IMG/VR virus record: IMGVR_UViG_3300025767_000057
Span: 1-37,661 of that record
DNA: 37,661 nucleotides
Reading direction: 5' to 3' (one strand)
From: a virus
The position numbers were made by a program, and so were the translations under genes. The notes below the pieces were generated by a model, which made no database searches, was not told where the DNA came from, and saw nothing but the letters and a program-made list of their open reading frames with translations. Below are positions 1-37,661 of the stretch, in pieces; position 1 is the stretch's first letter; every line of letters starts with the position of its first letter.

Positions 1-23
1 AAGCACCTTTATCCAATTAATTG

Positions 24-212
24 ATGTTTATTAGTATGAAAAACTTATTCAACATAATTTCATCATTTGCATATCATATTTTGATATTAGTATATATTAC
101 TATAATAGTAGTATTAATTTACACACAAAACACAAAATCAAATTTAGACCCATCACACTATCAAAGTGAAGGCGGTTTTAATTATTTAGAAGATACTGAT
201 ATATTTGATTGA
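24..212 (+). CDS. Small single-pass membrane protein, unknown function
   Basis: Not recognised. A 62-residue product with one strongly hydrophobic segment (about residues 16-34, rich in I, L, V and Y) followed by a short polar, acidic tail, so probably an inner-membrane protein with one span. The ATG at 24 overlaps a TGA at 22-24 (TGATG), which would couple it to a gene ending at the left window edge. An in-frame ATG at 36 is an alternative start that keeps the whole membrane segment. The gene ends just before the first class A promoter and terminator. Confidence 0.55.
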   Translation: MFISMKNLFNIISSFAYHILILVYITIIVVLIYTQNTKSNLDPSHYQSEGGFNYLEDTDIFD

Positions 213-220
213 TTAATTTC

Positions 221-276
221 TTAACAATTTCTTAACATTAAAAGCTCGATTATTCGGGCTTTTTTTATTATCTTTA
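221..276 (+). promoter_or_regulatory. Class A promoter P1
   Basis: TTAACA at 221-226 and 232-237 (11 bp apart), CTCG at 245-248 in the -33 position, exactly 20 bp, TATCTTTA at 269-276, then GTAAAAG starting five bases after the box (281). This is the weakest of the five class A sites at its -33 box, but spacing and flanks match the others. It overlaps the terminator at 241-267 and would drive the small membrane gene at 304. Promoter activity is inferred from the pattern. Confidence 0.55.
241..267 (+). terminator. Intrinsic terminator
   Basis: Nine-pair stem (241-249 with 254-262, one T-G pair), four-base loop TTAT, followed by a run of T. It would end the transcript of the gene finishing at 212. 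The stem lies between the TTAACA boxes and the -7 box of promoter P1, so terminator and promoter are superimposed. Confidence 0.75.
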
Positions 277-303
277 CTTTGTAAAAGAAAAGAGAGATAC
301 ACT

Positions 304-501
304 ATGAAAAATTATCAAGCAATTTTATTATCAATATTTGGATTCGGAATTTCATACGGAATGGTTTATGGTCAAATTCAGAATGTTATACCATTTAACA
401 ATGTATTATCTGAAATGGTAGTATTCATTTTAGGTTTTATGTGTGGAATTGGTGGTTTACTATCAATTAACTACATAAAGTTACTTAAATCCTTAAATTG
501 A
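304..501 (+). CDS. Small membrane protein with two predicted spans, unknown function
   Basis: Not recognised. A 65-residue product with two hydrophobic stretches (about residues 5-24 and 38-58) joined by a short polar loop, with a lysine-containing tail, so probably a two-span inner-membrane protein. It starts 27 bases after the -7 box of promoter P1, preceded by a purine-rich AGAGAGA. It ends just before the TTAATA/TTAACA boxes of promoter P2. Small membrane proteins near phage early promoters often affect host envelope or superinfection, but nothing here shows that. Confidence 0.6.
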   Translation: MKNYQAILLSIFGFGISYGMVYGQIQNVIPFNNVLSEMVVFILGFMCGIGGLLSINYIKLLKSLN

Positions 502-504
502 TTG

Positions 505-570
505 TTAATAACTTTGTTAATAACTTTAACATTTTAAATTTGGTTATTACCAAAATATTTACTATCTTTA
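505..570 (+). promoter_or_regulatory. Class A promoter P2
   Basis: TTAATA at 505 and 517, TTAACA at 526-531, TTTG at 539-542, 20 bp, TATCTTTA at 563-570, and GTAATAA starting at 575. The second-box to -33 distance (13 bp) and the box to GTAATAA distance (5 bp) equal those of P3 and P4. Bases 528-546 are identical to 3060-3078 in P4 (19 bp). It would drive the VWA-domain gene at 581 with a very short leader. Confidence 0.7.
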
Positions 571-580
571 CAAAGTAATA

Positions 581-2752
581 ATGAGAAATAATAATAATAT
601 GAGAGATAACACAAAATACAGTTCGTATTGGTTAAAAGATGACCTATTTGATGATGATGATGATGCGGTTATCAGTTCACCAACTGAAACTAAGCATTCA
701 AATTTACTTGCTCTTGCTTCTTACAAAAGAGCAATTTCAAACTTTGTTAACATCGTAACAGGTGAGAACATCAAAGTAATGTTTGACCAACGTGGTGATA
801 ATTCTTATACTGATGGTAAGACAGTTACCATTTCAGCTAAGATGGATGATAAAGATTTTGACCCTACTGTTGGATTGGCCCTTCACGAAGGTTCTCACAT
901 TAAGTTAACTGATTTTTCATCATTAGATAAAATTAGTAATTACGAATTCCCTCAACCTCTTACTTATGATTACTTATCTCAGTTAGAAGATAAACATCTG
1001 ATGAGTTATGATGGTGTTCGTAATTGGGTTTCAGGCGTTGTTAAAGATTTACTGAATGTGATTGAAGATAGAAGAATTGATTACTATATTTATTCTACTT
1101 CTCCTGGCTACAAAGGTTACTATCACTCTATGTATGATAAGTATTTCAACGCTAAGATTATCGATAAAGGACTTCAATCTTCTGAATATAGAGAAAATGA
1201 TTGGGAATCTTATATGTTCCGTATCATTAATATCACCAATGAAAATCGTGATTTGGATGCTCTTCCATTATTGAGAGAAGTTTACAAAATGATTGATTTA
1301 AGAAACATCAATCGACTTCAGAATACTCAACAAGCGTTTGAGTTGGCTTGTGAGATTTTCAAATTTATTGAAGATTCACTCCCATCACTTCAACAACAAA
1401 ATCAGAATCAAAACCAATCTGGTGATGGTGAATCTGATGGAAATCAATCTGAAGAAGGTTCAGGTAGTGGTTCTGGTGGTGATTCTTCAGAATCTAATGG
1501 TACTGATAATACTGAAGGTTCTGAGAATGATGGTCAATCAAAGCAAGATTCTACCGATGGTGATGATACTAATGGTGATGCTGACGGTGGTGATGTGAAA
1601 TCAGGTCGTTCTTCTTACAATCCAAATGGTGCGGGTGGTGATGGTTCTAATAACCAAATCTCAGATACTAAAGCTCAAAGTGGTGAAGGTTCATTATCAG
1701 ATAGACAAAAGAAACAATTAGAAAATGCTATTGACAAACAAAAGAAATTTCAAAATGGCGATATCAGTAAAAAGAAAGTATCTAAAACTGAAAATGAAAA
1801 GTTAGAAACTTTATCTAAAGCTGGTATTGATGAGAAGTTAGTTGGTAAAGATTATAATTCAAATCACTATTGGAGAAAAGATAGACAAACAGCTGTTGTC
1901 ATAGTTCGTAACTTTACAAAAGCTTTAGCAGATTCAGATACTATTAGTATGGTTTCTTCATATGGTTATTACGCTGAAAGAAATCAAGAAGCTATTAACA
2001 AAGGTTTACAAATCGGTACTATGTTAGGTCGTAAATTGAAACTACGTTCTGAAGAACGTTCACTAACTACACCTCGAATGAAAAATGGTAAAATCTCAGG
2101 CCGTTTGTTGCATGAGTTGGGTATGGGAAATGTAAACATCTTTGACCAGACTGTGGTTAACAAACACAAACCTGCTTTGATTCACATTTCAATTGATGCT
2201 AGTTCTTCAATGGGTGGTTCTAAATGGACTAACTCACAAATTGCGGCAGTTGCAATCGCTAAAGCGGCTTCAATGACTTCAAATTTAGATGTGGTTATTT
2301 CTTACAGAGCCATTCAACATAATCCTGTTCAACCTTTAATGTTGATTGCGTATGATAGTAGAAAGGATAAAATTTCTAAGATTCAACAATTATTTAAATA
2401 TTTGAACGCAACTGGTACTACTCCTGAAGGTTTATGTTTTGAATCTATCTTAGATGAAATTATCAAAACTAATAAAGGTACTGATTCTTACTTCATTAAC
2501 TTCTCTGATGGATGGCCAGGTTTCTCAAATAATGATATGGATTATTCAGGTGAAGGTGCTGTTAACCATACAGCCGCTCAGATTAAGAAAATGAGAATGG
2601 CTGGAGTTAAGGTTTTATCTTACTTCATTGAAGAAGGTAGATATGGTGGAGCTATGGAGAATTTTAAAAGGATGTATGGTAAATCTGCCGAAGCAATTGA
2701 TGTTACTTCTTTGATTCCATTGACTAGAACTTTGAATAAAATGTTTGAATAA
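581..2752 (+). CDS. CobT-like protein: HExxH metallopeptidase-like region plus C-terminal VWA domain
   Basis: 723 residues. The N-terminal region holds H-E-G-S-H at 102-106, an HExxH zinc-site motif, with a downstream E-D-R-R-I-D stretch that could give the third ligand. Residues about 265-375 are a Ser/Gly/Asp/Asn/Gln-rich acidic linker. The C-terminal third is a VWA domain with a MIDAS metal site: D539-x-S541-x-S543, the T-G-T-T-P-E-G segment at 611-617, and D643-G644. This order of N-terminal domain, acidic linker and VWA is that of CobT-like and DUF2201-type partners of MoxR/CobS ATPases, and such an ATPase follows at 3146. The role is probably assembly or remodelling of a target complex by the pair. 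Cobalamin synthesis is unlikely because no CobN-type chelatase is present. An in-frame ATG at 599 is an alternative start because 581 lies almost at the predicted transcription start. Confidence 0.8.
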   Translation: MRNNNNMRDNTKYSSYWLKDDLFDDDDDAVISSPTETKHSNLLALASYKRAISNFVNIVTGENIKVMFDQRGDNSYTDGKTVTISAKMDDKDFDPTVGLALHEGSHIKLTDFSSLDKISNYEFPQPLTYDYLSQLEDKHLMSYDGVRNWVSGVVKDLLNVIEDRRIDYYIYSTSPGYKGYYHSMYDKYFNAKIIDKGLQSSEYRENDWESYMFRIINITNENRDLDALPLLREVYKMIDLRNINRLQNTQQAFELACEIFKFIEDSLPSLQQQNQNQNQSGDGESDGNQSEEGSGSGSGGDSSESNGTDNTEGSENDGQSKQDSTDGDDTNGDADGGDVKSGRSSYNPNGAGGDGSNNQISDTKAQSGEGSLSDRQKKQLENAIDKQKKFQNGDISKKKVSKTENEKLETLSKAGIDEKLVGKDYNSNHYWRKDRQTAVVIVRNFTKALADSDTISMVSSYGYYAERNQEAINKGLQIGTMLGRKLKLRSEERSLTTPRMKNGKISGRLLHELGMGNVNIFDQTVVNKHKPALIHISIDASSSMGGSKWTNSQIAAVAIAKAASMTSNLDVVISYRAIQHNPVQPLMLIAYDSRKDKISKIQQLFKYLNATGTTPEGLCFESILDEIIKTNKGTDSYFINFSDGWPGFSNNDMDYSGEGAVNHTAAQIKKMRMAGVKVLSYFIEEGRYGGAMENFKRMYGKSAEAIDVTSLIPLTRTLNKMFE

Positions 2753-2756
2753 AAAC

Positions 2757-2812
2757 TTAACATTAACTTAACACTTGGGACTTGGATATTCCCCAAATGT
2801 TTCTTATCTTTA
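2757..2812 (+). promoter_or_regulatory. Class A promoter P3
   Basis: TTAACA at 2757-2762 and 2768-2773, CTTG at 2781-2784, 20 bp, TATCTTTA at 2805-2812, and GTAATAA at 2817-2823. It fits the class A layout exactly. It lies between the VWA gene and the 71-residue gene at 2836. Confidence 0.7.
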
Positions 2813-2835
2813 CGGAGTAATAAAAGTTAAGAGAT

Positions 2836-3051
2836 ATGAGAAATTACCCAAGATTGATTAAAGAGTTTTACGATTATGTATTGAGTTTTTACAACAACCA
2901 CGATGGTGTTTATAAGATTGCTACACCAGAACGAATTGTTGAAGCTATCAATGAGTATTTAGAATCAAAACCATTAGGTGAGATTTACTTTGATTCGTTT
3001 GATAGAGAATCAGTAAGAATGATTATTGAACGAGATTATTCAATAATTTAA
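2836..3051 (+). CDS. Small soluble protein, unknown function
   Basis: Not recognised. 71 residues, mixed charge, no membrane segment, rich in aromatic residues in its first third; probably a small helical cytoplasmic protein. It has its own class A promoter (P3) upstream and another (P4) that begins over its stop codon, so it forms a one-gene transcription unit between the VWA gene and its ATPase partner. That position suggests it is expressed with the pair, but a functional link is only a guess. Confidence 0.6.
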   Translation: MRNYPRLIKEFYDYVLSFYNNHDGVYKIATPERIVEAINEYLESKPLGEIYFDSFDRESVRMIIERDYSII

Positions 3052-3102
3052 CATTTTTTAACATTTTAAATTTGGTTAATTCAAATAATAGTTGTACATT
3101 TA
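3048..3102 (+). promoter_or_regulatory. Class A promoter P4
   Basis: TTAACA at 3048-3053 and 3058-3063 (10 bp apart), TTTG at 3071-3074, 20 bp, TACATTTA at 3095-3102, GTAATAA at 3107-3113. Bases 3060-3078 repeat 528-546 exactly. It would drive the AAA+ ATPase at 3146. The first TTAACA box overlaps the stop codon of the preceding gene. Confidence 0.7.
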
Positions 3103-3145
3103 CAGAGTAATAAGAGATAAAAGTTAAACATTTAAATTTAGATTT

Positions 3146-4411
3146 ATGAAATCACAAAGATTTGTTTTTTTGAAAGTTGTTCGAAATGAGAACAAAGAGT
3201 TAATTTTAGTTGACTCAAACGGTGTAGAATTCTTAGTTCCTGAAATCAATGAAAACGGAACTTCACTTTATAAAAGAGCGGTGGCTGCTGCTAACAATCC
3301 TTCTAAGTATTGTTTCAAAGCTAGAGTTAAAGGAACATTATCAGAAGGTTCTGTTGAATTTGGTAGAGTTCCCGTTGATAAGTTTGAAGGTGCTGAACCT
3401 GTTACAAACTTCAACCAACCAAATGGTGGTTTGGAAGTTTTCCAAATGAAATCAACTTTAGTTCAATCTGAACCTGTTCAAGCTCCAAACACTATGGACT
3501 TTATTAACTTCATTCACAATGATTCAAAAGGGTTGAAACCTCAGATGTTATTTATGAGTGAATTGAAATGGAAATATTTGATTCGTAACATTCTTAGAGG
3601 TAAGAATATTATGATGACCGGTCCCGCGGGTTGTGGTAAAACTATGGCCGCTAAAGCAGCGGCTAATTCAATTGATGGTTATCGAATGGAAATCTTTAAC
3701 TTAGGTTCTACTCAAGACCCTCGTGCTACTCTGATTGGTAACACTCAGTTCGATACTAAGAAAGGTACGGTGTTCTCACCATCACCATTCGTTAAAGCAA
3801 TTCAAACACCAAATACCGTAATCGTATTAGATGAGATTACCAGAGCTCACCCTGAAGCTCACAACATTCTTATGAGTGTTTTAGACCAAGGACAACGTTA
3901 CTTACGTTTGGATGAGGCTTCGGATTCACCAATTGTGAAAGTTGCTGAAGGTGTTTCCTTTATCGCTTCCGCTAACATTGGTAATGAATATACCGCAACT
4001 CGTCAACTTGATAGAGCGATTGTTGATAGATTTACTATCATTGAAATGGATACTTTGAGTAAAACTGAAGAAACTGAATTACTTAAAATGATGTATCCAT
4101 CAGTAAATGTTAATTTGATTACTTCAGTTGCTGAGATTACTTCAATGACTCGTTCTGAAGTTAAAAAAGAAACTCCAAACTTAACCAATTCACTTTCAAC
4201 CCGTACTGCGGTTGAGATTGGTTCTCTTCTTTACGATGGTTTCACTTTAGAAGAAGCCGCTGAAATCACCGTTTATCCTTTATTCGATGAGGCGGGTGGT
4301 GCTCAATCTGAAAGAACTTACATCAGACAATTCGTTCAAAAGTTTGTAGGTTCTACTGAAGAAGAAAATCTTTTCAATGTAGAAGATGATGATTTAACTA
4401 ACCCATTCTAA
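3146..4411 (+). CDS. MoxR/CobS-like AAA+ ATPase
   Basis: 421 residues. An N-terminal region of about 130 residues without a recognised domain is followed by an AAA+ module: Walker A G159-P-A-G-C-G-K165-T166, Walker B ending in D229-E230, a sensor-1 Asn near 277 in an A-S-A-N stretch, and an arginine-finger candidate at R295 in V-D-R-F. This is the MoxR/CobS type, whose members act as ring ATPases with a VWA partner. The VWA gene at 581 is the obvious partner. T4-like phages of marine bacteria often carry a gene annotated cobS of this type. Its own class A promoter (P4) lies upstream and a stable hairpin follows the stop codon. The target in the infected cell is unknown. Confidence 0.85.
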   Translation: MKSQRFVFLKVVRNENKELILVDSNGVEFLVPEINENGTSLYKRAVAAANNPSKYCFKARVKGTLSEGSVEFGRVPVDKFEGAEPVTNFNQPNGGLEVFQMKSTLVQSEPVQAPNTMDFINFIHNDSKGLKPQMLFMSELKWKYLIRNILRGKNIMMTGPAGCGKTMAAKAAANSIDGYRMEIFNLGSTQDPRATLIGNTQFDTKKGTVFSPSPFVKAIQTPNTVIVLDEITRAHPEAHNILMSVLDQGQRYLRLDEASDSPIVKVAEGVSFIASANIGNEYTATRQLDRAIVDRFTIIEMDTLSKTEETELLKMMYPSVNVNLITSVAEITSMTRSEVKKETPNLTNSLSTRTAVEIGSLLYDGFTLEEAAEITVYPLFDEAGGAQSERTYIRQFVQKFVGSTEEENLFNVEDDDLTNPF

Positions 4412-4428
4412 TATATGTTTAACTCTCT

Positions 4429-4456
4429 ATGGCTCCCCAAATGGGTGGGGGGTCAT
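4429..4456 (+). terminator. Strong hairpin after the AAA+ ATPase gene
   Basis: Ten-pair stem (4429-4438 with 4447-4456, two G-T pairs, four consecutive C-G pairs) and an eight-base loop. It starts 17 bases after the ATPase stop codon. The sequence after it (TTCTCT) is only partly T-rich, so it may be a weak terminator or a 3'-end stabiliser. Confidence 0.5.
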
Positions 4457-4474
4457 TTCTCTAAAAAATAAAAT

Positions 4475-4744
4475 ATGGCAAGAGTAGATGTTGATATCGA
4501 TTTTGATGATTATTTAAGTGGTTGTACTTCTTCGGAAAAACAAATAATAATAGATTCACTTTGGCAAGATGGTTATGTTCCAAAGAGTTTATTTGAAGAT
4601 GGTTTTGAGATGATTGCTGAAAGTACATCCGAACAATTTCTTAAAGAATACTTGGAAAATATCTGGAAAAATCGTATGTTTATAAACAATGAAGATTTAG
4701 AATCTTTAAAATATTACACAAATAAAGGTGATTATGGAAATTAA
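4475..4744 (+). CDS. Small acidic protein, unknown function
   Basis: Not recognised. 89 residues, acidic, no membrane segment or metal motif. It starts 18 bases after the hairpin that follows the ATPase gene and overlaps the next gene, whose ATG at 4734 lies inside its last codons. It heads a run of six closely packed genes (4475-6156) of small, mostly acidic proteins that look like one transcription unit. Such runs are typical of phage early regions that code for host-directed factors, but no role can be read from the sequence. Confidence 0.6.
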   Translation: MARVDVDIDFDDYLSGCTSSEKQIIIDSLWQDGYVPKSLFEDGFEMIAESTSEQFLKEYLENIWKNRMFINNEDLESLKYYTNKGDYGN

Positions 4745-5021
4745 TAGTAAAGAATTGGTAAATGGGGTAATGGATGCTCTAAACGAAGATGGTGCATTTG
4801 ATAGCCCATTTTTAAGTAAAGGTAAATTTAAATTGATATTATCAAAAAATATATCAAATAGTAAAAATCCCATTGATGAGATGGAAGATATAGTTGATAA
4901 AACTATAAAAGAATGTGTTATGACCGCTGTAGATGATACACTAGAAACACTTTCAGAAGATGGTTTAGTCGAATCGGTGGTAAACGATAACGGTGAAATT
5001 GCATATAGATTAAAACAATAA
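4734..5021 (+). CDS. Small protein, unknown function
   Basis: Not recognised. 95 residues with a run of alternating hydrophobic and acidic residues that suggests an all-helical fold. The ATG at 4734 overlaps the end of the previous gene. An in-frame GTG two codons upstream (4728) is possible but less likely. The next gene follows after four bases, so translation is probably coupled along this run. Confidence 0.6.
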   Translation: MEINSKELVNGVMDALNEDGAFDSPFLSKGKFKLILSKNISNSKNPIDEMEDIVDKTIKECVMTAVDDTLETLSEDGLVESVVNDNGEIAYRLKQ

Positions 5022-5025
5022 TATT

Positions 5026-5430
5026 ATGAGTGAACATGAAGATAATTTGATACCAGAAGAATATTGGAATGAGGTATCTCAAGAAGAGATGGAATCGTTA
5101 CAGTCAGCTGCCGATGAAATGGAACAATATTTATCTCAACCTATGGATGAGTGGAATGAAATGGATGACCAATATTATGACCATCTCAGAGATAGATTTA
5201 AAAAAGGACCAGATGCGATAGGACCTCGTCAATTTAAACAATTTCAAAATGTGTTTCTACCAATTCAAATGATGGTAATTCCTGCAGGTAGACAACATAA
5301 TGGTGAAAAAATGGTTCAATATTTCCATACAATTACAGAAGATATGGAAGGTGGTGAATGTAATGGTTCTTATGAATTAATTACAGAAACCGATTTAGAA
5401 GAAAAGTTTAATATTAAGTATAACAATTAA
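5026..5430 (+). CDS. Acidic protein, unknown function
   Basis: Not recognised. 134 residues, strongly acidic in its first half, with an E-E-Y-W-N-E segment near the N-terminus. A similar E-E-Y-W-D-E occurs near the start of the protein at 7808, which hints at a shared short motif between two small acidic phage proteins. No membrane segment or catalytic motif is visible. Very acidic small phage proteins sometimes mimic DNA, but that is speculation here. Confidence 0.6.
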   Translation: MSEHEDNLIPEEYWNEVSQEEMESLQSAADEMEQYLSQPMDEWNEMDDQYYDHLRDRFKKGPDAIGPRQFKQFQNVFLPIQMMVIPAGRQHNGEKMVQYFHTITEDMEGGECNGSYELITETDLEEKFNIKYNN

Positions 5431-5442
5431 AATCAATTAAAG

Positions 5443-5643
5443 ATGAAGTATTATATTGCAAAAGTGAAAGTGGTAATGACCGATGATAAAGGTCGTCAAA
5501 AGAAAGTATCAGAACAATATTGTGTTCATGCAGTATCAGTAACAGATGCTGAAACAAAGGTACATGAGGAATTCAAAAATGATGGATTAGAGTTTGAAGT
5601 TACATCAGTATTGGAAACCAAAATCATTAAAGTTATTAAGTAA
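5443..5643 (+). CDS. DUF4494-like small protein
   Basis: 66 residues. The pattern K-Y-Y-I-A-K-V-K-V near the start, then K-K-V-S-E-Q-Y, then a V-S-V-T-D-A-E segment resembles DUF4494 as I know it from Bacteroidota and their phages. Function is unknown for the family. The stop codon (5641-5643) shares its last base with the ATG of the next gene. The resemblance is from memory of the family pattern and should be treated as moderate. Confidence 0.55.
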   Translation: MKYYIAKVKVVMTDDKGRQKKVSEQYCVHAVSVTDAETKVHEEFKNDGLEFEVTSVLETKIIKVIK

Positions 5644-5900
5644 TGAATTTGAATTACTCAAAAGACTCTACAGTTGTTATAACTGTATTTGGAAAACATA
5701 AGGTGGGTAGTGTGGTGGATAGAGCGGTTTCCAAAAGGGGAATCGTTCACACCATCGAAACTGAAGAGGGTAAAATTTATGAATCTATTTTTGTAAACGG
5801 AACAGAATCAGTTTATATTAACAGTTCGCTCACAGCGGCATTTACAAAATCTATTGAAGATGGAAATAACGAAACAGAAGTTCAAGAGGATAAAGAATAA
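5643..5900 (+). CDS. Small protein, unknown function
   Basis: Not recognised. 85 residues. The first 55 alternate beta-prone stretches with charged turns (a small beta-rich domain is likely), and the tail is acidic. Its ATG overlaps the previous stop codon (TAATG), a sign of translational coupling. Its last 41 bases overlap the next gene. Confidence 0.55.
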   Translation: MNLNYSKDSTVVITVFGKHKVGSVVDRAVSKRGIVHTIETEEGKIYESIFVNGTESVYINSSLTAAFTKSIEDGNNETEVQEDKE

Positions 5901-6156
5901 GATTCTGAAGAAATACCCTACCGCAGTTACAAAGATGGATAGAAATGGGTTGTATTATGTTTCAGATGGAACTAAACGCTTATGTGAAGAGTATATGATA
6001 CCATCACAAAAAACAGTAGTCGCGGCTTGGCATTGGATTGCTGAAACTATTAGGATTGACCAAAATATTCAAAGAACACATCCTAACAGAATGGATATTG
6101 GTTCTTTTGAAAAAAAGTTTAATCGTATTTCTAATAGGAATAAAGGTAGAAAGTAA
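5860..6156 (+). CDS. Basic small protein, unknown function
   Basis: Not recognised. 98 residues, strongly basic at both ends (many Lys and Arg), with a central W-H-W-I stretch, so possibly a nucleic-acid-binding protein. I chose the ATG at 5860. The reading frame also has a TTG at 5854. The 41-base overlap with the previous gene is long for this genome, so the true start could be further in. It closes the 4475-6156 gene run. Confidence 0.55.
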   Translation: MEITKQKFKRIKNKILKKYPTAVTKMDRNGLYYVSDGTKRLCEEYMIPSQKTVVAAWHWIAETIRIDQNIQRTHPNRMDIGSFEKKFNRISNRNKGRK

Positions 6157-6176
6157 GTTTATATAAGATTTGTTTC

Positions 6177-6185
6177 ATATTTATA
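6177..6185 (+). promoter_or_regulatory. Candidate late-promoter motif ATATTTATA
   Basis: CATATTTATAG in the 56-base gap before the gene at 6213, ending 27 bases before its ATG. It is the first of six copies of the 9-mer found in gaps before genes (others at 7609, 15975, 27239, 29194 and 35661). The role is inferred. Confidence 0.35.
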
Positions 6186-6212
6186 GTAAATAATTAATTT
6201 AAATTTCATGTT

Positions 6213-6497
6213 ATGAAACACAGTAAACCAAAATCTTATGTTAACCAATCATTTGGAGTTAATGCTAAAGATAAAGAACGACTTGATAAATTGGGAAAGA
6301 ACTTTAGTTCAATCGATTTTGAAATTTCGGATTCAATTACAGAATCAAATGTAGGTGAAAAATCAACTGCAATTGGAAAGTTACTTGTTGGGAATCAAAA
6401 AATAGAACTTACTTATTCTGAATGTAATAAAATTATTACCACATTAGCAGATGCTCAATTGATAATAAAACAAAAGCAGAAATTGGGTATTTTCTAA
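6213..6497 (+). CDS. Small soluble protein, unknown function
   Basis: Not recognised. 94 residues; the N-terminal quarter is basic and the rest has a beta-strand then long-helix pattern, ending in a Lys/Gln-rich helix. No membrane span or metal site. It has a candidate late motif upstream and is followed after 12 bases by the gene at 6510, with a clear ribosome binding site between them. Confidence 0.6.
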   Translation: MKHSKPKSYVNQSFGVNAKDKERLDKLGKNFSSIDFEISDSITESNVGEKSTAIGKLLVGNQKIELTYSECNKIITTLADAQLIIKQKQKLGIF

Positions 6498-6509
6498 GAA
6501 GGAGTTAAT

Positions 6510-6935
6510 TTGAATACTTCTGATTTTTTTAAAGAGTTGGGATTGGGAGACCCGGACATGGAGAAAGCTCGTGAATGGGTTTCCTATAACCAATTTAAGA
6601 ATAGTGTTCCTGATATATTAACTTTGGAAGAATACATTGATATGATATATAAGAAAGTTCAAAATGTTGATGCAAGACCGCATCTTTGGTTTTCAGAAAG
6701 ATATATGATATCAAAGTATTTAACAACAAAAGAATCTGCAGAGGATTCATATGTAGATAATGTATTAGAACGTATTAAAAAATTAAGTAGTTCAGTTCCT
6801 AAAGAATCAAATTTCAACCACATCCATTCATTTTTAGATACCTTAGCAGACCACATTTCTACAAAAAGAACTATCTTACCAAAAGAAGTATTGGTTTACT
6901 TAAATAAACTTTACAAAACAAAAGGATTAAAATAA
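6510..6935 (+). CDS. Protein of unknown function, TTG start
   Basis: Not recognised. 141 residues, helical and mixed charge, with an aromatic-rich centre. The start is TTG at 6510: AAGGAG at 6499-6504 sits five bases upstream, a near-ideal Shine-Dalgarno placement, and no ATG lies nearby in frame. This is one of the few genes here with a non-ATG start. The gene ends at 6935, right at the left edge of the foreign-looking segment that follows, so its original downstream neighbour may have been displaced. Confidence 0.6.
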   Translation: MNTSDFFKELGLGDPDMEKAREWVSYNQFKNSVPDILTLEEYIDMIYKKVQNVDARPHLWFSERYMISKYLTTKESAEDSYVDNVLERIKKLSSSVPKESNFNHIHSFLDTLADHISTKRTILPKEVLVYLNKLYKTKGLK

Positions 6936-6968
6936 CGGCAAAGTATAACACAAGTAAAACGAACGGAT

Positions 6969-7142
6969 ATGAAATTTGACTTATTAAATATAGAGTATGA
7001 GCCACAAGGATGGTTTTGGTTAACCATAGCAAACTTTGAATATGGCGACCAAAGCAGAAGCCTGTTACACATTGAAAGAAATGAAGGGATGTGGAAGTTT
7101 CAACTGCTATGGTTAGCAAATAACTGTTGGATAGTTGAGTGA
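6969..7142 (+). CDS. Small ORF enclosed by an 11-bp inverted repeat
   Basis: Not recognised. 57 residues with six tryptophans, an unusual share, and no membrane span long enough to be convincing. It is flanked by GTATAACACAA (6943-6953) and its exact reverse complement TTGTGTTATAC (7149-7159). The arrangement, one short ORF between inverted repeats, is what mobile gene cassettes look like. No ribosome binding site stands out. It may be a real cassette gene or chance coding in a mobile segment. Confidence 0.4.
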   Translation: MKFDLLNIEYEPQGWFWLTIANFEYGDQSRSLLHIERNEGMWKFQLLWLANNCWIVE

Positions 7143-7162
7143 GTGTATTTGTGTTATACATT

Positions 7163-7191
7163 GTTGTAAAATCGTTTCAATGTTTTACAAC
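7163..7191. repeat. Perfect 9-bp inverted repeat
   Basis: GTTGTAAAA at 7163-7171 and TTTTACAAC at 7183-7191 around an 11-base loop. It lies just after the small ORF in the cassette-like segment. No T-run follows, so it is not an obvious terminator. A second imperfect pair follows directly (7192-7200 with 7216-7224). Confidence 0.6.
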
Positions 7192-7273
7192 GTTTCGTGT
7201 ATGAGCAGTAGCCGAACACAAAACTTGATTAGAAGTATAAACTTAAATATTAACAACTGCAATAGTTTAAAAA

Positions 7274-7307
7274 GCCTAACGGCTATTGCTTATACACTTT
7301 GTTAGGC
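7274..7307 (+). other. attC-like recombination site candidate
   Basis: GCCTAAC (7274-7280) fits the integron inverse-core consensus RYYYAAC, and GTTAGGC (7301-7307) fits the core GTTRRRY. They are perfect reverse complements 20 bases apart. A further pair, GCAATAG (7259-7265) with CTATTGC (7283-7289), overlaps it. At 34 bases it is shorter than usual attC sites, and clear inner L boxes are not visible. TGTTAGGCACA (7300-7310) is repeated in reverse complement at 7599-7609, beyond the next ORF. Confidence 0.4.
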
Positions 7308-7318
7308 ACAGTTATTTT

Positions 7319-7597
7319 ATGGCAACATTAGAAGATTTAAGAGCAGAGTTAGAACCATTCAGAAATACTTTAGTGATAGATGATTTTGATACCGTTGTGC
7401 GGTTGGTAGATGTTATTGATGGTGAAGATGATTATTATTGGGTATATGATGGAAGAATTTCTTCCTATGGAAGAAAGGGGATTTATCATTCAACTTGTGT
7501 GGGTGGGTGGATACCATTAAAAGGTTTTGTAGAGCAAGAAAAGTATGAAAGAATGGTTCGTATATGGAACTTAAATAATATCGAGAAGGCAGTATAA
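7319..7597 (+). CDS. Small acidic protein between inverted repeats, unknown function
   Basis: Not recognised. 92 residues from the ATG at 7319, acidic in its first half, with an aromatic D-Y-Y-W-V-Y stretch near residue 40. The reading frame is open to 7286, but that extension runs through the attC-like site, so 7319 is preferred. It is enclosed by TGTTAGGCACA (7300-7310) and its reverse complement (7599-7609), the second pair of flanking inverted repeats in this region. The composition resembles the phage's own small acidic proteins, so it could be a phage gene caught up in the insertion or a cassette gene. Confidence 0.5.
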   Translation: MATLEDLRAELEPFRNTLVIDDFDTVVRLVDVIDGEDDYYWVYDGRISSYGRKGIYHSTCVGGWIPLKGFVEQEKYERMVRIWNLNNIEKAV

Positions 7598-7608
7598 TTG
7601 TGCCTAAC

Positions 7609-7617
7609 ATATTTATA
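7609..7617 (+). promoter_or_regulatory. ATATTTATA motif copy
   Basis: CATATTTATA directly after the reverse-complement repeat at 7599-7609, only six bases before the ATG at 7624. That is too close for a normal leader, so this copy may be inactive or may imply a start further downstream. Confidence 0.25.
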
Positions 7618-7623
7618 TATGAT

Positions 7624-7818
7624 ATGATTATAGATGAAATTACGGATGGTTATTATCAAAGCAAGTTATGGGAAATTATACACCACAATGATGGTGAAGC
7701 CCGCCTTTCTAAACTAAAACATTATGTTTTAAAACATAAATACTTTAAAGAGTTTGGATATGAACCCACATGGTTGGCGTATCGAATTTATATTGAATCT
7801 TTAACAAATGGAGAATAA
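7624..7818 (+). CDS. Small protein, unknown function
   Basis: Not recognised. 64 residues, mixed charge, with several aromatic residues and a His/Lys-rich middle; probably a small soluble protein. ATG at 7624 is preferred over the in-frame GTG at 7600 because the latter lies inside the inverted repeat. The stop codon at 7816-7818 overlaps the start of the next gene. Confidence 0.5.
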   Translation: MIIDEITDGYYQSKLWEIIHHNDGEARLSKLKHYVLKHKYFKEFGYEPTWLAYRIYIESLTNGE

Positions 7819-8191
7819 TATGGTACGTGAAGAATATTGGGATGAAATTGAATATAACTTTTTCAAAGATTTAGATGATGAAGATAAATTATTATATCTT
7901 TATGATTTGATGATTGGTGATTTCAAAGATGAATATTACGGTGAAGATGAAATAGAATTTGATTTCGAAGAAGATGATGATGAAATCAGACATGAAGTAT
8001 TAGCAATCTTTGATAAATCAGGCCATATATCTATTACAGGTGTATCTGAAGAACTACTTAGAAAAGTTGCTAATGATATGGCGATGAATGGGTTAGTTCT
8101 ATCAGATAGAACATTATCTAAATTAGAAGATGGTGAGTATTTACTACAGTATAAAGTAGTTGGTAATGCACCACCAATTTCATTGAACTGA
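7808..8191 (+). CDS. Very acidic protein, unknown function
   Basis: Not recognised. 127 residues with long runs of Asp and Glu in the first 60. It begins with a segment containing E-E-Y-W-D-E, similar to one in the protein at 5026. The second half looks like a small alpha/beta unit. The start at 7808 overlaps the previous gene's end; an ATG four codons on (7820) is an alternative. Extreme acidity could reflect nucleic-acid mimicry or a binding tail, but that is not demonstrable here. Confidence 0.55.
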   Translation: MENNMVREEYWDEIEYNFFKDLDDEDKLLYLYDLMIGDFKDEYYGEDEIEFDFEEDDDEIRHEVLAIFDKSGHISITGVSEELLRKVANDMAMNGLVLSDRTLSKLEDGEYLLQYKVVGNAPPISLN

Positions 8192-8210
8192 CACAATTAC
8201 ATTACTATAC

Positions 8211-8248
8211 TGACAAATTGTCATAAAACATCTAATGGTATAGATGTT
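8211..8248. promoter_or_regulatory. Two adjacent dyad symmetries in the hsp20 leader
   Basis: TGACAA-A-TTGTCA (8211-8223) is a perfect 13-bp palindrome. AACATCTA (8227-8234) and TAGATGTT (8241-8248) form a perfect 8-bp stem with a six-base loop. TGACA also occurs at 8189-8193. They lie 43-80 bases before the hsp20 start. Operator, thermosensor RNA or end-of-transcript hairpin are all possible; no T-run follows. Confidence 0.45.
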
Positions 8249-8290
8249 GAATATTAAGAATTAAAAATTACAAACTAAAAAGGAGTTATT

Positions 8291-8638
8291 ATGTTTACTA
8301 CAAGAAAAGATACATTCGATAGAATGTTTGATGAAACTATGCTGGATATGTTATCAACATTCAAACCTAAAAACGAATCAATGAAAGTTGATGGTGATGA
8401 ATTGATAATGAGTTTTGACGTACCAGGTTTCTCAAAAAAAGATTTTAAAATTATTGTAGAAGATACCACATTGGTAATTGATGGAACTACAGAAGATAGA
8501 ACGTTTTTTAAATCTTACAAAATCCAAAAAAATTGGGATGTAAAAAATACTTCTGCAGAAGTTAAAAATGGAATCATAACTTTAACAATTCCCAAAAAAG
8601 AAATAAAGAAAGACTTAGTAGAAATTTCAGTTAAGTAA
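8291..8638 (+). CDS. Hsp20 / alpha-crystallin small heat-shock protein
   Basis: 115 residues, a typical size for a minimal small heat-shock protein. The alpha-crystallin domain covers about residues 35-113. It shows the opening F-D-V-P-G-F, a strand with L-V-I-D-G, and the closing G-I-I-T-L-T-I-P-K, matching the family's G-x-L pattern loosely (I replaces L). These ATP-independent holdases keep partly unfolded proteins soluble and are common in T4-like phages. A clear AAAGGAG lies upstream of the ATG. The stop codon overlaps the next gene's ATG. The dyads upstream may regulate it. Confidence 0.9.
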   Translation: MFTTRKDTFDRMFDETMLDMLSTFKPKNESMKVDGDELIMSFDVPGFSKKDFKIIVEDTTLVIDGTTEDRTFFKSYKIQKNWDVKNTSAEVKNGIITLTIPKKEIKKDLVEISVK

Positions 8639-8868
8639 TGTTTTGTAAAGAAGTTATATCAGTATCGGATAAACTGTGGATTGTACAACGTAAAGTAAGA
8701 ATATCGGATAACCCAATTGTAGAGACGTGGCGTGAACATTTACGCTCTGATAAGGTTTTTAAGAGAGAACCATTCTACTACTTTTGTGAAGCTATTACTG
8801 ATGTAGAACCAATCGAGGATGAAACGCAAATGGAATTAACAGAAGAAGTAGAATCTACAAAGGATTGA
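8638..8868 (+). CDS. Small protein, unknown function
   Basis: Not recognised. 76 residues; the first 55 are mixed charge with several Trp, Tyr and Phe residues, and the tail is acidic. The start overlaps the hsp20 stop codon (TAATG), so the two are probably translated together. The transcript ends at the terminator 25 bases after the stop codon. Confidence 0.55.
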   Translation: MFCKEVISVSDKLWIVQRKVRISDNPIVETWREHLRSDKVFKREPFYYFCEAITDVEPIEDETQMELTEEVESTKD

Positions 8869-8872
8869 AAAC

Positions 8873-8929
8873 TTAACAATTATTTAACATAAGGGGGCTT
8901 GTATAAGTCCCCTTTTTTTATTATCTTTA
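8873..8929 (+). promoter_or_regulatory. Class A promoter P5
   Basis: TTAACA at 8873-8878 and 8884-8889, CTTG at 8898-8901, 20 bp, TATCTTTA at 8922-8929, GTAATAA at 8934-8940. The second box is 14 bp rather than 13 bp from the -33 box. The -33 box lies in the stem and loop of the terminator at 8893-8919. It would drive the zinc-ribbon gene at 8954 and possibly the UV endonuclease gene. Confidence 0.65.
8893..8919 (+). terminator. Intrinsic terminator after the hsp20 operon
   Basis: GGGGGCTT (8893-8900), loop GTAT, AAGTCCCC (8905-8912) with one G-T pair, then seven T. A textbook rho-independent terminator. Its loop region doubles as the -33 box of promoter P5. Confidence 0.85.
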
Positions 8930-8953
8930 TTATGTAATAAAAAGATTAAAGTT

Positions 8954-9118
8954 ATGAGAGAATTAGATAATTGGTTTGGTGGAAATCCAATAGAACAGAT
9001 AGATAAGATAATAAGTGAAATGTCCGCTCATGCAGATAAAGCTGGTAAGGTTGTGGATTGTGGTGTTTGTAAGAATACCAAAATTCAAAATGGACATACG
9101 TGTAATGTATGTAAGTAA
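8954..9118 (+). CDS. Mini zinc-ribbon protein
   Basis: 54 residues. The C-terminal third carries C-G-V-C and C-N-V-C separated by ten residues, a four-cysteine zinc-ribbon pattern; the N-terminal part is acidic and helical. The ATG at 8954 lies 25 bases after the -7 box of promoter P5 and the stop codon is 29 bases before the UV endonuclease gene. Small zinc ribbons often bind nucleic acid or RNA polymerase, so a regulatory role is possible, but nothing specific can be shown. Confidence 0.65.
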   Translation: MRELDNWFGGNPIEQIDKIISEMSAHADKAGKVVDCGVCKNTKIQNGHTCNVCK

Positions 9119-9147
9119 TTAATAGTTAAATATAAAAAATAAACAAT

Positions 9148-10062
9148 ATGCAGAATTTAGGATACGCGTGTATCAATATGACATTAGGTAAGAAGGGTAT
9201 TACTACCAATCGTAGTATGATTAAACGAACCTTCAAAGAAAAAGGTATTAACTATGCATCTGAGTTAGGTATTCAGAATGTAAGAGATTTGATTGAGATT
9301 ATTAAGTGGAACGAACAAAATGGTATCAAACTGTTTCGTATGAGTTCTGATTTTTTTCCGTGGGCTTCTGAGTATAATCTATCAGATTTACCACATTATC
9401 ATCGTATTAGTAATTTACTTAAAGGAGCTGGTCATCTTGCAGAACGATATGGCCAACGTTTAACGGCTCATCCAGGTCCGTTTAATGTATTGGTATCTCC
9501 AAAAGAAAATGTAGTGTTAAACACCATTAAAGATTTAACTACACATGGTGAAACATTTGATTTATTAGGATTATCTCGTACTCCTTACAATAAGATTAAT
9601 ATTCATTGTAATGGTGTGTATGGTGATAAGATTTCTGCTATGGATAGATTCTGTAAAAACTTTGAGCTATTACCTGAATCAGTTCAGACCCGTTTGACTG
9701 TAGAGAATGATGATAAAGCATCAATGTATTCTGTAGTTGACCTTATGTATATTCACGAACGTATTGGTATTCCAATTGTATTTGATTACCATCACCACAA
9801 ATTCAATACAGGTGGTTTGACTGAAGAAGATGCTCTTAAACTTGCTGCAAGTACTTGGGGTGATATCAAACCAGTTGTTCACTACTCTGAAAGTAAATCA
9901 TTGCATGAGAATAATAATAGTATCAAACCACAAGCACATTCAGATTATATTTCTGAATATATTAATACATATGGTGTTGATGTTGATGTGATGATAGAAG
10001 CGAAAGCTAAAGAATTAACCCTTTTAGAATACAGAAGTCAGCATGACACTATTTCGGGTTAA
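9148..10062 (+). CDS. uvsE: UV damage endonuclease (UvsE/UVDE family)
   Basis: 304 residues, the usual length for the family. UVDE enzymes are TIM-barrel, metal-dependent nucleases that nick DNA 5' of UV photoproducts. The family's metal-site segments appear in order: A-H-P-G-P-F near 109, G-V-Y-G-D-K near 155, V-E-N-D-D near 191, F-D-Y-H-H-H near 212 and V-H-Y-S-E near 247. The family more often has H-P-G-Q-F, so Pro here is a small variation. It would repair sunlight damage in phage DNA by a route different from T4 DenV, which fits a phage of a sunlit habitat. It follows the zinc-ribbon gene after 29 bases. Confidence 0.9.
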   Translation: MQNLGYACINMTLGKKGITTNRSMIKRTFKEKGINYASELGIQNVRDLIEIIKWNEQNGIKLFRMSSDFFPWASEYNLSDLPHYHRISNLLKGAGHLAERYGQRLTAHPGPFNVLVSPKENVVLNTIKDLTTHGETFDLLGLSRTPYNKINIHCNGVYGDKISAMDRFCKNFELLPESVQTRLTVENDDKASMYSVVDLMYIHERIGIPIVFDYHHHKFNTGGLTEEDALKLAASTWGDIKPVVHYSESKSLHENNNSIKPQAHSDYISEYINTYGVDVDVMIEAKAKELTLLEYRSQHDTISG

Positions 10063-10065
10063 AGG

Positions 10066-10185
10066 ATGTCTGAAGTATTTTTATTATTTTCTTTTTACTA
10101 TTTATTATTACTTACAGGGTTGATTTATCAACTCTGTTCTTCTTTAAAGAAAGAATCTAAATATAAGTACAATTTAGAAATTTAA
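10066..10185 (+). CDS. Short single-pass membrane peptide
   Basis: 39 residues: an N-terminal hydrophobic span (about residues 5-24, Phe/Leu/Tyr-rich) and a basic tail. AAAGG directly precedes the ATG, three bases after the uvsE stop codon. The next gene also encodes a membrane protein, starting 14 bases later, so the two may act together. Function unknown. Confidence 0.5.
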   Translation: MSEVFLLFSFYYLLLLTGLIYQLCSSLKKESKYKYNLEI

Positions 10186-10199
10186 TAAAAGTAAAAAAT

Positions 10200-11243
10200 A
10201 TGAAAATTGTTAATAACTTTTTTTCAAAAAGAGTATGGTTCGGTATTTTGATGGTGATTTCAACCTTAACACTATCGATTTCAGCAGCATATTATTCAGT
10301 ATTTGGATTAAGTTCGTTATTTGCAGGTGCAAAGACTGAAGTGATTATTATGGCGTCTGCCTTAGAGTTCTCCAAACTGATAGTAGCATCATATCTACAC
10401 AATAATTGGAATAAGATAAATACACTATTAAAAACCTATTTAACGATGGGTGTTTTAATTTTAATGTTAATCACATCGGCAGGTATCTATGGATTCCTTA
10501 CATCTGCTTACCAAAAAACCGCAGACCAATTGGGTGTATTAGATAAACAAACTGAAGTGGTAGAACTTAAAAAGAATAGATTTCAAGAATCATTGGAATC
10601 ATACCAATTAGAAAAAGAACAACTAAACCAATCTATTTCAGAACTATCTAAGGGATTGACAAATAATGTAATTCAGTATAAAGATAAAGAAACAGGTGAG
10701 ATTATAACAACAACATCATCTTCGACTAGAAGAGCCTTAGAATCTCAGTTAAATGATTCTAAAGAACAACGAAATTCAATATCAATTAAAATTGAAGCCC
10801 TAACTGATTCAATTACAAAGTTAGATTTGCAGATTTTAGATATGGAATCTAATAATGAAGTTGCTGCAGAAATCGGACCACTTCGTTACTTATCTAAAAT
10901 TACAGGTAAATCAATGGATATGATTGTAAATTGGTTTACATTATTAATTGTATTTGTGTTCGACCCATTAGCAGTTGCGATGGTAATTGCAATTAACAAA
11001 TACATTGGTGGTAATAAAGAAGATGAAGTAGAACCATTATTATCTAAAAAGGATGTTGAGGTGATTTTGAAATCAAATGAGAATCCACCACAACCAACTG
11101 AAAAGTTAAAAGAAGCTTCTAAAGTATATAAAGAAGAAGTTAAACCTAAAGTAGAATCTAAGAAAGAATTTTATGGTGAAACTAAACCACCTGTTATGAA
11201 AAAGTATAATGATTCAGTAAAATCATCAGAAAATCTAAAATAA
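10200..11243 (+). CDS. Membrane protein with a central coiled coil, unknown function
   Basis: 347 residues. Three hydrophobic segments near the N-terminus (about 13-33, 44-64 and 79-100), a long heptad-type coiled coil (about 110-225), another membrane segment (about 243-267), then a polar Lys/Glu/Pro-rich tail. I recall proteins of this layout in other T4-like phages of aquatic bacteria, with no known function. The coiled coil is large enough to span part of the periplasm or to oligomerise. The gene ends just before the class B promoter of clpP. Confidence 0.65.
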   Translation: MKIVNNFFSKRVWFGILMVISTLTLSISAAYYSVFGLSSLFAGAKTEVIIMASALEFSKLIVASYLHNNWNKINTLLKTYLTMGVLILMLITSAGIYGFLTSAYQKTADQLGVLDKQTEVVELKKNRFQESLESYQLEKEQLNQSISELSKGLTNNVIQYKDKETGEIITTTSSSTRRALESQLNDSKEQRNSISIKIEALTDSITKLDLQILDMESNNEVAAEIGPLRYLSKITGKSMDMIVNWFTLLIVFVFDPLAVAMVIAINKYIGGNKEDEVEPLLSKKDVEVILKSNENPPQPTEKLKEASKVYKEEVKPKVESKKEFYGETKPPVMKKYNDSVKSSENLK

Positions 11244-11244
11244 A

Positions 11245-11276
11245 TTTGGATTATTAAAATCTTTTTCGTATATTTG
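11245..11276 (+). promoter_or_regulatory. Class B promoter upstream of clpP
   Basis: TTTG at 11245-11248, 20 bp, TATATTTG at 11269-11276: an exact match to the Bacteroidota sigma consensus. It has no TTAACA boxes. The 16-mer at 11262-11277 is identical to that at 31537-31552 before the primase gene, and both -33 boxes read TTTGGAT. Confidence 0.8.
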
Positions 11277-11312
11277 TATATAAATTAACAAAAAACTATT
11301 AATTACGATAAT

Positions 11313-11957
11313 ATGAGTGATTTGTATGGGGATGGTAGAACCACATCTACATCTAATGTGGTGGAAACTAATTATAGTATTACGGAAACTCCAAAAGAAA
11401 ATGAAAAGTATTTCCAAGAGTTTAGAGAGTTTGATTACGGTATTGATATTAATGATAATATTATCTTAATTCAAGATGAAATAATGCAAGGGTTATCCTT
11501 TGATATTATTGGTAAAGTAAGATTACTAAAAAAGATTAATTCAAATTTAGAATCAGTTACCATACTTCTAAATTCAGGTGGTGGTGATGTTGTAGAAACT
11601 TTAGGATTAATTGATTATATCCAATCTTTAAAATCAGAAGGTATAAAAGTAAATATTGTGTGTAGAGGTATGGCAATGAGTGCAGCTGCATTACTACTTG
11701 CATCTGGAACAGGTCTTAGAGCCGCATCAAAACATTCTAAGATTATGGTTCACCAACTATCATCATTTGCAGCAGGTAAACTTTCTGATTTAAAATCAAA
11801 TGCAAAATTCGCAGAACAATTAGAAGAAGATTGTAATACTCTTATGGAGAAATTTACAAATAAAGATAAAAAGTGGTGGGAACAAACCCAACAAAACGAT
11901 TACTTCTTAACTTCAGATGAAGCATTGGAATTAGGAATTATTGATAAAATTATATAA
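11313..11957 (+). CDS. clpP: ClpP-type serine protease
   Basis: 214 residues, close to the usual ClpP length. The catalytic triad reads S123 (in G-M-A-M-S-A), H147 (in M-V-H-Q) and D196 (in N-D-Y-F), followed by the family's closing A-L-E-L-G-I-I-D. The G-G-G-D segment near 90 fits the oxyanion-hole strand. ClpP forms a barrel fed by an AAA+ unfoldase; no ClpX or ClpA gene is visible here, so it would use a host partner, work alone, or serve as a maturation protease. It starts a unit with groES behind a class B promoter. Confidence 0.88.
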   Translation: MSDLYGDGRTTSTSNVVETNYSITETPKENEKYFQEFREFDYGIDINDNIILIQDEIMQGLSFDIIGKVRLLKKINSNLESVTILLNSGGGDVVETLGLIDYIQSLKSEGIKVNIVCRGMAMSAAALLLASGTGLRAASKHSKIMVHQLSSFAAGKLSDLKSNAKFAEQLEEDCNTLMEKFTNKDKKWWEQTQQNDYFLTSDEALELGIIDKII

Positions 11958-11969
11958 AAAGGAAAAGTT

Positions 11970-12269
11970 ATGGAATGGAATTATAAACCTTTAGGTGATA
12001 GAGTTGTAGTAGAGATTGTTAAAAGACATGATGAGAAAACTGCAGGTGGATTGTATAAACCATCGGGCTCAGATACAACAATGACTGGTAAAGTAGTTGC
12101 TGTTGGTAATGGATTATTTACACAGACTGGTGATAAAATACCAATGAGTGTAAAAGAAGGAGATACAGTTCTGTTAGATGGGACTGGATTCAAACATAGA
12201 AATGGAAAAGATACATATCACATTTATAGAGAAAGTGAGTTACTTTCTATTTTAACAACAAGAGTATAA
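11970..12269 (+). CDS. groES: GroES-like co-chaperonin
   Basis: 99 residues, the standard Cpn10 length. It opens with P-L-G-D-R-V-V-V-E and has the mobile-loop region at about 17-32 (K-T-A-G-G-L-Y-K-P), then G-K-V-V-A-V-G-N-G and V-K-E-G-D-T-V-L, all in the family order. The usual I-V-L tripeptide of the mobile loop, which contacts GroEL, is replaced by L-Y-K, which could alter GroEL affinity. T4 uses the distant homologue gp31 so that host GroEL can fold its capsid protein; this one is closer to bacterial GroES. AAAAGGA precedes the ATG, 12 bases after clpP. Confidence 0.9.
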   Translation: MEWNYKPLGDRVVVEIVKRHDEKTAGGLYKPSGSDTTMTGKVVAVGNGLFTQTGDKIPMSVKEGDTVLLDGTGFKHRNGKDTYHIYRESELLSILTTRV

Positions 12270-12284
12270 ATTAAAAATTAAGTT

Positions 12285-13052
12285 ATGATACACATTTTAG
12301 ATGAAACTCAGATTACTGAGAATTATGAAAAATTCAGAAAACTAATCAACCAAACTTTTACAGGTGATAGATTAGATTCTCTTAATAAGATGTATGACCA
12401 GTTAGAAGATAGAATTGTTCTTACTCCTGCATCATCCACAGAACACTTCCACAATGCATTCGCAGGTGGATACATTGACCACATTCTTAGAGTTACTAGA
12501 AATGCTATAAAGATTTATGACTTATATGAATCTTTGGGTATGGACTTGGATTTTGATAAAGAAACTTTAATCTTTGTTGCACTCCATCATGATTTAGGTA
12601 AAGTTGGTAATCACGAAGAAAGTTGGTATTTACCAAATGATTCACAATGGCATATTGAAAATCAGGGTAAGATTTACAAAACTAATCCTAATATGAATTG
12701 GATGGGTTTAAATGATAGAACGTTTTGGATGTTAAATCATTACGGTATTCAAATTTCAGAAGTAGAGTATATTGGTATCAAATTAACTGATGGGTTGTAT
12801 GATGAAAAGAATAGAGAATATTATATTACGTTTAATAAAGATAATGTTCTTAAAACTGAAATTCCATTTGTAATGCATCATGCTGATATTCTAGCGGCTA
12901 GGTTTGAGAATAAACGTGTAATGAATTCCGATACAAAGGTTCAACCTAAAAATGTAGGTGGTCGACCTACTAAAAAACAAAAATTAGAAAACGTAAAAAT
13001 GCCGGAAAAGATTGATTTTAAATCTATTTTCGGAGAAACTACAGAGGATTAA
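12285..13052 (+). CDS. HD-domain phosphohydrolase
   Basis: 255 residues. The metal-binding residues of an HD domain are visible: H66 in Y-I-D-H, H102-D103 in H-H-D-L-G-K, and a later H-H-A-D-I near 200. HD enzymes hydrolyse phosphate esters such as nucleotides or signalling nucleotides; the substrate cannot be told. The C-terminal 40 residues are basic and Lys-rich, which may allow nucleic-acid contact. It follows groES and is followed by a membrane protein after two bases. Confidence 0.75.
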   Translation: MIHILDETQITENYEKFRKLINQTFTGDRLDSLNKMYDQLEDRIVLTPASSTEHFHNAFAGGYIDHILRVTRNAIKIYDLYESLGMDLDFDKETLIFVALHHDLGKVGNHEESWYLPNDSQWHIENQGKIYKTNPNMNWMGLNDRTFWMLNHYGIQISEVEYIGIKLTDGLYDEKNREYYITFNKDNVLKTEIPFVMHHADILAARFENKRVMNSDTKVQPKNVGGRPTKKQKLENVKMPEKIDFKSIFGETTED

Positions 13053-13054
13053 TT

Positions 13055-13345
13055 ATGGAATATGTAATAGTATCATTATCATTAATCATAATTGCTTTAG
13101 TATATTCGGTTTGGAATCTTGTTAGAAAATATGAATCTTTAGAAGATGAGATGGAATTTTCTGAAAAGTATATAAACCTTGCATACGATTCAATGAAAAA
13201 AGCATATGATAGGATGAAAAAAATAGATAGATTGGGTTCATTTGAAGCCGATGATGAGAGTGGTTATATCTTTAATGAGATAAAAACTGCTATGGAAGAG
13301 TTAAACGAAGTGTATGAATTAGATGCCACGAAAGAGAAAGAGTAA
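13055..13345 (+). CDS. Membrane-anchored coiled-coil protein, unknown function
   Basis: 96 residues: an N-terminal hydrophobic anchor (about residues 2-22) followed by a charged heptad-type helix and an acidic end. The layout resembles an i-spanin or a membrane-tethered scaffold, but no lysis genes are near and I do not assign one. Its last 23 bases overlap the sigma factor gene. Confidence 0.55.
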   Translation: MEYVIVSLSLIIIALVYSVWNLVRKYESLEDEMEFSEKYINLAYDSMKKAYDRMKKIDRLGSFEADDESGYIFNEIKTAMEELNEVYELDATKEKE

Positions 13346-14039
13346 ACGATACTTCACAAAGATAACAGAGATTGCTATAAACGCATACAACAATTGTGAT
13401 AACCAAAATAAGAAAAATAAAATCTATAATAGGTTTATACATTACCCATTTGATAAATTATCAGAAAACGTAATACATACTTATAAGACTTATTATTTTG
13501 ATGACCCATATGAGGATGTGAAAGCGAATGTAGTTGCATTCTTAAATGAAAAAATTGATAGATTCAATGGTGATAATGGTAGAGCATTCTCATATTTTAC
13601 AGTTGTTGCTAGAAATTGGTTATTTAATGAAAACAATAAAAACTATGAGAGAATGAAATCTCGTGAAAACATAGATGCTATTGATTTGAATAGAAATATA
13701 ACAAACGAAGTGATACATCAACAAATTCAAGAGGAAACATCTGATTTTATTGACCACTACGTTGATTACATTGATGAACATCTTTACGATTTATTTTTAA
13801 AAGATAGAGATAGAGCTATCGCAGATTCGATTAACGAATTATTCAGAAACAGAATAGATTTATATTCATACAATAAGAAAGCTCTTTACATACTTATTAG
13901 AGAGAGGACTGGTGTAGATACTCAGTACATCACAAAAGTAATTAATAAGATGAAATCTATTTATACTGAGTTATACTGTGAATATAACCAAACTGGATTT
14001 CTATCAATGAGTTATGAATTAAAGGAAGAGCATGGATAA
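13323..14039 (+). CDS. 55: gp55-like late-transcription sigma factor
   Basis: 238 residues; T4 gp55 has about 185. Residues about 45-110 look like sigma region 2: E-N-V-I-H-T-Y, then I-D-R-F followed by a Gly-containing turn and F-S-Y-F-T-V-V-A-R-N-W. Residues about 180-215 form a helix-turn-helix-like segment that could stand in for region 4. T4-type late sigma factors redirect host RNA polymerase to late promoters. It directly precedes the late baseplate block, where the ATATTTATA motif recurs. The ATG overlaps the previous gene, and the end overlaps the next gene by eight bases. The assignment rests on pattern and position. Confidence 0.65.
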   Translation: MPRKRKSKRYFTKITEIAINAYNNCDNQNKKNKIYNRFIHYPFDKLSENVIHTYKTYYFDDPYEDVKANVVAFLNEKIDRFNGDNGRAFSYFTVVARNWLFNENNKNYERMKSRENIDAIDLNRNITNEVIHQQIQEETSDFIDHYVDYIDEHLYDLFLKDRDRAIADSINELFRNRIDLYSYNKKALYILIRERTGVDTQYITKVINKMKSIYTELYCEYNQTGFLSMSYELKEEHG

Positions 14040-14400
14040 AGATACTGAATTATTTAAAGGTAAAACATTTTCAGATATAATGTCAGATGTTTATCATAAT
14101 TCTAAAAAGAAAGATAGACAATTAAAATTACTTATTGCACAATTAGAACCATTGGTTACTAACATAAACGATGCAACCGTAGTAGTTCCTCTAATTAAAG
14201 AGTATATGGAAGTATCTGTTAGGAACGATGACCAGATTGTAAAATTAGCTGCAATTATTCAAAGAATGATGAAAGATGCCAACTCAGATGAAATGGGTGG
14301 TGGTTTAGGATTATCCGATGAAGAAAAGAAACAACTTTTGGAAAACGCAAAAGCTATTGATGAGAAAATAGATTCTCTTCAAAACGATGGAGATGATTAA
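14032..14400 (+). CDS. Helical protein between sigma factor and baseplate spike, unknown function
   Basis: Not recognised. 122 residues, almost entirely helical, with heptad-like segments at about 30-90 and an acidic tail. It overlaps the sigma gene by eight bases and shares the last base of its stop codon with the spike gene's ATG, so all three are probably translated together. A late-transcription co-activator like T4 gp33 or a baseplate assembly factor would both fit the position; the sequence supports neither over the other. Confidence 0.55.
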   Translation: MDKDTELFKGKTFSDIMSDVYHNSKKKDRQLKLLIAQLEPLVTNINDATVVVPLIKEYMEVSVRNDDQIVKLAAIIQRMMKDANSDEMGGGLGLSDEEKKQLLENAKAIDEKIDSLQNDGDD

Positions 14401-15389
14401 TGGCAACTTTTGAAACTGCTACAATACAAAAAGTAAATTTAAAAGATGATGATGTAAATAAAGTATATTCACTTGAAGTGGTATCAAAAAAATCATCAAA
14501 TACATTTGTAGAAGTATTTCCATTAGATACTAATATTAAAAGAGTACCATTAGTAGGTGAACAAGTTGTTATATTACCATCTCAATCACCTGAAGGCTCT
14601 GCTAACAAACTTGCTAATAAAAGATATTATATAGGACCTACATCTACTCAACAAAACATACATAATAACGCATTACCAAAAGCATCTATAGCTAGTTCAA
14701 ACAATGTAGGTGGTGATTACGGTGATACATCCGCAGGAAACCCAAACACATCAGGTGGAGATTCTGATGTTGATTTAGGAGCTGGGTTTGTAGAAAGAAC
14801 AGATGTGGGTTCATTACAACCATTCTTAGGGGATGTTTTAATCGAAGGTAGGTTTGGACATTCATTACGATTTGGATACTCCCCAACCGATTCAGATACA
14901 ACTCAAACACCATCTTGGGAATCTTCAACTGTAGAAGACCCGATAACCATACTATCCAATGGTAGAGGTGAAGGTGGTGAATATAATAAATTTATTATTG
15001 AAAGTGTAGATGATGACCTTTCATCTATATGGTTAACCTCATCACAAAAAGTTGGATTAACTACATCTCAAAAAAATATTGGAACGGGTGTAGATTCTCA
15101 AAAAAACTTTGATAAACCATCTGCAATCTTAAACTCAGATAGAATTATTTTAAATTCAAAATCTGATTACATTATACTTAGTGGTGCTAAATCTGTAAAT
15201 ATCGCAACACCGGCATGGGCAATGGATATGGATAAGATGTTTACAATCTTAGAAGGGTTGATTCAACAATTAGCAGATTTAACAGCAGGAACTGCAACAT
15301 TTGCAACAGGTGTTGGACCAACAGGCCCCGCAACAAATGTATCCCAAGTTCAACAATTACTAACCGAATTAAAACAAATGGCTCAATAA
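14400..15389 (+). CDS. 5: gp5-like baseplate hub / central spike protein without lysozyme domain
   Basis: 329 residues against 575 in T4 gp5. Residues 1-80 resemble an OB-fold with V-P-L-V-G-E-Q-V and a closing Y-Y-I-G-P. A Gly/Ser/Asn-rich linker (about 95-125) follows, then a segment with G-D-V-L-I-E-G-R-F-G that I know from spike proteins of other T4-like phages. A repeated I-I-L-N-S pattern (about 250-275) suggests a beta-helical needle. The T4 lysozyme domain is absent, so cell-wall cutting must be done by another protein. It begins the baseplate block. Confidence 0.75.
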   Translation: MATFETATIQKVNLKDDDVNKVYSLEVVSKKSSNTFVEVFPLDTNIKRVPLVGEQVVILPSQSPEGSANKLANKRYYIGPTSTQQNIHNNALPKASIASSNNVGGDYGDTSAGNPNTSGGDSDVDLGAGFVERTDVGSLQPFLGDVLIEGRFGHSLRFGYSPTDSDTTQTPSWESSTVEDPITILSNGRGEGGEYNKFIIESVDDDLSSIWLTSSQKVGLTTSQKNIGTGVDSQKNFDKPSAILNSDRIILNSKSDYIILSGAKSVNIATPAWAMDMDKMFTILEGLIQQLADLTAGTATFATGVGPTGPATNVSQVQQLLTELKQMAQ

Positions 15390-15390
15390 T

Positions 15391-15960
15391 ATGGCGGTAC
15401 TTTGGCCAGGATTTCAAGCAACAGTAGCTCCTTACTTAGATGCTCCAATAGAAAAAACAGAATCGGATACTGCTAAAGTTATTGCGGATGCGTATGGAGT
15501 TGCAGTAGCTACTGCTATGATATCTTTAATTCCAGGTTCAACCATTATATCAGCTCCACCAACGACTGGGATTGAAAACGCAATATTAGATACATTTAAT
15601 CAAATAAAAGATTCAGAAGGCCCACCAACACCAACAATGTTTTTAGGATGGGCAACTGAAACAGTTTCTTATTGGGCGGCAGTTCAATGGAATCCCTTAC
15701 CACCACCACCTGGCTATGTATCACCAACAACAGGTGTTACTGTATTATCAGGTGGAACTCCATCTCCATTAGATGTGGGATTATGGACAGCATTTAACAA
15801 TCCACCAGCACCAACCCCAATGGGTAGTATTATATGTGGTAAACTAATAGCAGCATTTACAACACATCTATTAACTGTAAGTGGGTTATATAATGGGTTA
15901 ATTCCTGCAGCACCATCACCAGTACCAGGCCCACCATTTCCTTGGGTTGGGGTAGTGTAA
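15391..15960 (+). CDS. Proline-rich structural protein, unknown function
   Basis: Not recognised. 189 residues with many Pro, Ala and Gly and hardly any charge in the second half, including P-L-P-P-P-P-G near 110. It lacks a signal peptide. It starts one base after the spike gene, so it is probably a small hub or spike-associated virion protein. It is followed by a late-motif gap. Confidence 0.5.
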   Translation: MAVLWPGFQATVAPYLDAPIEKTESDTAKVIADAYGVAVATAMISLIPGSTIISAPPTTGIENAILDTFNQIKDSEGPPTPTMFLGWATETVSYWAAVQWNPLPPPPGYVSPTTGVTVLSGGTPSPLDVGLWTAFNNPPAPTPMGSIICGKLIAAFTTHLLTVSGLYNGLIPAAPSPVPGPPFPWVGVV

Positions 15961-15971
15961 AACTAAACATT

Positions 15972-15988
15972 TTAATATTTATATAAAA
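15972..15988 (+). promoter_or_regulatory. Candidate late promoter
   Basis: TTAATATTTATATAAAA, identical over 17 bases to 27236-27252 and over the first 13 to 29191-29203. It lies 10 bases before the ATG at 15999, so the leader would be very short. Confidence 0.5.
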
Positions 15989-15998
15989 ACATAATATT

Positions 15999-16508
15999 AT
16001 GAAGGCAAAACAATTAGCAGATTTATTAGAAGTAATAGTAAGAAAAGTTGTTAGGGAAGAACTTAGACCAATCTTAAAAGAGATTAAACAAAGTTCTAAA
16101 CCTATAATTAAAGAAAATAAAGTTAAAGAAATAACCAAACCATTTGACCCGCTAGATGTTTCTGATGTATTGGAAACTGAAAGATTAAAAAAACAAAACC
16201 CAACAATGGAGTTTTCAAAAAACCCAATGTTAAACGAAATGCTAAACGAAACTGCTGAATCTGGTGAATGGAAAAACTTAGATGGTAGAACATTTACAGC
16301 AGGCCAAGCACAAGGTTTCAACAGACAAGTAATGGCTGAAAAATTGGGATATAGTAATGGTGCACCAACTGCTCAAAGTATGATGCCAACTGTAGACCCA
16401 GATGGTAAACCTTTAAATGTAAACATTGAAGGAACTGCAGTTGGGGATGCTCTAACAAAAGATTATTCTAAGTTGATGAAAACTATCAACGCTAAAAAAG
16501 GTAAATGA
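15999..16508 (+). CDS. Probable virion protein, unknown function
   Basis: Not recognised. 169 residues. An N-terminal basic helix (residues 1-30, V-R-K-V-V-R-E-E-L) is followed by a Lys/Glu-rich stretch and a more polar second half with no membrane span. It lies between a late-promoter candidate and gp25, three bases upstream of the latter, so it is likely expressed late with the baseplate genes. Confidence 0.5.
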   Translation: MKAKQLADLLEVIVRKVVREELRPILKEIKQSSKPIIKENKVKEITKPFDPLDVSDVLETERLKKQNPTMEFSKNPMLNEMLNETAESGEWKNLDGRTFTAGQAQGFNRQVMAEKLGYSNGAPTAQSMMPTVDPDGKPLNVNIEGTAVGDALTKDYSKLMKTINAKKGK

Positions 16509-16511
16509 TAA

Positions 16512-16949
16512 ATGGCTGAAAGAAAAGAATACTTTTATAATCCAATTGATTTAGAAAAGGATATTGCAGTTGGAATTACTTTGCCTTTTGGTAAGAATAA
16601 AGGATTGTTTTCTTTAAGTTATACAACTGAAGAACAAGCAATATCTAATTTAAAAAATCTTTTATTAACCAGAAAGGGTGAAAGATTATTTCAACCTGAA
16701 TTTGGTTCATCTGTATATTCTCTTCTATTTGAACAAATGAATGAAAGTTTATCAACTCAAATGGATGAACAACTGAGAGAAGATATTGGATTTTGGCTAC
16801 CATATATAGTAATTGATGATTTGATAATTCAACCTAATTATGATAGAAATTATGTTGGTATTGAATTAAAATTTAGAGTTACTGAACAAGGTTCAAATCA
16901 ACAAATAATTATGTTTGTAGATTCAGCAGGTTCTGCTACAATACAATAA
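16512..16949 (+). CDS. 25: gp25-like baseplate wedge subunit
   Basis: 145 residues, matching T4 gp25 (132) and GPW family length. Contains the core segment L-L-L-T-R-K-G-E-R-L-F-Q-P-E-F-G at about 49-64, with the E-R and P-E-F-G positions conserved in gp25/GPW. In T4-like baseplates gp25 joins gp6 and gp53 in the inner wedge, forms the sheath-initiating site and triggers contraction. It is followed nine bases later by gp6, as in T4-type gene order. Confidence 0.9.
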   Translation: MAERKEYFYNPIDLEKDIAVGITLPFGKNKGLFSLSYTTEEQAISNLKNLLLTRKGERLFQPEFGSSVYSLLFEQMNESLSTQMDEQLREDIGFWLPYIVIDDLIIQPNYDRNYVGIELKFRVTEQGSNQQIIMFVDSAGSATIQ

Positions 16950-16958
16950 GGAAATTAA

Positions 16959-18899
16959 ATGGCAAAGGCAAACAGAACAGATTTAGTACAAAAAGATGTA
17001 TCTTTAGTTGGAAAAGATTTTGGTGAATTAAGAAAAAACTTAATTGATTTCGCTAAAAACTATTTTCCAAATACATACAATGATTTTAACGAATCATCAC
17101 CTGGTATGATGTTTATTGAGATGGCATCTTATGTTGGGGATGTTCTTTCATTTTATACTGATACTCAATTAAGAGAATCCTTATTAACTAATGCAGAAGA
17201 AAAGGTAAACTTATTTAACCTTGCGGCAGCATATGGATACAAACCAAAGAATGTTGTTCCTGCATCTGTAACATTAGATGTGTTCCAATTAGTTCCTGCT
17301 AAGGGTAGTGGTGATGATGTAGTACCTGATTTTGATTACGCTCTTAAAATACAAAGAGGAATGCAAGTTGGTTCTGATGAATTTAGTAATGTACAATTCA
17401 ATACAACTACAGATGTTGACTTTGAATTCTCATCATCATTTAACCCAACAGAGGTTTCAGTTTATCAAATTGATGAAAACACAAATGAACCAATTTATTA
17501 CTTACTAAAGAAGCAAGTAAAAGCAACATCAGGTACAATTAAAACTAAAACATTTACATTTGGTTCACCAAAGATATATGATAAAGTAAGAATTCAAGAT
17601 GATAGTATTATTAAAATAAAATCTATTACAGATGAAGATGGTGATACTTGGACTGAAGTTCCATTCTTAGCACAAGATACTGTATTTGAACAAATTGAAA
17701 ACAATGAAGATAATGGTGATGCTTTATCACAATATAGTGGAGAAGCACCATACCTATTAGAATTAAATAGAGTTCCAAAAAGATTCATCACAAGATTTGA
17801 AAACGAAGGTAATTTAGTAATTCAATTTGGAGCAGGTATATCATCAAACGCTGATGAAGAAATTATACCAAATCCAGATAATGTGGGTTCGGCATTATAT
17901 ACTGATAACGCATCATTAGACCAAGGTTTAGACCCATCAAACTTCTTATATACAAAAACATATGGAGTTGCTCCATCAAATACAACTCTAACAGTTGAAT
18001 ATACAGTTGGTAATGGTATTCAAGATAATGTACCTGCTAAAGATTTAATTAAAATTATTGGTAGAACATTTGAAAATGATAATACATTAAACTTAAATCA
18101 AAATACACTAAGGTTCGTTCAGAATTCATTAGCAGTAACAAATCCAAACCCAGCGGTTGGTGGTAGAAGTAAAGAATCAGATGATGAAATTCGTAATAAC
18201 GCAATGGGTTACTTTGCAGCTCAAAACAGAACTGTAAGTAGAGAAGATTACATTATGAGATGTTATGCGTTACCACCACAATTTGGTTCGGTAGCAAAAG
18301 CATACATAGTTCAAGATTATCAAATTGAAACAAAAAATAAAAATAACGAAACTATTTCATCTGAAATACCAAATCCTTTGGCGTTGAATCTATACACATT
18401 GGGGTATGATAATCAGAAGAAATTAACTCAACTGAATCCTGCAACAAAAAACAATCTTAGAAATTACATTTCATATTATAGATTATTAACAGACGCTGTA
18501 AACATTAAAGATGCGTTTATAGTGAACATAGCTATCAATTTTGATATTGTTGTTTTACCAGATTATAATTCAAACGAAGTTCTTTTGAGATGTTTAGATA
18601 CATTAAAAGATTACTTTAACATTGATAATTGGAGAATTAACGAACCAATTAATCTATCACAGATATATGTTTTATTAGATGGTGTTAAAGGTGTTCAAAC
18701 AGTACCAAGACCTGATGCTGAGGGTGTGGGTGGTTTACAAATTTACAATAAATTTAATGGTAATTATTCACCAAATAAATACGATACTAAACTTGCAACT
18801 AAACGTGGTGTAATTTATCCACCTAAAGACCCATCTATATTTGAAGTAAAATATCCAAATATTGATATTAAAGGTAAAGTAGTTACTCAATCATTCTAA
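16959..18899 (+). CDS. 6: gp6-like baseplate wedge protein
   Basis: 646 residues, like T4 gp6 (660). The N-terminal pattern N-D-F-N-E-S-S-P-G-M, then E-M-A-S-Y-V-G-D-V-L-S-F-Y-T-D and E-S-L-L-T-N-A, is characteristic of gp6 in T4-like phages, related to the Baseplate_J fold. Residues about 385-460 carry the G-G-R-S-K-E-S-D-D-E-I-R-N-N-A segment typical of the same family. Two copies of gp6 per wedge build the inner ring of the baseplate. AAGGA precedes the ATG. Confidence 0.9.
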   Translation: MAKANRTDLVQKDVSLVGKDFGELRKNLIDFAKNYFPNTYNDFNESSPGMMFIEMASYVGDVLSFYTDTQLRESLLTNAEEKVNLFNLAAAYGYKPKNVVPASVTLDVFQLVPAKGSGDDVVPDFDYALKIQRGMQVGSDEFSNVQFNTTTDVDFEFSSSFNPTEVSVYQIDENTNEPIYYLLKKQVKATSGTIKTKTFTFGSPKIYDKVRIQDDSIIKIKSITDEDGDTWTEVPFLAQDTVFEQIENNEDNGDALSQYSGEAPYLLELNRVPKRFITRFENEGNLVIQFGAGISSNADEEIIPNPDNVGSALYTDNASLDQGLDPSNFLYTKTYGVAPSNTTLTVEYTVGNGIQDNVPAKDLIKIIGRTFENDNTLNLNQNTLRFVQNSLAVTNPNPAVGGRSKESDDEIRNNAMGYFAAQNRTVSREDYIMRCYALPPQFGSVAKAYIVQDYQIETKNKNNETISSEIPNPLALNLYTLGYDNQKKLTQLNPATKNNLRNYISYYRLLTDAVNIKDAFIVNIAINFDIVVLPDYNSNEVLLRCLDTLKDYFNIDNWRINEPINLSQIYVLLDGVKGVQTVPRPDAEGVGGLQIYNKFNGNYSPNKYDTKLATKRGVIYPPKDPSIFEVKYPNIDIKGKVVTQSF

Positions 18900-18912
18900 T
18901 TGGAGATATAAG

Positions 18913-20010
18913 ATGATATATAGAATATACGGACAAAAAGATTCTACAATATATGAACAAGATACACGAAGAGCACAAAATACAGGTGCTGATGAAATCT
19001 TAGAAGTAACCAAATTTTATGATGAAGATACAAGTGAAGTTCTTATTGGTAACAGTAGAATCTTAACTCAGTTTGATATAACATCTATTTCTGAATCAAT
19101 TTCAAATGGTGATATATCTTCAAATTGTAAATTTTACTTAAATCTAACATCTACAGAACAAAACGAAGTTCAATCTGAATATCAATTAGATGTGTATCCT
19201 GTATCTCAAAGTTGGAGTGAAGGTATTGGGCAGTATTATTACTCACCAGTTGTAACAGATGGTGTTAGTTGGCAATACAGAAATGATTCATTATGGACAA
19301 CAGGCTCATTCCAAAGTGGAACAACAGGTTCTTACATATTCAATGCAGGTGGTGGTACATGGCACACATCATCAGTAAACAATACATCATACTCACAAAC
19401 ATTCAACAAATACACAAATGATTTAAAAGTTGAAGTTACCCAATATGTAAAAGATTGGATAAGTGGTAGTAGAGATAATAATGGGCTTATTATCAAAAGA
19501 CCTCAATCGCAAGAAAGTGGTTCTGTTAGATATGGTTCATCTAAATTCTTTTCAAATGAAACTCATACAATATATGTTCCAACTTTAGAAGTAAGATGGG
19601 ATGATTCATCCTATCAAACAGGCTCATTATTAGAGTTAACAGATGATAATATTATAATTTACGATAAAAATTTATTAGCAGAATATAAAGAATTATCAAA
19701 AACAAGAATCAGAATAGTGGGTAGAGCTAGGTATCCACAAAGAACTTATGCAACTTCTTCTGCATATAATGAGATTAAATATCTTCCGCAAAATACTTAT
19801 TATCAAGTAAGAGATGTTGAAACCAACTTAGTTATAGTTCCATTTGATACAACATACACAAAAGTAAGTTGTGATTCTACAGGAAACTATTTTGATTTTT
19901 GGTTCAATACACTTCAACCTGAAAGATTTTATCAATTTGAATTTAGAGTTGATAGAACTAATGGAAGAAGAGAATACTTTGATGGTTATGTATTTAAAGT
20001 GGTTAGATAA
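18913..20010 (+). CDS. Baseplate/tail protein with a DNRLRE-like domain
   Basis: 365 residues. Residues about 5-235 follow the DNRLRE/CBM96 pattern: a leading alternate-strand segment, L-T-Q-F-D-I-T for the family's R-F-D-L position, a W near 96 in S-Q-S-W-S-E-G, the V-T-Q-Y-V-K-D-W-I-S-G stretch near 175-185 followed by N-N-G-L-I-I-K, and a closing P-T-L-E-V-R-W. This domain is known mostly from secreted bacterial and archaeal surface proteins. The C-terminal 120 residues are beta-rich. It occupies the T4 gp7/gp8 region of the wedge cluster. It shares its stop base with the next ATG. Confidence 0.65.
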   Translation: MIYRIYGQKDSTIYEQDTRRAQNTGADEILEVTKFYDEDTSEVLIGNSRILTQFDITSISESISNGDISSNCKFYLNLTSTEQNEVQSEYQLDVYPVSQSWSEGIGQYYYSPVVTDGVSWQYRNDSLWTTGSFQSGTTGSYIFNAGGGTWHTSSVNNTSYSQTFNKYTNDLKVEVTQYVKDWISGSRDNNGLIIKRPQSQESGSVRYGSSKFFSNETHTIYVPTLEVRWDDSSYQTGSLLELTDDNIIIYDKNLLAEYKELSKTRIRIVGRARYPQRTYATSSAYNEIKYLPQNTYYQVRDVETNLVIVPFDTTYTKVSCDSTGNYFDFWFNTLQPERFYQFEFRVDRTNGRREYFDGYVFKVVR

Positions 20011-21260
20011 TGGCAGAGAATCCTACAAACATAAAAGATAAAAACGAAAGAAGAGATGTAAGAAGAAATACATCTAATCAAATTGTGTCTTATACTCTAC
20101 CAACTAATTCAGTACAGCAATATGGTTTGGTTAAATTACCTGCAATAAAGGAAGAGTTAAACAAAGAACAATTCGAACGAGTTATAAAAACAAATGTTAC
20201 AGAATTTCAATTTAATATACCAGATACTAATTTAGAATTAATTTCACTTAACGATATATTCTTCCCACAAAAAGTGATTACAGATACACCATCTTTATTA
20301 GAACCATTAAGAGAAAAATACAATTCAAGATATACTCCTGATTTTAACTCTAACAATGGGTTGTATGAAATACCAACTGGGTATAGTAATGATTATTACC
20401 CAACAAAATTACCATTTGATAAGGTGATTACAGGACAATCACAAGATGTTGAAGCTGGTACATTCTTAATAACACAACAATTAAAAGATGCAGGATATGA
20501 TTTACTATTAACATATAGAGTTACAGCTGAATATAGAGGAACGGGTGCTTCAGGTAGTAATTTTATAACAATGTTTGATTTTGATAACTCTGATGGAATT
20601 CAATCACCCAAACTACCATCTAATTCAAAATATGTAGATATAGGATATACTTGGCAAAACATACCAACACCTGGTGGTAGTGGTTTAAATTTAAGATTTA
20701 ATCGTAAAGTTAATGAAGGAGTATATAGAGTTACTAATTCTGAAATGAGAGTATTTGATAGATGGCAAGTAAAGTGCTTAGTTGGTTCTTCAAATACACA
20801 ACTTATAGCCGATGAATCATATTTTGATATTGAGATTGTAAAACCTGATACTCAAACACCAGCTGAAATTGAGTTTAATGAGATACAAGCTACTCAACAA
20901 GAAGCCGCAAGACAACTTAGAATTAGAATTCAAAATCAAATATCAGCCGCCAAAACAAGATTGAATGGATTAAATAACCAATTTACCCAATTAACGACAG
21001 ACGTTAATAAGGCTCTGAATTCTTATAATTATTGGGCTGCAGAAACTGTTAGAAGACAAATCAAATACGATGGGACATCTAAAAGATGGTCAAGTGGAAA
21101 AAGGGCAGATAGAAGAACAGAACGAGATAGAGCTAGGAATGCAATGAATAGCGAGAAAGCCCGATTAGATGATTTAGTATCACAGAGAAATAATATTCAA
21201 TCACAAATAGATTCACAAAATAGTTTGATTGATGAACTTACTAAAAGAATTTCAGTATAA
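20010..21260 (+). CDS. Structural protein with C-terminal coiled coil, unknown function
   Basis: 416 residues. The first 290 are beta-rich with no clear family. Residues about 295-415 form a long Arg/Gln/Lys-rich helix with a break near 340-360, so probably a helical bundle that joins neighbours. The position between the DNRLRE protein and the 1,584-residue protein indicates a baseplate or fibre-network component. Confidence 0.6.
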   Translation: MAENPTNIKDKNERRDVRRNTSNQIVSYTLPTNSVQQYGLVKLPAIKEELNKEQFERVIKTNVTEFQFNIPDTNLELISLNDIFFPQKVITDTPSLLEPLREKYNSRYTPDFNSNNGLYEIPTGYSNDYYPTKLPFDKVITGQSQDVEAGTFLITQQLKDAGYDLLLTYRVTAEYRGTGASGSNFITMFDFDNSDGIQSPKLPSNSKYVDIGYTWQNIPTPGGSGLNLRFNRKVNEGVYRVTNSEMRVFDRWQVKCLVGSSNTQLIADESYFDIEIVKPDTQTPAEIEFNEIQATQQEAARQLRIRIQNQISAAKTRLNGLNNQFTQLTTDVNKALNSYNYWAAETVRRQIKYDGTSKRWSSGKRADRRTERDRARNAMNSEKARLDDLVSQRNNIQSQIDSQNSLIDELTKRISV

Positions 21261-21268
21261 AGGTAAGA

Positions 21269-24200
21269 ATGGCAATAGATAGATTTAATAATAAAAACAT
21301 ACTAACATCGGTAAAATCACCAACCGATGGGATACAGATATATTCTGATGATGATTTAGAAAAAATATCTGTAACGACTAGATTATTGTCTAAAAATGAA
21401 TTAGAACCAACTTCATTATTTTTAAAAGAAGATGATGATATATTTCCTGAAATTGAATTTCATATTTATTCTGGCGAAAACTTACTATTATCTAATAGAA
21501 AACCCATTCAATTTGAACTTAATACTGATACTGATGATGAAGATTATAATATATTATTAACTCCTGAAACAGATGTAAGGTTATCAAACATCTCAAGAGG
21601 AAACTATTCAATTGTATATAACTTTTTAGAAAAAGTAACAAATGAAGTTAAGATTGATAATGTATCTGCAGATTCAACCGAATTAGAATTATCGTTAATT
21701 GATTCAAATGATTCTTATGGTTTAACGGCTATTTTAGAAGATATTGATGATGAAGATACAATAGAAGATTTTGTTTTAAACTTTGGTGATAATAATATTG
21801 CTCAAATTGTTGGGTTTAATTTTTCACCAAACGAAAGAGTTGGTGATGTATTTGTAAACATACCATTTCCAACATCAACTTTTGATGGTAAAAATACTAC
21901 ATTTTATTCAGAAAACGGTTCTGATTTTTGGATTGAAGTTTATTCACAAAATACATTTCAACAAACAGTTCAACAAACAGTTAAGAAAAATATAAGACCT
22001 GTATCAGGATATACTGCAGTTGGAGCTCAAAATTTAGTATCAGCTGAAAGTGTAGCATCAACTGAATTTGTAGCATCAACTGAATTTGTAGTATCAGCTG
22101 AAAGTGTAGCACCAACTGAAAGTGTAGTATCAGCTGAAAGTGTAGCACCAACTGAAAGTGTATTCACCGAAAGCTCAGCTGAAGAAATAGTTGAAAATAT
22201 AGTAACATCTAAAGATATATCATATACTACAACAGGTAGAGTTGCTAAGTTTAATATAGATAATCCAAATGGTGGATTTGAATGGGTTCAAGAAAGAGAT
22301 GATACTGGAACATTAGTTTATTATACATATGGTTCACCAATACCAGGTAGAGATACAAATATAAAAAATGGTTTAGATTATTCAAATGAGTTAAGAGGTA
22401 AACCTACCTTTTCAACAGTTAAATATTACGATTCATCTTTCAAAAACCCAAATGGGTTAACTAAACTTTATGTAAAACTTTATAGACCACTTAGAGGTGA
22501 TTTACAAATTAAAAATCCTAAGATTGAAAGAGTTTACAGAGGAAGTTATATCGAAAAGTTATTGGTATTCCCAAGAAACGAACAACCAATCGTAGATAAC
22601 TTTTCAGAACCAAACTTTAAAATTGATTTGGGTAATTATGGTAAATCACAAGGAACTGATTTAAAAAGTTGGAATGATTTATTAGATGCAAATCTAACAA
22701 CATCACAACAAATCGTTGATAAATATATTAGCTCATCATTTGGTGATTCAAATATAAACTTAGATTATTCTGATTTTGCTAACTTTGTTCATTACTCATC
22801 AGCAGTAGAAAGAGTTAACAACTTTAGATACAAATTACAATTAGTAGAATCTTACAACAGTCGAATAACTACATTACAATCAGTTAGTGGTTCTGAGGCA
22901 ATCACAAACATATCACAATCTATAAATCGTAGAGATAGTGTTGTAAGTGGTATGGATGGTTGGGAAAAATGGATGTATTATGAATCTACAGGTTCGTTAT
23001 ATACTCACTACAGTTCATCTGCATTTACATTTGAACCTTGGCCTAAAACATCAGAATCACCATTAACATTAGTATCAACTACAACAAATGATGGTATTAA
23101 TTATTACAATGGGTTGATTGAATCTGCAAGTTACTTTGATTCAATTAATGATGCAAGATTAACAAAATCAATTCCTGCATCAATTGTAGAAGACCCACTT
23201 AATAAAGATTATCTTCTATTCATTGATATGGTTGGACATCACTTTGATATTACATGGGCATATATCAAAAAGTTAACTTCTATTAATGAAAGAGAAGAAC
23301 ACCCATATGATGGTATGCCAAACAATCTATTATATGATGTTGCAAAATCAATGGGATGGAAACTTACACATGGTAAAGACCGTTCAGATTTATGGAAATA
23401 TGCATTAGGAACTGATGCAACAGGTAGTAGATTACAAACTGGTTTATTAAAATCAAAACCAGATGAACAAATTACAAATGAGGTTTGGAGAAGAATTGTA
23501 AACAATATACCATACCTACTAAAAACAAAAGGTTCTGCGAGAGCAGTTAAAGCACTTATCGCAACTTATGGTATTCCACAAGCATTCTTATCAATTAGAG
23601 AATATGGTGGCCCAATGGTTGAAGATGTAAGGCCTATTTGGGAGCATGATAAATTTGTATATCACCTAAGATTTGATACTGATAATTACCTTACAGTTCC
23701 TTGGGATAAAATTACAGATATTGATTCTGTTACATATGAAGTGAATGATGCAAACCCAATTGATACAATTGAATTATTTGTTCAACAAAATTTAAGTAGA
23801 ACAACTGCTGTATTAAATAAAGGAACTGATTTTGGTGTTGTATTTGAACCAACAGGTTCTTCTACTAAAGGTAACATTCACTTATATTTGAGTGGTAGTG
23901 GTGGATATAAATCTGCATCTATAAATGATGTTCCACTTTTTGATTCTACAATGGGAACACTTTTAGTTCAAAGAGAAAGTTCAGTTGATGATATTACTCA
24001 AAACAATACTTATAAGATTCAATATCGTAGAAACAGAAAAGATAGAATTGTATTAAATAAATCAGCAAGTATATCAATCGATGGTTCAACTGAATCATCA
24101 TACAATGCTGCTTGGACTGGAAGTGGTACATTAACAGTAGGTAAAGATTTACCAACAGTTAGTGGATTAACACTTTGGAATAACGCGGAATATTTAAGTG

Positions 24201-26023
24201 GTTCGATACAAGAATTAAGATATTGGGCAAATCCACTTAAAGATATTGTAGTTGATGAACATACACTTTCAAGAGAAACTTATCATGGTAACTCTGCGAC
24301 TTCATCTTACTTTGATTTGAAGTTTAGATTCATACCAGATTCAAGAATAAGAAATATTGCAACTACATTTTCATTCTATTCTCAACACCCAAACCAGCAG
24401 ATATTAGAAACTGAATTGGGTTATCAATTATCTGCATCTTTATCTAATTTTGAAGCAGATGATTTAAGAGGTGTAACTGAAGAGTATTATACAAAAGTTC
24501 CATCGGCAGGTGCTAATAACATTATGAATAATAAGGTTAGAATAGAATCAAGTATTTTAAGAGCACCATTAGATGTTGATGAAAGAAGAGAAAAATCAAA
24601 GTATGATAAAGCACCTGTAGATTCAAACCAAGTTGGTGTATATCTTTCTGCTACTAAAATGTATAACGAAGATATCTACAACCATACAGGTTATTTTGAA
24701 ATTGATGATTACATTGGTAATCCTGATAATAGAGAAGGATATACCGAACAAAATGAAGAATTGGATTATGTAAGAAGACAAGTATTCAAAAAATACAGTA
24801 ACAAAAACTTAATCAACAATACAATCGATATTTTAGCAAGATATGATTTTTCAGTATTTGAACAAATCAGACAAACAATGCCTGCTAGAGCCGATTACAA
24901 TTCTGGTATCTTAATTGAACCACATATTTTAGAAAGACCTAAAATCAAATCTAAAACAAAGGTATCATATACAAACCCACAGTATTCAGTTACAATATTA
25001 CCAGTTGATAAGTCATTGGAATCTGAGTATGTTACATACGAAACAACCATAGATAATAGTAGACAGACCCCAACCGCAGACTATACATTCTACGAAACAA
25101 CCATAGATAATAGTAGACAGACCCTAACTGCAGACTATACATTCTACGAAACAACTATATTAGAACCTGTTAGAATACCTGACGTTACATATGTAAATTA
25201 TGAAACTACGATTCCGTTTGAATCACCTATATTTGCATATAAAAACGATATAGAAGATTTAGGATTGCTTAAAGCAAAAGCAGATATGTATAAATCATCT
25301 CAATATCTGTATAACATATTGATACCGTCATCATCTATAGTTGATGGTGGGTCTGAACCAACAACGGTATTTCAATGGAATGTTGTAACAAATCCATCGG
25401 AAGAATATTCACCAATTGGTAGAACTATAACAAATCAAAGAATTTCCAAATACGCTAAAAAAGAAGTTTACTTTTATTCAACAGCATTATCAGCATCTTT
25501 GGGATTATACAATTCATCATCATTAGTTCCTGCTGAAGTATCTACAGATGAATTACCATTATCAGTTCAAAATTTAAGATACTTAGGGTGTAAGATGACA
25601 TCGGATTCTTTAACAACAAATTCACCTGATACGCCAGATGGAAAACCTGTTATTGAAATATTCCAAGCAGACCCTAAAGTTTTAATTTATACTTCAGAAA
25701 CTGCGGATGGAGGTAACTTAGATGTAGATGTTGAAACTAACCTACCTATACTTAAATTGGAAGATTTAAAAGTAAATGAAGATGTTAAGTATAAGAGAAA
25801 GTTAAAATATGATGCTGAAGTAAAGGCATTCCGTAGAGAAATTCAAAGACTTACTGAAATAGAAAACAGTAGAAGAGTTGAGTTTGATGCTAAATATGAA
25901 AACTTCAAAGTATCAAAAAGACGAGAAGAAAAGCGTAGAGATGAATTTGATATAGTAACTGGATTTGATATCCAAAATAAAAGATTTATTAATTCAGTCA
26001 AACCTCCTTCAAATAATTATTAA
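21269..26023 (+). CDS. Giant tail/baseplate protein with a LamG-like region and two repeat tracts
   Basis: 1,584 residues, the largest gene here and in the position of T4 gp7. Residues about 256-297 are hexapeptide repeats of V-(A/V)-(S/P)-(T/A)-E-(S/F). Near 735-775 is L-L-K-T-K-G-S-A-R-A-V with Y-G-I-P, a segment I know from large tail proteins of T4-like phages. Residues about 795-1010 look like a LamG/concanavalin-type beta sandwich. About 1257-1292 are two 18-residue repeats. The end (about 1505-1570) is a charged coiled coil. Such proteins may link the baseplate to fibres; the lectin-like domain might bind glycans. Confidence 0.75.
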   Translation: MAIDRFNNKNILTSVKSPTDGIQIYSDDDLEKISVTTRLLSKNELEPTSLFLKEDDDIFPEIEFHIYSGENLLLSNRKPIQFELNTDTDDEDYNILLTPETDVRLSNISRGNYSIVYNFLEKVTNEVKIDNVSADSTELELSLIDSNDSYGLTAILEDIDDEDTIEDFVLNFGDNNIAQIVGFNFSPNERVGDVFVNIPFPTSTFDGKNTTFYSENGSDFWIEVYSQNTFQQTVQQTVKKNIRPVSGYTAVGAQNLVSAESVASTEFVASTEFVVSAESVAPTESVVSAESVAPTESVFTESSAEEIVENIVTSKDISYTTTGRVAKFNIDNPNGGFEWVQERDDTGTLVYYTYGSPIPGRDTNIKNGLDYSNELRGKPTFSTVKYYDSSFKNPNGLTKLYVKLYRPLRGDLQIKNPKIERVYRGSYIEKLLVFPRNEQPIVDNFSEPNFKIDLGNYGKSQGTDLKSWNDLLDANLTTSQQIVDKYISSSFGDSNINLDYSDFANFVHYSSAVERVNNFRYKLQLVESYNSRITTLQSVSGSEAITNISQSINRRDSVVSGMDGWEKWMYYESTGSLYTHYSSSAFTFEPWPKTSESPLTLVSTTTNDGINYYNGLIESASYFDSINDARLTKSIPASIVEDPLNKDYLLFIDMVGHHFDITWAYIKKLTSINEREEHPYDGMPNNLLYDVAKSMGWKLTHGKDRSDLWKYALGTDATGSRLQTGLLKSKPDEQITNEVWRRIVNNIPYLLKTKGSARAVKALIATYGIPQAFLSIREYGGPMVEDVRPIWEHDKFVYHLRFDTDNYLTVPWDKITDIDSVTYEVNDANPIDTIELFVQQNLSRTTAVLNKGTDFGVVFEPTGSSTKGNIHLYLSGSGGYKSASINDVPLFDSTMGTLLVQRESSVDDITQNNTYKIQYRRNRKDRIVLNKSASISIDGSTESSYNAAWTGSGTLTVGKDLPTVSGLTLWNNAEYLSGSIQELRYWANPLKDIVVDEHTLSRETYHGNSATSSYFDLKFRFIPDSRIRNIATTFSFYSQHPNQQILETELGYQLSASLSNFEADDLRGVTEEYYTKVPSAGANNIMNNKVRIESSILRAPLDVDERREKSKYDKAPVDSNQVGVYLSATKMYNEDIYNHTGYFEIDDYIGNPDNREGYTEQNEELDYVRRQVFKKYSNKNLINNTIDILARYDFSVFEQIRQTMPARADYNSGILIEPHILERPKIKSKTKVSYTNPQYSVTILPVDKSLESEYVTYETTIDNSRQTPTADYTFYETTIDNSRQTLTADYTFYETTILEPVRIPDVTYVNYETTIPFESPIFAYKNDIEDLGLLKAKADMYKSSQYLYNILIPSSSIVDGGSEPTTVFQWNVVTNPSEEYSPIGRTITNQRISKYAKKEVYFYSTALSASLGLYNSSSLVPAEVSTDELPLSVQNLRYLGCKMTSDSLTTNSPDTPDGKPVIEIFQADPKVLIYTSETADGGNLDVDVETNLPILKLEDLKVNEDVKYKRKLKYDAEVKAFRREIQRLTEIENSRRVEFDAKYENFKVSKRREEKRRDEFDIVTGFDIQNKRFINSVKPPSNNY
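22037..22159 (+). repeat. Coding 18-bp tandem repeat tract
   Basis: Seven copies (the first lacking one codon) of an 18-bp unit encoding V-(A/V)-(S/P)-(T/A)-E-(S/F), with a 36-bp higher-order period near the end, where the pair V-V-S-A-E-S / V-A-P-T-E-S occurs twice. It sits between two folded parts of the giant tail protein and is likely a flexible, length-variable linker. Confidence 0.9.
25037..25144 (+). repeat. Coding 54-bp tandem duplication
   Basis: Two 54-bp units (25037-25090, 25091-25144) that differ at two bases, and a partial third copy of the first few codons after them. Each encodes an 18-residue unit starting Y-E-T-T-I-D-N-S-R-Q-T and ending A-D-Y-T-F. The near identity implies a recent duplication. 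Confidence 0.9.
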
Positions 26024-26025
26024 AA

Positions 26026-27225
26026 ATGGCAAAACGAAAAGAATATAGAGAAGAATTTAAAGTAAATAGAGATGGTGATAGTACCCGTAAGGAGATACCA
26101 ACACCACCACCTACTAAAAATTCTGAAGATTTTATAGAAGATACACCAATACAATCGCCTATGGAAATGGGTGATAATATTGTATTGGATATAAACCAAG
26201 AAGTTTTAAGAAGAATCGAATTGGAATCCAAAAAAGAATTACAACGAAATCCAATTGATGAAATAAAAACAATTGATGAGAGTATTGAAGAAATAATAAA
26301 GCCAATACAAAAGGTAGTAGATACTCCATTAATTTTAGATGGTAATAAAGAAATATCACCAGTTGATAGAGTACCATCTGATATATTGAGTAGGGTGGTA
26401 AGTAACCCAAAAGCCAACATAATTGAAAAACCTCAAGTAATAGATGTTACAGTATTATCTGAAATAGAAAAAAGAAGATTAGCATCTGAAGAACAAAAAA
26501 GAAGAATGATGGGTGATGAGCGTAGTGCTGATATTCAACAATCATTTGAAGAAGAACAAGAGCGTAAACAATTATTTGATGAAGAAATTGAAGTGATGAA
26601 ATTTGAATTTGAACAATATTTAAAAGATAAATATCCTGAGTTTGATAAGGATAATATTGAAAATAGAGATGTTGTTACAAATCCGCCATCGCCTGAAGAA
26701 TTGCAAGCAAAAGAAGAAGAAAAACAAAGATTGAGAGAAGAACGTAGACGTAATAAACAACAACAAAAAACTAAGAAACGAAACTTACAGAAGCAAAAAC
26801 TTCAAAGATTGGAAAGAGAGAAAGAACGTAAAGCTCAAGAAAATGAATTTGAAATAAACAAATTAAGACGAGATGAAATCAACACATTCTTAGAAGAGGA
26901 TATAATCTTAGAGCAAAAAGAAAAACTTGCAAGAAATCCTGAAATTGAAGGTTTAAACGAAGTTCAAATTAAACTTAAAGAAATCGAACAATTTGAGAAA
27001 AGATTGGGTAGACCAATTATACCACATAGAGATATAGTGGAAAGTGAAGAATCAGATTTAGACCCAAAATCTTATACAAATTCAAACGATGATTTAATAA
27101 TCATACCTGATAACATTGATGTTGTAGGTGATTTGGATAAGTTAAATAAATTAAGAGAGTTGAGACGAGAATTAGAGTCTGAAACAGATGATGGTAAAGA
27201 TTATGTTTCTAATAGAGGTAGATAA
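26026..27225 (+). CDS. Highly charged coiled-coil protein, unknown function
   Basis: 399 residues, dominated by Glu, Lys, Arg, Gln and Asp with very few aromatics. Residues about 135-325 form a nearly continuous helix with basic patches (Arg/Lys runs near 235-275), flanked by Pro/Asp-rich tails. It starts two bases after the giant tail protein and, like that protein's own end, is coiled. A scaffold or fibre-shaft role is possible; no family could be named. Confidence 0.6.
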   Translation: MAKRKEYREEFKVNRDGDSTRKEIPTPPPTKNSEDFIEDTPIQSPMEMGDNIVLDINQEVLRRIELESKKELQRNPIDEIKTIDESIEEIIKPIQKVVDTPLILDGNKEISPVDRVPSDILSRVVSNPKANIIEKPQVIDVTVLSEIEKRRLASEEQKRRMMGDERSADIQQSFEEEQERKQLFDEEIEVMKFEFEQYLKDKYPEFDKDNIENRDVVTNPPSPEELQAKEEEKQRLREERRRNKQQQKTKKRNLQKQKLQRLEREKERKAQENEFEINKLRRDEINTFLEEDIILEQKEKLARNPEIEGLNEVQIKLKEIEQFEKRLGRPIIPHRDIVESEESDLDPKSYTNSNDDLIIIPDNIDVVGDLDKLNKLRELRRELESETDDGKDYVSNRGR

Positions 27226-27235
27226 TTCAAAAATA

Positions 27236-27252
27236 TTAATATTTATATAAAA
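27236..27252 (+). promoter_or_regulatory. Candidate late promoter
   Basis: TTAATATTTATATAAAA, identical to 15972-15988. It lies 78 bases before the ATG at 27331. A weaker variant, TTACATATTTATTAC, follows at 27287-27301, closer to the start codon. The gap 27226-27330 otherwise holds no gene. Confidence 0.5.
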
Positions 27253-27330
27253 TGAAAAATTTGTAAATTGGTTTAAAAATATTTATTTACATATTTATTA
27301 CTATAATAGGAAAATCAAAAGGTAAAATAT

Positions 27331-27999
27331 ATGGGATACTTAGATAACTCATCGATAACAGTAGATGCAATTCTTACTAAAAAGGGTAGAGAATTATTAG
27401 CGAAGGGTAGAGATTTCTTCGTTATCAGTCAATTTGCATTAGCAGATGATGAAATAGATTACGAATTATGGAATCCGGCTCACCCACTTGGTTCTGATTA
27501 TTATGGAATCATTATTGAAAATATGCCTATTGTTGAGGCAGTGACTGATGAAAGTTACAACTTAAAATATAAGTTATTAACTTTACCTAAAAACACAATT
27601 CGTATTCCTATTATCATACCAAACCCAACTTCAATTACTTTAGAAGAAGGTGGAAACCAACAAACTGTTACAATCACTACAAAAAATGGTGGTAACAACA
27701 CATTAGGATATACAGTTACACTTCTTAATTCAGATGCAGCATCAATCGTTGGTGATGGACAGGGTATTGCAAACAATACAGACCCAGTTGGAGCAAATGA
27801 AGATAGAAGAAGTATTACTGTAAGTTGTAACTCACAGTTTACAATTACTACTAAAGTATTGGCTGATAATGTTGATATTTCTACCAAACTTATTGTAGTA
27901 GGTAATGAAACAGGTGGTAGAGAAGAAATTGAATTAACTGTTACTAACAATCCTGATATTTCAGTAGGTAACACAACAAATTCAGCACTTGGAATATAA
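27331..27999 (+). CDS. Virion structural protein, Ig-like C-terminal domain
   Basis: 222 residues. The first 90 show the pattern L-T-K-K-G-R-E-L-L-A then F-A-L-A-D-D-E-I-D-Y that I know from virion proteins of aquatic T4-like phages. Residues about 95-210 are a beta-sandwich, Ig-like segment. Function unknown; surface decoration or fibre attachment is plausible. AAAGG lies upstream and the next structural gene follows after 21 bases. Confidence 0.65.
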   Translation: MGYLDNSSITVDAILTKKGRELLAKGRDFFVISQFALADDEIDYELWNPAHPLGSDYYGIIIENMPIVEAVTDESYNLKYKLLTLPKNTIRIPIIIPNPTSITLEEGGNQQTVTITTKNGGNNTLGYTVTLLNSDAASIVGDGQGIANNTDPVGANEDRRSITVSCNSQFTITTKVLADNVDISTKLIVVGNETGGREEIELTVTNNPDISVGNTTNSALGI

Positions 28000-28020
28000 A
28001 AAACTTAAAAGGAAATAGAT

Positions 28021-29103
28021 ATGGCAGTTTTACCAGCAGGTTCGTTTAACACATCAAAAAGAGTATATACAGCATTTAAAGTAGGTGATGTTGTAGAGGG
28101 TGGTGTAGAAAGAGTAACCAGAGGTTTATGGAGTGGTAACGTAGGAACGTTAACTTCATTTTACACTTCATCAGCTCAATCATCTACTCAAAAACAATAT
28201 TACTATGAGATTTATGATGGTATCTCAACAGCCGCAACATCAGAAGCTCAGTTTTCAGTAGCATATGGAAATAACGCGGGCAGTGGTTCTTTAGGACAGA
28301 ATGAAGATTCTCCTTCAAACGCAATCTACTCACAATATCAACAAATCCTACTACCTGGAAACCAAAGACAATTTACATTCAACTCAGTAGCATCTGATAG
28401 TATTTACGCACTTAACTTTAACAGAGCAAGAATCAAAGATAGATTAGACCCAGGAAACTTCCAATTAAACTTATCAACTCTAAGTGGTTCTGCAGTAGCA
28501 AACAACGTTCATACAGGTTCAAATGTATTTGTAGTTGAAGCCGGAAAAGTTATATCATTAATTGATGATTCAGCAGATACTCAACAATCTGCAACTCAAA
28601 TTGGTAGAGCATACAACTTAGTATCAGGTTCTCTCAATGGTGGTGTTTATTCACCTAAAACATATTATGGTAGAGTTTATCCAGAACAAGGTGTTATTAT
28701 CTTAAATGGTGATACTTTAGATTCGACATTAGATTTTAATACTGTTACAGGTTCAAACATAAATGGTGATAACTCATATAAATTATATACATCTATTAGT
28801 GGAGCGGCTTCAATTAACGTATCACATGGATTTGCAGCAAGAAACGAAGAAAGAGTTCAATCAACATTCTATTTCGTAAGAGCTAAGAATGGTGAATACA
28901 ACTTCTCAAATAACCCATCATTTGTAACAGGTTCAAACGGAGCATTTAGACAACCAACATTTGCTAATAATCCAAAAACATACTTAACAACAGTTGGTTT
29001 GTACAATAGTTCACAAGAGTTATTAGCAGTTGCTAAGTTATCACAACCTATCTTGAAATCATTTTCTAATGAAGTATTGGTTAAGGTAAAATTAGACTTC
29101 TAA
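28021..29103 (+). CDS. Virion structural protein with shared C-terminal module
   Basis: 360 residues, rich in Ser, Thr, Asn and Gly. The last 145 residues (from G-R-V-Y-P-E-Q-G) match the end of the next protein (29224): both have an E-(Y/F)-N-(F/I)-S-(N/T)-N-P element, then V-T-G-S-N, then T-(V/I)-G-L-Y-N and E-L-L-A followed by K-L and a closing V-K-V strand. So two neighbouring genes share a module, probably by duplication. AAAGGAAATAGAT precedes the ATG. A terminator follows directly. Confidence 0.65.
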   Translation: MAVLPAGSFNTSKRVYTAFKVGDVVEGGVERVTRGLWSGNVGTLTSFYTSSAQSSTQKQYYYEIYDGISTAATSEAQFSVAYGNNAGSGSLGQNEDSPSNAIYSQYQQILLPGNQRQFTFNSVASDSIYALNFNRARIKDRLDPGNFQLNLSTLSGSAVANNVHTGSNVFVVEAGKVISLIDDSADTQQSATQIGRAYNLVSGSLNGGVYSPKTYYGRVYPEQGVIILNGDTLDSTLDFNTVTGSNINGDNSYKLYTSISGAASINVSHGFAARNEERVQSTFYFVRAKNGEYNFSNNPSFVTGSNGAFRQPTFANNPKTYLTTVGLYNSSQELLAVAKLSQPILKSFSNEVLVKVKLDF

Positions 29104-29139
29104 GATACCCATCTCCTATAATAGAATTGTAGGACCGGC

Positions 29140-29178
29140 TCGAAAGAGTTTCGACCCCATAGTAATATGGGGTTTTTT
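29140..29178 (+). terminator. Double-hairpin intrinsic terminator
   Basis: Hairpin one: TCGAAA (29140-29145), GAG, TTTCGA (29149-29154). Hairpin two: CCCCAT (29155-29160), six-base loop, ATGGGG (29167-29172), then TTTTTT (29173-29178). It ends the block from 27331 and lies just before the late-motif copy at 29191. Confidence 0.85.
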
Positions 29179-29190
29179 ATTTTAAATAAT

Positions 29191-29205
29191 TTAATATTTA
29201 TATTA
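29191..29205 (+). promoter_or_regulatory. Candidate late promoter
   Basis: TTAATATTTATATTA, sharing its first 13 bases with 15972 and 27236. It lies between a strong terminator and the gene at 29224, a place where a promoter is needed, which makes it the best supported of the late-motif copies. Confidence 0.55.
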
Positions 29206-29223
29206 GAATAATAGGATTATTGA

Positions 29224-31092
29224 ATGGCAGAAGCTTTAAAACCAATAAACGGTGGTGGATTACAATTGTATCCTTTTAATGCATTTAAAAGGTGGATAGT
29301 AAGTGATGGTACATATCGACAAGATTACTATCAAATTTCTATCTTAAAAGGTATATCACCATTATATAATGAAAAAGTTCCACTATCATCTTCATTAAAT
29401 GGTGAATTGGTTGCTGATTCAACTGAATTGGATAATTCCAACTCAGGTAACACATCATTTCTTTCATCTAAAGAACAAAAAATTGTTTGGTCTGGTCTTA
29501 ATCAAATGTTTTTTAAACATAGGGTTAATAACGAAAGAGATTTATACACATCTGCATCTATATTCTCAATACCACAAAACCGTTTGGGTGATGGTATAAA
29601 ACCAGGTAGTTTTACAGTAGCAGATAAATCTGTAGAGGGTGTATCGGATGAAGTAAATATTCAAGATAGAAAAATAGATGAATATCATGGATACCTTTAT
29701 GATACAGATTTAACTATTAATACATCATCTTATGTTCCATTCGGAGATTTGATTGGGTATTGGGGGTTCAATGATGAGGTAGTTCCTAGAGTTACATCTT
29801 ATGATAACGTAATTTTAGATAGAAGTGGATATACTAACCATGCAGTTGGTAGAAATCTAACTTATGAATCTGGTATTTTAACAACAGGAACATCATCTGA
29901 AGCATCTGGAACAAAAGTAACTTTAGATGGCACAACATCATACGTTAAAATAAAAAATAAACCAAGATTATCTCCAATGAAAGGAAAGGATTATTCTATT
30001 TCATTGTGGGCTATTTTACCAACATCACAATCTGATGATAGTAGAAATTATAATTGGATATTAAATAAGAATGGTTCTTACTTTGAAGAGTTCACCAACC
30101 GAAACGGTCAATTAAAAACACGACAAAGAAATCAACCTACACCAATTTATCCGTATGATATAAAGGTATATAACCAAAACACATCTGAAAACGGAAAACT
30201 ATCCATATCACTTTCAGATGGTAAAAGAACTTCAGAAGTAACATCATCAACATATTTAAATGATGCAACTCAACATCATATTGTATTCAACAAAACAGGT
30301 TCATTATTAGAATTATGGGTTGATGGTACAAAAGAAGCATCATCATCAATAAAATTAAAAGCTGATATTTGGAATGAATATGATATATTATTAGGTTCTC
30401 ATTATGTAAGTGATTTATCAACATACGGGCCAGTTCTTAGAAGCGATGTAGTATCTAATTTTTCAACATTAAGTGGTTCATTGGATGAGGTAAGATTTTA
30501 CAGAAGAGCATTAACTCAAACAGAAATTGAATACCTTTCAAATAATGATTATTTAACAGGTTCAGCATACCAAAGTGATATTGTAGGTGAAATATTTTAT
30601 AATCAAGGTATTGCAGTAGTATCAGACCCAAGACCAAAATATAAAAATGTTTGGGTAGGGCAAGGTAATTGGGATTATGATAGTTCAACTTATGGTTGGA
30701 GTACAAAATACAAATCAACAAAGAAATTATATGAAACTTCAGTTCTATGTGAAATTGGTTCTTCTGAGTTTAATATTAGTACAAACCCAACTTTAAGAAA
30801 AAATAATGATGAGCGTGAAATGTTCTTAAAACCATTTGTAACAGGTTCTAACTTTTCTCCTTACTTTACAACGATTGGATTATATAATAAAGTTGGTGAG
30901 TTATTGGCGATTGGTAAACTAGCATCCGCAATACAAAACAGAAATGATGTAGATATTACAGTAAAAGTAAGATTTGATTTAGATGGTGCATTCGGAACTC
31001 CATCATTACCTGAAATATTACCTGAAGAAGAGAAACCACAATTAAAACAAAGAGCAGATGGAAGGTTTGTTTGGAACTCAAAAGGATTTTAA
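29224..31092 (+). CDS. Tail protein with LamG/concanavalin-like domain and shared C-terminal module
   Basis: 622 residues. Residues about 173-435 fit a LamG-type beta sandwich: L-I-G-Y-W-G-F-N-D-E, then D-R-S-G-Y-T-N-H-A, then D-Y-S-I-S-L-W, then L-E-L-W-V-D-G, then S-L-D-E-V-R-F-Y-R-R-A-L. Such domains often bind carbohydrate, so a receptor-binding or adhesin role is reasonable. Residues about 450-590 match the end of the previous protein. A polar, Pro-rich tail closes the protein. It is separated from the previous gene by a terminator and a candidate late promoter. Confidence 0.7.
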   Translation: MAEALKPINGGGLQLYPFNAFKRWIVSDGTYRQDYYQISILKGISPLYNEKVPLSSSLNGELVADSTELDNSNSGNTSFLSSKEQKIVWSGLNQMFFKHRVNNERDLYTSASIFSIPQNRLGDGIKPGSFTVADKSVEGVSDEVNIQDRKIDEYHGYLYDTDLTINTSSYVPFGDLIGYWGFNDEVVPRVTSYDNVILDRSGYTNHAVGRNLTYESGILTTGTSSEASGTKVTLDGTTSYVKIKNKPRLSPMKGKDYSISLWAILPTSQSDDSRNYNWILNKNGSYFEEFTNRNGQLKTRQRNQPTPIYPYDIKVYNQNTSENGKLSISLSDGKRTSEVTSSTYLNDATQHHIVFNKTGSLLELWVDGTKEASSSIKLKADIWNEYDILLGSHYVSDLSTYGPVLRSDVVSNFSTLSGSLDEVRFYRRALTQTEIEYLSNNDYLTGSAYQSDIVGEIFYNQGIAVVSDPRPKYKNVWVGQGNWDYDSSTYGWSTKYKSTKKLYETSVLCEIGSSEFNISTNPTLRKNNDEREMFLKPFVTGSNFSPYFTTIGLYNKVGELLAIGKLASAIQNRNDVDITVKVRFDLDGAFGTPSLPEILPEEEKPQLKQRADGRFVWNSKGF

Positions 31093-31105
31093 AAAAGAAT
31101 AAGTT

Positions 31106-31528
31106 ATGGCAAAAGGAAATTGGTCTCACATTCAAAAACAAAAAGGCCATAAAAGTGGTCTTGAAACTAAGATAGATGAACAACTGAAATCAATAGGAAT
31201 TGATGGTGAATATGAACAACACGAAATCAAATACACAATTCCAGAAACACATCATACATATAAACCTGATTTTAAATTACCAAATGGAATTTATATAGAA
31301 TCTAAGGGTTGGTTCTTACCAGAAGATAGAAAGAAACATCTTTTAATTAAAGAGCAAAATTCTGATATTGATTTAAGGTTTGTATTACAATCACCAAACG
31401 GTAAGATATATAAAGGTTCAAAAACTACATATGCACAATGGTGCGAGAAGAATGGGTTCAAATGGGCTAAGAAAGAAATACCCCAAGCTTGGATTGATGA
31501 AAAAGAAATTGTAAAATTCTTTGGATAG
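31106..31528 (+). CDS. T7-type endonuclease I (Holliday junction resolvase)
   Basis: 140 residues; T7 gp3 has 149. The four catalytic residues fall at the very same positions as in T7: E20 (in S-G-L-E), D55 (in P-D-F), E65 and K67 (in E-S-K-G). The flanking segments D-R-K-K-H-L-L-I-K-E-Q and K-I-Y-K-G-S also match T7. The enzyme cuts branched DNA: resolving junctions before packaging in T4 is done by the unrelated gp49. It starts 13 bases after a structural gene, and the class B promoter of the primase overlaps its end. Confidence 0.93.
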   Translation: MAKGNWSHIQKQKGHKSGLETKIDEQLKSIGIDGEYEQHEIKYTIPETHHTYKPDFKLPNGIYIESKGWFLPEDRKKHLLIKEQNSDIDLRFVLQSPNGKIYKGSKTTYAQWCEKNGFKWAKKEIPQAWIDEKEIVKFFG

Positions 31529-31551
31529 TTCATTTATTTTTCGTATATTTG
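31520..31551 (+). promoter_or_regulatory. Class B promoter upstream of primase and Mre11-Rad50 genes
   Basis: TTTG at 31520-31523, 20 bp, TATATTTG at 31544-31551, an exact Bacteroidota-type promoter. Bases 31537-31552 repeat 11262-11277 exactly. The ATG at 31559 lies only seven bases after the -7 box, so the mRNA would be nearly leaderless. The -33 box overlaps the end of the endonuclease I gene. Confidence 0.8.
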
Positions 31552-31558
31552 TTGTAAT

Positions 31559-32500
31559 ATGGAAGATAGAATACTTACGTTATTGGAATCGGTCTTAGGT
31601 AAATCTAAAAAAACATCAGGGAATAACTATGCCTTTTTCTCTCCGTTTGCAGAACACTACAAGCCAAAGTTAGAAATAAATATTGGATTAAATTCAAAGG
31701 GTGATAACCCATGGCATTGTTGGATATCTGATGAAAAGGGTAAAACAATCCGTTCACTTTTCAAAAAGTTAAAAGTATCAAAAGAAGTTTGGGATGAACA
31801 CAACTCAATCTTTAGTAGAAAGTATAGATACTCAAATTTACCAAATTCTGAAAATAATGGTAAAACTGAGTCGGTTCAACTTCCAAAAGAATACATTCCA
31901 CTTTGGAAACCATCTAATTCAGTAATCAGAAAGCACGCAATTAAATATTTGGAAGGTAGAGGAATTACACCATCGGAAATTATAAAGCATGAAGTTGGTT
32001 ATTGTGAAGAGGGTATATACAAACATAAGGTAATTGTACCATCATATGATTCAGATGGAAAGTTAAATTATTTCGTTGGTAGAAGTTTTTATGAAACTAA
32101 TCACAAACATAAGAATCCAGATGTATCAAAAGATGTAGTTGGATTTGAAATGATGGTTAATTGGGATTTACCAATTGTGATATGTGAGGGTGTATTTGAT
32201 GCTATGGCAATTAGAATGAACGCAATACCACTTTTTGGAAAATCACCACAATCAAAATTACAAACAGAGATAATTCGTAGAGGTGTAGAAAAAGTTTATA
32301 TAGTATTAGATTCAGATGCATTTAAAAACGCATTAAGATTTGCAGAAACCCTTATGAATGGGGGTATAACAGTTTATGTAGTAGAGTTAGGTGATTCAGA
32401 CCCATCTGAAATGGGATTTGATGAAATAAACAAAAAAATAAAAAATACTGAAGCATTAACATTAAGAAAGTTAATGGAGTATAAGTTGGTAGGTGTATGA
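31559..32500 (+). CDS. DnaG-type primase with TOPRIM domain, zinc ligands apparently lost
   Basis: 313 residues, similar in length to T4 gp61 (342). The C-terminal half is a TOPRIM domain: E210 in C-E-G-V-F-D-A and D251-x-D253 in L-D-S-D-A. The N-terminal region (about 22-70) keeps the CHC2 zinc-domain outline: S-P-F where family members have C-P-F, and W-H-C-W-I-S-D-E-K-G where they have H-C-F-G-C-G. Three of four zinc ligands would be missing. Primases make RNA primers for lagging-strand synthesis. The gene overlaps the next (ATGA). Confidence 0.8.
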   Translation: MEDRILTLLESVLGKSKKTSGNNYAFFSPFAEHYKPKLEINIGLNSKGDNPWHCWISDEKGKTIRSLFKKLKVSKEVWDEHNSIFSRKYRYSNLPNSENNGKTESVQLPKEYIPLWKPSNSVIRKHAIKYLEGRGITPSEIIKHEVGYCEEGIYKHKVIVPSYDSDGKLNYFVGRSFYETNHKHKNPDVSKDVVGFEMMVNWDLPIVICEGVFDAMAIRMNAIPLFGKSPQSKLQTEIIRRGVEKVYIVLDSDAFKNALRFAETLMNGGITVYVVELGDSDPSEMGFDEINKKIKNTEALTLRKLMEYKLVGV

Positions 32501-35500
32501 GAAAAGCAAAGAAGATTAACTATGATGGTAATATCAAAAAGATTTACCACATAGCAGATATTCATATTAGGAATTTAAAAAGACATACTGAATATAGAGA
32601 AGTTTTCGAAAGATTGTATCAGTATATTTCAGATACAAAAACAGAAGATTCAATTATAGTTTTAGCGGGTGATATTGTTCATGCTAAAACTGATATGACT
32701 CCTGAAGTTATTGAAATGACACAAACATTTCTAAAAAGATTATCAGATATGTTGCCAACAATTCTGATACCAGGTAATCACGATGCAAATCTAAATAATC
32801 AATCAAGATTAGATGCGTTATCACCAATTGTAAATGCGTTATCACATCCAAATCTACATTATTTAAAAGATGGTGGTGTTTGGAAAATGGGTGGAATTTC
32901 CTTTTCTCACTCTTCTATCTTTTCTGAAACAAAAGGAATCATTCCTGCATCAGAAGTAAGTGGTGATTATAAGATTGCTTTATATCATGCTCCTGTAGAT
33001 AAGGTAAAAACAGAACATGGTTTTCAAATAGAAAACAAAAATGTAAATGTAGAATCGTTTGATGGATATGATTTGGTTTTATTAGGTGATATTCACGTCC
33101 CAAACCAATCTTTAAATTCAGAGGGTACAATTAAGTATTGTGGTTCTACTATAATGCAGAATCATTCTGAAGCAAAATATCCTGAACATGGTATTTTAGT
33201 ATGGGATGTGGAATCTAAAAAATCAGAATTTGTTCCAATTCATAATGATTACGGATACGTTACAATTGATGTAGAAGATGGAAAGGTAGTTGGTAATCCA
33301 AACATACCAAACAAACCTCGTATGAGGGTTAGAGTGAAGGATACTACTCAATCTGAATTAAAGAAAGTTCTCGCTAAAATCAGAGTTGGTAGAAAAGTAC
33401 AAGAAGTATCTATTCAAAAAGTAATCACAGATAAAAAAGATTATAGTGGTGGTTCACATATTATACTTCAAAATGTAAGAGATGTTGGATTCCAAAATAA
33501 ATTGATAGAAGATTTCTTATCAGATAGATATGTTATTGGTGATGAACAATTAGATGTGATTCGTAATATAAACAACGAGATTAATCAAAAGTTAGGAACT
33601 TCAGTTGGTATGAAAAATATTATATGGAAACCTAAAACTTTTGAATTTTCAAATATGTTTTCATATGGGCCTAATAACGCCATTGATTTTTCTCAAATGA
33701 AAGGTGCTTACGGCATCTTTGCTCCAAACGCAAGTGGTAAATCATCTCTATGGGATGCTCTTTCATTTTGTATCTATGATAAATGTTCTCGTACTTCAAA
33801 AGCAATTGATGTACTAAACTATTCAAAATCTCAATTTGATTGTAAGTTTAATTTTGAAATTGAAGGTGTTGATTACTTTATTGAGAGAACTGCTAAGAAA
33901 TCACCTAAGAGGGGGACTGTAAAGGTTGATGTAAACTTCTACAGAATCAATGAGGATGGTTCTACTGAATCCCTAAATGGTGAAGAACGTAGAGATACAA
34001 ATTCTATGATTAGGCAGTATGTGGGTTCTTATGATGATTTTATTTTAACTGCAATGTCAAACCAATCGAATAGTGGTGGGTTCATTGAGAAATCTCAAAA
34101 AGAAAGAAAAGAACTTCTTGCTCAATTCTTAGATATGGATGTGTTTGAACAATTATATCAGGTAGCAAACGAGGAAATCAAAGAACTAAGTGCACTACTT
34201 AAAGATTATAAGAATCAAAACTTTACTGAAAAGTTATCAGAAGCAGAAGAAAGTTTAATTGAAAACAAAAAGAAAGTTGGTGAAACTCAAACCTTATTAG
34301 ATGAATACAAACAACGTAGGGTTAAAGTTGGATATCGTATTGAAAACTTACTTAGTGAATTAATCTCCGTAGATTCTACGGTGATTAACACCGATAATCT
34401 CCTTAAAATTAAGGAGAATCTTCAATCTGAATTAGTTTCAAAAGAAACTGAGTGTAATGGGTATCATCAATCTTTAGATGATTTGAATTCTAAATTAAAA
34501 GAAGCACAATCTAAATTTGATAGATATGATTTGGTAGATTTAAAAGAAAAACATTTAAAATATGAGATGTATGTTGGTCAATTACAAACTATTCAAATAG
34601 AAATTGATGAGTTGGATAGGGAGATTGAACATAAGAAAAAACATTTAGATGGTATTGGCTCACTTACATTTGATGATGGATGTGAACATTGTGTAAAAAA
34701 TAAGAATACACCATTTGCTCAACAAGCTCAATCATTAGAAAAAGAAATCAGAGAACTGGCACTAATACGAATTACTCGTTCTGGTGAATATGATACTGCT
34801 TCAATGGGTAAAGCTAAACATGATGTGAATGATATTCTTTTAGAGGTTCAAAAGTTAAAAGTTGAGATTGATGGGTATAAAGATAAAATTGAAAAATTAG
34901 AACTTCAAAACAAATCGTGCAACTTAGAACTTTCTGAATTAAAAAATAAAATTGAGAAAGTTGAAGGTGATATCAAAAAATCAATTGAACAAAAAGAATC
35001 GGTCGAGCATAACACAAAGATACAAAAAGAAATCGATAAATACAAAGAAAATCTAAAAGAAATTGAAGATTTGGTATATGACGCTAATGATACTTTAATC
35101 GATGTAAGTGGTGAAGTTAAGATAGCTGAAAACACAATCAAAACCATAAATGAATCAATTACCAAATTGGCTAATATGGAAACGAAGTATGAAGGTTATG
35201 AATATTACTTACAATGTGTAAAAAGAGATGGTATTCCATATGAATTAATTTCAGATATATTACCTAAGTTGGAAGTAGAAATTAACAACATATTACAACC
35301 ATTGGTGGATTTCCAAATATTATTGAATACTGATGGTAAAAATATTAATTCATATATTGCATATGGTGATGAAGAGTTCTGGCCATTGGAATTGACAAGT
35401 GGTATGGAGAAGTTTATTTCATCAATAGCTATAAGAACTGCTTTGATAAATGTATCTAATTTACCTCGTCCAAATTTCATAGCAATTGATGAAGGGTTTG

Positions 35501-35670
35501 GGTCATTGGATAGTGATAACTTCAACTCATTATATTTATTATTTGATTATCTAAAAGGTGAATTTGATTTTATCGTAACAATATCACATATTGACAAGAC
35601 GAGAGATATGGTTGACCAGATTATCGATATTACAAAAGTGGGTGGATTTTCATCTATTAGATATTTATAG
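32497..35670 (+). CDS. Fused Mre11-Rad50 (SbcD-SbcC; T4 gp47-gp46) nuclease-ATPase
   Basis: 1,057 residues. Residues about 1-260 are an Mre11-type phosphoesterase: D21-x-H23, D59, N94-H95-D96, H164, and D198 with H200. Residues about 375-1057 are Rad50-type: Walker A with G414-K415-S416, a long coiled coil broken by a zinc hook C729-E-H-C732, a signature segment L-T-S-G-M-E near 966-971, and Walker B with D998-E999 and a G-S-L-D loop. T4 encodes the two subunits as separate genes. The complex processes double-strand ends for recombination-dependent replication. It is translationally coupled to the primase gene. No frameshift or stop separates the halves. Confidence 0.92.
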   Translation: MRKAKKINYDGNIKKIYHIADIHIRNLKRHTEYREVFERLYQYISDTKTEDSIIVLAGDIVHAKTDMTPEVIEMTQTFLKRLSDMLPTILIPGNHDANLNNQSRLDALSPIVNALSHPNLHYLKDGGVWKMGGISFSHSSIFSETKGIIPASEVSGDYKIALYHAPVDKVKTEHGFQIENKNVNVESFDGYDLVLLGDIHVPNQSLNSEGTIKYCGSTIMQNHSEAKYPEHGILVWDVESKKSEFVPIHNDYGYVTIDVEDGKVVGNPNIPNKPRMRVRVKDTTQSELKKVLAKIRVGRKVQEVSIQKVITDKKDYSGGSHIILQNVRDVGFQNKLIEDFLSDRYVIGDEQLDVIRNINNEINQKLGTSVGMKNIIWKPKTFEFSNMFSYGPNNAIDFSQMKGAYGIFAPNASGKSSLWDALSFCIYDKCSRTSKAIDVLNYSKSQFDCKFNFEIEGVDYFIERTAKKSPKRGTVKVDVNFYRINEDGSTESLNGEERRDTNSMIRQYVGSYDDFILTAMSNQSNSGGFIEKSQKERKELLAQFLDMDVFEQLYQVANEEIKELSALLKDYKNQNFTEKLSEAEESLIENKKKVGETQTLLDEYKQRRVKVGYRIENLLSELISVDSTVINTDNLLKIKENLQSELVSKETECNGYHQSLDDLNSKLKEAQSKFDRYDLVDLKEKHLKYEMYVGQLQTIQIEIDELDREIEHKKKHLDGIGSLTFDDGCEHCVKNKNTPFAQQAQSLEKEIRELALIRITRSGEYDTASMGKAKHDVNDILLEVQKLKVEIDGYKDKIEKLELQNKSCNLELSELKNKIEKVEGDIKKSIEQKESVEHNTKIQKEIDKYKENLKEIEDLVYDANDTLIDVSGEVKIAENTIKTINESITKLANMETKYEGYEYYLQCVKRDGIPYELISDILPKLEVEINNILQPLVDFQILLNTDGKNINSYIAYGDEEFWPLELTSGMEKFISSIAIRTALINVSNLPRPNFIAIDEGFGSLDSDNFNSLYLLFDYLKGEFDFIVTISHIDKTRDMVDQIIDITKVGGFSSIRYL
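35661..35669 (+). promoter_or_regulatory. ATATTTATA motif copy overlapping the end of the Mre11-Rad50 gene
   Basis: GATATTTATAGAAAAG, partly within the last codons of the previous gene and 26 bases before the ATG at 35696. It would return expression to the late programme for the tail-fibre gene. Confidence 0.4.
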
Positions 35671-35695
35671 AAAAGTAAAAGTTGACGGAGAGCGA

Positions 35696-37661
35696 ATGTC
35701 ATTGCAGTTTAAAAAAAATACACCAAGAGATTATTCTAATTTAAAAGTTCTATTTGAAGATACTTCACAAACTTCACCAAAGTTTTTCAGAGTATCAGAT
35801 GTACCACAAGTTCTTACAAAAGGAAAGAACTTATTAAGAATATCTGCCCATCCATCGAACTTAGTTCCAAATTCACAAATAATTGTGGATATAAAGGATG
35901 CTAATGGCGACCCTATTTACTTTGAAGTTCCTGATTACTTAGAACAAGATAAAAGTAGGGTAATATCTATTTGGATTTATCACGATAAAGGTGATGATAA
36001 TACTGCAAACGGTGATGCGAATATTACAATATATGGTATAGCTAGAGTTGACCAAAATGGAAAACAAGTTCCAAGTAGATACAGAGGTAAACATAATGTA
36101 AAGTGGTCTACAACTATAAATGTTGATAGGGATAGGGAAAACATATCACCTGTAATATTTAAGGGTGATATACTCCCAACTATTTCTATTTCAGAAAGTA
36201 TTGAAGCATACCAAAATCTCCCAAGTACAGGTACAGAGTTAGAACTAACTACACAAAACGCCGGTGGTGCAAGATACATATATAAAGGTAGAACACCAAT
36301 TGTTCAATTAACAGATGGTTCTGAATTCAATCAAGAAATGGTGGAGTATTCACTACAACTTGGAAACTTCGAAGTTCCTGCAACACCTGAAACTAGATTT
36401 GAGAATCCTACAAATATTACATCATATACATCATCTATTAAAGAACTAATAGATAGTACAACTGTAATATTAAATACACCATTTATAACTACATTTGATG
36501 ATAGAGAAGATTTAACACATACTTTTACATCAATTGAAAGTGCAGATTATTCAATCTCATATTTTCAAACATCATCTAATATTGTTACTGAAAATAAAAG
36601 GTCTTATGCAAATCTAACAATTAATAATGTAAACCCAATAAGTGGTTATCCGAATAAGTTAAGAGTCTTAATAAAATCAGATGGGTTACCTGGTGATTAT
36701 GAATTATTAAATGAGGTAACAGTTCCGTTTAGTTCTTCATTAAGTGTTAAAATACCAATTCCATCAGAACATTTGGAAGACCCAAAAAGAATTAAAGTTC
36801 AATATCTTAATTCAGCAGGTGAGATATCAAGAACCGAAACCATTACAGAACCATATAACTTCGAAGGGGGTAACTACTACTTTGGTGGTAGAAAAAACCT
36901 TATAAGTGGTTCGATGTTTATTTCAAACACATTAGATAGTGGTATTGAGTTGGGTGGTATCTCATCTGGATTCATTCGTTCAGTTGGATTTGAAGGACAA
37001 ACATCTGCTTCATTAGGAAAGGGGCCAGGTGGTTTCATAATTTATAGTGGTTCTGGTAACTTGCAAGTGGGTGAGGATGTACTTAACGGTGTAGGTCTTC
37101 AAATGATTGGAGATAACGATGCTAGACACTTTATATTTACAACAGACGATGGTGGTAATTTAGATATTAAAACTGATAAGTTCTTTATAGGAACATCCAA
37201 TACACAATTCATTAGTGGTTCTGATGGTAATATTGAAATCAGTTCATCTATATTTCATTTAGACCCACAAAATAACTTATTAATAATTGGCGCAGATGCC
37301 GTTATTAACGCAGATTTAACAGTTAATAATTTAAGAACACCTGCGTTAATAGGTGGTGTACCATCAACTCGTACAAATTCATCATCATCTATTGATGCTG
37401 ATGGTTTTGCAAGATTTGTATCAGCATCAATTGGTGGTTGGGATATTACTACAGGTTCAATTGAAGGTGGAAACCTTATAATGAAGCCGGAAGGTATTCT
37501 ACAAACACGAGATTTTGCAACAGGTGTAAAGGGTTGGAAGATTTCATCTGAGGGTAATGGTACTGCTGAATTCGAAAATGTTCGAATCAGAGGTACAATG
37601 AGAACCACAACATTCGAAAAAGAATCAGTAAACGCCGTTGGTGGTCAGTTATGGGTTGCTA
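35696..37661 (+). CDS. Large tail-fibre-like structural protein, cut by the window edge
   Basis: At least 655 residues, open to the end of the window. ATG at 35696 follows GGAG at 35687-35690, a good Shine-Dalgarno. The N-terminal region (about 1-200) is beta-rich with an I-L-P-T-I-S-I-S segment. Later parts have many short beta repeats, such as G-S-G-N-L-Q-V-G, N-A-D-L-T-V-N-N-L and G-G-W-D-I-T-T-G-S-I, as in phage fibres and other trimeric beta-structured proteins. The part near the window end (F-E-N-V-R-I-R-G-T-M-R) looks like the entry to a chaperone or receptor region. Receptor binding is probable but the tip is not visible. Confidence 0.7.
   Translation, partial: MSLQFKKNTPRDYSNLKVLFEDTSQTSPKFFRVSDVPQVLTKGKNLLRISAHPSNLVPNSQIIVDIKDANGDPIYFEVPDYLEQDKSRVISIWIYHDKGDDNTANGDANITIYGIARVDQNGKQVPSRYRGKHNVKWSTTINVDRDRENISPVIFKGDILPTISISESIEAYQNLPSTGTELELTTQNAGGARYIYKGRTPIVQLTDGSEFNQEMVEYSLQLGNFEVPATPETRFENPTNITSYTSSIKELIDSTTVILNTPFITTFDDREDLTHTFTSIESADYSISYFQTSSNIVTENKRSYANLTINNVNPISGYPNKLRVLIKSDGLPGDYELLNEVTVPFSSSLSVKIPIPSEHLEDPKRIKVQYLNSAGEISRTETITEPYNFEGGNYYFGGRKNLISGSMFISNTLDSGIELGGISSGFIRSVGFEGQTSASLGKGPGGFIIYSGSGNLQVGEDVLNGVGLQMIGDNDARHFIFTTDDGGNLDIKTDKFFIGTSNTQFISGSDGNIEISSSIFHLDPQNNLLIIGADAVINADLTVNNLRTPALIGGVPSTRTNSSSSIDADGFARFVSASIGGWDITTGSIEGGNLIMKPEGILQTRDFATGVKGWKISSEGNGTAEFENVRIRGTMRTTTFEKESVNAVGGQLWVA

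Follow-up and report, generated by a model that had tools for sequence, protein, structure and literature searches.

Five intergenic elements with a fixed promoter layout

Five gaps between the genes of a virus carry elements so alike in layout that they raise the question of whether they form a genuine class of promoters and, if so, which factors read them. The window that we analyzed is the complete IMG/VR virus record IMGVR_UViG_3300025767_000057 (37,661 bp, 31% GC), encoding T4-type baseplate genes and a MoxR/CobS-like AAA ATPase (3146-4411); the large gene at 581-2752, which is without a Pfam match, we read as a VWA-type protein. As nearest cultured matches, the baseplate protein has Mel-JY01 (52%) and Flavobacterium phage immuto (45%), and these matches, together with the promoter type, point to a host among the Bacteroidota. 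An Rfam search of the window gave no matches.

A first-pass annotation had assigned the five gaps to one promoter family, class A, and direct inspection of the window along with a scan by position weight matrix (PWM) located all five, on the plus strand, at the coordinates claimed. P1 (221-287, PWM score 29.3) comprises TTAACA boxes at 221-226 and 232-237, the -33 box CTCG at 245-248, the -7 box TATCTTTA at 269-276 and the start box GTAAAAG at 281-287, and lies before an ORF at 304-501. In P2 (505-581, score 25.0), TTAATA at 505 and 517 and TTAACA at 526-531 are followed by TTTG (539-542), TATCTTTA (563-570) and GTAATAA (575-581), which borders on the VWA-type gene. P3 (2757-2823, score 54.3), with TTAACA at 2757-2762 and 2768-2773, CTTG at 2781-2784, TATCTTTA at 2805-2812 and GTAATAA at 2817-2823, precedes an ORF at 2836-3051, and P4 (3048-3113, score 33.6), with TTAACA at 3048-3053 and 3058-3063, TTTG at 3071-3074, TACATTTA at 3095-3102 and GTAATAA at 3107-3113, precedes the MoxR/CobS-like gene. 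Finally, P5 (8873-8940, score 51.5) has TTAACA at 8873-8878 and 8884-8889, CTTG at 8898-8901, TATCTTTA at 8922-8929 and GTAATAA at 8934-8940 before an ORF at 8954-9118.

With the first base of the -7 box (269, 563, 2805, 3095 and 8922) as reference, each of the five sites has the start of its -33 box 24 bp upstream, leaving 20 bp between the boxes, and that of GTAATAA (GTAAAAG in P1) 12 bp downstream, so that the fixed -33/-7 distance and the fixed start-box position recognized in the annotation recur in every copy. From the start of the second TTAACA to the -7 box the distance is 37 bp in four of the sites, and 38 bp in P5. The distance between the TTAACA boxes, annotated as 10-12 bp, is 11 bp in P1, P3 and P5 and 10 bp in P4, but this description does not extend to P2, whose upstream boxes follow each other irregularly at 12- and 9-bp steps. 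The PWM, trained on 66 sites that all come from contigs other than the window, found the five named sites only when both strands of the window were scanned; the -7/GTAATAA part alone matches once within a gene (26330), without TTAACA boxes.

Class A is enriched between genes and conserved in relatives

The first-pass annotation had proposed such a whole-layout scan of the genome and its relatives and had held that equal numbers of matches inside coding sequence would speak against the class. Among 80 relatives, picked by MoxR protein homology and not by motif, the PWM gave 74 matches in the 135 kb of intergenic sequence versus 12 in the 1,325 kb of coding sequence, a roughly 60-fold difference in density, and no layout match was found in shuffled sequence of the relatives; this proposed test therefore fails to refute class A. 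In 82 of the 86 matches the following gene has the same orientation as the match, and leaders are short. Chance or coding-sequence noise as the source of the layout was ruled out by the window scan and by the intergenic, coding and shuffle counts. Judged from its sequence, class A is a real and position-conserved phage promoter class.

Of 76 relatives (63-87% identity), most keep a P4-type promoter before the MoxR gene, and the TTAACA boxes, TTTGG and GTAATAA are retained there while the 19-20 bp spacer diverges. The -7 box at this position varies among relatives (TATCTTTA, TACATTTA, TACTTTAG), GTAATAA staying at +12, and orthologous -7 variants include TACTTTAG and TATCTTTG. A cluster of 15 orthologous class A sites, P2 counted in, stands before the VWA gene of window and relatives, and others of this kind stand before the small ORF behind P1. 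Throughout the relatives the TTAACA repeat distance is 11 bp, and in their 74 sites the last four bases of the -33 TTTGG are conserved at 82-94% (CTCG in P1). The core resembles promoters of the Bacteroidota primary sigma factor sigma-ABfr (-33 TTTG / -7 TAnnTTTG; PMC7366714), having -33 TTTG within the 19-21 bp expected ahead of the -7 box, an AT-rich spacer and -7 TAnnTTT at the expected place; it differs in the eighth -7 base, which is A rather than the consensus G in 94% of sites, in the additional TTAACA pair and GTAATAA, and in its near-fixed spacing.

The strict pattern SIGNIFICANCE matched in 46 stretches of viral contigs, and TATCTTTA plus GTAATAA had no match in 84,980 genomes; only this half of the element is restricted to phages. 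All ten long relatives (records of 66-187 kb) have matches, with 1-6 sites each, mostly clustered in one region, and none with a reversed-pattern control. Class A accordingly comprises few sites and is probably not the sole promoter type of the phage. The layout was not found in 50 kb each of the cultured distant relatives Flavobacterium phage immuto and Mel-JY01.

Intrinsic terminators are nested in a subset of promoter spacers

Two of the five promoters enclose a hairpin on the plus strand, a feature overlooked in the first-pass annotation. In P1 the hairpin AAAAGCTCGATTATTCGGGCTTTT at 240-266, followed by a T-run, ends just upstream of the -7 box (-12.2 kcal/mol, z -6.5), and in P5, where the upstream gene ends at 8868, AAGGGGGCTTGTATAAGTCCCCTT at 8891-8920 is likewise followed by a T-run (-14.6 kcal/mol, z -6.9) and shows compensatory changes in relatives. 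The stems are 8-11 bp long, with the -33 box held in the 5' arm and loop and the T-run reaching the -7 box. Across 16 sites in the same register, 96.5% of pair cells pair and compensatory change is seen in 5 of 9 pairs versus 0.7 in shuffles, and sliding the partner abolishes pairing; the P1 and P5 spacers thus combine the GC-rich hairpin, T-run and conserved pairing of intrinsic terminators. Counting relatives and window together (P1 and P5 included), 22 of 72 sites have a terminator nested between -33 and -7, versus 2 of 107 host promoters with the same TTAACA pair (p about 3e-8). A comparably strong hairpin is absent in about 70% of sites, though both TTAACA boxes, -33, -7 and GTAATAA are kept. 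From its position, the nested hairpin would halt transcripts arriving from the operon upstream just a few bases short of the -7 box, and one 70-bp element may thus close one unit and open the next. A literature search on overlapping terminators and promoters returned nothing relevant by title.

The TTAACA pair recurs in Bacteroidota genomes, notably before phosphate genes

The pattern TTAACA-N5-TTAACA...TTTG...TAnnTTTG matched 105 stretches in the genome collection, nearly all from Bacteroidota, and these host stretches keep TTAACA in the phage register, with GTAATAA not conserved. The annotation had described a promoter class with a Bacteroidota primary-sigma -33/-7 core, a TTAACA pair one helical turn apart that looks like an upstream protein-binding element and GTAATAA fixed near the expected start, all of which is supported, but it had also taken the whole layout as phage-specific, and this part is not supported, given the occurrence of the TTAACA pair in Bacteroidota genomes.

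The commonest Pfam families behind 62 host promoters are PHO4 (4) and Na/Pi cotransporter (3), with one DUF47/PhoU_div in addition. In 396 Flavobacteriales genomes the pair before TAnnTTTG is far commoner than a reversed-pattern control, and in the subset computed the distances from the second box to the -7 box cluster at 25-27 and 37 bp, with a further group at 14 bp. A Pfam scan of 30 Flavobacteriales genes behind the pair assigned 12 to phosphate families (7 DUF47/PhoU_div, 4 Na/Pi, 1 Porin_O_P). The pair occurs at 5 of 15 Na/Pi promoters versus 0 of 30 gyrB promoters (p=0.002), the gene samples including orthologues, so that the enrichment p-values overstate independence. Counting against a phosphate role, it lies directly upstream of only 2 of 11 Flavobacteriales PstS genes and 3 of 30 PHO4 genes; PHO4 was discarded as a uniform positive set for this weak showing, which arises because in Flavobacteriaceae the pair precedes DUF47, the first gene of the DUF47-PiT operon.

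Fourfold arrays of TTAAC at 11-bp steps were found nine times versus once in the control, before genes for PstS, two porin O/P, five TonB-plug proteins and one DapF, and in eight of the nine the last repeat stands 15 bp ahead of the -7 box; arrays of like kind adjoin Bacteroidales pst genes. With their distances of 37 and 48 bp, the two boxes of the phage promoters fall into the 11-bp register of the host arrays, such that the phage pair takes the two distal array places and the -33 box occupies that of the proximal two. Host phosphate promoters, on the other hand, often carry the pair at 15/26 or 26/37 bp and not at 37/48. Two features of a Pho box are thus present, the motif preceding phosphate genes of the host phylum (PstS, Na/Pi, DUF47-PiT, porin O/P) and TTAAYA-type direct repeats running at an 11-bp period in P1, P3 and P5 (10 bp in P4, irregular in P2). 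As for the regulator itself, purified B. fragilis PhoB binds its own pst promoter in vitro, as described in passages that give no box sequence (PMC3547664), and the core of the repeats is shared by the cyanobacterial Pho box PyTTAAPyPy(T/A) (PMC10976474). A limited literature search found no paper defining a Bacteroidota Pho box or TTAACA element.

The motif is not confined to phosphate-responsive promoters. The pair also lies upstream of 16S rRNA in three rumen Bacteroidales contigs, before several MarR genes, the housekeeping gene MetK and other genes without a phosphate link, and many unrelated Bacteroidota phages carry it in numerous promoters, up to a dozen per 10-kb stretch. The TTAACA element thus resembles a Pho box in its sequence, its period, its register and the genes it accompanies, without being exclusive to phosphate genes, and on account of the non-phosphate occurrences our claim is one of Pho-box type and not of proven membership.

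Which factors may act on class A

On the basis of this sequence evidence, we tentatively favor, at somewhat short of even confidence, that class A promoters carry a host-type Pho box, i.e. a direct-repeat site of the PhoB/OmpR family, and are read by host RNA polymerase with its primary sigma factor. The polymerase would recognize -33 TTTG and -7 TAnnTTTA, while the 11-bp TTAACA pair would be bound by a host response regulator of this family about 40-60 bp upstream of the start, helping to recruit polymerase to a few phage genes (the MoxR ATPase, the VWA protein and small ORFs) and thereby coupling them to the host phosphate response. GTAATAA may be the initial transcribed sequence, tuning promoter escape or the mRNA start.

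A serious rival, quite conceivable though doubtful, is that the pair is a general UP-like element of strong Bacteroidota promoters, bound by alpha-subunit C-terminal domains (alpha-CTD) or a constitutive host factor, from which phages, adding GTAATAA, make strong promoters like the early promoters of T4 and T5. The distance of the boxes from the presumed start, about 44-60 bp upstream, is that of UP subsites, and the numerous pair-bearing promoters of unrelated phages are more easily explained by a general strength element than by a phosphate switch. We had rejected an rRNA-type UP element since no TTAACA pair was found at the rRNA operons of 22 Bacteroidota genomes with a 16S match (the upstream DNA being short or cut in several); the three rRNA promoters carrying the pair reopened this idea, and with MetK and the unrelated phages they keep a general upstream element in play. 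Yet rRNA promoters detected in genomes from across the Bacteroidota have A-tracts at the TTAACA position and no TTAACA, the pair is absent from most rRNA promoters of the phylum, and the conserved C and strict 11-bp repeat differ from A/T-tract UP elements. Moreover, the pst-type repeats of hosts reach to 15 bp before -7, where alpha-CTD is not expected, and none of the 30 gyrB promoters has the pair.

That a phage-encoded activator binds the repeats in MotA-like fashion with the -33 box kept, so that class A would be a middle class timed by the phage, would suit both the small, mostly grouped subset of sites in each long relative and the phage-only half of the element, and it is nonetheless unlikely: host chromosomes and unrelated phages carry the TTAACA part too, in an identical register, and no candidate activator was identified. 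Very improbable is the reading of the whole element as mainly an RNA-level intergenic device, a terminator or processing site with an incidental promoter match. The strong hairpins with T-runs and compensatory changes would agree with it, but the promoter parts persist in the majority of sites, which have no comparable hairpin, and the next gene almost always follows on the same strand behind a short leader.

Class A has parallels in several known systems. Like the Pho boxes of PhoB/PhoP (11-bp direct repeats), its TTAAC-core repeats have an 11-bp period and are concentrated upstream of Bacteroidota phosphate genes; unlike them, class A, a putative site by sequence, has only two distal repeats (37/48 bp before -7), an intact -33 box and non-phosphate phage genes downstream. 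Synechococcus PhoB binds promoters of a T4-like cyanophage (PMC10976474), and as with the host-PhoB-controlled promoters of P-SSM2 pstS and of S-PM2d genes (PMC10976474), T4-like aquatic phages here bear a putative host-type Pho element before core phage genes, whereas the host phylum is another one and class A is much more uniform, being fixed in its -33/-7/start-box arrangement, and has nested terminators. T4 early promoters (PMC2988021) are likewise conserved outside the sigma boxes but have A/T UP elements and a TGn extended -10 in place of the TTAACA repeat, GTAATAA and Bacteroidota sigma boxes of class A. The kind of promoter is partly known; what appears to be new is a hybrid layout of such uniformity, a start box confined to phages, the proposal that the TTAACA repeats of Bacteroidota are Pho boxes, and the fusion of terminator and promoter.

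If true, the Pho-box reading would link host nutrient state to phage gene expression in Bacteroidota, extend the cyanophage idea to another major phylum and supply a proposed Pho box for the Bacteroidota. The more ambitious version, in which core non-phosphate phage genes are wired to host PhoB through a uniform hybrid promoter repeatedly fused with a spacer terminator, a one-piece operon boundary that follows host phosphate status, we consider rather unlikely as a whole. A terminator inside a promoter would in itself be a compact natural part for ending one transcript and starting the next, and at least two further sequence families of such fused elements occur in other phage contigs (CCCAGATTTTCGGATCTGGGTTTTTTT; CCCACTTGCAAGGGTGGG), compared with none in shuffled spacers.

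Promoter elements in the window and in other phage contigs

At P2, the class A promoter (+ strand) that precedes a VWA-type gene, additional repeats (TTAATAACTTTGTTAATAACTT) lie immediately 5' of the boxes (window 505-531), and several relatives' class A sites also carry additional upstream repeats, there TTAATAACTTGTTGATAACTT. In eight other phage contigs (L238, L255, L258, L286, L303, L310, L314 and L329) we observed TTAACA pairs combined with a terminator (for example CCCAGATTTTCGGATCTGGGTTTTTTT) nested ahead of TATATTTACAT; these elements constitute a second family of fused terminator-promoters. Numerous TTAACA-pair promoters occur within single stretches of three phage contigs (L306, L326 and L402), reaching about 12 per 10 kb in L306.

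The gaps between structural genes of the window contain a second motif, (T)AATATTTATA (15961-15998, 27226-27330, 29104-29223 and 6157-6212, the last with the form ATATTTATA), which resembles the T4 late promoter (TATAAATA) read as reverse complement and may represent the late promoter class of this phage. Two host-like promoters, TTGGAT...TTTTTCGTATATTTG (11246-11276 and 31521-31551), are without TTAACA boxes.

TTAACA elements in bacterial genomes

Fourfold TTAACA arrays precede CarboxypepD_reg/TonB-plug outer-membrane genes in five bacterial stretches (L480, L481, L483, L484 and L486), making these genes candidate phosphate-regulated receptors. A TTAACA-pair promoter lies upstream of a fatty-acid desaturase gene (assigned by a Pfam match for L214) in two Flavobacteriales (L143 and L214), a possible link to lipid remodelling at phosphate shortage. 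TTAACA pairs were also found in 16S rRNA promoters of rumen Bacteroidales (L137, L179 and L225), in tandem in L137 and L225, and these differ from the remaining Bacteroidota rRNA promoters examined, which are without such pairs. Finally, two Streptococcus sanguinis assemblies (L156 and L208) contain a nearly identical TTAACA/TAnnTTTG match, possibly reflecting contamination, transfer or chance.
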